Source: Taxawa tesnikishii (nom. ined.) (taxonomy: Eukaryota; Ascomycota; Dothideomycetes; Dothideales). From it: 64,000 nucleotides of DNA. The DNA lies in the NCBI GenBank assembly GCA_030247885.1, contig JAPDRO010000023.1, positions 248,001 through 312,000 of the forward strand. The letters run 5' to 3'. Under the pieces are notes generated by a model. It made no database searches. It worked only from the letters and a program-made list of their open reading frames with translations, and was not told where the DNA came from. Position numbers and translations under genes: made by a program. Positions 1 to 64,000 of the stretch are shown in pieces. Every line of letters starts with the position of its first letter. Positions within the stretch are counted from its first letter, which is position 1.

Positions 1-1335
1 GGAGGGAGATTTGTCTCGGATTGAACTGAAGCAAGAGGTGAGATCACCGTCCAACGGTTACGACCCCGGAGCTCCAACGGCATGATAGACTTATCCGGAC
101 CTGTGGCCAGTAGGAGTTGTCGCTACATGCACGGCTTACATGAGATGTGTAGGTATCTGTATGCCTGCCGAAAGGGGAAGGTGTACTTGGTTACATGTAT
201 TCGATATATCGGATTATTTGAAGGTGAGATATCTCCCTGGTCGGGTTCGTGTATGTGTCACGCATGCAGGGTTGAGAACGCGTTGGGGGGTGGGGAATGG
301 GTTGCATTAAGCTCGCTTGAACCATGCGACCTCGGCACTAACGAAAAAACTCCACCAGGCGCGCGCGTGCGTGATGCGCAGAGGGATCTTCGATTCTAAC
401 CTCGGGTCATGGTCTAAGTTGATTGTGCTCGTGAGTCCGGGAGGAGAGCTCTCTTCATGCTTTTACCACGTGGCTGGATGGCTTTCGTTGGAAAACAGGT
501 ATCCGCAACGGGAACCGGCAATGAGGGAGTTCTGAGGTGGAAGCGGTGTTCGGATAGCAGTTCCGGCGGTGTCTTGGTAAAACTGCAACCGCTCCGCGTC
601 TCCGAGCTGTCGGGCTTGCACGATCCCAGCCAAAAGTGTGGGGTTTATGCGGGATTGACGTATGCGAAGCGCCTCTTTGCCCAGTTACGGTGGGGAGGAT
701 GACCTGTCAATGCGGCGAATGAGGATGCGCGCATACAACGAAGGGACTGAGCTTTGTTGGCGTCTCCGTCAGTCAAGACCGAGGGGCAGGGATGCAGGGA
801 TGCAGCGGACCATACTGGGGAAGCAGGGAAAGACCTGAGGGCGTCAGCATCGCCGACTTTCGGAACCGCAACTAGGGCTGCGAAAAGTATCATGGTTACC
901 ATCGCTATTCCTTTGCGAACCCAACGATCTTCCTGCGTCGCTTTGCTTGTCCTACTGCTTACACCGCCTATTCGAGCGCTTTTGCGCCATCTACGGCCGT
1001 CTGCTCTTCCGTGCTGCTTCCCGATTTGGGTGGTTCAACTCTGGATTACACGTGGGGTACACTACCTTACTCGAGTAGTAAAGGTTACCCACTCTCTCCG
1101 TCGCCCTCGAGTTCTTGACTTCGACCTAGACTTCGACCTCCCTCGACCGCCTAACCTAGGCAAAGACCTGGCCAGCAACGTGCTGCTCGCGTGACTCGGA
1201 AAGTCCGAAGATATTCTACGTTGTGTGCTCTTGCAACCTACGCCGCCAGATCGGGAAACTGTTGTCGCATACCATTTCTGAGGGATAGGATGGGTTGAAC
1301 GACGACCGTGCAAGAGAACACCACAGGCTACATAG
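1..1335. other. Upstream region without a supported gene
   Basis: All frames here give only short, composition-driven reading frames with no recognisable domain. The right-hand part must contain the promoter and probably a 5' exon of the receptor/transporter gene that follows, because the first visible coding exon has no in-frame ATG before its first membrane helix. I see no repeat or RNA gene. Confidence 0.5.
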
Positions 1336-3998
1336 CGCGCAAATGGATTCGGGGGATTGGGGGAGCCAGGCTCGAGGAGCCAGGTCGTCTTCGCGGTCAC
1401 GGTGGCCATGCTGGCCTGTTCGACCATCTTTGTCTTCTTCCGGATGGTCTCGCGCATCGGCATTGTCAAGAGAGTATACCTGGATGACTACTTCATAATA
1501 CTGGCATGGGTGGGTTGTTGGTCCGTTGTGCCAATAGAGAGTCTCGAGCGCTGACATTTACAAGTTCTTGATGTGCGGCATGACCGCCGCCATCTGCTAC
1601 GGCGCCTTCAGAGGACTCGGGAAACACGACCGCAATGTGCCACCCTCGGACGATACGCCGTTAAAGAAGGCCATTTATGCCTTCTCTGTGCTATACAACC
1701 CCGGACTGATGGCCGAGAAGACGTCGATATTGGTCTTTTACCTTACATTATCAAAAACAAACCGGACCTTTCGTTGGGCCACTATTGCTACTCTGGTCGT
1801 CGTCAACGCTGCTGGCCTGGGTCTGACTATCCTCAACACCGTTCAATGCCAGCCTGTGAGCGCAGCCTGGGAAAGCGATTTCTTATATCAACCGAATTAT
1901 GGAAAGTGCATCGATATCGTCACTATATACCTTTCTTCGTCTCCGGTGAACATCATCACGGATCTGGCGATTCTGTTCCTGCCCATGCCTATCCTGACCG
2001 GAATGCGGCTGCCAAAGAAGCAGAAGACTATCTTGGTCATCACCTTTGGTTTCGGTATATTTGCCGCAGCCGTGGACGTTGTGCGCATTGCTTACCTCCA
2101 GAATGCTTCATCAATCCGCCTGAGGGAGATGCAAAATAACGAGGATGATTCGACACAGGACTACGGATCTACGGACTTCCCTTACTACGCAGCACTGTCG
2201 TTTATGTGGTCGGCGATAGAAGTCAACGTGGGCATCATGTGTGCCTGTGTTCCGGCACTCAAGCCACTGGTGTCACGCTTCATGCCACACATGTTGCGCG
2301 ACAATCCTGGAGACGTTACGGAGAAGTCGACTTCCATTCCTTCTCTTACTATGAATATGGCCAGGGCACACCGAATCCCATCTCTTCCGGAATATGTACA
2401 CACACGTCCCCCGCCAGCCACGGCTCAAGAGGAGTCAGAGGAGCCGATGGGAATGATGGACTTTCTGACCACCCCAGACATGGCGGAGACGGACCTCCGC
2501 CGTACGCAAACGGCTCTTACCAACTCTACGAGGAACACCGCTCGGCCCGTAACTCCGACGTTTTTCGACTTTGTCAACATGAACAAGAAAAAGAGCATGG
2601 TGCACATGACGACGCAAGAATCATTGTTTCCGATCATCATGGTCACTGTGCTCTTCTTTGTTTGGGGATTCGAGTACGGCCTGCTCGACGTCTTGAACCA
2701 GCAATTCCAGCGAGTGGCCAACATGACAGGCGGTCAGACCGTCGCCATCCACAGCGCCTACTTTGCGGGATATGCATTCGGACCCATCACGTTCGGGCGA
2801 TCCGTGCTGAAGCGCTGGGGCTTCAAGGCCTGCTACACGGTCGGCCTCGCAATCTACGCTTGCGGCACTCTCATCTTCTGGCCCGCCGCTGTACTGACCT
2901 CATTCACAGCCTTCATCATCGTAAACTTCATCGTCGGAATGGGACTCTCGACGCTCGAAATCGCCGCGAACCCTTTCATCGCCCTCTGCGGGCCCATGGA
3001 ATATGCCGAGATCCGCCTCAACTTGAGCCAGGGCTTTCAGGCGATCGGAACCGTAGTCGCGCCACTAATAGCACACAAGGCCATGTTCCAGGACAACATG
3101 AGCGCGCCTTCGCTCGTCGACACCCAATGGGCATACCTCGGCATCGCGTTCTTCACCGTCTTCCTCGCCGTCGCTTATTACTACGTTCCCCTCCCCGAAG
3201 CCACGGACGCGGAGTTGGAAGACGCGTGCGAGCGACCCGACGGGGCCAATAAGGCGCAAACGCACGGCATCAGCGTCATCTGGATCACGCTCGCGGTCGC
3301 CTGCTTCAGCCAAGCCATGTACATGGGCGGCCAGGAGGTCGTCGCGACCACCTCCCGCTCCTACGTCGCTTACGTCGCGCCGAGCCTCGACACGGTCAAC
3401 TACACGGCCGTCGCGCACGCCGTCTTCGCCCTCTCCCGCTTCATCGCCGCCGCGCTCGGGTTCGCGTTCAGACCGCGCACGCTCCTGGCCTTTACTACGC
3501 GGGCGCCGTCGCCTTCGCCGCCGCCTCAATGTGCTACTCCGGCACGACCGCCGTCGCGCTCATCCTCACGCTCTACTTCTTCGAGGGCCCCATTTTTAGC
3601 CTCGTGTTCGCGCAGGCCCTGCGCGGCATGGGTCGCCACACAAAGGACGCAAGCGTGCTGTTGGTCGTGTCCATCGCCGGCGCCGCCGTCTTCCCGCCCC
3701 TGTCCTACACCGCGTCGCTGAGCCATCACGTCCCGTATAGCATGTGTGTTGCCGTGGCGGCGTTTGCGGCCGGTCTGGTGCTGCCCGTGTGGGTGAGTGC
3801 GAATGGCAGCGCGAGGAGGTTGGCGGATCCCGCGACGGAGAAGGTGGTGTTGGAGGGCGTGCGGCAGGGGAGAGGAGGGATAGTTCGGGGCTTAGCGATG
3901 GGAGTGGGAGGAGTAGGTTCAGTTGGAGGAGTTGGGGGAAGAAGGGGAAGGAGAAGAAGGACGAGATGGGGATGGAGTGGCGCGAGGCGGGGAGGTGA
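1336..3998 (+). CDS. PTH11-type rhodopsin-domain receptor fused to FucP-like MFS transporter
   Basis: One open frame links two membrane proteins. The first exon (to 1509) carries TM1 and the loop ending YLDDYFIILAW. An intron at 1510-1564 is removed in phase 0, and exon 2 starts FLMCGMTAAICYG. Exon-2 residues about 1-245 complete a seven-helix fungal rhodopsin domain (PTH11-like). A polar linker of about 105 residues follows, then from about residue 350 a fucose-permease-type MFS domain. FucP hallmarks are WGF..GLLDVLNQQFQ and LEIAANPF, which appear to keep the acidic residues equivalent to Asp46 and Glu135 of E. coli FucP. The frame slips at 3491-3493 (TTT run) and again at 3867-3870 (GGGG). 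One extra base at each restores YYAGAVAFAA and a polar tail ending with the stop at 3996-3998. The 5' end is unresolved: a TAG at 1333-1335 may be a splice acceptor, and the only in-frame ATG (1408) lies inside TM1. Whether it senses, transports or both is unknown. Confidence 0.8.
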
Positions 3999-4959
3999 GT
4001 GGTGGGGGCAGTCCTGCGATGAGCTGATGAGGGAACTCGAGATGCTGGTGTGTTTGCCTGCTTTGTCTTTTTTTTTGCGCTGATACCCGTGGTTGATTGC
4101 TTGGCTTTTGCATCGATGATTTTGCACTGGTCACGACTGATGGACTTGGGTATGACCTTGATGGGGGTCCCCTATGACGACTGGTTTTGGGGGTTTTTTT
4201 GTGCGGCGGCGTTTATGGGATACTGGGGATGGACGATCATTGACTATGAGCGATTGGACGCAGGCTGGACTGCCTTTGTATACATTTTCGAGCGTCGGCG
4301 CTGTCGGACAGCATGTTGTGTGTAGTTTACATATCACGATCAGGATGGACGAAGCTGGACTTAATGGAGTATGATTGTTGTTGCATGATGACTTCCTTTT
4401 CGGTGAAGAAGCAGTTTGTGAAGATTGGTATCGCGGAAGCCTTGCGACTTTAGATCTGCCTTCAACAACAGTCTGTGATGATACCCCATGGTTTGCAATT
4501 TGAGTCTCCTCCCAACTTTCAGTCTTTCTTCGCTGCCTGATGTGTGTAACCGCAAATGCTTTTGTGCAGAACTAAAAGGCCCTTGTCCGGGGCCGATGGA
4601 GGAACGCTCGAGAGAGACAACAAGTCCAAAGTCTTGCGAGTTGGGGATTCCGTCCACGCCCGATTGCCCGATACCGAGACTTAATTGCCATGAATACCGT
4701 CCCAGAGAACCTGCCAACTCCTGGCCAACGTAAGCAATCGCAGAGTGCTTTTTGATGCGAAATGGATCAAGCCCTAAGCAGGGAATGCCGCAGGGGTGAT
4801 GTGTTCCCAATCTTGCCTCCGAAGCCTGTATTCACGGGAGATATCTGGGGAACTCCCGAAGTAGAAGAGAAGAGAGAGAGGTGATGATGCGCAAAACCGT
4901 CGCCAATGGAGGTGTGATGTACGCGCCTGGATGTGATCGAGATCCACGAGAGACTCTCC
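3999..4959. other. Intergenic region, convergent gene ends
   Basis: This is the 3' side of the receptor/transporter gene and of family copy A. The minus-strand open frame at 4361-4810 has no recognisable domain and is unlikely to be a gene. If the transporter tail instead reads on in its other frame, it would stop at 4083. Confidence 0.45.
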
Positions 4960-6011
4960 TCATCTCTGAGACCAATGTCTGCCGCAAAATGTCTCGGCAA
5001 ACTCCCGGATGTCCGAGGGAGTCAGGATGCCACCCTCGGGTCGTGCGTTGACCTCCGCCACAATCTGATCCATCTTGGGTTTCACCAGAGCCAGCAGCCT
5101 TTCGCAGGTCACTCCCTGTACGATTCGTTGTACCTCGTGACTTCCAAAGTGCATCCAGAAATCCGCTTCGCATTCTCGGCGTCGAAGTCATGTTCAAACC
5201 GCAGTTTGGCCGTGCGCGCTCGACTCGCGTATTTGCCGGATGTCTTGTCTCCAGCGACTGCGAACTCGATTCTAGTGACGGAGGCAGCTACTGTCTTGCT
5301 CAGTTGATTTAGCCAATTGGCGTCCTGCTCGGATAGGGCGGAGTGGCACACTCCGGTTGCCTTGTCCCTTGAGGATCGGATCCGGAGTCGAAAGCAACCC
5401 ATGGAGACGTAGAGCAGAAACGTCTCAGATCGAACCTGGCGGGATACCCGGCACAACGCTCGAGCCCCTCTGACACCCCGACGATGGTCGCCCTCATGGT
5501 GTGCCATGCGGTAGATCTTGTTCCGGAGCTCACCTGGCAGATCGAGAAAGCGGAAACGGTAGGCGCGGTCAGCCTTGCGGAGACGTTCGATGAATTGCTC
5601 CTTCATTGTCATAGTGCCGATTTTGATGCCTCGATTGCGGAGGAAAGTTTTCAGCTCCTTGACTTTGTGATCCTCATAGAGGACGGGCTTGATATAGATG
5701 TTGTTCGACTTTAGGGACGTACGTCTTAGATAGTGGAGTTTAATTGATCTTAAGCGCTTGGCCTCGATGACTTTGATGGACAATGGCTTGGAACCAGGGC
5801 CATCCCAGCTGATCCAGGGCTCTGCTGTGAGTTTTGTGTTAGCATAAGGGGACTTAGAGGAATGGAACCTGAAGTTAAGACTATCGCTGTGGTGGTATCA
5901 GCTCTCAGCCTTGTGAAGAGGGTAAGTACCTGATAAGCTTGCCATGGTGAGAGGTTGTGGGTACGTTCTTCGCTGGTGAATTCCGTGTTTCGGACCTTGC
6001 AGAGTGGCCAT
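4960..6011 (-). CDS. SAP-like/LPxELR family protein, copy A
   Basis: This is one of four related genes in the window (others near 58.8, 61.4 and 63.3 kb); the function is unknown. Exon 1 runs 6011-5930. The intron at 5929-5825 has a strong donor (CAG/GTACTTACC), and exon 2 reads AEPWISWDGPGSKPLSIKV. The core has a SAP-like helix pair (KVKELKTFLRNRGI...) followed by FLDLPGELRNKIYRM and then CRVSRQVRSET, the shared family layout. An in-frame ATG at 5945, in a good context (CACCATGGC), is an alternative start. Near 5159-5161 (AAA on the + strand) the frame slips. One extra base gives FWMHFGSHEVQRIV and continues to a family-like C-terminus that stops at 4960-4962; without it the protein stops early at 5109. 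With it the length is about 315 residues. SAP-like modules often bind DNA, but that is not shown here. Confidence 0.65.
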
Positions 6012-6941
6012 CTTCAGTGATGGCGGATGTTGGAGCGATGGTGTCTGTTGCAACGGCTCAGATGACTGGCGTAGGTGAAGGAAGAGACTGAAGGCCGATG
6101 ACGCAGATCTTGGATAGAAGAGATAGGATGAGGTCACAGTGAAACATCACAGTAAAAGATGGGAAGGATTGCGGTATATAGATGCCTTCATCTGATGAAT
6201 GAGGTGTGACAGAAGACGCAGGAGATGAGGAGATGAGGAGATGAGGAGATGAGATATCAACGAAGGAGAAGCTTATTGACACTGCCTGAAGCAAAAAGAG
6301 GCTGAGACGGCTGCGACCGTGGATGATCTTGAGCTTTCATAGAATCTATTGCCACGTTCATCCTACCCTACAATAGTATGGCCTTACAAGCTCCAGCACG
6401 CTTCATTCACTTCAAGCTGCCGCCTCTAACATCGCACTGAAAACGGCGTCGACATGTCCTCTCAATTTACCTGTTCTTATCAAGGGATATGTAATCCAAT
6501 AGTACAACACTCTTACACGCATTGTACTCTCAATCCCACGCTGTGTTGGCTGTGTTATCCTGCGGCGATGGAAGATGCAGCGGTGACTCCTGCGAACTCG
6601 TTTACTCGCATTCTCGGACAATCTGCTCATCAATCGGTCTCCAATATGAGCATTTGCTTGCTCCCTAGTGCTGCAATTTATCCCTTGTTCTTTTCCGAAT
6701 TACATGCAACACATGGTATGTTTGCTGCAGTCTCGGTATAGACAAGCACAGATGAAGACTGTCGGTGAGGATGTGAGGACGTGAACGAAGAACAAGAAGA
6801 ACATCGGAGGTTAGGAACACCCCGGATTTTGTGGGTTTGGCGCTGCACGTGAACGTGGGGAAGCCGGTATTTGCCACCTTTAATGTGCATTCCTTTCGCC
6901 TCCTCTTCTGAACGATACAACATCGGTATCCGCTACGAGCG
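6012..6941. other. Intergenic region, divergent promoters
   Basis: This stretch lies between copy A (minus) and the SWIM-RING gene (plus), so it should hold both promoters. It contains an 8-bp tandem repeat at 6223-6254. The small open frames at 6454-6741 and 6665-7009 have no recognisable domain. Confidence 0.5.
6223..6254. repeat. 8-bp tandem repeat (AGATGAGG)n
   Basis: Four consecutive copies of AGATGAGG, the last with one mismatch. It is a simple minisatellite upstream of copy A with no evident function. Confidence 0.9.
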
Positions 6942-8126
6942 ATGGGTGTCGACACAGCAGAACCTGCGACGCAGACAGGGCAATCTCGTCGCTCGAGTCG
7001 CAAGCGCAAAGCCGTCTCTTATGCCCAGGAAAGGTCCGATGACGTCTCTCTATACCAACATGTGCCGCTAGTGGATCTTACCGCAGACGATGGAAACAAA
7101 GTTCAATCACCAGCAAAGAAGAAGGCCCGACGTAACAAAGATGTCAAAGCAACCAATCTCACCAACGAAGAGCAAGGTGAAGATGCAAAGATACCGACGA
7201 AATCCAAGCCAAAGGATGAAGAAAAGCGGCTGAAGAGGTAAGCTTCCTATCAAACAGCCATATTTCCAGCAACTCATTCGTCGTGTAGGCATCGCAAACA
7301 AGCGCCACAATCCTACGACACGTTCCTGGAACGCGCGACCACTCAGCGGATGTTTGTGATAGACCGCAGTCGAAGCAACAACGCTGACTGTCCTCACAAC
7401 CACCTTGAATGTCCCAGCGAAACCATTGACCTTGCTGGCTCAACGGGCAACATCTACCAAGTTACGATTACACATCTTCCGACTTGTACTTGTCCAAATT
7501 TCCGCGGCGGAAATGCGCAATGCAAGCATATTGTATATGTGTTGAACAAGGTGCTCAAGGCGCCTATGCACCTGCAGTACCAGCTAGCCTTCTTAACCTC
7601 GGAACTGATGGAGATCTTCGAGCATGCTGGACCGCTTCCGACCGATACAGTCGAGGTATGGATGACTGTTGTGTTGTCGTTATGTATATCATCAGCTGAT
7701 TTTGCACAGAAGGACAAGGACGGCAACCGGAAGCCTGTCGAGGGAGACTGCGGCATCTGCTGTTGTGAACTGGAGCCTGAAGCAGAGGTAATTCACGAGC
7801 CATTGAGAGTCTCTCTAGATAGCCCACTGATTAAACCTGAATAGGAGATCGTGTGGTGCAAAGCGGCGTGTGGAAACAATCTGCATAAGACATGCTTCGA
7901 CCAGTGGGCTGCGAGCAAACGTGGCGGTAGAGTCACTTGCCCGTTCTGTCGTGAACAGTGGCGGGAGGGCGACGCAGAAGCACTCAAGAATGTCAGCAAG
8001 GCTGGACCCACCAACTACGAGGGCTATGTCAATGTGGCGTCGCAGCTGGGCCTGAGTGGTCAGCGCGACTACTCCACCTACCATCCCTTCTGGGTTCGAA
8101 GAGAGACGAGGGCAGGCAGGATTTGA
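6942..8126 (+). CDS. SWIM and RING zinc-finger protein
   Basis: Four exons join cleanly: 6942-7237, 7289-7655, 7710-7787 and 7845-8126, giving 340 residues. The N-terminal ~100 residues are basic and disordered (SRRSSRKRKAV, PAKKKARR), probably holding a nuclear localisation signal. A SWIM zinc finger follows (CTCPNFRGGNAQCKHI, the CxC...CxH pattern). The C-terminal half is a RING finger beginning DCGICC and ending with the CPFC pair, with WCKAACGNNLHKTCFDQW between. This order matches the SWIM/RING class represented by animal MEX/ZSWIM2, where the RING acts as a ubiquitin E3 ligase. E3 activity here is inference from the family. The start is chosen as the first ATG in frame with the basic N-terminus. 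All splice sites are GT-AG and the reading frame is intact. Confidence 0.85.
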
Positions 8127-8597
8127 GCACGACTCGAACTCTTACTACGCCGACTACTGAGGAACGGGTTTTGTTGCACGTGGCTTGGCTTGGTCTGCTT
8201 GCGGCTGTGGAACGAGCACACCGGACGGCGTCTCAATGGCGCTGGAGTTATTGTGATACTCGGACATTGCTAGATACCCACATGAATTAGCTTTTTCCAG
8301 TTGGGCTTGACAGACGGCCTCTGATGGTTTAGATGAATGAATGAACGAATGAATGAACAAATGCACCGGCTATTTGCCGAGACCTCGGACTTTACGGCGC
8401 CCTCAGCAACGCGACGCGTCTCCAATTATCCCCCTATCGTCAACATCCCTGACACTCACCCTTTGGTCCCGCAAAGCTCACAGGAAGGGATTGTTGAGCC
8501 TTGAGTGTCTATCGCTAACACGATAACGGTTTATGGCGCCATATAAATAAGACAACCAGTCGTGGTAGCTCAGAATCATTTGGTCACTACTAGTAAG
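8127..8597. other. Intergenic region with CCE1 promoter
   Basis: The stretch holds a GAAT/GAAC tetranucleotide repeat (8332-8362). Upstream of the resolvase start it also has an ACGCGT hexamer (8414-8419) followed by CCAAT (8422-8426). These may be promoter elements, but ACGCGT is no more frequent in this window than chance predicts. Confidence 0.45.
8332..8362. repeat. Tetranucleotide repeat (GAAT/GAAC)n
   Basis: Imperfect run of GAAT, GAAC and GAAT units just downstream of the SWIM-RING gene. Simple microsatellite. Confidence 0.85.
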
Positions 8598-9752
8598 ATG
8601 ACGGAGCGCCGACCTGCATTGCGTTTATGGCAGCTCAAACGTCTAGCTCTTTTGATGGGGCTACCTACTGGTAGTCCTGGAGGAATGGCCCAACTGAACC
8701 GCTCCCTTCGCGAGGCTATGGGACAACGCCGCCTTCCTACGAAATCACGCATCTTGAGCGTGGATATGGGCGTCAAAAATCTAGCGTTCTGCGCGGTAGA
8801 GATCGATCACGCAAATTGGGTGACTGGACGTTCCAACAACATGGAGAAGGACCGGACGCCTAAGCTCACTGTGTGGCAGCGCAGAGATCTTGTCGCAGCT
8901 CAAAATCTTCAACCGTCCGAAGCCGTCTCTAAAGAAGATACTGATGAGCAGGATGCTGATGACGCAGCCCCCACCAGAGGCTTTACGTTCACACCTTCTG
9001 CCATGTCAAAGATTGCATACAGCCTTGCCAGGGAATTCCTATCCTATCAGCCTACTACGATTCTAATAGAACGCCAGCGTTTCCGCTCCGGAGGTTCAGC
9101 CGCGATACAAGAATGGACAGTCAAAGTCAATTTGCTGGAAAGTATGATCTGGGCCGCCTTGGAGACAATGCGGCATCACACCTCCTCGAAGCAGCAATTT
9201 CCGGACGTATACGAAGTGGATCCGCGTCGAGTTGGTCTGTTCTGCCTCGGTCAGCCGGTTGACGAACCGTTAGGGCCATCCGATATGTCTATGCTGCGTG
9301 AGAGGCAAAATCAGGAGATTCCTCACCCAGACCAGGAGAAGAAGCGGTCTTTTGAGAAGAAAGATAAAGTCGCTCTGGTCCAACGCTGGCTGCGCTCATC
9401 TGAAATAAGCCATACGCCTGAACTGCACGATTTGTGCTCCGCATTTGTCTCTCGCGGATCTAGAAAGAATGCTCTAAGCAATAGTCGAACGGCCGAAAAG
9501 CCACAGAAGAAGAAGAAGAAGAACGACGTTGTTGAGGATTTGTATCTGCAAAATAGCCTAGAGAATACTGGGCATTGCTCTGATCCTGCTACACAAAAGA
9601 TCTCAGAGAAATCAGAGGCTGCAAAGGTCTTGTCTGGCAAGTTAGATGATCTCGCGGACTGTGTCGTGCAAGCGATCACCTTCGCGCTTTGGGAGGAGAA
9701 CAAGAAGCAGGTTGGTCGGACCCGTTTGCCTGAGTCTGTGGAAGTTCGATGA
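8598..9752 (+). CDS. CCE1: Mitochondrial Holliday-junction resolvase (CCE1/Ydc2 family)
   Basis: Single-exon gene, 384 residues from the first ATG at 8598. The N-terminus has the SAP-like helix pair typical of yeast and fission-yeast mitochondrial resolvases (LRLWQLKRLALLMGLPTGSPG region). The RuvC-type nuclease fold then begins with SVDMGVKNLAFC, whose Asp (about residue 56) is the first metal ligand. A second acidic motif is TILIERQRFRSGGS (Glu near residue 155), and the C-terminal DDLADCVVQAI supplies the last Asp residues. The family cleaves four-way DNA junctions and resolves linked mitochondrial genomes. A low-complexity insert with a lysine run (EKPQKKKKKND, around residue 305) separates the last motifs. 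I did not identify a classical mitochondrial presequence, but the basic N-terminus is compatible with import. Confidence 0.88.
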   Translation: MTERRPALRLWQLKRLALLMGLPTGSPGGMAQLNRSLREAMGQRRLPTKSRILSVDMGVKNLAFCAVEIDHANWVTGRSNNMEKDRTPKLTVWQRRDLVAAQNLQPSEAVSKEDTDEQDADDAAPTRGFTFTPSAMSKIAYSLAREFLSYQPTTILIERQRFRSGGSAAIQEWTVKVNLLESMIWAALETMRHHTSSKQQFPDVYEVDPRRVGLFCLGQPVDEPLGPSDMSMLRERQNQEIPHPDQEKKRSFEKKDKVALVQRWLRSSEISHTPELHDLCSAFVSRGSRKNALSNSRTAEKPQKKKKKNDVVEDLYLQNSLENTGHCSDPATQKISEKSEAAKVLSGKLDDLADCVVQAITFALWEENKKQVGRTRLPESVEVR

Positions 9753-10293
9753 GGAATGCCGTTGTCTGAAAGCAGCCTTGAACCCAAGAACACTGTACAC
9801 TCGAATACGAGAATGACGGTTGGCCTACTCGAGTTCCCCACCGACGTGCTGAACCAAAGCGCTCTTTCGGGTTTTCAGAGTGCACAGCAACCCCACAAAA
9901 TCAAACGCCACGTCCTGCATTCCACAACTTACTCCAAAGCTTCCCCAAGTCTCCATCTACTGCATTCAGTTAGCGCTACGCAGTCGATCTGTATGGGGTG
10001 CGGAGAACCTGTCATGCACCACGACAACTGGACTATTTCCACGACTCATTCAGGTTCTTGTACGCTTGAGCTGCATCGACATGGGTCTGCGACCGACTCA
10101 GTACATTTCGTCGCTGTTCACGCTGTGGGGCTCTCATGCGGGACGTTTCCGTACCACAATACATATTCTCTTTCCGCGCCGATCGGACGCGTCTCTCAGT
10201 GGTGCGACCTGGGCGTGACCAGAAAGTCTTCTACTCAGTTGTTCGACGAACTTCTCCCTTTACAGTCAAAGCACTGGAAGGGAACGCTGTACA
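9753..10293. other. Intergenic region upstream of sugar transporter
   Basis: Open frames here (for example 9756-10397) have no family features and overlap the transporter's first exon in another frame. I see no repeat or motif worth calling. Confidence 0.5.
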
Positions 10294-12186
10294 ATGTCTT
10301 CCTCAGTCTCTATACCGGAGACATCTCTCTGGGCGAATCGAAAATGTCTAATGATATGCTGCATCGTCGCGACAGCAAACATGCAGTATGGCTTTGATAG
10401 TGCTGCTGTCGGTGCGCTACAGGCTATGCCAGGCTTCCTCAAAGTGTTCGGCTATCCGGATCCAACCAGCCCGTTAGGATATGGTATTGATGTAAGCAAG
10501 CAACCAATGCACTGTCTGCTGTCTCACTCATTGATGTATCTTTCAGAGCACTGTACAACAGCTCATCACGTCTCTTCTGACGCTTGGATCTTTTCTTTCT
10601 TCCTTGTTCGCGGGTGCATTCGCAGCTCGGCTGGGACGGAAGCAAGGTCTATGGGCCGCCTGTCTTATCAACGCTGTCGCCTGCGCCATTCAGATCGCAA
10701 CGACCAACAAGGGTGTACTCTACTTCGGCCGTCTCCTGTTGGGTTTCGCGAACGGATTCCTGGTGACATTTTCCAACGTCTACACTAGCGAGGCATCTCC
10801 GGCGCACTTGCGTGGTGTTATGGTTGCCTTGTTTGCATACTGGGTCAACATCGGTAGCATCATCGGTGCTGTTGTGGACAACTACACCAAAGACCGCATG
10901 GACAAGAGCAGCTACAGGATTCCCATCGGTTGCTTGTATATTGTACCTGCGTTTCTGGCTGTCGCTCTGTGGTTTGTTCCAGAATCACCGCGTGAGTGAC
11001 TGTCACTGTTGACTCAGAGTTTACCACTGACATACTACGCCAGGATGGTTGTTGCATCAAGGCAAAGAGGAGCAGGCTAGGCGGTCCCTCGAAATCCTAC
11101 GCGGAAATTCTACTGAACCACAATATCTCGAGCTGGAATGGGCAGAGATGTTGAGAGGCGTGGAAGAAGAAAAGGCAACCGCGAAGAGTGTAGCTTTCTT
11201 GGACATGTTTAGAGGTCAGTACGCCGAGCGCAGGTTACGAGAATGTTACTAAACGTGCCAACAGGTACTGATCTCCGCCGTACGCTCCTCTGCTACGGCA
11301 TGATCGGCTGTCAAACCGCCTCCGGCATCTGGTTCATCATTGCCTATCAAACATACTTCATGACTGTAGCTGGTGTCAAAGATCCTTTCGGATTCTCCAT
11401 CATGAACACCTGCATCAGTTTCATAGGGTGAGTATCGGTAATCCTCATTTACAAATAACCACTGACTGAATTTTCGCAGCGTCAACTGTGGCATGTACGC
11501 CATCCGCAAGATCTTCGGACGCCGTTCCATACTCATGCTCGGTGCCGCTGCATGTGGTCTTGCCCAGCTTGCTACCGCAATCTCCTGGAGCGTGACGCCA
11601 AATTCGGCTACCTCTGGCAATGTTGTCCTAGGCTTTACCGCCGTATTCGGTTTCTTCTACAGTTCGTTACCTGCTCTTATGCGACCCGCCGATCAAAACG
11701 CTAACGGATCATAGATGGTGGCGTCGGTGCTGCAAGCTACCCGGTTGCGACAGAGCTCGTAAGCTCGCGTCTTCGGGCCTGGACGGTAGGAACGGCGACC
11801 TCGTTGGGCTACATCCTGGCCTGGCTTGTCGGATTTTGCACGCCCTATTTCATCAATCCAGAAAAGCTGAATTGGGTACGTTCTTTGCCGCTCGCCGCCG
11901 GCCTCCGCTTCTGTAGGATTTGCACTGATATATAACGTTACAGGGCGCAAACTACGGTTACATTTGGGCGGCTTCGAACTTCCTCTGCGTGGTCTTCTTC
12001 TACCTTTTCATGCCGGAGATGAAGGGTAGATCTCTCGAAGAGCTGGACGAGCTCTTCATGAACAGGGTCCCCGCGCGCAAATTCAAGCAGTACCACTGCA
12101 CCATCATCGAGGAGGCGGCGCATGATGTCGAAGCACACAAGGGTGGGTTCGCCGAGAGAATCGAAATGGTCGAGCCGCAGGTTTGA
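10294..12186 (+). CDS. MFS sugar transporter (sugar porter family)
   Basis: Seven exons (10294-10491, 10547-10991, 11044-11214, 11265-11427, 11480-11661, 11715-11875, 11944-12186) join in frame to 520 residues, the normal length for 12-TM sugar porters. Family signatures are AARLGRKQG after TM2, the GRLLLGFANGF region, PESPRW (formed across an exon junction) before the central loop, GRR in the second half and PEMKGRSLEELDELF at the end. It should move a sugar across the plasma membrane by proton symport; the substrate cannot be told. The nearest familiar grouping is the hexose/alpha-glucoside/lactose-permease-like fungal porters. All junctions use GT-AG sites and the frame is intact. Confidence 0.88.
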
Positions 12187-12750
12187 GGAGTCAGAGTTAC
12201 GCGTGTATGCTGTACAATCTGAAAGATCCACCCAGTGGGCGATCATACGACCCTCCAGTATTGTCTACGGAATTTTCCACGCGTTAAATTAAAATACACA
12301 CGACTACAAAGGCGCCCGCTATGGTTGCAAGAGTGTACAACTGCGTTGGCACCGTCGGAGCACTCACTACTCGATACCCTCCCAGTCGTAGAAAGACCAA
12401 CCTAGTTCTAAATCAACACTGCGCGTTACTCAGTCTGGGCGGTGAGATTTACAGTCGGTAACTCCGCCACGTGCTCTCGAGTTCGGGGACATGTTTATCA
12501 ATAACGTGAAATGCAGCCTTGGCCTCAATGGCAGAAGTGCTGGACAAACTGGCCACAACAACTGGCATGGATGGGTCACCTGTAGGGAGTTGAACAAGAG
12601 AACAACACACAGTATTGTATGATGCTGTCGAATGCTTTTAATCGAATACCGGGTATGGAGCTACTGCGCTCGAAAGTAAAAAAACAGACAAGGGTTCTCT
12701 TCTATCCGTTTTCGCCTCTTCTCGTCCAACGGAACCACATGCAGAGTCGC
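12187..12750. other. Intergenic region between convergent genes
   Basis: 3' flanks of the sugar transporter and of ERG19. No gene, repeat or clear terminator signal seen. Confidence 0.5.
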
Positions 12751-13955
12751 TTAGACGAGGCTCTCCTCCGTCTTCACAGGACCCTCGCCAACACCAGTCA
12801 AGATGACCCTACTGATACCCTTCTGCAGCTTCTCAACCGTGACCTGCGAGCCCTCTGGCACCTGCTCTTCCTTGACCTTCTCCCCCTCTTGCCCTGCCAG
12901 CCCTCCTTGTCACCCAAGCAGCTCTTGAAGACGCCCGAAACCTGCTTCTCGTTCTCCTCTTGGTAATAAATGACAGCGTTCGGACCCGCGTCGAAAGTAT
13001 ACGCCGCAATGATCTTGCCCGCTCTCTCATTAATCAGCTCGACCATCCTAACGGCCGCCCTGCTCGTATCGTTCATGTAGAAGATCGGCGGTTCGGTGTC
13101 CAAGCACGTGGCGTGGAAAGAATTGCTGTCCCGCATCGTCAATTTGGCAAAGGTGTCGAAATCCTTGTTGGCAACCGCGTCCTTCATCTCCCGCATCCGC
13201 TGCGGCACCGTCTGGCGTATCCGTTCCTGGAACAGCGTGCTTGTCGCGAGCGTCGCCTGCATGCCGACAGTGGACCCGACGTCCTTCTTCTCCGCACTCG
13301 CAACGAGGACAATGGCGCGCATGTCGGGCCAGTGGCTCGCAGGCGCAACCTCGATGGCCAGAGAATCGCTCCCGTCCTCCCTCTCACCCATCTCCCACGC
13401 CACGTAGCCGCCGAACAAGCTGCGGCACGCCGAGCCCGAGCCCTGTCTCGCGATCCGCGACAGCTCGGTCGGTGACGCGGGTAGCTGGTACAGATCCGCA
13501 ATCGCTCTCACCAAGGCCGCGAAACCAGCCGCGCTGCTGGCGAGGCCGGCGGCCGTGGGGAAATTGTTCTTGGACACGATCTTCAGCTTGAGGGGAGATA
13601 GCTTGGGAAGGCTGGAGTCCGAGTCCTCGAGCTGCTGGCGCAGGGCGCGCAGTTCGCGCAGACATGCTTGCGTGCGTGCGCCCGAGATGTCTTGATCTTT
13701 GTCGTTGAGAGTGAGGGAGTCGGAAGTGTAGGAGGCGGAGCAGGAAGCGGTGGTGTGGGTGCGTAGATCGTCTTGGGAGAGGGTCACGGAGAGGGAGGAG
13801 TTGGTGGGGAGGTTCAACTTTGGGTCACGCTTGCCCCAGTATCTGGAGAAAATTAGTACAGGAGAGGACAGAATGGAGGCATTGGCGGATTACTTTATGA
13901 CGGCGATGTTCACCGGAGCGAAGGTGCTCGATCTGTATACTTCTTGTTCAGACAT
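12751..13955 (-). CDS. ERG19: Mevalonate diphosphate decarboxylase
   Basis: This enzyme converts mevalonate 5-diphosphate to isopentenyl diphosphate, the last mevalonate-pathway step toward sterols, in the cytosol. Exon 1 (13955-13894) encodes MSEQEVYRSSTFAPVNIAVI. The intron is 13893-13843 and exon 2 starts YWGKRDPKLNLPTNSSLSVT. The GHMP-kinase-type phosphate loop is visible as NNFPTAAGLASSAAGFAAL, followed by RQGSGSACRSLFGGYVAWE and the DAGPNAV segment. At 12892-12894 (CCC on the + strand) the frame slips. One extra base restores QEGEKVKEEQVPEGS and the standard C-terminus ISRVILTGVGEGPVKTEES, with stop at 12751-12753. The length is then about 384 residues, normal for the family. It is divergent from the heme lyase gene, with about 250 bp between starts. 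Confidence 0.92.
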
Positions 13956-14205
13956 CTTCGTTCGTGTATAGAGGTGAATAGAGTGAAGACGACAGGGAAA
14001 TGGGGACTGTTGATCTTGAATTGTTTCCCGCAGCGAAACGTATTAGTTTCAGACCCTGCAGCGGCCGTTCCCGCTCATGCATGCCAAGCGCAACGTGCAT
14101 AATCCTTGTACAGCTCTACTTTCTTCCCGGAGCTCATTCACTTTTGCATCGACCGCTAGTGATACCCTCTTCTTCGCTTATTTCTCCTTCTTTCTGTGTC
14201 CGGCC
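13956..14205. promoter_or_regulatory. Divergent promoter shared by ERG19 and heme lyase
   Basis: Only 250 bp separates the two start codons. Both genes serve oxygen- and heme-linked metabolism (sterol precursor and cytochrome c maturation), so co-regulation from this short stretch is plausible. I cannot name a specific site with confidence. Confidence 0.5.
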
Positions 14206-15059
14206 ATGTCCTCGAACGCCGAGCAACCCCTGCGACCTGCCCCGTAGACCACAAGACACGACAGGCATGGCTCGACAAAGCGCGCTCGCAACCGCAAACC
14301 GCACAACCACCATCACCCATACCCGCCGGCGAGAGCTGCGACTCGACCCAAGTCTCGCAATCTCCGACTCCTACACCCTCCTTCCTCCAAACCCTCAAAC
14401 CCGCCCAATTCTCGCTTGACACGAGTCGCGAAATCTCCACCATTCCGCGCGCACATCCCACGGCACCCGCCAACGCCTCGGCCAACTCGTCCCATTCCCC
14501 GGCGAACAACGAGCACGAGTCGGGCGCGGACAAGAGCGGAAACTGGATCTATCCGTCACAGCAGATGTTTTTCGACGCCATGAAGAGGAAGAATTTCGAT
14601 CCGCAGAGGGAGGATATGGCGAGTATAGTGCCCATTCATAACGCCGTGAATGAGCGCGCGTGGAAGGAGATTAAGGAATGGGAGAAGGGGAGGGGTGCTG
14701 AGGCGTGAGTAGTGTCTTCTTGTTGGCAGAAACAGGGGAATTGGTGGGTTGGTATGTCTGGGCGCATGCTGATGTGGATATAGTTGCGGTGGCCCGAGAC
14801 TCGTTTCGTTCAGCGGACAGGCAACGGCTTTGACACCGAGGGCGCGGTTTAACACCCTGATGGGCTATCAGCCCCTTTCGATAGGCATGATTGGGTTGTG
14901 GACAGATGCGGTACGCAAGTGGAGTATGTGATCGACTTTTACTCTGGACGGGACGAGGGCAAGCAGGGGAAGAGCTTGAATTTCTTTCTGGACGTACGGC
15001 CGAAGTTAAACACCTTTGAGGGTTGGAGGATGCGGGCAATGAAACTAGTAGGATTGTGA
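14206..15059 (+). CDS. CYC3: Cytochrome c heme lyase (holocytochrome c synthase)
   Basis: This intermembrane-space enzyme attaches heme covalently to apocytochrome c. The ATG at 14206 starts MSSNAEQP. One extra C in the CCCC run at 14227-14230 gives [19 protein letters not shown], including the CPV heme-regulatory motif typical of the family. Exon 1 ends at 14704 after [16 protein letters not shown] and [18 protein letters not shown], both hallmarks. Exon 2 from 14784 reads [13 protein letters not shown] second slip at the C run 14872-14875, if mended by one C, gives [17 protein letters not shown], then [15 protein letters not shown] and [17 protein letters not shown]. With both bases the protein is 258 residues. 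CYT2 (cytochrome c1 lyase) is the main alternative; the symbol is provisional. Confidence 0.85.
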
Positions 15060-15710
15060 GGGAGTACTTTTCCCTGTGGCAAAAGTACGTGGGTACGTAT
15101 GACTGTACGTTGGTTTTGATGCTTGGGAATGTGTCTTATACCCTACTCAGCAGTGTTTTAAGATATAACAAAGTTGTACAATACGTCTCTGCGTGGTGCG
15201 AAGAGTCTACAGCCGCTTGAGAGCTGCTACCGAAGCTTTGATGAATTTCCACTCCGCTACCTGTCATATCCTATCCCCGATCCCCGCCACCTGCGGTATC
15301 CCGTCCCCGATCGACAACGAGTCAATGTCTCCAGGTTCCGTTGCATCACTCGTCCGCTTGATGAGCATCCACAACCACGAGAACGAATAGAGAGTATGGA
15401 GCATGAGTTCATATCTTTTGCTGGCTCATTCTCATCGAGCCAGTCCGGGCGGCGATCCAATGTCCCGGTTTCAAGGCAGTCAGAACATGATGCTTTGTCC
15501 TTGTCTTGATGTTGTTCACGCTTCGGACAGAGATTAGGAAACCGAAGCCAAGGGGAAGAGAGGGTTACCGCTGTCAGGTTCGATCGTTACCGGCGACGTT
15601 ACTGACAGAGTCCAAAAATTCAGAAGGACTGTGGTTGGCCCTATGCTTACCATCTCTTCTCTTGTAAGAAGGGGCATGCCATGTTGTTGCTGGCTTATCT
15701 CCTCAGCTGG
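15060..15710. other. Intergenic region
   Basis: No supported gene; several short overlapping frames without recognisable domains. Confidence 0.5.
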
Positions 15711-16220
15711 TTAACGCTCTGCTATTGATTCCTTCTGAAAGTTCTCGAAGACAAACGCATCAGATGTCCCGGATGAAAGCGACAGAACCCTTTTTAATGG
15801 GTACGCCTCTTGGTACCCCACTTGACACCGGAGCGTAAAGCTCACTGTTCCCACCCAACCAGGCCAGCTCCAGGACGGGAATGCGTGCACTTCGGAGCCC
15901 CGCAGAAACGGTTTGCGACGAACTCTACCCATTTTATGAGACTGTGGGTAATCCCAATCTATCAGAGGCCCGAGCCACTTGGGTGGACAACCATGGAGGG
16001 AGATCAGCAATGGATCGTCGTCTTCTGAGAGCGTCCGTCCAACCCTGTTGGGTCTGTAGTTCTCGTGGCTTCCGAGCCTTTCTAGGGCGCCAACCTCGGC
16101 GGGGATTCCCTTCAGCAGCCGGCGGACGCTGTAGTGTTCAGTTTTATCTTTTGGACCGCTGACTTTGCTGATGCTCCCGGCAAAAGCAGCAGCTACATCC
16201 TTTGACACGTGAGTATGCAA
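15711..16220 (-). pseudogene. HET-domain-like protein fragment
   Basis: A 169-residue minus-strand frame contains AFPSWSWPGWVG, very close to the FPSWSWAGW motif that sits C-terminal to the HET domain in many fungal heterokaryon-incompatibility-type proteins. The preceding segment (DVAAAFAGSISKV) fits the region just before it. The HET domain itself is not recognisable upstream, so this looks like the leftover C-terminal part of such a gene. I place it as a broken or partial relative; it is short compared with the usual 500-800 residues. Confidence 0.45.
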
Positions 16221-17757
16221 GCAGTGTATGACCCCAAAGCTTCCATGAATTGAAACAAATCCGGGGGCAGTGACATGTTCCAGACCAGGCTTATACCTCG
16301 AAATACCAGCTTACAAAGTCCATGATCCGGCTCTGCTTCTCTTTCACTAACGCAGCCGAACAACTCGGGGTTTGTATCGAAGGCGAGCATGGCTGAGATG
16401 TCGAGGAAGAGGAGCAAGCAGCGCGCATGCTGTCGTTGTCGATCGGCATTACCTTGAGGCGATGCCTGGCGATGCAGTATGATTCAGCCTTGTCGTCAGC
16501 TTCGGGTCTTATCGAGTTCGCCCTTACGTAGGCACGCTTGTGCGGCGAACCTGCCGCAAGAGAACTCATCCCATCGTCGAACGGCAGTGGAACGAACTTG
16601 ACGGTCTGTTGATTGACGAGCATCACGGGTCGGGAGTGGAGAGGGGCTGAAGAGATGTTGGTGGCTGCGCCAAAGCACATGCAGTCAGCGGGCAACTCAG
16701 CCCATCTGCAGGAGGTATGGAAAAGCGTAAGGATGGTAGAGACGACTGCCCCAGCTCATCGAAGACTTCTCTTCCGAGAATCAAGAGTTGTCTGAACACC
16801 GCAGCGGAAGGAATGAAACAGTCGTGAACATGTCAAGCCGCGCTAAAAGAAGTGCGTGCGCGAGCACATGTTGCGCAAACACCGGAGAGAAAGAAAGAGC
16901 GAAAACCCCCACTTGTCCTCTAGAGTCACGGCACGAGTCCTGCCTCTGATGAGGTCCGTCTGGAGACATTCTGAAGGAATCCTACAACGTTGTTAGACAA
17001 GCGGAAAGAAATTCATATGGATGGAGCTGGGTGTTGAAGACAATCCCGGATCTTCGATGACGATCTTCCGCGCACTGCGACGCGTCAACCAAAAACCCAA
17101 CAACTCTCTGGCCTCTTCTGCTGTAAGCACACGTCCTCTCAGCTCACTTGCACGCAACACCGGTGTTTAAGTGAAGCTCGGGAAGGATCTCACGTACTCG
17201 GTTGCAAGTTACTCTACTCCTGGATCAGGGCAGGAGCTACCGATTTAATGGGATGGACAATGCTGCTCAAGTCGATTCGAGGAGATCACGCAATCACGCG
17301 AGAGATTTAAGGGACGAGACATGAGACTATGGCTGCGAGCAGGATTCCTTCACGTACAAACCAATCTATCTAGCTTTGATCACGCGAAGAAAGGAACGAG
17401 ATCCAGCATTCTCCTAGCCAGCCAGGACTTGTTCAGTCGGTGACCCGATCATGCCAGCGCCTGACGCTCCGGCGCGGAGCCGCAATTACCACTGAACAAA
17501 AGGAAACAACCAAAGAGAACAAGAAAGAAAAGGAAAAAGTTCAGGCCATCAAGTCAATATCGCTTCGAAAGGCGCACACTGTCAAAGTAGTGAAGGGTAT
17601 ATGCAAATTAACTGGCCCCATGCGTTCATTGTGAGGATGAGAGCCTAGGATATAAGAATATACAATGCTGAGACGGTTCGCCAAACAGGCCCTTGCGTTA
17701 GAAGGCACGCTGCGTCATAGAGATGGTCGTAAGATTGCTGACGGGTTCGGAACGCAC
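16221..17757. other. Intergenic region
   Basis: Small frames at 16193-16417 and 16291-16695 (minus) may be eroded parts of the HET-like gene, but carry no motif I can name. The 16.8-17.7 kb part holds no gene that I can support. Confidence 0.4.
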
Positions 17758-19587
17758 TTAGTAGGCGGAGCCGTAGTAGCCACCAAGGCCAGTGCCGACA
17801 GGGGCGGCGGTAGAGCTGCTTGCTCCGGTCGCAGCAACGATTGGGCTAGTCTTGGAGGATGGGCGGTGGATGGTAATGAAGCCGGTGCTGGCGCAGCTGG
17901 TGGTGGAGCTGGAGCCGGCAGAGGCAGTTGGGTAGTAGGCAGCAGGGCTGGACTGGATTGGCATCACAGTCGCGGCGGATGTTGCGATAGTGGAGGAGCC
18001 AGACGGACCAACGGTAACGTAGACAGTCTCCTTCTCGGTAACGGTGACAGTTGCGGCAGAGCAGTCGCCAGTGGCAGCGGCGCCAGCGGCACCGGTGCTA
18101 GTGACAGCGTTGTTGTTGTTGTAGCCAGAGAAGCTACCGTAGCCAGCAGCGGAAGAAGAAGCTGGGTAGACGGTGACATAGTTGGTGCGAGTAGAGGTGG
18201 ACTGGACAGTGGTGGTCAGGCTACTGGTAGAGTCGCCGTAAGTGCTTGTAGAGTTATCACCAAGGGTTGGGCCAGCTGGGGAAGAGGAGGCACCAGAGGC
18301 ACCAGTGGACTCAGCGCCAGTGGACTCAGCACCAGCAGAAGACGATGTCAGAGTAGCGTAAACGGTGGAGGTCAAGTACTCAGTAGAGGTGTGGTGAATG
18401 GTGGTGGTCACAACGGTGGTGGAAGAGCCGGAACCGAGAGTGTAGGTAAGGGTAGTGTCGCTGGTGGCGGTGGTGACTGGGTAGACGGACAGGGAACCTG
18501 ATCCGCTGTAGCCGGTGTTGAGAGGAGCAACAGCAGAAGAGGTGGTCAAGCCGGTGCCGTAAGGAGCATCAACGGAGCTGGAGCTGTACGGGTATGGGGC
18601 GTAACTAGAGCCAGTGCCAACTGGAAGAACTGGGACAGAGCTAGCGCCAGTGCCAACTGGAGCGACTGGGCTGGAGCTTGGGCTGTAGCTGGAGTAGCCA
18701 GATGGCGCAGTACCGACTGGAGCAGCTGGGGAAGAGCTTGGGCTGGAGCCAGTGCTGATTGGGGCAACTGGGGAGCTTGGAGCGTAGCTGGAGTACGGAG
18801 CGGCGCTGAAGCCAGTGCCGACTGGGGCAACAACGGAAGAGCTGCTGTAGGCAGTTGGGTAAGGGGCTGGGCTAGAGCCACTGCCGACTGGGACAACTGG
18901 GACAGAGCTAGCGCCAGTGCCAACTGGAGCAACTGGGGAAGAGCTGGAGGAAACAGCGGAGCTAGAGCCAGTGCCGACTGGGACGACGACAGACGAGCTC
19001 GAGGCAGTTGGGAATGGAGCGTAAGAGTAGCCGCCGTAGCTGGAGCCTGGGGCAGTGCCAACTGGGGCAACTGGGCTGGAGCTCGAGGAAGCGCTGGCAA
19101 TGGTGGTTGAGGAAGCGGTCACTGGGGAAGCATCGCTGGAGGAAGAGCTGGTCTCAACCGGAGCAGCAACGGAAGAAGAGGTGGTCTCAACAGCGCTGGT
19201 GGAGGAAGCGGAGTAGGCACCGTAGCTGGATGGAGAGTACTCAGCTGGAGCAGAGCTGGAGCTGGTCTCGACGGGGGCAGCGACCGAGGAAGAAATTGAT
19301 TCAACTGGGGCGGAGTACGCTGGGTAGCTGGATGGAGCGTAGCTGTAGGCGGCCGCGGAAGAGGCGGTGACTGGGGCGACCTCGGAGGAGCTGGAGCTGG
19401 AAGTCTCGACTGGAGCGGCAACCGAAGAGGAGGTGGTGGCAGCGTCGGCGGAGCTCACGCTGGAGGAAGAGGCACCGTAGGAGCCATAGTTTCCGTAGGA
19501 GTTGCCTGGGAACTGACCGTACTCTTGGGCGGCGGCGGCAGCAGCAACGGCCGAAAGAACGGCGAGAGTCTTGGTGGTGAACTGCAT
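17758..19587 (-). CDS. Secreted Ser/Thr-rich repeat protein, wall adhesin-like
   Basis: Single exon, 609 residues from the ATG at 19587 (MQFTTKTLAVLSAVAAAAAAQ, a clear signal peptide with cleavage likely after AAA or AQ). After a short Tyr/Gly segment (GQFPGNSYGNYGSYG) the protein is built from degenerate repeats. First come VAAPVETSSSS units, then many copies of SSSPVAPVGTG spaced by Tyr/Pro patches. The C-terminal third is Thr-rich with VTVTEKETVYVTVGPSGSS, a kind of motif common in fungal wall proteins, and one short Cys-bearing segment. No GPI-attachment tail is visible; it ends GGYYGSAY. Dense Ser/Thr suggests heavy O-mannosylation and a cell-wall or secreted location; the function is unknown. 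A large frame on the opposite strand is a codon-bias shadow. Confidence 0.75.
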   Translation of the reverse strand: MQFTTKTLAVLSAVAAAAAAQEYGQFPGNSYGNYGSYGASSSSVSSADAATTSSSVAAPVETSSSSSSEVAPVTASSAAAYSYAPSSYPAYSAPVESISSSVAAPVETSSSSAPAEYSPSSYGAYSASSTSAVETTSSSVAAPVETSSSSSDASPVTASSTTIASASSSSSPVAPVGTAPGSSYGGYSYAPFPTASSSSVVVPVGTGSSSAVSSSSSPVAPVGTGASSVPVVPVGSGSSPAPYPTAYSSSSVVAPVGTGFSAAPYSSYAPSSPVAPISTGSSPSSSPAAPVGTAPSGYSSYSPSSSPVAPVGTGASSVPVLPVGTGSSYAPYPYSSSSVDAPYGTGLTTSSAVAPLNTGYSGSGSLSVYPVTTATSDTTLTYTLGSGSSTTVVTTTIHHTSTEYLTSTVYATLTSSSAGAESTGAESTGASGASSSPAGPTLGDNSTSTYGDSTSSLTTTVQSTSTRTNYVTVYPASSSAAGYGSFSGYNNNNAVTSTGAAGAAATGDCSAATVTVTEKETVYVTVGPSGSSTIATSAATVMPIQSSPAAYYPTASAGSSSTTSCASTGFITIHRPSSKTSPIVAATGASSSTAAPVGTGLGGYYGSAY

Positions 19588-22500
19588 TGTAACGGTTGTG
19601 GTTTTGTGTGTACGATTGCGTAGTCGTATGTACGAACGTTGAACTCGAACGGCTGGTCTGTACTGGTAGGCTAGCGTGAAAGGCAGGAAATCAATTCCGC
19701 GGAAAAGACAGTAAGCAACAGGTAAAGAGTGAAGTTGGTAAAGAGTGTAATTGTCTGCGAGAGACGAACGAGAGTGTACTGCGGACTTGAAGCCTTGAGA
19801 GGAAGTGAAGGAGACATTTTTGGAGGTGGGAGCAGCGCGAACAAAGGGCCTGCCGCCATGCACAAGCCTGGCCACGGCGCAATCACTCACCTTCGAGAGA
19901 TCAGCTTGTTGCAATTTGCGAACATGGCGCAGGATGAGCTAGTACGAGGACGAAGCCGCCTTGGCCGTTTCATTGGCCACCCCGTTGCTGCACCCTGATC
20001 TGTGAGCGTCTGTGAGCGGCTGCGAGCATGGGGATAGCGTGTGGTCAGACCCCTTGTCGACCATGGCCTGGCGGTAACGACGGGTCCTTGCAGCAGATGC
20101 AGGACACTACCGACTTTATTGCTGGAGTGCTGCGCGCCCAATCACGACAGTCAGTGGTTCACTTGGAGGCCGCCGTCTTGTCCTCGACTGGCTTGTCTGG
20201 TCTATCTCGGTGCGCGAGAGGTGTCACACGCGCTCCGATGCCAGCGCATAGTTGGGCCGGACGATGACATTTTGCGCCTGTAGACGGCAGCGTGTGACTG
20301 CGACACTGTGCAGTGTGGCCGCATGCGACAGGAACTCTTCGCTCATCTCGTTTGTCGTAGTGGCTGCCGTGCGTGTGCAGAGCACCAATCGCCGAGTAGC
20401 CAAGCGTCGTGTCTCCCATGCGCCGATCTCTTGTAGACGCGAGATTATTGTCCGCAACAATTTGACGCCTCGTAGACCTCTTTGTCGCTCTTGGACGGCG
20501 GCAGCGGGATTGACGGACGAACGATTTGGAACCCTGATGGTGCAACTCGCGCAGTCCTCCAAAGGGTTTGTCAAGTACGAAAATAACCTTGCGGCGTTCC
20601 GTTTCACTAAATGAATTTTGTGGACGGCAGCGAAGATGCTGGCTCTACGCTTGGCTATCTCCGAAAAGGGTCCACGGACTTCTTGTCTCCATGTTACAGA
20701 TTGATGCTTAAGGCTGTCGCTTCGACCACGTGCTGGCCCGATCCCTGGTCTTCACATGAACCCATGCCAGTCACTTCTGCTGTATCGCAACCCGTGCCGA
20801 GTCTCTTTCGGGGCTCTCCCTCATAATGCTCCGCGTTCTTTTGCCGTTCGTAAAGGTCTCGCTGTCTTTTCCAACACGAGATCACATTCCGGACGATGTA
20901 CTCCGATCTAGACGCCACAAGAACCGCGATGCCGTCAAGGGTGTGTGTATCTGCATATAGTGCTTATACGAAGTAATCTCCACGCTCTTTGCGGTATGTA
21001 TCAACCTGTCGCAGTAGTCTGCGACGATCACAGCCAGACTTTAACCGTATCAAAGACGTTGAGAGACAAACATTTTGATCGAGAGCAGATCTTGTCACCG
21101 CGCAATCTAGTAAAAGTGGCTGTCAGACCGCTGTCGCACACTTGTCAACCCATGTGTGTCACTCCCGGATCCATACGGAGCAAACACGCGTTAGCGCCTG
21201 AGCGACGCTCAATAGTCGTGACCAGTTTCCAACTCCACCCGTTCTTCGATGCAATCCAGCTTCATTCCAGATGGACATTTCTCTGTCGGCCATGAGATGT
21301 CATCAAGTGTCAAAGGCTATCCCTTCGAATGTTGCCGGGCAATGGCGACACCCGTTGATAGTTCTGGGCTGCATATATCGGTCACTGAGGGAGCAACTGC
21401 ATGTCAACGATGCTGCAGGTGCTGGCGACAGTTTTGTAGTAATGGTTAGGGACGACATGCAAGTGGATGATTATTTCTCCGCCAGCCCCCGTCGGCTTTG
21501 AGCGGTCAAGCAACGCCATAGTGCCTGCATAGGCCACCCTATTGCCAGCCGTGGACCATGAGACCGGCGTTGTCGCCGAGCCTAGTATGATATGTGAACG
21601 TCTTAAGAAAATGTTCGCAACGGCGGTGCTGCTATCCCTATGTGGACTCCACTAAAACCATATGCAAGTATATCTTCGGATGGTCTCACGAGAACGGCTT
21701 TTCGTAAACACTGGATCAACGTAGAAAGCGAAGTGCGAAGGTCTCTTTCCAGGACAATTCACAGAAAGCCGTGTTTGCAATGGCGGACAGTGACTCTTTC
21801 TCGAGCAAAGCCGTTCTCACGTAGATTGTGCGGTATGGGATCAGGCTACATCTGGACATGTTGCTGAACCATGTCGCTTTCGTTGCTACTGAAAGAAACA
21901 TGGAAGCTGCAAAACAACGAGCCGGGAGATTAGGAGACCAAGGTCAGGAAGCCAAGCAATCCTGGAGGGAGGAAAAAGCCACTGTTGTCGTCTTGCATAC
22001 GCGAAGATTGAGTGCTGCGGGAAACTGCAAGCTTAACAGATTGCCGACTGATAAACGGAGAGCATACCGGGTAACCACACCCTGCTCTTTACTCGCGTGA
22101 AGGCTATGGCAACATCACACAGTTTCAAGGCCAAGTCATCATCTCGTGTTGTCCTGCTGGTCGGTGAGGCCAAGTGGAGGCAGAGAACTCGGCAAAGTGA
22201 AGAAATGCCTGGTATCGTGGGTCAAATGGACGGAAGAACGAGGCCCTTTGCAGCCAAGGTCGTCAATCCGTCCGGATGGTTGAGATAACAAACGTTACAT
22301 CCAGTCAGAGCAGACAATTATGCCATCACGTTGCAGCGATGCTGCGCTTCATCGGCGCGGAATAACTGGCGGTCGATGTGCATCAGATAAGTTGCTCGAC
22401 GCGGATGTGGGCGGGCAGAACGGAAGAATAACCCCGCCGGTGTGTAGGAGTTCGTCGTCGGTTTTGCGATATATGAGGTGATATGGACGATATGGGGCAC

Positions 22501-23199
22501 GCAGCGGTGCCTGGAAACGAGCAAAGACCCAAGACTGGGTGTTGCAGGAAGAGGGCTTGGGGGAATGTTTGTACGGTTGAGCGTCCTAGAGGAGTCTTGG
22601 ACGCCAATTGCTGGGTAGCTCGGCATTTGATGGCAGGCCGCATATTGGCTGAAGGCTTTTGCTCGGTGACTGGCGGAGTGAGGGTGAACGATGGACGACG
22701 GAGGAGCCGTTGTGCTGTTATCGAGGGCCTGAACTCTTCGATTGGCGGAAGAAATGAGCGGGCTGCGGGTCCCAAGCAAAGAAACGATTTCGCGATGGGC
22801 TGCTACCCCAGCGCCAAGCGTAGCCCACCAGGCCCACTAGGCCCCATACATTTGCCTAAAAGGGCGGGGACCAGCCGTCATGGAAAGAGAGATGAGACAG
22901 CAAATGTGTGCCTTGCGCGCCGCCGACCACCACCACCACCACCACCACCACTACCACCAACACCCATCCGTCCAGTAACGTTGATCCGGTTATTTCGCTG
23001 ATCGCGCACGCTGAGAAGCCCGCGACCAAGTAGTTGTTCCCCTTTCAAAGGCCTGCCTACGCAACGATCGCCGCGTCACCTCCCTGATCCCGTCTTCCGG
23101 TATACACTGCACCAACTCTGCGACTTTCCCATTTTACTCCTACCGATATCAAATGGCCGTCTGCCAACTTCCACAACACATCTAAAACTCAGAGACGAA
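19588..23199. other. Gene-poor region of about 3.6 kb
   Basis: This includes the 5' flank of the Ser-rich protein gene and the upstream region of the QutR-like gene. No frame longer than about 170 codons shows a domain. A (CCA)n run lies at 22927-22961. A 12-bp inverted pair (GAGAACGGCTTT near 21690 and its complement near 21805) is present but weak. Base composition is like the rest, so there is no sign of RIP-style AT enrichment. Confidence 0.45.
22927..22961. repeat. Trinucleotide repeat (CCA)n
   Basis: About ten CCA/ACC units with two interruptions. Simple microsatellite in the gene-poor region. Confidence 0.85.
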
Positions 23200-23343
23200 A
23201 TGGTCTACGAAGGGAATCCGACATTCAAACCAAGCGAAATCGCGTTCCGAACTCCACGCTCGTTCCAGTTCACGATCCCTTCCGGCGCTGCCGCTCGCTC
23301 ATTTGCCTCGCCATAGTCGTCTGACGGACGTTGTCTGTTTCTT

Positions 23344-25353
23344 ATGGCTACCCTTGTCCAACTCGACGGGCCGACCCCGGCTAGCCTCAAGAGCAATGGC
23401 ACAGTTACAGTTGAATTTGCAGTAGGAGAAGAACCCAGCCTACTGGTTATATATGATGAAGGCCAGGACCAGATTGTCGCTGAAATAGCCAATGTCCTAG
23501 GCCAGCAATGGTACTTGGGCACCGACGTAGACGCTGCAGCCAGAGCGGAAGGAACGGTCTTTGGGCTTGTCAACACCTCAGACGCTGCGCAACTGCACAG
23601 ATCGTGCGAGTCGAGAACGGTGCTGAGCACACACTGCCTTGATGATTCCAATGCAAGCATCGGGGCCCAGTCTCCGGCGTGCGACTACGAATATCTTTAC
23701 ACTACCAAGCCGTTTTACAAGCGCGACCTTGCGCGCTTCCTGTCCTTTGTGCTTGGTCAGATCAATCCACACAAGGATCTTGCCAAGAAGGCAAAGACGA
23801 CGCTCATCTCGACCACTTTCCCGGATGTGCGCGTTGCCTTGCCCAACCTGGACATCCTTTCCGTCGGTGCGGATGCCATCGAACTCCGCGTTGATTTGCT
23901 GGAGGAGCCGAGGGGTGATGGTACATTCAATTCCGTTCCGAGCCTAAACTACGTCGGAGAGCAACTCATGATCTTGCGACAGCGGACGGAACTTCCCATT
24001 ATCTTCACCACACGATGCACCAAGGAGAATGGTCGGTTTCCTATGGATGATCCCAGCTTGTTCTACGAGTACCTGCACCGAGCCATTCAGTGGGGTTGTG
24101 AATATATCGATGTTGAACTTTGGTTGCCCGAAGAAATTAGACGTAAGCTCTCGCAGCAAAAGGGTAATAGTAAGATCATCTCCGCCTTCCACGACTTTTC
24201 TGGCAACTTCAAGTGGACTTCACCGGATGCCCAGCGATTGTTCAACGACGGAGCCGTCTATGGAGACGTTGTCAAGATGATCGCCCTCGTGAGCACGATG
24301 CAAGAGAACTACGAGCTGGAGTACTTCAGATCGATTATCCAATCCACTCGCCCGCATCCGCCGTTCTCGGGTCTGAACATGGGTCCTGCGGGTCAGTTGT
24401 CGCGAGCTCTCAATAAGGTCTTCACCCCGATCACGCACCCGTTGTTACCTTTGATCGCTGCTCCTGGACAACTGAGCGCAGCTGAGATCAACTCTGCACT
24501 TCACTCGATGGGTCAGATGCCGAAACTGGACATCTATGCTATCGGCAGCGTTCGGTCAACCGGACAAGCGATGTTCTTCGAAAAGTGCTTCAATGAGCTG
24601 AGCTTGCCGCACCAACTGCTTTGCATCGAACGTAGCCCTAGGGGGTCGATTGAATCGATTTTGGCGCAGCGAAACTTTGGCGGCGCCTACATAAACCCTC
24701 CTCTTGCAGCCTCTGCGTCCTACTTGCCAGCCTTGACGGACGCTGCAGCTTCCATTGGCCAGGTCGACACCGTGGTTGTACGGCCTGAGGGCAGCACTTC
24801 TACGTTCCTGGGTGACAACGCGACATGGAAGGGTATTCGGGCAACCCTTTGCCGGGACTTTGTGCCTTCGGCGTACAGCGGCCAGGCTGCGTTGCTTCTC
24901 GCCAGCGCCGAGTCGCAGGCAGCTGCGGCGATTTTCGCTCTCCGCAGCCTAAACATCAGTCCCATCTACACCATCGGTTTCAAAGCCCACGGCGCCCTTG
25001 CCAACTACACCATCCCTTTCAAGGGACTCGAGGATGTCAAGGCCGTGGAGCAGCCGTCAACCATCATCTCGGCGCTTCCTGCGGCCAAGTCGTTGCTGGT
25101 CGCACCGTTATTGAAGCATTACAGCGGCAACAAGACAAACTCGGAGCACAGGCGACCGAACAAGGTGTTTGTCGATCTGGCCTACGGGCCCCGAAAGGGA
25201 GATCCTGTAGCCATTGCGACATCTCTGGGGTGGACGGCGTACGGTATCGCTGAGGTGAACGCCTGGACGACGGTGGAGACGTTAAGGCTGTTGGTAGGCC
25301 AGAATGTGCCGTACGACTTTGTTCGACTTGCGTCAGGCCGGAGTCTGTATTGA
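23344..25353 (+). CDS. QutR-like quinate repressor-type protein (AROM C-terminal pseudo-enzyme)
   Basis: The 669-residue single exon matches the three C-terminal AROM domains in order, the layout of the quinate repressor QutR. Residues about 1-140 are a shortened shikimate-kinase-like domain whose P-loop is gone (SLLVIYDEGQDQI in place of GxxGxGK). Residues about 150-350 are dehydroquinase-like: VGADAIELRVDLL, IIFTTR, then ISAFHDFSG and GDVVKMIAL, which keep the His and the Schiff-base Lys positions. Residues about 370-669 are shikimate-dehydrogenase-like, but the catalytic Lys (VTIPLK in AROM) is replaced (YINPPLAAS). In Aspergillus, QutR binds the activator QutA to shut off quinate genes. 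No quinate catabolic gene is visible nearby. An in-frame ATG at 23200 is followed by a stop before 23344, so 23344 is the supported start unless there is a 5' intron. Confidence 0.75.
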   Translation: MATLVQLDGPTPASLKSNGTVTVEFAVGEEPSLLVIYDEGQDQIVAEIANVLGQQWYLGTDVDAAARAEGTVFGLVNTSDAAQLHRSCESRTVLSTHCLDDSNASIGAQSPACDYEYLYTTKPFYKRDLARFLSFVLGQINPHKDLAKKAKTTLISTTFPDVRVALPNLDILSVGADAIELRVDLLEEPRGDGTFNSVPSLNYVGEQLMILRQRTELPIIFTTRCTKENGRFPMDDPSLFYEYLHRAIQWGCEYIDVELWLPEEIRRKLSQQKGNSKIISAFHDFSGNFKWTSPDAQRLFNDGAVYGDVVKMIALVSTMQENYELEYFRSIIQSTRPHPPFSGLNMGPAGQLSRALNKVFTPITHPLLPLIAAPGQLSAAEINSALHSMGQMPKLDIYAIGSVRSTGQAMFFEKCFNELSLPHQLLCIERSPRGSIESILAQRNFGGAYINPPLAASASYLPALTDAAASIGQVDTVVVRPEGSTSTFLGDNATWKGIRATLCRDFVPSAYSGQAALLLASAESQAAAAIFALRSLNISPIYTIGFKAHGALANYTIPFKGLEDVKAVEQPSTIISALPAAKSLLVAPLLKHYSGNKTNSEHRRPNKVFVDLAYGPRKGDPVAIATSLGWTAYGIAEVNAWTTVETLRLLVGQNVPYDFVRLASGRSLY

Positions 25354-25390
25354 ATGCCTTACATACCCCGGCGCACTGGCGCATGCACAC

Positions 25391-25425
25391 GGCACGGCAC
25401 GGCACGGCATGGCATGGCCTGGCCT
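25391..25425. repeat. Pentanucleotide repeat (GGCAC/GGCAT)n
   Basis: Seven adjacent pentamers drifting from GGCAC through GGCAT to GGCCT, just past the QutR-like stop codon. Confidence 0.85.
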
Positions 25426-26394
25426 GGTGTAACCTTGCACCATCACATCGTATGGTGTGCGTGAGTGTACAGACTTGGGCTTGGCTATTATGGATATCAT
25501 TATGTGTTGTCGCTTCTAGACCGCTTTCCAATGCAGAGACATATGTCAAACCTACTAAGAGCAAAAAGGGGCTTGACCGCAAGTTGCTACTGCTTGACAT
25601 TGGTAGTGAAGATGCCGAGGCACAAGCCACTGTACAGTCTTCATCTTCACGTGTTGGAAGTTTTTGCTGGCACCTCGGACATTACGATCTGATGTCCCCA
25701 AGTATCTCACGTGCCGTCTCCCTGATCGACCAACCCGCCCCCGTCTCGCCATTTCGATGAACAGCAATATAAGCCGCAAATCCTCATGTATGAATAGCAC
25801 AGCACGTGTGGGTGTTGAAAAGCAACGAGGAGTTCTGATGTGACGAGCCAATGGGAGGAAGTCCTTCTCTCTCGCGTCCCCACAAGAACAAGGAAGGTGG
25901 CAGCCAGGATGGCCCCGGCTTTGTCTGGCTTCCACGCTACTCTACTCGCTCCGCAAAGTTTGGACGGGCGTTGTGCCCTCGGCGTGCCCCGGTCGTGTGG
26001 TCCCCAAGATCGCAACACTCAAGACGCCCGAAGTAAAACCTGCCGGAAAGCATCCAGACGAGAGTCATGACATAGCCTGCCGTATTCGTTGTTTGGGGCG
26101 GCAGCCACAGGGTAGGGCACGGTGGGCAGCGCAGAGTTCCTGAGTCCAGGCACGGTCTCGTGCCGAGACAGTCGACGGCTGTGTGTCGTGCATTGTTGGC
26201 ATCAACTGACAGGCACCGACAGCGGCACATTCAAGGCACATGCAGCGACTAGCAGCAGGAAAGGAAAGACGTAGTAGAAAGGCGCTCGGGGTTGCATGCA
26301 CTGCACATGCATACAATCAATATACGGGCCGCACCCACATCGGGCACTGCAAGCGGTCACCTGCCCCGGGCTTTTTCCCTTTTCCCTTTTGCCT

Positions 26395-26396
<2 letters not shown>

Positions 26397-26430
<34 letters not shown>
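26397..26430. repeat. Hexanucleotide repeat (CCCATG)n
   Basis: Five and a half perfect copies of CCCATG. Simple microsatellite. Confidence 0.9.
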
Positions 26431-26631
26431 CTCTGACTAGTGAGTGGCCTGCTGGGGTGCTGGCCCTCTGCTCTGCAACCTGCGGCGCTTGCCTTGCTGC
26501 ACAATTGAACCTAAGCTCACGCACTGCGCACCATCCCCGCCTCCAAATGCCCTGACAATCCAAGACCGTGAGCCGTTGCTCATGATCGGTGCTTCAGCAT
26601 CGTAACCGAACCATCCAGTAGAACGTCACGA

Positions 26632-26664
26632 CACTTACTTACTTGCTCACTCACTCACTCACTC
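26632..26664. repeat. Tetranucleotide repeat (ACTT/CACT)n
   Basis: Run of ACTT units turning into CACT units about 110 bp before the Zn2Cys6 gene start. Confidence 0.85.
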
Positions 26665-26776
26665 CATCACAGAGAGGTCGCCATCGCTCTCTCCATGTAT
26701 CTTCACTACACTCATCGTTGCCAACGAACACCGATTGTTGTGCAATCCTGGCCGACGCGCCTGCCGCTATCAACTC

Positions 26777-29596
26777 ATGTCGCGCCCGCAGATCGGCATC
26801 GACCGCCTGCCGGTACGCCGCCTCAGCAATGAGCCGAAAGAAGCCATGAACTGCAAAAGCTGTCGCAAGAGAAAGGTGCCCTGAGCCCCCCGCCCACTTC
26901 TCCATACCGTCAGGCTGATTGCGACAAGATCAAGTGCAACCGTCTGCGGCCCTCTTGCGAAGCTTGCCAGGTCTTCAACTGCGAGTGCATCTATGGTTAG
27001 CAGCTTACCGCGCCGTTCCTTCCTCTCGCCCGTCTCATCAAGCTGACACCTCAACCCCTCCGTAGACGCGATACCCAAGAAGCGAGGGCCCAAAACAGAT
27101 GTGCTCGAAGCCCTTCTGAAGCGTGTCAATGGGCTGGAGAAGCGGCTCAAGGACGAGAGCAAGTCGGAATTTACCGAAGACAAAGATGAAAGCGCCGTGA
27201 GGGAAGGCAGCGGGGATGCTGAGAAAAGCAGCAACAAGCAGGCACAGAGGGCGCCCGCCGTAGAACAACAGCAACAACACATACTGGAACCAACTCCAGC
27301 CACTGCTCTGAGCTTTCCAGAGCCTCTACAACTGTGCGCAGCCTAGCTCTGTCGATGGACGATCTCCACGCTGACACGTTCTCAGCCACCAGAAGCCCTC
27401 GCCCACGAACAATTCCGCCTTGTTGGATATCTACTTCAGCCGGATACACGGAAAACCTTATTACATACTTGACGAATCTGCGACGCGACAGAGATGGCAG
27501 AACGGGCAATTGCCTCTGGCCACGGTGAACGCTATCCACGCCGTGAGCGCACGGTGAGTAACAGGCATCACAGTTGGCAAATTCAGGTCGTCTGACAGCT
27601 CCAGGTACGCTCCTCACTTGTTTGGAGGCTACAACGCTGCGGTGAGGTCTAGCGAGGAATGTGCCATGCGGGCGCGGATGGCTTTGGACTCCGACGAACC
27701 CTCCATCGAGAATTTACAAACATCGCTCTTGCTCTCTACTGCGTTCTTCCAGGCTGGGAGGGGAAGAAGTCGTACATGCTTCTTTGTAAGACACCGTCCG
27801 GTCGAAGTCAAGGTTCGGTTGTCCTGTACTGACTGGTGTTCAGCAAGCGCAGTCAGCATGGCCTTTGCTCTGGGCTTGCACAGGGAGCTACCCATGGGCC
27901 TTCGGATTTCCCTGTGGAACGCGAAGGTCGTCGAAAGCTCTTCTGGACATGCTACCTCATGGACCGATTTGTCGCATCTGGCTCCAAACGCCCATCACTT
28001 ATATCGGACGAGTCGATAGGATTGCGGTTACCTGCATGGCAGCCGGACGCATCGTCAATTCCGTTTGAAGGGAACTTCTTTTCCAACGGACCAAACATGC
28101 CTTTCACCGCGGGACCTGGAAGAGGCAATCAAAGCGCGGGGTCCATGCTTATCGAGATCGTCCGTGTCCTTGGCATCACCAATCGGTACCTTGCAGCTGG
28201 CGGCGTGAAAGGCGATTCACACTTCCCTTGGCATGCTCAGTCGAACCTGTCCAGGATCAGGCAAGATCTCGATACTTGGGCCGGTAACACCCAGGATGCA
28301 TTCATTTCCATCGAAGCTCTCTTTGGACAGCCGGAGAGCTCGACTCTGGTCCTCAGCAAGCTCATATACCATTTGATCCATTGTCTCATATATCGGCCAT
28401 TCCTACCGGTGGATCTCACTGAACTGGCAGGTACTGGCCAGCACCAGTCGTGGCAGATCGAGGCGACCAATCTTTGCTTCCTTCATGCAAATGCTATAGC
28501 GGAACTCGTCGAGATTGGCAAGACATCATCTATCGTAGACTGGCCTTCTTTTGTCGGATACTGCCTTTGTACTGCCGGAACCATTCACGTCCACGGGGCT
28601 CACTATATGGGCAGAGAGGGCGATGTCTTCGCCCGAAGCGCAGAGTTTCTCTCAAGAGAAATGGCCCAGATTTCCGACCTGCGAGTCATCTGGGCCGGTG
28701 TGCAGCACCAGAGGGAAACTCTGCAAACCGTCTACGGCTGCCATTCTCAGCTCGTGAAGTCTCTTGCGAGCAACCCGATGCGCTTCTCTCCGGTCTTCCA
28801 GATGGAGGATTTCTTCGATCGCTACCCTGGACAGTTTATTGATGGAGCTCATGTGACCTTCTCGGATATAACGGTAGAGGCGCTTCATGAGAGGTACGTA
28901 TTTCTTCAATTAGTTTATCGTGAGCCACTTCTGATGTGTTATAGTTTGCCAGCATACAGTGGATTGAACGGTACAGGCTGGCAATGGGTTGGCCGGCCAC
29001 CAACAGGCGCAAACCATGTCCTGCAATCCCTAAGCGCAGTGGTAAACGAAACTCGCTCACCGCAACAGTCAAAGAAGAAGAGGAGGCGCACAAACGACAT
29101 ATCCACTTCAGAACCACAGCTAACGCCAGCCCTTACGGAGCACAAATTGCCTTCACTAGAGGAGCAGATTTCACAACAGCAACAGCATCAGCAATCACAG
29201 CAACGGCAACAGCAAAAACACCCTCCCCACCCCGAGCTCCCCAACGATCCAAACTCCGCCGTCCTCGACCCTATCGAGTCTGGCGATGGCATCAACACAG
29301 TCGAAAACGACCTCCCTTCCTCTACGCTCCCTCAATCCGTTTTCTCACCCAACTTCAGCTTCGACCCATGGCCGGCAACATTGACGCTCAACCCCTCCGA
29401 CACGGGGCAGTTCGATAATTTGTTTAGTCTGCAAGCGTACGATCAGCAGACTCCCGGCGCGCTCAGTGCGAACGGTTCAGCGCACACGGAGAGCGACAAG
29501 GATCCATTCTTGAGCCTGTTGGAGCAGTTGGCCGAGAATGAGCACTCGCAAGGGGGACCGAGCGATTTGGATTTCTTCTTGAGTGGGCAGGGGTAA
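26777..29596 (+). CDS. Zn(II)2Cys6 transcription factor with fungal-specific regulatory domain
   Basis: Seven exons: 26777-26875, 26929-26995, 27066-27333, 27386-27553, 27605-27785, 27844-28893 and 28945-29596. The binuclear cluster forms only after splicing: CKSCRKRK joins [20 protein letters not shown] with exact CX2CX6CX6CX2CX6C spacing. A basic linker (PKKRGPK) and a short coiled coil ([18 protein letters not shown]) follow, as is usual for dimers. The middle is the fungal-specific domain ([44 protein letters not shown]). The C-terminus is Gln-rich and acidic. One-base slips at 27760-27763 (GGGG) and 27910-27912 (CCC) are needed to link the frames. With them, all exons sum to 828 codons plus stop. 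Target genes are unknown; the polygalacturonase is a neighbour. Confidence 0.85.
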
Positions 29597-30391
29597 AGTA
29601 AGAGGAGGAGGGGAATAAAAGTGCTGGATTTCGGATCGATTTTTGTTTCATGTGGAGGCTATTGGAGGATTGTGAAAAGGGAAAGGGCATCGCTATACCC
29701 GGCTGTTGTTGTTCTTTCTTGCGGCAGATGTCCTTGTTTTTCTTTCACGGAATGCGGACGGAAAATGGGTTGAATGGATATGGATGGATGGGTTGGAAAA
29801 GGGTTACTACAAGAAGGGGTATTGTTTGCTGGGTGGGGGGTTCTTCGCTATACATATATTGAAGTGGGAGTGTTACGGTTTTTTATTGGTCCAGACCCCT
29901 TCAAATATTGGGGGTGTTGGATTGATTGCGTCCAGAGCGTGGCAATAACAGCGTTGAGAGAGTACAGTGTTCCAGGCCCTACAAGGAGTTCTCGTCGATA
30001 CTGCTGTTGTCTTGCTAGCAGTTCCCCAGAAGCTTGCGTCCCGAACGACCGACGTGTCCTTCCCGATACCACTCTGCAGGGTCGTCACCCAGGCAGCGAG
30101 GATGGAGCAATGCTATATCACTCCCGAAAAGGGCAGTGGAGAATGTCCAGCGTGAACACTTGCCGAGGCAATTTCCTTCCCACATCGCGGGACGAAGGCA
30201 TCCATGGACGAACAGCACAAGCGTCTGTGGAAGAGCAAGATGAGTGAAAGCAAAGGCGCGGATCCAGGAAGCTGGCCAAAGAGATATCTACTCTCCAAGT
30301 TTCACTCCCAGGTGCTCCAGGCGCCAAGGAACACCGTCCCTCCCTCTCCTACCTCGACTCGTCCAAAGGCATGCATCACAACCACTCTCGT
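29597..30391. other. Intergenic region, convergent
   Basis: 3' flanks of the Zn2Cys6 gene and of the polygalacturonase gene. No supported gene. Confidence 0.5.
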
Positions 30392-31778
30392 CTAGCACTT
30401 AGCCGGGCTGGGGACGTTCTCGCACTTGGTGCTAGTCTTTCCACCAGTGATGCTAACACCGCTCCAAGTCCAGCCGGAGCAAGCGCCGCTGGCGCAGAGG
30501 ATGTAGACGTCGGTCGCGGAGCTGCTTACGGTTCCGGTAACACCGGAGATGGTGAGATCGGTGATGGGGACGCCGTTGGTAGGGGTTCCGGTCGGCGAGC
30601 CGTTCTCGTAGTCCTGCTCGATCACGATGCCGTAGCTGGTGATTCCGGAAAGCGTCTACATGTGGTCAAAATCTGTGTCTTATCGTGCGCAATCTGTAAG
30701 GGTGGTGAGAGAGAGGCTTACGATGTCCTTGTAGGTGACGCCGGAGACGGTGCCGGTGGCGCCGGAGACGGTCTTGATGCGCACGCCTGGTATGTGCGTT
30801 AGTGGGCTGGGTTTTCGCAAACGTGGGGGAGATGGGGGTTGGATTGAGGGCACGTACCGTTTGCAGAGTTCTTGACGGTGGAGTTCTCGATCGTCACGCC
30901 GCTGACGGTGTTGTCGGAACGTCCACCAACGGAGCCGATTGAGAGACCATGGCCGCCGGAGCAAGTGCCGCCAGTGAAGATGATGTTCTACAAGGACTGT
31001 CAGCTCAGCATGTCTTGCGGTATCCCGGGATACGAAGCTGACCTCTCCTGAGTTGACGGCGAGACAGTCATCCTGATTCTGAACGTTTGCGCCAGTGATG
31101 GTGATGCCGGTAGAGTCACCGATATCGAAAGCGTCGGTGTTGTGAGCACCCCCAGAGTCACCAGCCGAGTTGTCAATGGTAATCGAAGTCAAAGAGAGGT
31201 CGGTGGAGCCGTCAATGCTGAAAACCTGAACGGGAGAGTTCTTGATCGTGAGACCGGTGATGGAAGAGGACTTCATGCTATGAGCGTAGAAGAACTTGGG
31301 CTTGGTCTTGCCGCCATTGGTGCCCTCGCCGTCCCACCAGCGGGAACCATCACCATCGAGAACGCTGCCGCTGGCACCGGTGACGGTGATGCTGGTACCG
31401 GAGACAGAGACGAGCGGGCCAGACCACTCCTTGTAGCCGAAGGTGGTGGTACCGTCGAAGACGATCTGCTCGAGTTCAGCAGTGCTCACCGTGGCGAAGA
31501 CGAGACGGTTTACTCACATGAGTACCGCTGTTCAAGCCGGTAAGATCCAGGGTGGTACCCGAAGGAACGGCGACGTTGTTGAGGACAATGGTAGCACAGC
31601 TAGTCTTGGACTTGCTTGCGGAGGCAGCGCCTGCAGATCCGGAGAAGGTGCAGGTAGCGCTGGCTCTCTTGGCGAGATCAGGAGCCGCAGTGACCATTGG
31701 GGCTGCTGGTGCTGCCTGAACGGCGACAGCTCCCAGGAGAGCTGCGAGAGCCGCAGCGGAGGTAGCGAAGTGAACCAT
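30392..31778 (-). CDS. Endopolygalacturonase (glycoside hydrolase family 28)
   Basis: Secreted enzyme that hydrolyses homogalacturonan in plant pectin. Five exons join exactly (31778-31518, 31465-31043, 30987-30858, 30786-30722, 30655-30392) to 380 residues. The signal peptide is [22 protein letters not shown], and a short propeptide ends in the dibasic LAKR, a Kex2-type site. GH28 active-site motifs are all present: [27 protein letters not shown] and RIKT. Conserved Cys positions fit disulfides. The right-handed beta-helix is reflected by repeated TGLTIKNSP-, SITIDNS- and VTIENSTV-like strands. All introns are GT-AG and the frame is intact. It points to an organism that feeds on or invades plant tissue. 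Confidence 0.95.
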
Positions 31779-33153
31779 GGTTGGAAAGGGCTAGAAAAGA
31801 AGGACTGTGAAGGAGAGAAACAATGAACTGCTGTGTCGATGCCTGCACGACTCTGGTAGATGATGAAGACTGTAGGGAACTGCCCATCGCTTTATACCTA
31901 CTGATCGTATAGCAGCCGTCGAGCGGAGCGTGTCCAAACGAGGGGGCCATTGTCTCTAAGCGAGCTGCGCAGTATACTCTCACGACGAGAGGTGGTCATG
32001 ATGGCATGATAGTGCACCGAATCCTCCGTGGCCAGAACATAAAGTGTCACGAACTGTCAGGGCATGGATGTCCAAACCAGATTCCGACTGGTGGAACAAG
32101 CACAGATGCGGAGTTCTACAGGCCGTCTTGCGCAGGTACACGGGTACTGACCGCGTGCAGGACCACAGGAGAGAGACTGTTGGGCCGCGTCATGCAGACA
32201 ATCTATCTGGAAAGTGTGACGGCTGTAGAGTGGAATTCAATTACCCCGCGGGGTGAGGGTTTCAATACAGAAACAAGCATTAGGTCAAGCTTGGTCAAGC
32301 CCTGGTCAAGCCTTTGACTGCCGATCTTTGTCCGTCTCTCCACCTCACCTCCTTTTCGATAAATATCATGAACTAGAACCTCCGGCGCCATAGGCTTGTA
32401 ACGAGCTAAGTCTCAGGTCAAATGACTTACTCTAAACAGATTTACTACCAGTAAGGTCGGGGACGGCCTCTGCCAAATGCAAGTGATGGCACGGCCTTTT
32501 CGATGACTCGTGGAAGTTTGTGTACGGTCGAGGTGCCCCCGTACTAGCCCCGGGCTATGCATGTCCTTACATACTGCATCTTGTATAGACGTATATTCAC
32601 GGAAGCTCGTACATCCGGAGTGCAGTGCTAATCTTCTGCTTTGCTCAAGATGCACATTAGAATAGCCGGCGCGTCGTCCGTCAGGCGCTCAGGGAGTGAG
32701 ACATGAACATCCGAGATCGGGCAGAGGACATGGAATAGTTGTCTGTTGTCCGACCTGGGTATCGAAGGTCAACCCCTTATCAGATGGAGGTAGTAGTCTT
32801 GGTTTTCTTCGCTGGTATAATACTGGATAGCGCAATCAGTCAACACGCGCATTTTGGCACAAAACAACACAACCGAATGCAGGAGGCACAACACCGATAG
32901 CAATTCTTCCTTTCCTCCGCATACTCAGACGTGCTTGGATATAAATTGTATACGTCTATATGCACGTGATGCTGATACCTCGCTTGTGGCTGCTTATGTA
33001 AGGCGAAGAAGGCCGGGGAAGCTGAGCCGCTACCGGGCGAATCAATATGCTTCTAGAGTCGTTGTTCTAGGCGCGCTGCACGTCCCGTTGTGCGAGAGAT
33101 TAGCGTTGCTGCCCTTCCGCGTCTCTTGCTGATCTTCCAGAGCGAGTTGCCGC
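31779..33153. other. Intergenic region, divergent promoters
   Basis: 5' region of the polygalacturonase (minus) and of the second Zn2Cys6 gene (plus). A short direct repeat of GGTCAAG lies near 32287-32309. No supported gene. Confidence 0.5.
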
Positions 33154-35042
33154 ATGGAACCCTCAGAAAGTCGGTTCCGCACACTTGCGGTAAAACCTGT
33201 GCCACTGTCAACAACAAATCATGAAGAGAAGAAGAAGAAGCCTTTGCTGCTCTCACGAGTAAAGCACAAGAGAGCCCAGGTGAGCGTGGCATGCATCACG
33301 TGCAGAAACGCAAAAGCCAAAGTGAGTAAAGCACTTGTTCCTGTTGGAAAAAGACAGGCAGCTTTGTGGGAGACAGTACTGAGCTTATGTACCATAGTGT
33401 AACGGCACAGCTCCATGCACCCGATGCATACGACAGAACATCGAGTGTAGTTTCGCGGTGAAAAGAAACACCTGGGGTTCTCTGAAAGATCAAGCGGCAA
33501 AGCACCGGGAAGCCTTGACTAGCCTTCACGAAGCGTTAAAGAGTGACAATCCATCCGCACTATCAAACGTACAGCAAGCAGCACGTCAAGCCCGATCGTT
33601 GCAAGCCTTCCTCGACGCAGTGCCAATCGTATCCGCACCAGTAGAGCCTTCCGAACAGACAGCATCAAGCCAGGAATCTCCCGAGACCACCGGCAGTGAT
33701 GCTTTCCGTGACCTTGTGTTTCGCATTCGCACGGCAGAAGACAGTGACCTGGCCAGCCTTATTGGGAGGCTCAAAGCCTGTCAGGACGATGAGGATGCCG
33801 CTCGAATCATCCAACAAGACCAGCAAAGATCTCAGGGACTATGGCCGCATGAAAACATGCCAGAGAAGCTAGTCCCTTCAACAGAAGAGTCTGAAGCATG
33901 GTTTCCTCTCCTCCAGACGTCCAATGCGGTCACTCCCGCGATCAAAGGGAATGAGAAAGATAGATTTGAGGTAAGTTCCTTCGTTGTATTAAAAACCATC
34001 GTTAGCCCCTGTCTCACCGGTTCATCAATCGCAGTATTATCTTGAACAAGGACCTACCGACGCTCGACGGCAAGCGAGGGCGGACTTGTCGTCATATCTG
34101 GAAGAGCAGTGGCGAAAAGGCAACTATCCATATCCCTATCCTTACCATGAATCTACCGGGACCGTCGAGGAATTTGGGAATCTCCCTTCTCCTACGCTGT
34201 AAAGGCCAACAACTACCCCCGGCAGTTCAGCAACAGCAACTGTTGAACTTCACCGCACATGAGCACCAGATCCGGCCATTTTCGGTCTGGGAGGATTCAC
34301 CACTTGCTAAGTTATACTACAGTTTCTAGGACGCGGCTCTGCAGATGATATCCAGCGGCATGCCCATTTCAGCTGTGCTTGGCGATCCGAACAATGTCAA
34401 TGTAGAACTCTTCTTTCGCGATCGCAGGCCCGGAGACCCCTTTGACGTTTACGCGTGGGCCGCCGAAATCAACAGGCAGATCGAGGACTTCGACCCTTTC
34501 GTTTTGCTCGCTACTTGCATCTTGTGGTCTGCTTTTATGAGGGTATGTATGCTCTTAGTCCCTCTAGTTCATCCATGTCCCTGCTGACCGCCTGTTTAAA
34601 AGTGGACTCTCTTGCCGACGCCCGAGAACTACGCACTTCTTCCCGCTATGATCCGTCCCACACCGCGCCAACGCTTCATCCCGCACAGTGTCACCATAGG
34701 TTTTGTACCACAGTAAGTTGCGCTCAACACCTACTAGTGCCCTCCATGGAGCACGACTAATCGATTACTCCGTTCCGCAGTCCAGCAATTCGTGAAGCTC
34801 TCGTCCGCCGGTACCGAGACTGGCTCTCACCCGGCACCGCCGCAAAGGGCAATGGAGGGACCAGTATCGACTGGCCGTACTCTATGTCCAGTGCCGTTGA
34901 GGTCAATCCAGTGACTGGTCGTCGCCAGGTGACACGTGCGTTCATCGAGCACGCCACCAACCCGAAGAACCGGAGCGCGCATAAATCGATCAGGCCCATG
35001 TATCCTGAAATTGAGGAGATGGGGTTCCGCCTTAGGAATTGA
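33154..35042 (+). CDS. Zn(II)2Cys6 transcription factor-like protein
   Basis: The zinc cluster is assembled by splicing: exon 1 (33154-33321) ends CITCRNAKAK and exon 2 (33398-33970) starts CNGTAPCTRCIRQNIEC, giving perfect Cys spacing. Later exons are 34035-34281, 34327-34542, 34603-34712 and 34781-35042. The C-terminal half has DAALQMISSGMPISAVLGDP, FFRDRRPGDPFDVYAWA and PTPENYALLPAMIRPTPRQRF, similar to a C-terminal region I recall from other fungal regulators. The 45-nt intron at 34282-34326 removes an in-frame TAG and has a TGCTAAG branch site. In exon 34035-34281 the frame drifts. A lost base near the CCC at 34184-34186 and a second around 34240 would give NLPFSYAVKANNYPRQF and continuity, but this part is less certain. 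The start is the ATG at 33154. Confidence 0.7.
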
Positions 35043-35523
35043 GACGCGGAAGTAATTTGTAACGCCCATTATGACTATGTTATACAGCAATACCATTGAG
35101 CTCTGCCTATCATGCATGGTGCACCTGGTAGTAGCGGTTGTTCCGAGGAGAGCATCAGTCTCTTTGCTACGAACCGAATGTAAAGACTAGCCAATGCACA
35201 TTCCCAACGTTGATGAGTCCTACGAAGCTACGTCGATTGCTCTTTCCTCGTTCCGAACAGGCTCAATCGATCAAGATGCATGTAGGTGGAGGAAGAGGTG
35301 GGAGATTACCAAAAGGTTGCCACCTTCATAGCTTTGCACTTCGTGGTTTGCTGCCTTCTGCGGTCTGTACCGGGATATCTATGACAAGGACAAGGCGTAC
35401 AAAGAACGGCTTCCATCTTCCACGTTCCTCTGCTTCCCTCCCTTTCTGAATGCCACAATGCTGTTGCCCTTAATGACTCAGAACAGCGCAGGGTGGAATT
35501 GACAAAGGTGCATTATCTGTGTC
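35043..35523. other. Intergenic region between convergent genes
   Basis: No supported gene or repeat. Confidence 0.45.
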
Positions 35524-36276
35524 TTAGCGCTTCTGCGTATCATCAGGACCCTCCCACCCAACATGCTCCAGACAAGGTAGGCTGCTCGCCAAATCCCAAA
35601 TGCTGGTACACGCGAACCGATGCCCGCAAAACCCGTACACATTCAGCGCCGTTATTGCGGGCACGTGCGGCAGAGACTCGTCGTTCCGCGCTCCGCTCCA
35701 GGGGAGATACTGCTGCAACCTGTGCAGGGACACCTGATTGTGCCTCAACCGCCACGCAGCCAGCTCGCCTCCCGGGCGACAGGCGTGGACATGCAAGCAA
35801 ATTCCGCCCTTCCCCACCAACCCATCATCGTCGTAACTCGGCCCGGAAGTCCAGGCTTGTAGGGTCTGGAAGAGCTCGCGGAGATGCGTGAGGAGGAAGT
35901 CTCGGTTCGCAGCGTACATTTCCTGCAGCTGTGCGTCTTGCGGCGCGAACCTGTTCCTGCCGAGAACGTAGACGCAGGAGCGTTCGCCTGAGGACGTCTC
36001 CATGGACATGGTGAAGTCTATGCGCTGCACGGCGTGACGTCTTCGTCCTCGGACAATGGTACGCAACGACCGTAGGCGGTCGGTGGTTTGGATTGAGAGG
36101 CGCTTGAAGGTGTATGTCTCGATGCCGGCTTGCCAATCCGGCGATAGTGCTGCGTAAGGAGCGAGTGAGACTGCCCCGGATTCCGACCCTTCTGTTGCGT
36201 TGCTCTGCGTCGATATTTCGGCGAGGAAACCCGCAATGATGTACAGGATATCTCCCGGAAGAGAGGGTATCGGCAT
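35524..36276 (-). CDS. F-box-like protein
   Basis: The 250-residue frame begins MPIPSLPGDILYIIAGFLAE, an F-box-like opening. It is followed by YAALSPDWQAGIETYTFKRLSI and DRLRSLRTIVRGRRRHAVQRIDFTM, a layout common to large fungal families of F-box-type proteins in which the first segment would bind Skp1 and the rest a substrate. The protein is shorter than most relatives, which run to 400-500 residues. It stops soon after CLEHVGWEGPDDTQKR, so the C-terminal half may be missing or in a downstream exon that I could not find. The start is the only good ATG before the F-box. Confidence 0.6.
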   Translation of the reverse strand: MPIPSLPGDILYIIAGFLAEISTQSNATEGSESGAVSLAPYAALSPDWQAGIETYTFKRLSIQTTDRLRSLRTIVRGRRRHAVQRIDFTMSMETSSGERSCVYVLGRNRFAPQDAQLQEMYAANRDFLLTHLRELFQTLQAWTSGPSYDDDGLVGKGGICLHVHACRPGGELAAWRLRHNQVSLHRLQQYLPWSGARNDESLPHVPAITALNVYGFCGHRFACTSIWDLASSLPCLEHVGWEGPDDTQKR

Positions 36277-37459
36277 GATGTGTAACGTGCAACGATATTC
36301 TCAAGGCTTTAATCACGTGTAAATAGGTTGTTCTACTGCTTCCAGGTGACGCCCGTGGTCTAGCTTTTGATGTATCCAACAGCTTTCTGATAGTCTCAAT
36401 AGCTTTTAGTTGCTGTAAGCAATTGGAAGTTAAGGATGGATGGATGTTCTAGGACTACGCATCGTAGCAGCCTCGACAGGACAAATCGTGCTCAGAATTA
36501 CGCTGGAGGTTCTACGTAAAGCCCCGTATCGTTCTGAGAAGTCCACAGCTTCTTGCAATGGTATCTTTGAAGGCGTACAAGAACAGTGGAAATCCACGAA
36601 ACGTGGTGAGATCCGAAGTTTGCACGTAGAGCCTTTGCACAGACTCTCTTCTGCGCGAGCTTTCCCTCCGGGCACAACTCTATGCCCCCGTTGTCGTCTT
36701 CAGCACTGTATGCCTATCAGCACTGTATGCCTATCAACACAGATGGATCGGTCGACACGATGAGTTGCAATTGTCGGGAGAAAGATCCAATTCCTCTGTG
36801 CTTGGCCGGATCAAAATCACAGACCACGCTGTGGGCTCTGAACCCGAGGCTTGCGAGATGTTGGCGTCGTTACATACTGACATAACAAGCAATGATGTCC
36901 TCAGCTGAAGAAGCTTCTCCAAAACCGGATCGGATAGGCCACCCCTCGTCAATGCTTCTCCGAATGTGCAGCGTCCTTGCTATCCTCGGGGTTCGCAACC
37001 CCTCTCCGGACTTCAATACAAAAGAGATGCTTGGGTCGTGTCAAGTATCACTGTCGGCTACAGCGGACTCTCCGTGTGGACAACATGCTCGCTCTGCTGT
37101 TCTCGAAAAAGCTGCTGCCTAAGTAATCCACTCGCTTACGTTCAACGTGAACAACGACTGTTGCTTCTCGCTTGAGATGCGTAAGTATGCAAGAAGCGAG
37201 ACACTGTGGCTTGCCTGACCTACGGGTTGGCCTTTGGGCATACAGGGAATCCTGCTGCCTGCTGACACCCAGAGGATGGCGCTCCTGCATCGAGCAGAAT
37301 TGAGTTTGTTACATGAACCGAGTCTCGAGCAACGCTGTGAGGAGAAAGATATAAAGGGCGTTTCAATTCCGATGGGCTGTCCTCAGGCACACGCGCATTG
37401 CAACATCTTTCCAGCCAGCAACACGAACCCAAGCCGTACCCTCCTCAGACTCAGACACA
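36277..37459. other. Intergenic region
   Basis: Contains the 17-bp tandem duplication at 36701-36736. No frame carries a recognisable domain. The right end is the promoter of the DJ-1-type gene. Confidence 0.5.
36701..36736. repeat. 17-bp tandem duplication
   Basis: CAGCACTGTATGCCTAT occurs twice back to back with no mismatch, followed by the first two bases of a third copy. It looks recent. Confidence 0.9.
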
Positions 37460-38163
37460 ATGGCATCTCCCAAGAAACTCCAAATCGGCATCATGATGGA
37501 GACCGTCCAGCTCTCCGATATCATGGGCGTCGACATCATCGGCAACCTCAGCGCCTCCTACTACGCTGTGGTAAAGCAGTTCTTCGGTGACAAATTCGAG
37601 CACCTCGCCCCCGAGATGGAATTCCACTGGATCGCCAGCACGATCTCTCCATCCTTCGCAACTCCCGCAATGCACATCGTTCCGACCAAGACCTACGACG
37701 ACGCGCCTCGCGACCTGGACATCTTGTTCATCGGCGGACCGCCCCCAGACTTCAGGCCCGCAGCCGCGGACAAGTTCATGGAAGAGGCTTTTGCCAGAAC
37801 GAAGAACGTGCTGACGACGTGCATCGGAAGCGTGTGGCTGGCATCGAGTGGCGTGATGAACGGGCTCAAGGCGACTACTAACCGCGAGTTCTTGCCCATG
37901 GCAAAGCAATTATATCCAGACGTGGACTGGTTGGACCAGAGATGGGTCATTGACGGCAAGCTGTGGACTTCGGGTGGTGCTGGTGCCGGTAAGTCCAGGT
38001 TTAATTTTCTGCGCTAACGGGAAGCAAGCTGATTGAGTGTCCGTTAGGCATTGATATGACAGCGACCTGGTGCTTGGAGAACTTCGATAGGGAGTTTGTT
38101 CAGTTGCTGGCCCTGGGTCCCTTGGACCTCAAGCCTACGGTCAGGGGGCAGTTCTATGCTTGA
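37460..38163 (+). CDS. DJ-1/PfpI family protein
   Basis: Two exons (37460-37988 and 38048-38163) give 214 residues, normal for single-domain members. The fold begins LQIGIMMETVQLSDIMGVDIIG. The nucleophile elbow is TTCIGSVWLASSG with the expected Cys, followed by WLDQRWVIDGKLWTSGGAGAG and the TATWCLENF helix. Members act as glyoxalases, hydratases or redox chaperones in the cytosol; which applies here cannot be told. The splice is GT-AG, phase 1, and the frame is intact. Confidence 0.85.
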
Positions 38164-38693
38164 ATGCAGTGTAGAGAGAATGTATAGGCAGACTTTATTG
38201 TCAGGGCAGTCGAGCAAATGGCAGTGCCAGCAAAGTACCTACAGATTCGGATGATCTCACAGGCTGAACTGATCCTTGACAAGGTTGTTCAGACCTGAGT
38301 ATGTATGTCTGCTGTTCTGAAGACTTGTGATCGCGTGAAGGCAGGTCGAGGCCTTCCAGCCAAACCTGTTGCCTACCTTCTCAGGGGCATGCTTCGGCCT
38401 CGTCCAGGCGGCAGGGGGCACTTGCAAGGATCTGTTCAGTCCACGACTCTTCTAGTCTCTGGTAGTTCGATTGAATTGAAAGAAAAGTCTTATTTGGGAC
38501 GAACTGTGGTTGGTTTGAGAGAACTGCAGCCTGCTGCTGGGTGGGTCACGTGGTGCGGCGCTTAGTCGTGACGACGCGCGCTGGGATGTGGCGGCCTTCG
38601 CGTCTTCCCAGCACGCGTCGTCACGTCTGAATAACTTACTACTCCCGCCTGCCACCCGACCTGATTCTCGCCGCAACAAGCGGATGGAACACA
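38164..38693. other. Intergenic region with RAD52 promoter
   Basis: Separates the DJ-1-type gene from RAD52. It contains the 20-bp inverted repeat described separately and otherwise no gene. Confidence 0.5.
38567..38625. repeat. Near-perfect 20-bp inverted repeat in RAD52 promoter
   Basis: Arms 38567-38586 and 38606-38625 are complementary at 19 of 20 positions, around a 19-nt loop. The right arm contains ACGCGT (38613-38618), the core of the yeast MluI cell-cycle box bound by MBF; the left arm has ACGCGC at the matching site. It ends 68 bp before the RAD52 ATG. Confidence 0.8.
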
Positions 38694-40561
38694 ATGCCTG
38701 CGTATGCTTCTCTCCGAACATCTTTCTGTGTCGATTCACTGACTTTGATGCAGGCCAGGTGACCAATACCGAGACACCAAAGCGTCCATCAACCCGTTCG
38801 AAGAACACCCACCACGTATGAGCGAATATACGGCGCAAGAGATAGCAACACTTCAGAGCAGACTCGACAAGCAACTCGGTCCAGAATACATTTCTACACG
38901 ACCTGGTGCAGGAGGTGGAAAGGTACACTATCTCGCGGCGGAGAAGGTCATAAACCTCGCGAATGAGGTCTTTGGATTCAACGGATGGAGCAGTGCAATA
39001 CAGAATGTTCAGATCGACTTTGTCAGTAATGCCGGACCTACAAGGAGATGGGATGACTGACAGGATACAGGTGGATGAGAGCCCTACATCAGGGAAGATC
39101 ACCTTAGGATTGTCAATCATCGTTCGGGTCACGTTGAAGGATGGCACATTCCATGAGGTGGGTACACAACGTTGTGCGAAGGCTGGCAGATGGCTCACAG
39201 TATCCAGGATATTGGCTACGGCCACATAGAGAATTGCAAAGGCAAAGCAGCGGCGTTCGAGAAAGCAAAAAAGAGGCAGCAACAGACGCAATGAAGCGAG
39301 CATTGCGCAATTTCGGTAACGTGTTGGGCAATTGCTTATATGACAAGGATTATCTTTCCAAAGTGTCGAAGATCAAGCCTGGACCCTCGAAGTGGGATGT
39401 CGAAAACCTACATAGACATCCGGACTACGCACCTGTCAAAAGGGAGGCGATAGCGGACGCCGAAGTCAGCAAGCCTGCTGCTGCTGAAGCCAGTAAGACT
39501 CCGCGACCTCCTAGAATGCCGAACGGATTATCTTCAGCCTCGAACGCAACAGATTATGAAGATGAATTTGGTGGCAACCTATTTGACGAGATGGACTTTA
39601 GTCACCCGGACGAAGTACGGCTGGACGCTTCCGCAACAGATGTTATGGAGACGCCTAGCAGGCCAGGACCAGGACCGAATGCAGCGTCTTCAGTGCTTGC
39701 CAGACAACAGCCACAAAGAGTTGCTTCTATGCCCACGCCCCGGCAACCGAACGGGCCTCAACCACCTCAACAGGTACAAAACGCACAGCAAGGTAATGGG
39801 CAGACCGGACAGCCCCGTCTGCCAAACAATGCTGGGCCACAACAAAACCAGAACCAAGCACGTATGCTGCCTCCTCCGCATGCGGCTAACCAGGGTCAGC
39901 GGGCCTGGCCGCAGCAAGCCCAAGAGCAGAACAGTTCTCGGTCGAACCCATCCTCCGCTGGTGACTCGGCTGGACAAACCAACTCCAGACCGACAGCAGA
40001 CAACAAGCGTCTGGCCCCTCCGGAACAGCAAAACCCCAACAACCAGCAAAATCTCCAACAACAGACGACGCCACACGAGCCCCTGTAGGCTTCGTGACTG
40101 GTCGAACAGCGGATCTCCTCAATGGAGCAGCTGAAGCTCGCCCTGGCGCTGTCCAAGTGTTTAATCCGCATGCCGAGAGCCCTTCAATCCGACGGACTGT
40201 GGGCGTAAATTCCGGGAAATCCGAGCCGATACGGAGGTCTGCTATCCAGAGTGGTGGTCCACCAGCAAATGCTACCATGAACAGTACCAACGGTCCGGGG
40301 ACGATGAACCGTACGAACTTCGTCAACCCATCTGCCGATCTGAGTCGCCGGATCGGCATGCCTGGAGGTGGTACGAATAGTCCGTTGGCGAACAGGGGTG
40401 CATACAAGCCTCCTACGGCCATCAAGCGCCCTGCACCTGCGGATACGCACGCACGAGCTCCTCTCGCAGATATGAGTAACATGCAACATGTGGACGAAGC
40501 AAATGACCCGAAGAAACCCAAGGTGGATGGCGTGCAGCGTGCGGCTGGTGCTGGTCCTTAG
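38694..40561 (+). CDS. RAD52: RAD52 DNA repair and recombination protein
   Basis: Mediator that loads Rad51 on RPA-coated single-stranded DNA and anneals complementary strands. The first coding exon is only 8 nt (38694-38701, ATGCCTGC). After an intron to 38753 the text runs APGDQYRDTKASINPFEEHP, then YTAQEIATLQSRLDKQLGP and AAEKVINLANEVFGFNGWSS. Further exons are 39071-39157 (VDESPTSGKITLGLSIIVRV) and 39208-40561. The N-terminal annealing domain closes with KRALRNFGNVLGNCLYDKDY. The rest is Pro/Gln-rich and disordered, ending with a short charged tail. Two slips, A-run 39267-39272 and near CC 40071-40072, split the frames. With one base at each, the exons sum to 572 codons plus stop and the text reads EKAKKEAATDAM and APVGFVTGR. 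Confidence 0.93.
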
Positions 40562-40901
40562 TTCGTGCGAGCCCCAGTTCGTGCGGATCCTTGACCTTTC
40601 TCTCGAACATCGTTTTGAGGACGGAGGACTACTCCGCGATACGTTGCCATCACAACTCCACATGGTGACCAAGCAGGGTAGGGATTCCGTGTTTGACAGC
40701 GCGGTGTGGCAACAAGCCGGCGGCGCCGCAGGTTCTACATGGAATGAATGGCTTTCACTGTTGGACGATATCATCATCGCAAGGCGTTCGGGTGGGACAA
40801 GAAGCCTTGTATTCTGGCTTTGGTGCTCTGCAAGTTTGTTTAGGCGTTTTGGGGAAGAAGGAAACCATGAGATATCCTTGATCTTTAAGCTAGGTCCGTT
40901 T
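40562..40901. other. Intergenic region between convergent RAD52 and LTO1
   Basis: Short 3'-3' spacer with no gene. Confidence 0.5.
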
Positions 40902-41534
40902 TCATGAGCGAGCAATGCTACGAGGGACGGTGAAATCCTCCATGTTGCTGTCCGTTCTCGCCGTGTTTCTCTGTACTCTGACTTGTCGGGCTGAATTGGC
41001 GGCGCTTCGAGCACCGCCGCCGCCGTTGCTGATGTCTGGGGATGTTGATGATACAGCCCCTTCTCCGATTAGTTTTTCGATCACTTTGACTTTCCCTTCG
41101 GCACGCTTCAGTCGGTCGTCGAATTCGGAGACGGCGTCCTCGTCATTTTGCGTAGGAAGACTTTCTTCCTCAACCAAGGCAGACAGGGTCCGTAGATGTC
41201 CCTCTAACCGGGTGCTCGCCTTCAGCTGCTCCAACCTCACCTCAACCTTTCCCTTTCCGTCTTGCTCGGCTGTCTTTTCTTGGTTATAGTGAGAGGCTGT
41301 AGGTACGGGGGCGGCGGGCAACCGTGACTCCCATACTGCGCATCTTCCCGCCAGAGCACCCATGGTGGCGAACTTTTCGAAGCCTTTCTCGAGTCCGAAG
41401 ACGCGGCCTTCGATGCGTCCGGCGCGGGATCCGTCTGCTACGCCCAGGTTGTAGCCTTCGATGTAGTATTGCTCTTCGAGGTCGAGGAGAGCGTCGAAGG
41501 GGTCGTCGTCGCGTGACTGCTGTGGCGTGGACAT
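40902..41534 (-). CDS. LTO1: LTO1/Yae1-domain protein
   Basis: Adaptor that, with Yae1, delivers the Fe-S cluster to Rli1/ABCE1 for ribosome biogenesis and recycling. Single exon, 210 residues from the ATG at 41534 (MSTPQQSRDDDPFDALLDLE). Residues about 19-60 hold the signature run of GxxxG spacings (EGYNLGVADGSRAGRIEGRV, then FGLEKGFEK). A charged helix (VIEKLIGEG) and a disordered tail follow, longer than in yeast. The ATG was chosen because it directly precedes the DDDPF acidic segment usual for the family. Confidence 0.85.
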   Translation of the reverse strand: MSTPQQSRDDDPFDALLDLEEQYYIEGYNLGVADGSRAGRIEGRVFGLEKGFEKFATMGALAGRCAVWESRLPAAPVPTASHYNQEKTAEQDGKGKVEVRLEQLKASTRLEGHLRTLSALVEEESLPTQNDEDAVSEFDDRLKRAEGKVKVIEKLIGEGAVSSTSPDISNGGGGARSAANSARQVRVQRNTARTDSNMEDFTVPRSIARS

Positions 41535-42013
41535 GGCTAAAGATGGCAGTTCTCCAGATGATGAAGGGTAGGGTTTTATGATACGAATGGCTTCTAATGC
41601 GGATCTAGTTCCTTGACAAGAGAGTGTCAAACAGATGTCGGTAAGCGAATCAGGTTGAATCTGGGAATTAGCGACGGTTTATAACACACAGCATCCTCAA
41701 AGATGAGAGATGAGACTGTTACTACAACTTAAGTCACCATATCGAACAGATAGCAGAGCGATAAGAAGTGGGATGTTTCTCGGTACCAGCCGAAAGTGCG
41801 TTCCTGACTCAATGTTCGAATAGCTGCCCCTCCAACCTTTTACCTGCCTCTCGTTTAAAACACTTTTCGAACTCGAGTTTCTTGCAGTCTCTGGCCCTTT
41901 GTAACTCGCACGTGTCGTATCCAATACAGACTCTGCAGCACGAGCGAACGCTCGGTTCTTCTCTAGCTTAAGCCCTACCATACAACACAAGCGAACCGGA
42001 ACAGCACAAGACC
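41535..42013. other. Divergent promoter region of LTO1 and MES1
   Basis: About 480 bp between two translation-related genes read outward. No repeat or specific site called. Confidence 0.5.
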
Positions 42014-43971
42014 ATGAGCACGACCAAGGAGATCCTGCCCGAGGAGGGCAAGAGGAACATCCTTATCACTTCTGCCCTCCCCTATGTCAACAACGTTCCA
42101 CACTTGGGTAACATCATTGGAAGTGTTCTGTCCGCAGATGTCTTCTCAAGGTACTGCAAAGCACGCGGTCTCCCAACCCTATTCATCTGCGGTACAGATG
42201 AGTACGGAACAGCGACCGAGACGAAGGCCATTGAAGAGAAGTGCACACCGGAGGAGCTCTGCGACAAGTACCACAAGCTTCATGCTGAGGTCTACGAGTG
42301 GTTCAACATTGGGTTCGACAAGTTCGGCAGGACACCTACCCGGCAGCAGACGGAGATTGCGCAGGACATCTTCACCAAACTATACGAAAATGGCTACATG
42401 GAGGAGCAAACGACCATTCAGCCTTATTGTGAAGAGCACAAGTCGTTCCTTGCGGATCGTTTCGTGGAGGGTACATGTCCTCTTTGCGGGTACGAGGATG
42501 CGAGAGGAGACCAGTGTGACAAGTGTGGGCACCTGTTGGACCCTCTGGAGCTGATCAAGCCCCGGTGCAAACTCGATGGTGCAACCCCAGTACAGAGAGA
42601 GACAAAGCACGTGTACCTGCTTTTGGACAAGCTGCAGCCGGCCGTGGAGGAGTGGAACAGGAAATCGAGCAAAGAAGGAGCATGGTCGAGCAACGGTATC
42701 CACATCACAGAGTCATGGCTGAAGGAGGGCCTGAAGCCAAGAGGTATCACAAGAGATCTGAAGTGGGGAACGAAGGTACCTTTGCCAGGCTATGACGAGA
42801 AGGTGCTGTATGTCTGGTTCGATGCTTGCATTGGATACGTATCGATCACCGCAAACTACACCGAGCAATGGGAGAAGTGGTGGCGGAATCCAGAAAAGGT
42901 TAGTCTGTACCAGTTCATGGGCAAGGACAACGTGCCCTTCCACACTGTCGTCTTCCCCGCAAGTCAGATCGGTACGAAGGACAAGTGGACCCAGCTGAAC
43001 CACCTTTCAACGACCGAGTATCTGAACTATGAGAAAGGCAAGTTCAGCAAGAGCAGAGGAATTGGTGTCTTCGGCAACAACGCAAAGGACACCGGCATTC
43101 CCTCTGATGTATGGCGGTACTACCTTCTGGCCAACAGACCAGAAACGGGAGACACCGAGTTCGAATGGAGCGGCTTCATTGCTGCCAACAACAACGAACT
43201 TCTCAAGAACCTTGGCAACTTTGTCAACCGCATCGTCAAGTTCGTGAACTCGGCCAACTACGACTCGGTCGTGCCGGATTACACAAAGTACGACGACGCA
43301 GAGGGCAACCTTGCCGCACACAAGAAGGAAGTAAACGAGGCCCTCAAGCGCTACGTCCAGGAAATGGACGCCGTCAAGCTCCGCCAGGCCCTCCAGACCG
43401 CTCTGCACATCTCCTATCTCGGCAACAAGCTCCTGCAAGACAACCGCCTGGACAACACACGTGCGAAGGAGGAGCCCGAACGCACCGCCGCCGTCGTCGG
43501 TCTGGCGCTCAACCACGTTCACCTCCTCGCCAGCCTGATCGCGCCATACCTGCCTGCTACCACCGAGAGCATCCTGGAACAGCTGAACACCTCTCTCCTC
43601 ATCATCCCCGATGAATGGGAAGCCGGATCGATCCAACCAGGCCATAAGATCGGCAGCGCCGCATACCTCTTCAGCCAGATCAAGCCGGAGCGGGAGCAGG
43701 AGTGGCGCGAACAGTTCGGTGGTGAGGAAGCGAGGAAGCAGAAGGCGGAGAAGGAGGCCAAAGCCGCAGAGAAGGCGGCGAAGAAGAAGGCCGATAAGGA
43801 GAAGAAGAAGGCGAAGAAGGATGCTGAGAAGAACGGCAAAAGGACGATGTGCCGAAGGAGAAGGGTGTTGAGCAGGCGGAGAAGAGGGATGCGGAGAGGA
43901 ATCCGGAGGCCAGGGCGGGCGTGGAGGATATTACAGAGGGGGTTAAGACGGCGGAGTTGGCGACGAGTTAG
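42014..43971 (+). CDS. MES1: Methionyl-tRNA synthetase, cytosolic
   Basis: Class I synthetase charging tRNA-Met. It reads through without introns from MSTTKEILPEEGKRN. The HIGH-type motif is PHLGNIIG (near residue 32). The zinc knuckle is CPLCGYEDARGDQCDKCG, the WFDACIGY pocket is present, and the KMSKS-type loop is KFSKSRGIG. The anticodon-binding helical domain follows (NELLKNLGNFVNRIVKFVN). The C-terminus is Lys/Ala-rich. At the A run 43837-43840 the frame slips; one extra A restores KKDDVPKEKGVEQAEKRD and a stop at 43969-43971, about 652 residues in total. Without it an Arg-rich tail unlike the rest runs to 44050. No mitochondrial presequence is seen. Confidence 0.95.
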
Positions 43972-46900
43972 ATGGTGGACGGAGGCGTGGAAGAGGGGAG
44001 CGTGGGAGGTTGAGATACCCGGTATGGACGATTGTACACGAATCATATAAGGACATGGCTTGCGCAGCACCGTCTATCAAACTTTGAGTGTCCGCGGCCT
44101 ATACAACCGGCCGTACCCCTTCGATGCCCCACAACACGTGCGTGGCTCAAGCCTCGTTATGCATGTTCTTCCGAGCTCTCAAGAGCGCAAGAGTACCCAA
44201 GCCAGGGTTTCGGACTCGGACAATGGTAGAGTCGAGGCGAACAAAGATCACAGCAAAGGTGAAGGAAGGATGACTTGACCAACAAGCCTCTTCTTTTTCT
44301 GCAGCATGGTTGTTAATCGATTCATCGGCAATCCTTTGCAGTATGGCTGCTAGACGATCTTACCGACCATGTCTGTTCATGACGAGCGAGGAAGGTCGAT
44401 TAGCGGAGCATCCGCTTCGCTGTTGGCGGCGGTTGCAATACCGCATGAGTGTACAACGCGCATGCATTTGCTGTATTGCATCTACAATTGAATCCTCTAT
44501 AGGTATTCGCGGCGTTGCTTGTAAAAACAATCAAGTCGGTCGTTCGGTGGTTGAAGACTCTTAAACTCGAGGGGGCGAAGAAGTAGCAAGCTGCGTGTTA
44601 GAAATCGATGTGACCTTCTCCGTGAAAGCCCAAATTTTTTTCATTCGGTGAGCGAGCGGGTGTGATTGATGCACACGAGTTGTCTTACTTTGCCTGGTTA
44701 CTTCTGCGGTTATGGAACGAACAGGCCATTTTCCATGGACACGAGGAGTGTCACTTCATCAACCGACGCTCTAGTAACCGCGTAAGTGTTTGTACCACCT
44801 CCGTCCGAGAACAACAACGGTCTGACAAGAACTCCTGGAAGGGATGGATGGACGTACGAGAAGGGAGTCCTGTGAACTAGATCTTCAGGAGGTGTCCGAT
44901 GTGAGCAACAAGGAAAACAAGCTCGACTAGCCGAAAACGCAGCGTTGAACCGTGTTTGCAGGACTCTATCACCTTCGATCGGTGGGGCTTTTGAGTTCTC
45001 CCACTGCTGTCCTATGCTCCATCGCGAAGCCCGTAGTGGGACGCGTCGTGGAGCTACAAGACGTACAGAATCTTGGACTCGTTCGCAGCAACCTTGAGGT
45101 TCTTCGAGGCGAATCCGCTCAGGTGTTCCGCTGGGCCCACCAGACCTCGTCCTATGACTGGGGAGGGGAGGGATTCAAGGAACTGGTTGAGGAGGGAAAG
45201 AATGAATGCTGACGGATACGGCTCACCTCTTGGCCGAAGCGGAGATGAGTGGGCACGAGGACGAAGGTGGCGGCGACGACATGAGAGGTCCTGACTAGCG
45301 GGGTCGTACATGGACATCATGGATTAGGAAGTGAAAAGGCGCCAATGGAGTTCAACGCTCGGTGGTCACAGCAGTCAGCGGAGGACGAGGATGACAGCAT
45401 CTTGTACGTATGCGAGAGCATTCAGAGGAGACATGGAATAGTGGATCGGAAACCCACCTATTAAAGACAAGATGGCTGAGGCGATACATCGTTCTGCCTC
45501 GTATACACTAGATCCCAATGCTGCTGTAGCGTGAGTGACGAGCAGTGCCACCACGAAGCATTTGAGCAGAGCAGCGCAGACAACAGGAAATGCCAGACCT
45601 TCTGTGGAATCCGGCTGCAAAACGTCTTGTAGGGACATCCAGTCACGGAACTGGGGTCAGGCCCGAGCCGTAGAGCACATCTTCATGGACGTTTGAACCG
45701 CTTGACGAGGCGGACATGGCACTGCCAATATGGGTGAGCGTCGGAAGCGAGACATAAGTCTTCCCTATATAGGGGTTGAGTCCGCTTCGCGACACGCAGC
45801 CGTTCAGGTCCGCAATAGCTAGACTGCAAGCAGCGCTTACCAGCAACTGTTATTGAAGCCACTGAAAGGGTATCCCCATGCCGTTCAGCAAGACCGTCCG
45901 CTTCCTGCCACTTCGGCTAGAGCAGTACATCGTCTAGGTCTACAGGGAGTGGCTGACGAGAATGTGCTCATGGCGTTTCATAGCACGTTGCAACTGTAGG
46001 CGTACCAACGGTGTCAAGAAGGATTCCGGTGCCGGTGCTGCCGAAGGGCGTTATGGTCGTACCCGAGAAGGGACAGGCAACGGCCGCGTCCTGACCTAAG
46101 AAGGGAACGCGACAAAGCGCGAAACTCGCATGCAACCATAGAGGCGCAACGCATCACTGAGATCCTGAAGCCCGGGCGTCATGCAAGTAACGCCTGAAGC
46201 AATAACAGTGTCGGCAAGTCGGGCCAACTCCTGTCGGTTTCGAGATGGATGAAGCGGCGCTTGCGAGACGAGAGGCAATCTGGAGTTTCGGAACATCGGG
46301 AGGAACAGCTGACATGTGGCAACCGCGATATATCTGAGGAGCGCGATGGGGTAATGGCCAGAGCGGTTATAAGCGATCGTGTTATTGAATGGCCAGACCG
46401 CAAAAACCCAGGGACCAGGCTCATTTCGCCGTACCTTGCAGCGCAAGATTCTGACGAACAAGAAAGAAGCACGGATCGAAGGGAGCGAAGGGAGCGAGGG
46501 GAGCGAAGGGAGGGAGCGCAGGGAAAGTGCGGTAGAGTGCGGCAGAGTGCGGTAGGCGTGATCCGGTACCGAGCACACCACGGAAGCTTTCCCCAGCAAA
46601 CCGTGTGGTGATGGCCCCTGCCCCGAACTAGGGAGTTGCCGCGTCCATGGGAACATCTAGGGCAAGGCCCGGTCCTTCGTATACCGGCCAGTTCCGCTTT
46701 TTGTTTCCAACCCTCCGTCTAGACAGCTCGAGTAGTGCGTCAGCGCGCCACAGCAACGCGTCTTCGCTTTCGTTTCTCCTTTCTCGGGGACGATCGACAC
46801 GTGTCCCAAATCGCTTATTGAACCCCAAGGGTGTCAGTACCCGTCCGTGCCTTGGCACAATCGGTTACGGGTGTCTGTGTGTTCCGATCGACATCTACCT

Positions 46901-47404
46901 GCCTGTTGACGTGTGGCCCAACGTAAAGCCACCGGTAACCACTAGTGATAACGACTTGCCGCGAAGCCAAGGGCCTGCTGGACCTTCATCCTGGTCATCG
47001 CTTGCACGCACTGACGAGTCAGCCTGCTACACACAGCCTGCATGCACGGCTTAGATTGGGTTGGCTGCTTGCATGCTGCATCCTCTACAGCTAACCGAGA
47101 GGCTCCCTCTTTTACGCCATCGAGGGCCCATTATCCCTCCATTGATCAAGCATCCTATACCCAATGCATCGCCTCTGCCTCAGTGTTGTTTCATTACACA
47201 TCTAGATTCACCTTTCCATTGTTTTGTCTTGTCTGGTCTTGTCTTGTCTTGATGTAGCAAAGAGAATCAACCAGTTCCATTTCCTCCAAGTTTCCCCACT
47301 CCCGTCGCTCTTTGCGCTCAAACTCGTCAGAAAGCGGGCCTCCACACTGCACGTACTTGAGCACCTTCGACATTGCCTGCGGCGACGAGAGGCACGGAAG
47401 CACG
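43972..47404. other. Gene-poor region of about 3.4 kb
   Basis: No frame shows a domain or consistent codon use. Short decayed repeats lie at 46478-46557. The right end is the promoter of a rhodopsin-domain gene. Base composition is similar to the flanks. Confidence 0.45.
46478..46557. repeat. Imperfect short tandem repeats (GGGAGCGAA and AGTGCGGTAG)
   Basis: Several copies of a GGGAGCGAA-like unit followed by three copies of an AGTGCGGYAG-like unit. Minisatellite in the gene-poor region. Confidence 0.8.
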
Positions 47405-48698
47405 ATGTCTGATACAACAACAGTCGGGATAAGTCCTCCGAGGATAAACAACAACGATCGTGGACCAGGCCTCATCATCGCCGCCGCTGTAATGCTGTCA
47501 TGTACTATGCTGTCTCTCGGTGTGCGATTGTATAGCCGATGGCCGTGGAGCAGGAACTTAAGAGCAGACGATTATGTGCTGTGCGCTGCCATAGTGAGCA
47601 TCTGCCCGCTCTTCAACACGTCTTAGTACATCCTAACACCATAACTCTGTAGTTGTTCGCCATAGCCAATACAGCTGCAGTGGGCGTGTCAGTACACAAC
47701 GGCTTCGGGCAACGCGAAGTCCTTCTCTCAACCCAGCAGATCGACCAATCGAAGAAGGTACTGTTCTGAGTGTCCGCTCGAGTGATGTATCTCACTGATC
47801 GCCTCCATTCCAGGCTTTCCTCGCTAGTTACCTTTTACTCTTCATCAGCGAAGGGCTGGCAGCATGCGCCTACGCCCTACTTTTACTCCGCATTGTGCCA
47901 CAGAAAACATACGGCTTTGCGATGAAGCTCATGTGTGGCATCGCCTCTATGTGGGCATTCGCCGGCGTCGTGCGAATGGCTGCGTCCTTCAACCCGTCCG
48001 TGGCCGACCCTAACGTGAGTACCAAGGTCCTATCCTCTCTCTTTCTTTCTCTATGTCACTCGCGCTCACCTCGCTCCTAGCGCGCGACATGGATGGTGTT
48101 CGGCGCCCTCAACAGCATCATGCAAGCGGCTCTCTTCATCGCCTCCATGTGGATGATCTGGCCGCTGCAGATGGCAACGCACAGGAAGCTAGGCTGGAGC
48201 ATCTGGTTCGCGCTCTGCGTGCCCATCATCGCATGCATCGCGCTCCGCCTCGCCAGCACGCCCTCCCGCACTTTCGATCCCGACTGGACCTTCCGCGACA
48301 CGCTCCCCTCCATCTACGCCCAAGTGGAGCTGCACCTCATCAACATCAACGCAACATACGCGTCCCTGCGCTCCTTCCTCGACAAGGCCAGCACCGGCTT
48401 CATCGTCTCGTCCGTGCCGCCGCTATCCTCGTCCAAATCCCGCTCCGGCCGCGGCGTCTACGGCCACGGAACGCATAATGGAACGGGAGCCTATGGCATG
48501 CAACCCATCGGCGCAAAAGGCGGTAGTGGGGGCAGTAGCAGCGGCGGCAGCAAGATGAAGCTGCGCGCTGACATCCAGAGCATATACACCCCGACCGTGA
48601 ACGGGGGCGGTGTATCCGGCGATCGCGTGAGCGTCAAGAGCTACGACAGCCAGGCCATCATGGTCCGCAGGAGCGTCGACGTACAAAGCACGACGTGA
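47405..48698 (+). CDS. Rhodopsin-domain (PTH11-related) integral membrane protein
   Basis: Four exons (47405-47593, 47653-47757, 47814-48014, 48081-48698), all phase 0, give 370 residues. Seven hydrophobic helices follow a short N-terminus, with the family loop RNLRADDYVLC after TM1, comparable to the LDDYFIILAW loop in the 1.3-kb gene. TM segments include AYALLLLRIVP, MWAFAGVVRMAAS and WFALCVPIIACIALRL. The C-terminal ~110 residues are a cytosolic Gly/Ser-rich tail. There is no CFEM domain. Such proteins are GPCR-like sensors in other fungi (for example Pth11 surface sensing); ligand and coupling are unknown. The frame is intact. Confidence 0.8.
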
Positions 48699-49293
48699 CA
48701 ATCCAAAGTGGGAACCGGCTTTTCTGGGATTTTGCGGGGGGGGAGTTTTGGAAAGGGGAAAAAATATCTTTTGTGTATATATACCGACAGCACGACAGAC
48801 GTTCGAACAAGAATGCTGCCCAGCCCATTGCGCACGATCTGCAAGGCCTCCCAGCACACATCTCAGCCTCTGAATCGCGAATGCGAAGGTGGCTGCCACG
48901 TTGCGGCACAGTGTAGATCAGGCGTATGCTACAGGGACGAAACTTTGAGACAGACAGACGGCCTGATACATGGCGGATACAGTGAGCAAAAGTGGCATAC
49001 AAATCATTGCAGTTAGCTACATCTGGGGGAACCTTTCGCAAGGAGACGTCACGGTGTCTCAACCTTTTGGACTACCACCAGCTGAATGAACGAACGACAA
49101 TGAAGCTACCATAAACGGCCGTTGGCGAAAAAGAAAAGGCGCACAAAGCAAGCGGGGGTTATCTCGATATCCATTGAAAGGATTGACCGTTCAGAAGATG
49201 ATCGAGGTACCTGCTGTAAATATCCACAAAAAGCGGCCCCCGCACAGCCCAAACAGTATATCCAACCCCCTCCTACATCGCCCGAACCCCGCC
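48699..49293. other. Intergenic region between convergent genes
   Basis: 3' flanks of the rhodopsin-domain gene and of the amino-acid permease gene; no supported gene. Confidence 0.5.
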
Positions 49294-51002
49294 CTACATA
49301 TCAAAGTCATCCACGACTAATGTGACGGGACCCTCGTACGTCTTCCTCGCTGTCACGAAGTAGTACGCAAGAGCGATGGCCATGACACCCACGAACATAA
49401 CCGGGGCCCAGTTGAAGCTCGCGGCCGTGACCGGGGTGGTGACGGGGAAGGGGATGAAGATGATGAGGTAGGTGCAGTAAGCGAAGGCGGCGATGTTGAT
49501 GGCGCCGCCGTAACGGCCGAGCGTCCAGACGGAGGCGGGCAGGGGCTTGCCGTAGTAGCGGCGCCAGATGATGCAGCCGACAGAGACCATGTACGTGCTG
49601 ACGACGGCGAGGAGCTGCAGCGAGATGATGGCGTTAAAGGCGATGGAGGAGCCGAGGCTGATGAGGGAGAGGAGGATGACGAAGAGGAAGGTTACGAAGA
49701 CGGCGTTGAGGGGCGAGGAGCTGTTGGTCACCTGCAGAATGGTCAGTTGCTGCGAGTCAAGGAAAGGGGGGGGGGGATGCGTACCTTGGAGATCCATTGG
49801 TGGAATGGCAGGCCCTTGTCTCTTGCGAAAGCGAACACCTGTCTGGAGGTTGAAGCCATGTAGTTGACAGCAGAGCAGAGCAGGAGGACGATGAGGATGC
49901 AGGTGAGCGCAGTGCCACCCTTGATGGAACCCGTCGCGTCTGTGAAGACCTGCATGAACATGTAGCCCGTCGCCGATTCACTGGCCGTCGCGAGGTCGGT
50001 CAGACAGAAGCAGAAAGTGATGACCATGACTAGACCCATGGCGCCGTTCAAAATGTAAGCAGTGCACATGGTGCGTGGAATGACGATGGAAGCGCCCTGG
50101 GTTTCTTCGGCCATGTGTGCGGAACTGTCCGAACCGATGAGAAGGTAAACGGACACAGACTGCCCTGCAACCATGCTCAATCCCAAACTCGACCAGCCAC
50201 CGTCGTTGGTGAATGTCGAGAAGACGTCAGAAGCCGAGAGCTTTGGCGAAAGGACCCAGAGAACGATGAGCACCGCGGCAAAAGCGACAACGAAGACGAC
50301 CAAAACTATACCCTCCAGTTTCGGCAGATGCTTCGCCAGGTAGGTGTTGAACAGCACAGCCATTGCGGCGATACACACGACCAGAAGCCATCCTTGGTAC
50401 GGCTGTGGGCTGTAGTTTGGATGTGTAAGAACGACTACGCCCTGGATCAGAGTTCCGCCGGTGAACATGCCAGAAGTGACACCACAGAGCCAAGATAGCG
50501 AAGAAAGCCAACCAGCCATGTAACTGATGAACCGTTGCCAGCTTGCCGGGGCAAACTCCGAAGTCCAGTGATACTGTCCTCCAGCTGTGGGAGCAATAGA
50601 AGACATCTCAGCGAGCGAAAGAACGATGAGGAAGAAGCCGATCCAGTTGATGATGAACATGACGATGAAGCCACCGGTTCCACCGTCGATGATTGCCGTA
50701 GCAGACGAAATGGGAACGAACACCCAACCAGACATGGCTACCAGCGTGAACGAGGTGATGGACAAGAACCGGAAGTTTCTCTGCAAATATGCTTAGTCTT
50801 GCATTCTGGAAAGCTATGCCAGACACCGTACCCTGAACTCCTGGGCCTTTCCCAGACGGCGCATATCTGCGTAATCTTTCATGGTGGCATCGCCATCCAA
50901 ACGCTCGTTACCCCCGCCGCCCATCTCCATCGACTTGATCGCCTCTCCAGGCATGACCTGGAGCTCCACACTCGTGCTGGTGCCCTGTTGCGACACCCCC
51001 AT
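49294..51002 (-). CDS. APC-family amino-acid/GABA permease
   Basis: Three exons (51002-50832, 50780-49785, 49731-49294) join in phase 0 to 534 residues with about 12 membrane helices. The first exon is a soluble N-terminus (MGVSQQGTSTSVELQV...ADMRRLGKAQEFR). The transport core starts RNFRFLSITSFTLVAMSGWV and includes SLAEMSSIAPTAGGQYHW, a signature of the APC group that covers fungal GABA (Uga4), choline (Hnm1) and polyamine permeases. FAFARDKGLPFHQW and DFDM at the end are also typical. It should import an amine or amino acid by proton symport; the substrate is unresolved. A run of 11 G lies in the last intron (49767-49777). The frame is intact. Confidence 0.88.
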
Positions 51003-54000
51003 TGCTACGATTTGGAGATTCTTTTAGCAACGAAAGTATAGAGTGAGATGTTCGAGGTGCAGAGTCCCTCAACCAGACTGTGCAACTGGCAGTGAGGCCT
51101 CCGGACAAGGGAAAAAAAGCAGCAAGAATGAACAATGGCAGTTGATGGCAACTCGAAAGAAAGTGGTGGCGCTCCCAGCAAGACCAGAATCGTGAGCGCG
51201 CCCTCGGTAATAAAGAAGCGATAGGATGCTCCAAGGGCACAGGTGCATGAGCAGCTAACCTCACAAGCTTAGCCATGTACAACTGTAGCGTGGAAGTGCG
51301 GGCCCAATAGATCGTCCACGTCGCACCCGCACGGGTCGAACCGTGGGGCCTACGGTGCCGTGTCCATGCATCCCACTTAATTTACCGTGCAGCAGTGGCA
51401 ACATCGACGAAGCCCAGGCGAGCAGATCACGCTTGATAGACGACTCAGTGGACGCAGAAGGACGTGTGGCTAACCGAGCTAATGTGAGTTAGGGCCAGGG
51501 TCTCGAAATCGGAACGAATTGCTAGGGCTCCGTGCGACCGCGGAACCTAAGAACCTACCATGACGGTAGGGTATGTCTTGTCATGCTTACCGCCCACCCT
51601 AATGCGGGATTAACTCTTTGTTGGAGTACCTTGGTCTTCGTGCTTGGGTGCCCGTTTCTTAGCTGTTGGTAGGGTCGGTTCGTTCGAGCAACAGCCGGCA
51701 TCTTGGCTTTTCCATAGCTGAATCCCATGTGTCTCAGATCCTTGCGATGGACATGGGGGTGTTTTCCAGAAGCTGATTAAACGACCCTGGACACCTGTCT
51801 CGACCCTCAAGCCAGTACCCATGGAAACAGCGAAGAAGACGCAGATATCCAAGCAAAGAGTGCTGTTGCAACAAGGTCGAGAGATACCGGCTCGCTCAAT
51901 GGCCAAACGGTCCGCCAACTGAGACCCCGGGGGCCGCCACTTCGAAACATGACTCGAGCGGGCAAAAGCTAACGACCTTATCAACAAATATATGGCCCAT
52001 CTTCTCAACCCTATGTCGCGGAATTGTTACTCTATCTGCTAGCGAACAATCACGAATCAGTACGTTCCTTGATATGACCCAGCTGTCAGGTTCGCATCGA
52101 AAGCGAGACAACGGCGGCATCCCGATATTTGCTTTTCCCACAGGATCAATTGATGATTCTCCTGAACGTTCCCTTCCTGGCCTCACGCACTCAGTCCACG
52201 TGGGACGTGCGACTGTGCGTCGCGAAAGTGCGATCGGGCTAGTTACCTACGCGATCTTGAGTGCTGGTCTGCCTCTGGGAATCACGTACTTTGTTCCTGA
52301 ACAGTGCGCGAACGCATTCCATGACTCCAGAACCCTCGGATCAGCAATGCTGGCCCACTATCAGCTGTTCTTTCCCCTCGTTTTGCTAGCAACCTTTGCG
52401 TGTTGTTCGCTCAAGCAAGGTCTCGTTACTCTCGTGAGCAAGAACTTGCCCCAGAGTGTTTACCATGCTACCCGTGCAATTGTCAGTGTTTCGATGGGCT
52501 GCCGGCTTTGCGGAGATTGGCAATACAAACTCTGCAAACCACATTCTGCCGGTCTTATGTTTGCACGAGCATGTTAAGCCATCAAACATATACCAAAGCT
52601 GCGTAGTCCTTCGGCGCCCCTTCGTGGTCAGTAAGGGCATTGCGAACTTGCATGATATAATCGACACGTTGGACAATCATCGCGAACGGCCCCAAGCAAT
52701 TGAGAACTGGGCTGACTACCATGTCACTCTTCTGTTCCATTTTATTCCGCATTTGACCTATAATTCCGTGCGTACGGATAGGAACTACCGCGGGACGACC
52801 CATTGCTGCCGCCGTAGATGGATGCACACCACCGGTTTACATGTTCTGTCTATCTTTCAATATTTCACGTTCGACCATAGGCGGCTGAATATTGGGCATC
52901 CCGTCCGCTCTGCCATATACAAGCAGTCGACCGACCAGTCAGTACTACAATCGGTGACGGTGTGGGAATCCTGGTTGTTGAGCGTCTTTTGCCTGGCGTT
53001 CTTGCTGGCAGTCCGAGAGACTTTCCGGTGTGAAGCAGAACGTGAAACTGCCTTCGACGCTGGCCCAAGAGAAGGGCGGCGCGATGTATTTACTGTACCT
53101 CTTTCTAATGCGAGGTGAGGTACATCAAGCCAGATAAGCTCCCAGACCAGAAGTCCAGATGCCAACGAGGTACCTGGGAAGTCCGCATAGGGCAAGTCCA
53201 TTAGCAATGCCTGGGAGAGCGGGCAGTGCGTCTCTTGTAGGTCTCCTTCCTTCTAGCATTGCAAACCCTTTCTACAGCCAGCAAGAAGTCAAGAGGATAC
53301 AATAGAGGAAGCTTATGGTTGGAATGTCTCAAAGCCCTTGAGGTGTCTTTGGCGTCGACACCGCCCTGACCATACGAGTATCGACTTCGCAAGATGTGCT
53401 TAGATCATATCCGAATACGAACTCATTACACCGAAAACTCGTGGCAAAAGGAGCCTCTAAAGGCACCGACTAGAGGGTGTGAGGCGATCCTTTCATTCGA
53501 TGGCCGTGGGAGTGAGCTCTCTTTCCCCTTCTTTTGCAGGCCGCAGAGCTAGAGCAACTAGTCCGCCTTCTTATATGTTGGCCATCTGAGCTGCTTGCTC
53601 TTTCGGCTCCGGGCCAGCATCTTACGGGATACACAACGTGTCGATGCAGAAGTGCCGAATCCCCAACCAGCGAGTGATATGGATGAATTCCCGGAATCTG
53701 AGTGCCAAAGCTTCCTATGGAATCCAAGCCTTGCAAGAGTTGAGAGTTAAGCGTGTAGTTCCAGAGAATCTATCATATCGTCTCAGCCCAAGTGGCCCGT
53801 TTGCGCTCGGAAGAGTGGTCAGGAAGTTCAACTGTTGGATTCACAAATAAGTATCGAAGAATGGAACGTGTACACCTACTCTCGCGATCTGTAAAGAGCT
53901 CCATAGTCTGCATAATCGCCTAGCACTTGATTGTCACACGAGGCGCATGGTCGCGCTTCATCATGATGATCGCCTTTGCATTCTCAGGATCTCGGCCTGA

Positions 54001-54484
54001 TGTTGTACAGCCGAAGTGATCAATACCTGAAGGTAGTAGCGTGCACAACGCCCATCCAGCTTCGGATTGGGCGGCGAGCTTTGTGAAGAAGATGGCGAAG
54101 AGGAAACTGTCTTCGTCGGCGTCGGTATCATTCTCATAATTTGCATATCGCAGAGCCATGCACTAGTCGAGAGAAGCATGACTGACGAACGGCCATGTCA
54201 CTGAGCTGACAAGGACAGCGTGTTCGTAGAGGGTGTTGAACTGCTCCATGCTTGCGACGATAGATAATTCGCCTGTGAACGTCCCAAGGCATCTGATGCC
54301 GCGGCTGCGAAAGCCGTCCTCTAACCCGATAAGGCATGTAGTCGAATAACCAATTCACTCCCGCCGATAGTCGGAGGGTCCAGACAGATGCCGTCACGTT
54401 AACCCCAGCATTTGTACTTGTATATACTCGTGTGCTCTACGGATACCCTTTTGTCATTGTACTTCACGTCTTTGTATATTCAAC
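51003..54484. other. Gene-poor region of about 3.5 kb
   Basis: The best frame is 52074-52577 (+), 167 codons with two hydrophobic segments (LVTYAILSAGLPLGITYF and LFFPLVLLATFACC); I recognise no family and do not call it a gene. Overlapping frames at 52456-53118 have no domain. The right end contains the promoter of the acyl-CoA synthetase gene. Confidence 0.4.
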
Positions 54485-56132
54485 ATGTCTACTCTTGCCA
54501 ATGCCTTCGCGTCGACGCACGATTCGACTGCCATCATCGTTCCCGACAAGCCAGCCCTGACCGTGTCCTACAGCCAGTTGCGCGCCGATATCACCTCTTT
54601 CCAGCAGAAGCTCGCCAAACTCGGAGTCACTCCTGCATCAGCCGTCTCTATCGCTCTTCCAAACTCATACGCCTTCATCGTCTCCTTCCTTGCCGCGGCA
54701 TGGCAGCGCGCAATCGCAGCTCCGCTTAACCCAGCCTACAAGCAGTCCGAATTCGAGTTCTACATCGATGACCTGAGCTCCGCGGTCGTGCTTGTTCCGA
54801 AGGGACAAGCCGATGGTCCGGCTGTCAAGGCGGCCAAGAAATACAACGCTGCTGTAGCAGAGTGCTACTGGAATGGAACTGAGGTGGTTTTGGACGTGAA
54901 GGATGAGGGAAAGCTGAAGGGCAACGGGAATAAGCCCATGGAACAGGCACAACCGGACGATGTTGCATTGGTGCTGCATACGAGCGGTACTACAGGCAGG
55001 CCTAAAGCTGTGCCTCTGTCTCACAAGAACTTGACAAGGACCATGAGTGAGTGGACAAGCCACTAGGAATGTCTCAGACACAACAGCGACTGACAAGGTG
55101 GCAGAGAACATCCAGAAGACATACGAGCTCACTCCAAAGGACCGCACAATGCTTGTTATGCCCCTGTTCCACGTCCACGGTCTCCTGGCTGGTTTCCTCG
55201 CACTACTTCTCTCTGGCGGCTCGGTCATCGTACCCCTCAAGTTTTCTGCTTCTGAGTTCTGGGGTGCCTTCATCGAGCACAAGGCCAACTGGTATACTGC
55301 CGTCCCCACAATCCACCAGATTCTCCTCAAGAGCCCCCAGCCCAATCCGATTCCAGAGATCCGCTTCATCCGCTCATGCTCCTCTCCGCTCTCCCCTAAA
55401 GTTTTCCACGAGCTTGAAAAGACCTTCAATGCACCCGTATTAGAGGCTTATGCTATGACAGAGGCGGCACACCAAATGACCTCAAACCCTCTTCCACACA
55501 ACGGAAAGCGCCAGCCAGGCTCAGTGGGTATCGGTCAAGGTGTTGAAGTCCGCATTCTTGACCAAGACGGCAAGGAAGTGCCGCAAGGCAAGGAGGCCGA
55601 GATTTGCGTCCGTGGCGAAAACGTGACCAAGGGGTACCTGAACAACCCGGCAGCCAACAAGTCGTCTTTCACCAAGGACGGTTTCTTCCGCACGGGCGAC
55701 CAGGGGAAGAAGGACCGCGACGGCTACATTATCATCACCGGTCGCATCAAGGAGCTCATCAACAAGGGCGGAGAGAAAATCAGCCCTATCGAGCTAGATA
55801 ACGTGTTGATGCAGAACCCGAAGGTCTCGGAGGCTGTCAGCTTCGCCATTCCGGATGAGATGTATGGTCAGGAGGTCGCTATTGCTGTTGTGCTGAAGGA
55901 GGGTCAGAAGCTGGATGCAAATGAGCTGAGGAGTTGGATGACTGAAAGGGTAGCGAAGTTCAAGCTGCCAAAGAAGGTATGTCGGTTACTTGCGTGCAGC
56001 GAGGTGTTTGCTAATCAGGAGTCACAGATTTACTTCACAGACATCATGCCCAAGACCGCTACAGGCAAGATTCAGAGGAGAATGGTTGCAGAGGCTATGC
56101 TCAAGCAGGAACAGCCAAAAGCCAAGCTGTGA
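54485..56132 (+). CDS. PCS60: Peroxisomal acyl-CoA/oxalyl-CoA synthetase (Pcs60 type)
   Basis: AMP-forming ligase; yeast Pcs60 activates oxalate to oxalyl-CoA. Exons are 54485-55046, 55105-55976 and 56028-56132, giving 512 residues, normal for the family. The AMP-binding loop is LHTSGTTGRPKAVPLSHKN. Further motifs are MPLFHVHGLLAGF, YAMTEAAHQMTSNPLP, FRTGDQGKKDRDGY and KELINKGGEKISP, with the catalytic Lys in PKTATGKIQRR. The C-terminus AKL is a peroxisomal targeting signal type 1, exactly as in Pcs60. The first acceptor was chosen as GGCAG/AGAACATC because it yields TMKNIQKTYELTP, the family text. The downstream YCII-domain gene is on the same strand 455 bp away. Confidence 0.92.
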
Positions 56133-56587
56133 GCAATTCGTTACAGGCTTTTAGTGAAAGGCTTTTTCGCTTGCACACATGTGACTGGTCATACATCCAG
56201 TATATCTGCATAGGAATAGTTAAATTGTCACACAATGCCATCTCTTGCTGTGCTTTACTTCCGTACTGTATCTTCATCACTGCCACATGCCGAGACCGTT
56301 GGAGCTCCACCTCCGCAACGGTCAGGCTTCCCCACATGCCCCTCCTTGCACAACAGATCGAGTCCACCTCACAGTCGGAGAACACCACTTCAGTCTCGCT
56401 GTTCGGTGATCTGACCGTTCGTTTCTCCCGCGTGTCTTCAGGCCTCCCGTTCATATCCACAGGTAGAACCAGCTATCTGCAGTCGGCCTAAGTCTGGCCG
56501 TTCCGTCATCGTAAGCTTCTCCGACGCCGCTTGCTATAAAACACCAGCGTACATCCTCCCGCGGACGTACCACAACCGAACTTACGC
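56133..56587 (+). other. Spacer between synthetase and YCII-domain gene
   Basis: 3' flank of PCS60 and promoter of the next gene; nothing else seen. Confidence 0.45.
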
Positions 56588-57173
56588 ATGCTTCGCACTG
56601 CCGCACGCTTGACGACGACTGCAAAACCCTTCCAGATCAGACCTTTCTCAACGGCATACACAATGGCACAGAAGCACGAGTTCATCGTCATCCTGCCGGA
56701 CAACAAGGGCGTTCTGGAGCAGAGGATGAAGGTCCGCCCGTACGTACTCCTCTATCCCTACCACACCCAGCCCCTCTTAAATTCCCCGACTGTCCCCACA
56801 GGCACAACCTTCCGACCTTCGGTGGACAACCATCAACTTGACCTGTCACAGAGACCACCTCAGCAACATCAAGACTGAAGTCGAGAACGGTTTCTGGATT
56901 TTCGGCGGTGCCTCTATGGACGAGGTACCGAAGGAGGGAGAGGGTCCAAAAATCAACGGCAGTGTCATGCTCGCGCTCGCGGAGAGCAAGGAGGAGGTCT
57001 TGGAGAAGATCAAGCAGGATGTTTATGCTACGAATGGAATCTGGGACATGGACAAGGTACACAGTAACTCCTGGATAATTGTTTAGGAGGTGGTTTAATG
57101 CTGGAAAAATGTACTGACAATGGAACAGGTGCAGATATACCCCTTCAAGAGTGCGGTTAGGAAGCCACTCTAG
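56588..57173 (+). CDS. YCII-related domain protein
   Basis: Three exons: 56588-56739, 56852-57056 and 57129-57173 (133 residues). The N-terminus (MLRTAARLTTTAKPFQIRPF) is basic and lacks acids, so it is a likely mitochondrial presequence. The YCII core reads HEFIVILPDNKGVLEQRMKVRP, then DHLSNIKTEVENGFWIFGGA, NGSVMLALAESKEEVLEKI and VYATNGIWD, ending VQIYPFKSAVRKPL. The 112-nt first intron was set with its acceptor at 56850-56851 because only that gives RPDHL, the family text; a nearer AG would run into a stop. YCII proteins are small ferredoxin-like proteins of uncertain role, some with dehydrochlorinase-like chemistry. Confidence 0.8.
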
Positions 57174-58764
57174 GCGCAGAGGAGAGTGTTTCGAGTTCGA
57201 AAGTGTTCCGGTACGCTAAGCTCAGCATACTTTTGCTCACGAGTATATGAAAGAGATTCCCTCCATCTGGCCCTTTTCTGCTATATTTAGAGGAGGCCCT
57301 CGTGCCGTTTCCTAATTAGAAGACATAAACCTTGGCCAGTACGATTAAATACTTACTGCACCTGCTCTACGTACATGCTCGGTAGAATCGATGACCGAGG
57401 ATGATGTTGTCAATCTAGTGATTGAATAGCCAGGAATACAAGCCATCCTCTCTAGGATCAGCAACAAGATCGAGCGGCAAGGAACTCATGTGTTCGAGCG
57501 CTGGAAAGTCTTAACGCGATAGATCTTCAACAGTCCCGAAAGATTCAACACCGATCAGCTATGGGACCACTCCGCCTAGCCTTCTACAACGACCGAAAAG
57601 GTCCTATAATAGGTACGGAAGGCAAACTATCCTGCCGACTGCTGGAGATGCGAGGCCTTTAATAAAAACGCTCGCGACACGAATGATCATGCCAGCAATA
57701 CGAACCATCTCTACACAAGTTCGTGGATTCACCAACCGAGTTACGATATTCTGTTTACGAGTTCTCCTTCTTGGCCCAAGTGAAAAGCTGGAAGCGTATA
57801 GAACTCAGTGACCAGGGTGTCATACCGAGTCCGTGAGGGATCTCTGCATGACAAGCGTTACAGCTTCTATCCGCCTGTCGTGAGATACAAAGACCAGCGA
57901 CACGGAGATCAGCCATTTGGACTCTATGTTGGGAGGGATCCTCACATCAAAAGCAGTGCGACCGGAGGGGATGATCTCGCGATACCAGGACGAGGAGAAC
58001 CTGATCTTAATGATGAGGGTTCGGGTGTTTGCAGGTTGACTTCCGGATCCCTGGTACCAATGCCAAGCTCTACGTACGTGAACTCCCTGCCTAGACGGTA
58101 AGAGACTCCTACAGACTTCGGAACAACCATTTCAGGCTATCATGGCGGATGTTATGGAAGGATACGAAGGGGTAGAGGCGCATGTCAAGCGTGTGCTAGG
58201 ATCGATCAGGGTTTTGTTTGTCTGAAAGATGGGAGCAGCATCGAGAAGCCGATGGAATAGAAGTTGTCTCGCTGTCCAGCACGTTTAGCCGTACAAGACC
58301 GCCAGACCAAGGCAAGCCTAAAACCGTAAGGGCTGCCCACACGCTGATATATTAGATGCAGACCTTGTTGTTATCGTGTCTGGTGCTCAGCGGCAGTCAT
58401 ACAGGTGAGAAGAACAAAGAGCTCAAACACCTGGACTCTCACTGCCGGTAGAGCCGCTCGGTCGCCTTGCAATAGTGATCAGCCAGTCCTGAGTGTGTTG
58501 TTCGAGAACACATGTCGCCGACCACCGGCCAGTTGCGGACAGTTGACGTGATTGGCTGCGATGCGCAGGGGTTCGCGGGTTGCACCTTCCTGCAGCAACT
58601 CTGATCCATAATCGTGACTTCTTTCCTGAACCTTCCCTTCTTCTCCTTTTCCCTTTCGAAATCCAGCTTCTCACTTCCGATATGCCGTCCGTCACTTCGT
58701 TTGGCATTCACTTTCACTTTAGTGTTGAGCTTTACTAACGTTGTGCAGTTTATAGGCCTTCAGG
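57174..58764. other. Intergenic region of about 1.6 kb
   Basis: No supported gene. It precedes the run of family copies B-D and includes the upstream region of copy B. Confidence 0.5.
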
Positions 58765-59743
58765 ATGGAGGATCCTGGCTACTGGGCAAATCCGGACCTT
58801 CAGAAGTACTTTAGCGGCCATGGCCGCATGGACCTCGTCGACTTGCTATTCGAGAAGTCGTTCCGCTGCGGATGTTGCCACGATCCTTTACCACTCAGAC
58901 GTCCCAAGAAGCAACGCGTCTTCAACCTCGCGATCCAGGCCGAACGAAGTTGGCCGACCTACGAGATTCTCCGAAGACGAGCTTGAAGGCTTTCTGCGCG
59001 CCCGTAACATCGACTCCACTCACTGCCAGAGGAAATTTCACCTGGTGAAATGTCTTGAGAACGCGGACAAGAACTACACCTTTCCACGCTTCATTGAACT
59101 GCCGATCGAGCTGAGAGAGGCTGTCTATACTCACTACTTCAAGAATGGTCCTGAGCTTGCGTTTCCGCTCCTCCCTGCACTTGCGCGCGTTTGCAAGCAG
59201 CTTCGTGACGAAGTCTTGCCTGTCTTCTGCAGAACCCAGCGCTTCATCATCAATCTTGGCAGGGTCGCTAGAGTAACGACGAGTACGCGCGCTGGAAAAA
59301 TGCAAGCGGGATCTAGGAAGCAGGATACGGTCACTGCCGCAGTCTCTAAGAGAGAGACACAGCTACCGCCTTTGTTTGCGAACCTCCCCGTCATCACCTA
59401 CTGCAACATTACCAAGCTGCAAGTGCAAGGCGTCAGGTTCATGCGAAGGACCCAGTCCTACGATATAAATATCACGCTTGACGGCACCGCCACAGGCTAC
59501 AGGACCACCTTCAACAACTCCAAGCGTGTGAATGATCACGGGCTCATCACACCGTTGGACCAGCGGCAGCGAGACCAAGCTATCAACGAGAAAGAGATAC
59601 GCCTCACACGCCTCAACGAATACCTCGGTGCTGTCGTAGGTCGCACAGGCAACAAGAAGCTGCGCATAGAAAATTTGCAGGCAATCGTCGCGCTGCTCGG
59701 TCGCTCGCTTCTCCCGAACGAGGTTCTTGACATCGTGCACTAG
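58765..59743 (+). CDS. SAP-like/LPxELR family protein, copy B
   Basis: Related to copies A, C and D. The N-terminus is MEDPGYWANPDLQKYFSGHGR, then LVDLLFEKSF. The first SAP-like stretch reads in one frame to about SWPTYE (58965). The second, FSEDELEGFLRARNIDSTHC, reads in another frame, so there is an unresolved slip between (one extra base or two missing). The remainder is continuous: FIELPIELREAVYTHYF, ARVCKQLRDEVLPVFCRTQR and a C-terminal helix pair RLNEYLGAVVGRTG...NLQAIVALLGR to the stop at 59741-59743. The function is unknown; the same domain order in all four copies suggests a conserved role. Confidence 0.65.
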
Positions 59744-61438
59744 GCGAGGTTCTCATTGAACGAGCATCAGTACATCAAGGGCATATAACGAGGCAGCCGC
59801 AATAGCGGGATTAGACGACGGCACTGTGAGCTCGTCCATTGCGCAGAGGGCTACGGGGCGCTCAATTCTGTCTCACGCCGGTCTCTCAAGCAGCCCTGCT
59901 TCGAACCCTCCCAAGACTGTCAAAATGCACGGAGCTTGGAGAATGGGTTCATGCTTTTGTGGTTTTGTGTGTTGCGTTCTGTGTATCAGCTGCCCGTTTG
60001 AGTGAGGGATCAAGGAGGGACCATTTGCTATGGATGGAAGTGGAGGTAAGGGTGCGCAGGCATGGTGTATTTACATAGTTACAAGGCTGGATGTGTTTAC
60101 TATCATATGATACCTTGATGAACGGAGCTCAAGAAGTAATAAAAAGCATGGTACAATTAACGAGTAATGCAAGCGATGCCTCTCGCTTAACAAGATGGTC
60201 TTGGCAAACAAACTCTCACTTCCACCTCCCGCGCTTCGTGACTTCTTTCCACTCGCGTCACGTCCACCCTACAACCTACCCCATCATGGGCCTTAGATTT
60301 TTTCAGTTGTCCAACTGAACCGCAGCATCTTGTCCTCCCGTTCCTATCGTCGACAACGTTACTAACAGCCACTGCTGAAGAGCTTCTGCGCGTCGCGCTA
60401 CCTTGTTGCAGGCCTTTCCCTTTCCCTTGATTCGAAAACACATACAACGGAATGTAATTGGTAAGTCGTTTCAATGTTTTCTTGACATGGGCTGCATCTG
60501 TTCTCGTATTTCGTATCAAAAGAAGGTATCACTAGAACAGCTATTGGCCCAGAGCCTGCACCAAAACAAATCCAATCTTTCTCGTATGTTTCTTTTACGC
60601 CTTCAGTTGGCTGCTGCGGCAAAAAGGTTTCACTTTGATATCATCTGACGGCGTACACGCTTTGACGGCAAAGTCCGTTCGCTTGAGTCTACAGCACAAG
60701 AAGCGTTGTCGTAATGCATACCGGTTTGATGCGCGTAGCCAATGAGCAAAATCTCGATGAGACCGTCTACGGGCATGATGCGTTCAACCCTACAGTCTAC
60801 TTTGATGTGTCATGATGGCCCTCGAGCCTTGCCTGCATGCTCTGTTTCGCTTGAGGATACAGAACCAAGAAGTGCTGCCATGATGCATGCCAACCTGAGT
60901 CACAAACAGATGGGAAAGATTCTAGGAGGTCGTCCACGGGCATGATGCATAGCCAGTATCTGAAGGCAGCGGGTACGCGGAAAACAAACAAAGCTACCTG
61001 CTCGCACATGAAGGTCCCTGTGCGCCTTGGCGACAGCTCATACCCTCTGCTGTTGCCCCGACCTACCCCGTGGATCCTTGCGCTAGCGTGGCAGCTAATG
61101 TGATAGTCTGATCATGCTGGAAACGAGCTTTAACAAGAGCTCTGAGCTTTGCCTTGCATTCAGGACATTGAAGGACCACATGTTAGCGCCGAGTGTGACG
61201 CTGGCAAAGCTTAAGCGGTTTTGACAGCGCCGTTTCCTGTTCAACCCACAGACTAAACTAGCCTCTTCTACTGGTGAAAGGCAGTGAAAGACATGAACAT
61301 GCCTATTCTGTCTTGAACAGCTGCATTCGCTCTTCAATCTCTCTCTCGAACAACAACACGGTCCTCTTTCGAGGGCAGATTGCACACTACGACAGAGCCC
61401 TGCCAGACCATCTACAAAAGCGCGGACACAAGCCCGTC
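59744..61438. other. Spacer between family copies B and C
   Basis: About 1.7 kb without a supported gene. A longer frame at 61274-61438 runs into copy C without an ATG until 61439. Confidence 0.45.
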
Positions 61439-62527
61439 ATGCCTAGCGGTAACTACCATCGCTTTCGCCAGGTGCGTACAAATTCCTCTACCGCATACTC
61501 TCGCTCTTTCAGAAACTGCACAGAAGCTGATGATCCGCAGGATCACGAACTCATAGAGAGCACGGCTGGACCCTATTGGGAGCTCAACTACCCTTCCATC
61601 AAGAACCAAGACATTGTCACGATTCTCCGACGTAACGGCTACACCGGCATTAGGAGTTCCACCGTGCGTCCAGACCTTATTGATGCACTCAAGAAAGTCG
61701 AGCGTGGCCAACCGCTGTATCGCAACTGTGGAGTCAAGAAGTTACGCAAATTTCTGAAAGCCCGCAAGATCCCATACGACAAGAACTCCGAAAATAAAGA
61801 ATACCTCGTCATGCGTCTCGAGCAAGCCGATGATAATATCCGATTTGACGGCCGTCTCCTGATGAAGCTTCCATTGGAAGTTCGAATGCAGATCTATCGC
61901 TTCTGCATGCGCACATACGAGGGTGTAAAAGGCGCCATCGAGTTGCCAGTGCAGCCTGCAGTCACTCGCGTCAACCGTGAGATCCGCAACGAGGCCCTTG
62001 ACATCTTCTACGGTGAACACCGCTTCGCCATCTTCTGCAATCGCCACATCAAGGACGCTCAGATGGGCGACTTGACCATCGTCCAGCGCCTCCACTCAAC
62101 CACCCGCATGTTCCTCGAGTTCACCGAGAACGCCAACCTCGCTCGCATCAAGCACTTCGAGTTCCGCTTCACTGGCGCCCGGGTCGGCAGCCCTGGTGAC
62201 TACGGCTACTGGCTGGCTACCTACCACATCGACCTCTACCCCAAAGCCGCGTGCGAGGCGCTAGCGTGCCGGTTTACACCTCTCCTGAGACCGGTTCCCC
62301 AGCTGGCCGGAGGAAATTACGAGCACATCAACAGGCTCAACATGTTCAATTTTGCCATCGTCAAGGCGGGCGGTCAGCTCAGAGAAGTCCTGGAAGCACT
62401 TGCAAGCAACGTCGGGGCGGGACACTTCGGTCGTTCGGAGCTGGTTGCGATGGCCAAGGCTCTTAAGGAGAGGATGGATTCTACTAACGCTGCCGGCTCG
62501 GAGCTCAGAAAGTTCTTCATTCTGTGA
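61439..62527 (+). CDS. SAP-like/LPxELR family protein, copy C
   Basis: This is the most complete copy, 362 residues from the ATG at 61439. The segment GPYWELNYPSIKNQDIVTIL resembles the start of copy D (MAYWELKYDHLTRNSI), so the true start could lie nearer that point, with a short intron in the preceding 50 bp (GTGCGT at 61472 fits a donor). Two SAP-like helix pairs follow (DIVTILRRNGYTGIRSS; VKKLRKFLKARKIPYDK), then LLMKLPLEVRMQIYRFCMR and PAVTRVNREIRNEALDIFYG. A long C-terminal part has FRFTGARVG and closing helices LREVLEALASNVG. The function is unknown. The LPxEhR module resembles fungal F-box-like/2EXR-type domains; that is a resemblance, not proof. Confidence 0.7.
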   Translation: MPSGNYHRFRQVRTNSSTAYSRSFRNCTEADDPQDHELIESTAGPYWELNYPSIKNQDIVTILRRNGYTGIRSSTVRPDLIDALKKVERGQPLYRNCGVKKLRKFLKARKIPYDKNSENKEYLVMRLEQADDNIRFDGRLLMKLPLEVRMQIYRFCMRTYEGVKGAIELPVQPAVTRVNREIRNEALDIFYGEHRFAIFCNRHIKDAQMGDLTIVQRLHSTTRMFLEFTENANLARIKHFEFRFTGARVGSPGDYGYWLATYHIDLYPKAACEALACRFTPLLRPVPQLAGGNYEHINRLNMFNFAIVKAGGQLREVLEALASNVGAGHFGRSELVAMAKALKERMDSTNAAGSELRKFFIL

Positions 62528-63288
62528 GGCTATGGGTCATGGCTTCCATGTGCAAAATTGGTCAGAAGTATGTTCAACGGAGAGGTGGCATGGTCGGAAA
62601 AGCTGTTCAGTGGAAGGACGGGCTGATGGGTGGGTAAAAGCAAGTTCGGCAAGTTTTCTTTCAGTGTCTCCTTGCTTCATACACTTTCTTCCTCAAGCGG
62701 TGGGCGCATGACTCACCTCGCTTCCTCAAACGCAAGGATAGCGCCTTGATGGTTCATCAAATCGCTCTTCACTCTCGTACGTTCCGTTCATAATGCTCAA
62801 TGCTGATTTATAACTGAGATACTGCTCTGGTACAGATATAAGAAAGCAGTGAACGTCTGTTGCCTCACTTCAACTACACTGCAGCGGAGTGCGGCCATAA
62901 GATCAACGCAGAGAGTGAAGTTCTGCAGTGCTACAAACCGTGGTTTCTGTCTCACCTCATTCCTCACTTCTCCCGGAAGATCTTGTGGCATTCCCGCTGC
63001 GAGAAGCTTTGAGAGATGCCGTAGCTTCCTTCAAGACCTCAAAAAACATCTATCCCCTCGCGCTCAGTCATAAGGTGAGAGGATTTCTCTGCCCGAAGAG
63101 ATCCACTTTCCCAGCTGAAGTCTTACGTCCTCTGAAGCTTGAGACTAGGCCAACAATCTATCCAACCATACAACGTTAAATGAGAGAGGAGAGTCAAGAC
63201 AGGTACGCCCGTCCTCAGAGCTCTTCAACAACAAGTTCAGCCCAAACGGCGTGCTGACAAGCAAGTTCTAGTTTCTCCAACACTCAAA
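62528..63288. other. Spacer between family copies C and D
   Basis: About 760 bp, no supported gene. Confidence 0.5.
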
Positions 63289-64000
63289 ATGGCGTACTGG
63301 GAGTTGAAGTACGATCACCTCACCAGGAACTCTATAAAGCAGCTGCTAGAACAAAATGGACGTTCTACGCATTCCGCCAAAACCCCTAACGAAGTCGCAC
63401 TCATCGGACTCGAGCGTGGCCTATTGGACTACAAGAAGTATGCCATCCCGGAGCTCCGGAAGTTCGCCAAGGGACGCAATATCAATGTCCGTGGAATATC
63501 CAAGAAGTCTGAGATCATCAACCGTCTCGAAGATGACGACGGGAACAAGTCCTTCCCTCAGTTCCAAAAGCTCCCCCTCGAACTACGGCTCATGGTCTAT
63601 GAGTATTCTATGTCCAGATTGACGGACGACAAACATACCATCTCGGACTACATCCAACCCGCCGTTACTCGTGTTTCCCGCATGATCCGAAACGAGTCAC
63701 TGCCCGTCTTTTACGCCATCAATCGCTTTGCGCTGTTTGTTGAGTCCTCTCGGACCAACTGGTACAATTTGTGTTCAAAGATTGACATGGTCACACGTGC
63801 GTTTCTTGCGGTGACGAATGAGCAAAATCTCCGACACATCAGACACCTGGCTCTCGTCAGGATTGTTAAGCCGAGGCATCGTGCTGCGTTCCAAGAGGGA
63901 TGGATTGATGTGGATCTCAGCAGCAAACGCTGTGCATCCTGCCCCGTAACGACTAGTGCATCGTATCACCTCAGCTATGCAGAAAAGAACGGACAGGTCT
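63289..64000 (+). CDS. SAP-like/LPxELR family protein, copy D (partial, runs off window)
   Basis: Open from the ATG at 63289 to the end of the window, 237 residues so far with no stop. It starts MAYWELKYDHLTRNSIKQLL, then a second SAP-like pair (IPELRKFAKGRNINVRGISK), FQKLPLELRLMVYEYSM, QPAVTRVSRMIRNESLPVFY and INRFALFVESS. Each element lines up in order with copy C, so B, C and D form a head-to-tail run. The 3' part lies outside the window. Confidence 0.7.
   Translation, partial: MAYWELKYDHLTRNSIKQLLEQNGRSTHSAKTPNEVALIGLERGLLDYKKYAIPELRKFAKGRNINVRGISKKSEIINRLEDDDGNKSFPQFQKLPLELRLMVYEYSMSRLTDDKHTISDYIQPAVTRVSRMIRNESLPVFYAINRFALFVESSRTNWYNLCSKIDMVTRAFLAVTNEQNLRHIRHLALVRIVKPRHRAAFQEGWIDVDLSSKRCASCPVTTSASYHLSYAEKNGQV

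Follow-up and report, generated by a model that had tools for sequence, protein, structure and literature searches.

In Taxawa tesnikishii, a PTH11-type seven-transmembrane (7-TM) receptor domain and a fucose-permease-type MFS transporter domain share one open reading frame, from 1565 to about 3496 of the window. The window is the whole stretch of DNA analysed here, 64,000 nucleotides that lie at C16:248001-312000 in a genome of 29.4 Mb and 34 contigs, and coordinates refer to it unless another contig or locus is named. We consider it likely that the fused receptor-transporter gene is real. As assembled, however, no single frame covers the whole gene. The reading that we moderately favour is that of one gene encoding a single PTH11-FucP chain, in which the frame change and the absent start codon are indels of the assembly and the protein would use a transceptor-like mechanism. 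The features of the gene are the following:

1336..1509, + strand: exon 1 of the receptor half, with helix 1 and the beginning of helix 2; its frame runs from a stop at 1333 to the donor at 1510
1510..1564, + strand: intron of 55 bases (GTGGGT...CTGAC...TACAAG), joining exon 1 to exon 2
1565..2278, + strand: receptor half of exon 2, the rest of the PTH11-type (Fung_rhodopsin) 7-TM domain; PF20684 match
2273..2626, + strand: polar linker of about 118 residues from receptor helix 7 to transporter helix 1; the frame is kept and has no stop
2627..3496, + strand: transporter helices 1 to 8 (approximately), FucP/FHS-type MFS, read in the receptor's frame; profile positions 5-307 of 413
3487..3499, + strand: frame change without intron, approximately between transporter helices 8 and 9; profile position 307 is reached in both frames, with overlapping coordinates
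3493..3795, + strand: transporter helices 9 to 12 (approximately), out of frame as assembled; profile positions 307-399 of 413; matches to L010 and L011
3796..4080, + strand: C-terminal tail, uncertain; its end depends on the frame (4080 or 3995, with stops at 3996 and 4081)

Two membrane domains in one frame

On the + strand, the frame whose codons start at coordinates equal to 2 modulo 3 is free of stops from 1538 to 3721. In a Pfam search it encodes PF20684 (residues 12-247) and then MFS_1 (residues 377-646, E 2.8e-11). Counted from 1565, 718 codons are open, and about 644 of them, up to 3496, are sensible. Dinucleotide shuffles keep 1565-3490 open in 0 of 2000 cases, and the frame indicated by codon bias is identical on either side of the linker (statistics trained on 2195 codons from 14 paralogue pieces). 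A single frame spans the receptor part of exon 2 and positions 5-307 of the transporter profile; both helix bundles would lie whole in one chain only with the frame change resolved.

An earlier note on this DNA had described one exon that leads from the receptor through a linker into a complete FucP-type MFS domain. The stop-free frame from 1565 to about 3496 agrees with the shared exon, but the complete transporter has to be given up: the profile is matched at 5-307 in the first frame and at 307-399 in another, the switch falls at about 3493, and the codon statistics switch likewise. The proposed exon 2 of 811 residues, extending to 3998, does not stand either, as the stop codon of this frame is at 3719-3721 and that at 3996 belongs to a third frame. 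The count of about 19 helices is reached only when the last four transporter helices are added across the frame change, and not within one frame. Simple hydropathy calls six of the seven receptor helices, helix 3 being the one missed, and nine of the twelve transporter helices; the remaining numbering is taken from the family layout.

The receptor half matches PF20684 with E 3.4e-51 and 174.5 bits against a cut-off of 27, over profile positions 27-237 of 237 (query: frame 1538-3718, exon 1 left out). This is the top score among the 82 PF20684 matches listed for the genome, a number that is a lower bound and is partly made up of exon pieces. We take the receptor half to be of PTH11 type from family resemblance. 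Filamentous ascomycetes have many such receptors, most of them, to our knowledge, with no known ligand. Their genes are said, in passages of the literature listed below, to be restricted to Pezizomycotina, which makes the present organism probably a filamentous ascomycete. A PDB search with the receptor half gave no credible match (best E 1.3). Against bacterial and viral collections, the receptor half with the linker gave 55 and 2 pattern matches, none of them confirmed; these are non-fungal sets, so the absence is uninformative.

The charges of the loops, with loop limits set by eye, are K+R/D+E = 4/2, 3/0 and 4/0 in loops 1, 3 and 5, and 5/3, 1/3 and 2/6 in loops 2, 4 and 6, where loop 2 is a poor fit. 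These charges lean towards an orientation with the N-terminus outside and the C-terminus inside, which we take to be the probable one.

Exon 1 contains a hydrophobic stretch at 1384-1440, and the codon signal at 1322-1501 is strongest in the exon 1 frame. The 58-residue piece has, by itself, no Pfam match. Among the ten GT..AG pairs listed around the intron, three keep the frame (donors 1510, 1525 and 1528, all with the acceptor at 1564). In a donor-plus-branch scan, 1510-1564 is the only pair within 1490-1580 that has a donor pattern and a branch-like CTGAC motif. There is no in-frame ATG in exon 1 from the stop at 1333 until 1408, which is inside helix 1. An ATG at 1343 is in a different frame, and two five-G runs lie between it and helix 1. 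Most likely, the missing in-frame start is an indel error of the assembly.

For the transporter half we used a profile built from 76 bacterial relatives; 80 had been fetched, the best 80 of at least 555 confirmed stretches, and four were dropped by length. The profile is matched over 5-399 of its 413 positions, split between the two frames, and hydrophobic segments are found across 3508-3795. The E. coli L-fucose:H+ symporter (PDB 3o7q_A) is matched with E 9.4e-27 over residues 21-174 of a 307-residue query. TIGR00885 fucP scores 121.7 bits with the in-frame part 2561-3496 alone as query, which is under the equivalog cut-off of 280.4; L-fucose is therefore not established as the substrate. Judged by these matches, the transporter half is an FHS-family transporter with an unproven substrate. 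The aspartate at 2687-2689 and the glutamate at 2957-2959 align to residues 46 and 135 of E. coli FucP, so that the earlier statement that the acidic positions of FucP are kept is correct. Both D46 and E135 of FucP matter for transport. The further suggestion that the transporter half looks active fails for the gene as assembled, given the frame switch, and could be upheld only if the assembly is in error at the frame change.

Further PTH11-like sequences are present in the window and elsewhere in the genome. A second, weaker PF20684 match lies at 47811-48383 (E 6.4e-8), about 45 kb from the fusion. Contig C2 has five PTH11-like places with internal stops, some of which may be introns, near 103007, 341763, 554683, 835268 and 988496. 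Three of the five share identical scores, and the places at 89.8 and 103.5 kb are spaced equally to those at 541.5 and 555.2 kb, which suggests a large segmental duplication. The window also contains a glycosyl hydrolase family 28 piece (30683-31513, - strand) near a fungal transcription factor domain (27833-29593, + strand).

The frame change near 3490 and slips elsewhere in the assembly

The profile match in the first frame ends at about 3496 and the one in the second frame begins at about 3493. The codon statistics change frame at the same place. An intron was considered as the cause and rejected: the GT..AG pairs that restore the frame (40-200 bases, within 3330-3640) remove or misframe conserved transporter residues, donor-plus-branch pairs start only at 3531, past the slip, and the profile resumes at the same position with overlapping coordinates, leaving no room.

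The frame change could instead be real. In that case the product would be a whole PTH11-type receptor that continues into only some eight transporter helices and then into a tail without meaning; the fusion would be in decay, or the transporter vestigial. The switch is clean and without room for an intron, the start codon is likewise out of frame, and no single-base run longer than three occurs in 3487-3499; all of this is in line with a real change. However, both the codon bias and the family resemblance persist past the slip, with a GC3 of 0.87 in 3482-3661 and a profile match of E 2.1e-13 when three sequences were searched. We consider a real frame change unlikely, also in view of what is seen in other genes of the same assembly.

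Frame slips without an intron are found in the gene for CCT-epsilon (L152, G000:C1:526900-528650) and in an HSP70-like gene (L153, G000:C3:494050-495450). These two regions were picked for their abutting matches and show that slips occur, not how frequent they are; by eye, two abutting breaks were counted among the genes behind 24 CCT and 20 HSP70 matches. In the window itself, the mevalonate diphosphate decarboxylase gene (12754-13889, - strand) has a slip without an intron at about 12,860-12,890 (near 12,880), beside a G run. The body of this protein ends at position 143 of the MDD_C profile, and its C-terminal end follows in the other frame at 152-184. Both pieces have the same yeast chain as their best PDB match, the short piece with an E of only 0.0052. 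The two FucP paralogues have one such slip each near the end of the domain, at about 2591-2600 in L010 and about 2523-2526 in L011. All five of these slips are in or beside single-base runs of length four or five. The methionyl-tRNA synthetase of the window shows no slip over 570 aligned residues.

The slips in CCT-epsilon, the HSP70-like gene, mevalonate diphosphate decarboxylase and both FucP paralogues indicate that the assembly is prone to indels. CCT-epsilon and mevalonate diphosphate decarboxylase are essential in yeast, and an error-prone assembly is therefore the simplest reading of the slips. On the other side, a slip is present in three of the three FucP-type genes found in this genome, which is commoner than in the chaperone genes and could be real decay, as the vestigial-transporter explanation would have it. 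The same lesion in genes of essential type, CCT-epsilon and mevalonate diphosphate decarboxylase, speaks against that explanation and makes an assembly error likelier than decay at 3490. In our judgement the frame change is probably an assembly error, and the transporter half is, with the same confidence, full length in the organism.

The linker: one gene or two

The earlier note had described a polar in-frame linker without a stop, and this is borne out, with about 118 residues at 2273-2626. The openness alone is weak evidence, since a second frame through the linker is also without a stop and the codon signal at 2282-2461 is weak, being not above that of flanking DNA. Of 2000 dinucleotide shuffles of the linker (2276-2629), 34 leave it open. 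The donor-plus-branch scan, which recovers the 1510-1564 intron, gives no intron candidate in 2250-2660.

A linker of this kind could also separate two adjacent genes. The apparent fusion would then come from an indel or misjoin that hides a stop or a boundary in the linker, or the two halves would be separate transcripts. The assembly does have indels, there are five-base single-nucleotide runs in the linker at 2408, 2561 and 2588, and many in-frame ATGs inside it could be the start of a separate permease; the first part of the linker is, as noted, weak in codon signal. Yet the two halves are in a common frame, which demands either no slips at all or slips that compensate each other. Further, only about 354 bases separate the receptor and transporter helix bundles, and a 3' end, a spacer, a promoter and a 5' end would all have to fit there. 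Five promoter or polyadenylation words were tried (TATAA, TATAT, CCAAT, ATTGG and AATAAA) and none occurs in 2276-2629; this counts weakly against two genes, as short words are often missing by chance.

The genomic surroundings lean the other way. A protein search of the genome found three FucP-type places, and among the matches listed only the fusion adjoins a PTH11-type gene: for the other two FucP-type genes, the distance to the closest PF20684 match listed is about 82 kb (C9) and about 64 kb (C31). Taking both sides together we regard two adjacent genes as unlikely.

A single chain also agrees with the predicted topology. The N-terminus of an MFS transporter belongs on the cytosolic side, and since the C-terminus of the receptor leans cytosolic, no extra helix is needed to join the halves. 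Compatibility of the two topologies is thus supported.

Known systems and a proposed mechanism

Both domains belong to known families, and chains that combine a receptor with a transporter are of a known kind. To PTH11-type receptors (PF20684 Fung_rhodopsin, class X GPCR-like) the gene is tied by the match of its receptor half (E 3.4e-51); it differs from them by its transporter domain, which the literature passages do not mention for these receptors. To the FucP/FHS transporters, represented by the E. coli L-fucose:H+ symporter (3o7q), it is tied by the TIGR00885 and 3o7q matches and by the acidic residues kept at 46 and 135. Here the differences are that the transporter is fused behind a receptor, that its last four helices or so are out of frame as assembled, and that its score is under the fucP cut-off.

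In the passages drawn on, LYCHOS/GPR155 is the closest parallel described. It is an animal chain of 17 helices in which a PIN-like transporter domain is joined to a 7-TM GPCR-like domain, and where cholesterol is bound where the two domains meet. The likeness, according to these passages, is one of layout: a transporter-like and a receptor-like bundle in a single chain. LYCHOS/GPR155 differs in that the transporter-like part comes first and is PIN (auxin)-like, in that the protein is lysosomal, and in that a DEP domain stands at its end. Between the fungal layout and LYCHOS/GPR155 the domain order and both families are thus different, and the ligand probably is too. The Neurospora transceptors CDT-1 and CDT-2 are similar, according to the passages, in that nutrient sensing is tied to a transporter, but there a single transporter does both jobs. 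The passages come from PMC12842992, PMC5307856, PMC3998047, PMC6459559, PMC12716839, PMC12892961, PMC11574030, PMC12941744 and PMC9500233.

Among the matches listed in the open-licence literature (titles and abstracts) there is no report of a PTH11-FucP fusion. The earlier remark that no described fungal protein of this layout was known is uncontradicted within that literature, but chains that combine a receptor with a transporter are already known from LYCHOS/GPR155. Public fungal proteomes may contain comparable composite proteins that have drawn no comment. As for CDT-1 and CDT-2, we know of no fused 7-TM domain in either of them.

The mechanism that we propose for the single fused chain is as follows. 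A PTH11-type 7-TM receptor would lead, through a flexible linker of some 118 residues in the cytosol, into a sugar/H+ symporter of the FucP (FHS) family. With the receptor oriented N-out/C-in, the linker and the N-terminus of the transporter would both be in the cytosol. When a substrate binds to the transporter half or passes through it, the receptor half may change in state, abundance or turnover, and the altered receptor half may change G-protein or endosomal signalling. We infer one transcript, a full-length protein, transport, signalling and their coupling, and with these a transceptor function. For the coupling of the two halves in particular, our confidence is somewhat below even.

In its strongest form, the proposal is of a fungal counterpart to LYCHOS: a conserved and expressed chain, of independent origin and opposite domain order, in which an FHS symporter directly gates a PTH11-type receptor or reports to it, turning nutrient flux into G-protein or endosomal signalling inside a single molecule. 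We hold this form to be rather doubtful. If it were true, a chain of transporter and receptor would have been invented twice independently, once here and once in LYCHOS. That a PTH11-type receptor is naturally joined to a sugar transporter would further indicate which class of ligand is likely for one subgroup of these receptors or more, and it would offer a direct genetic handle on the link between uptake and receptor signalling. The same molecule could then both sense a nutrient and take it up.
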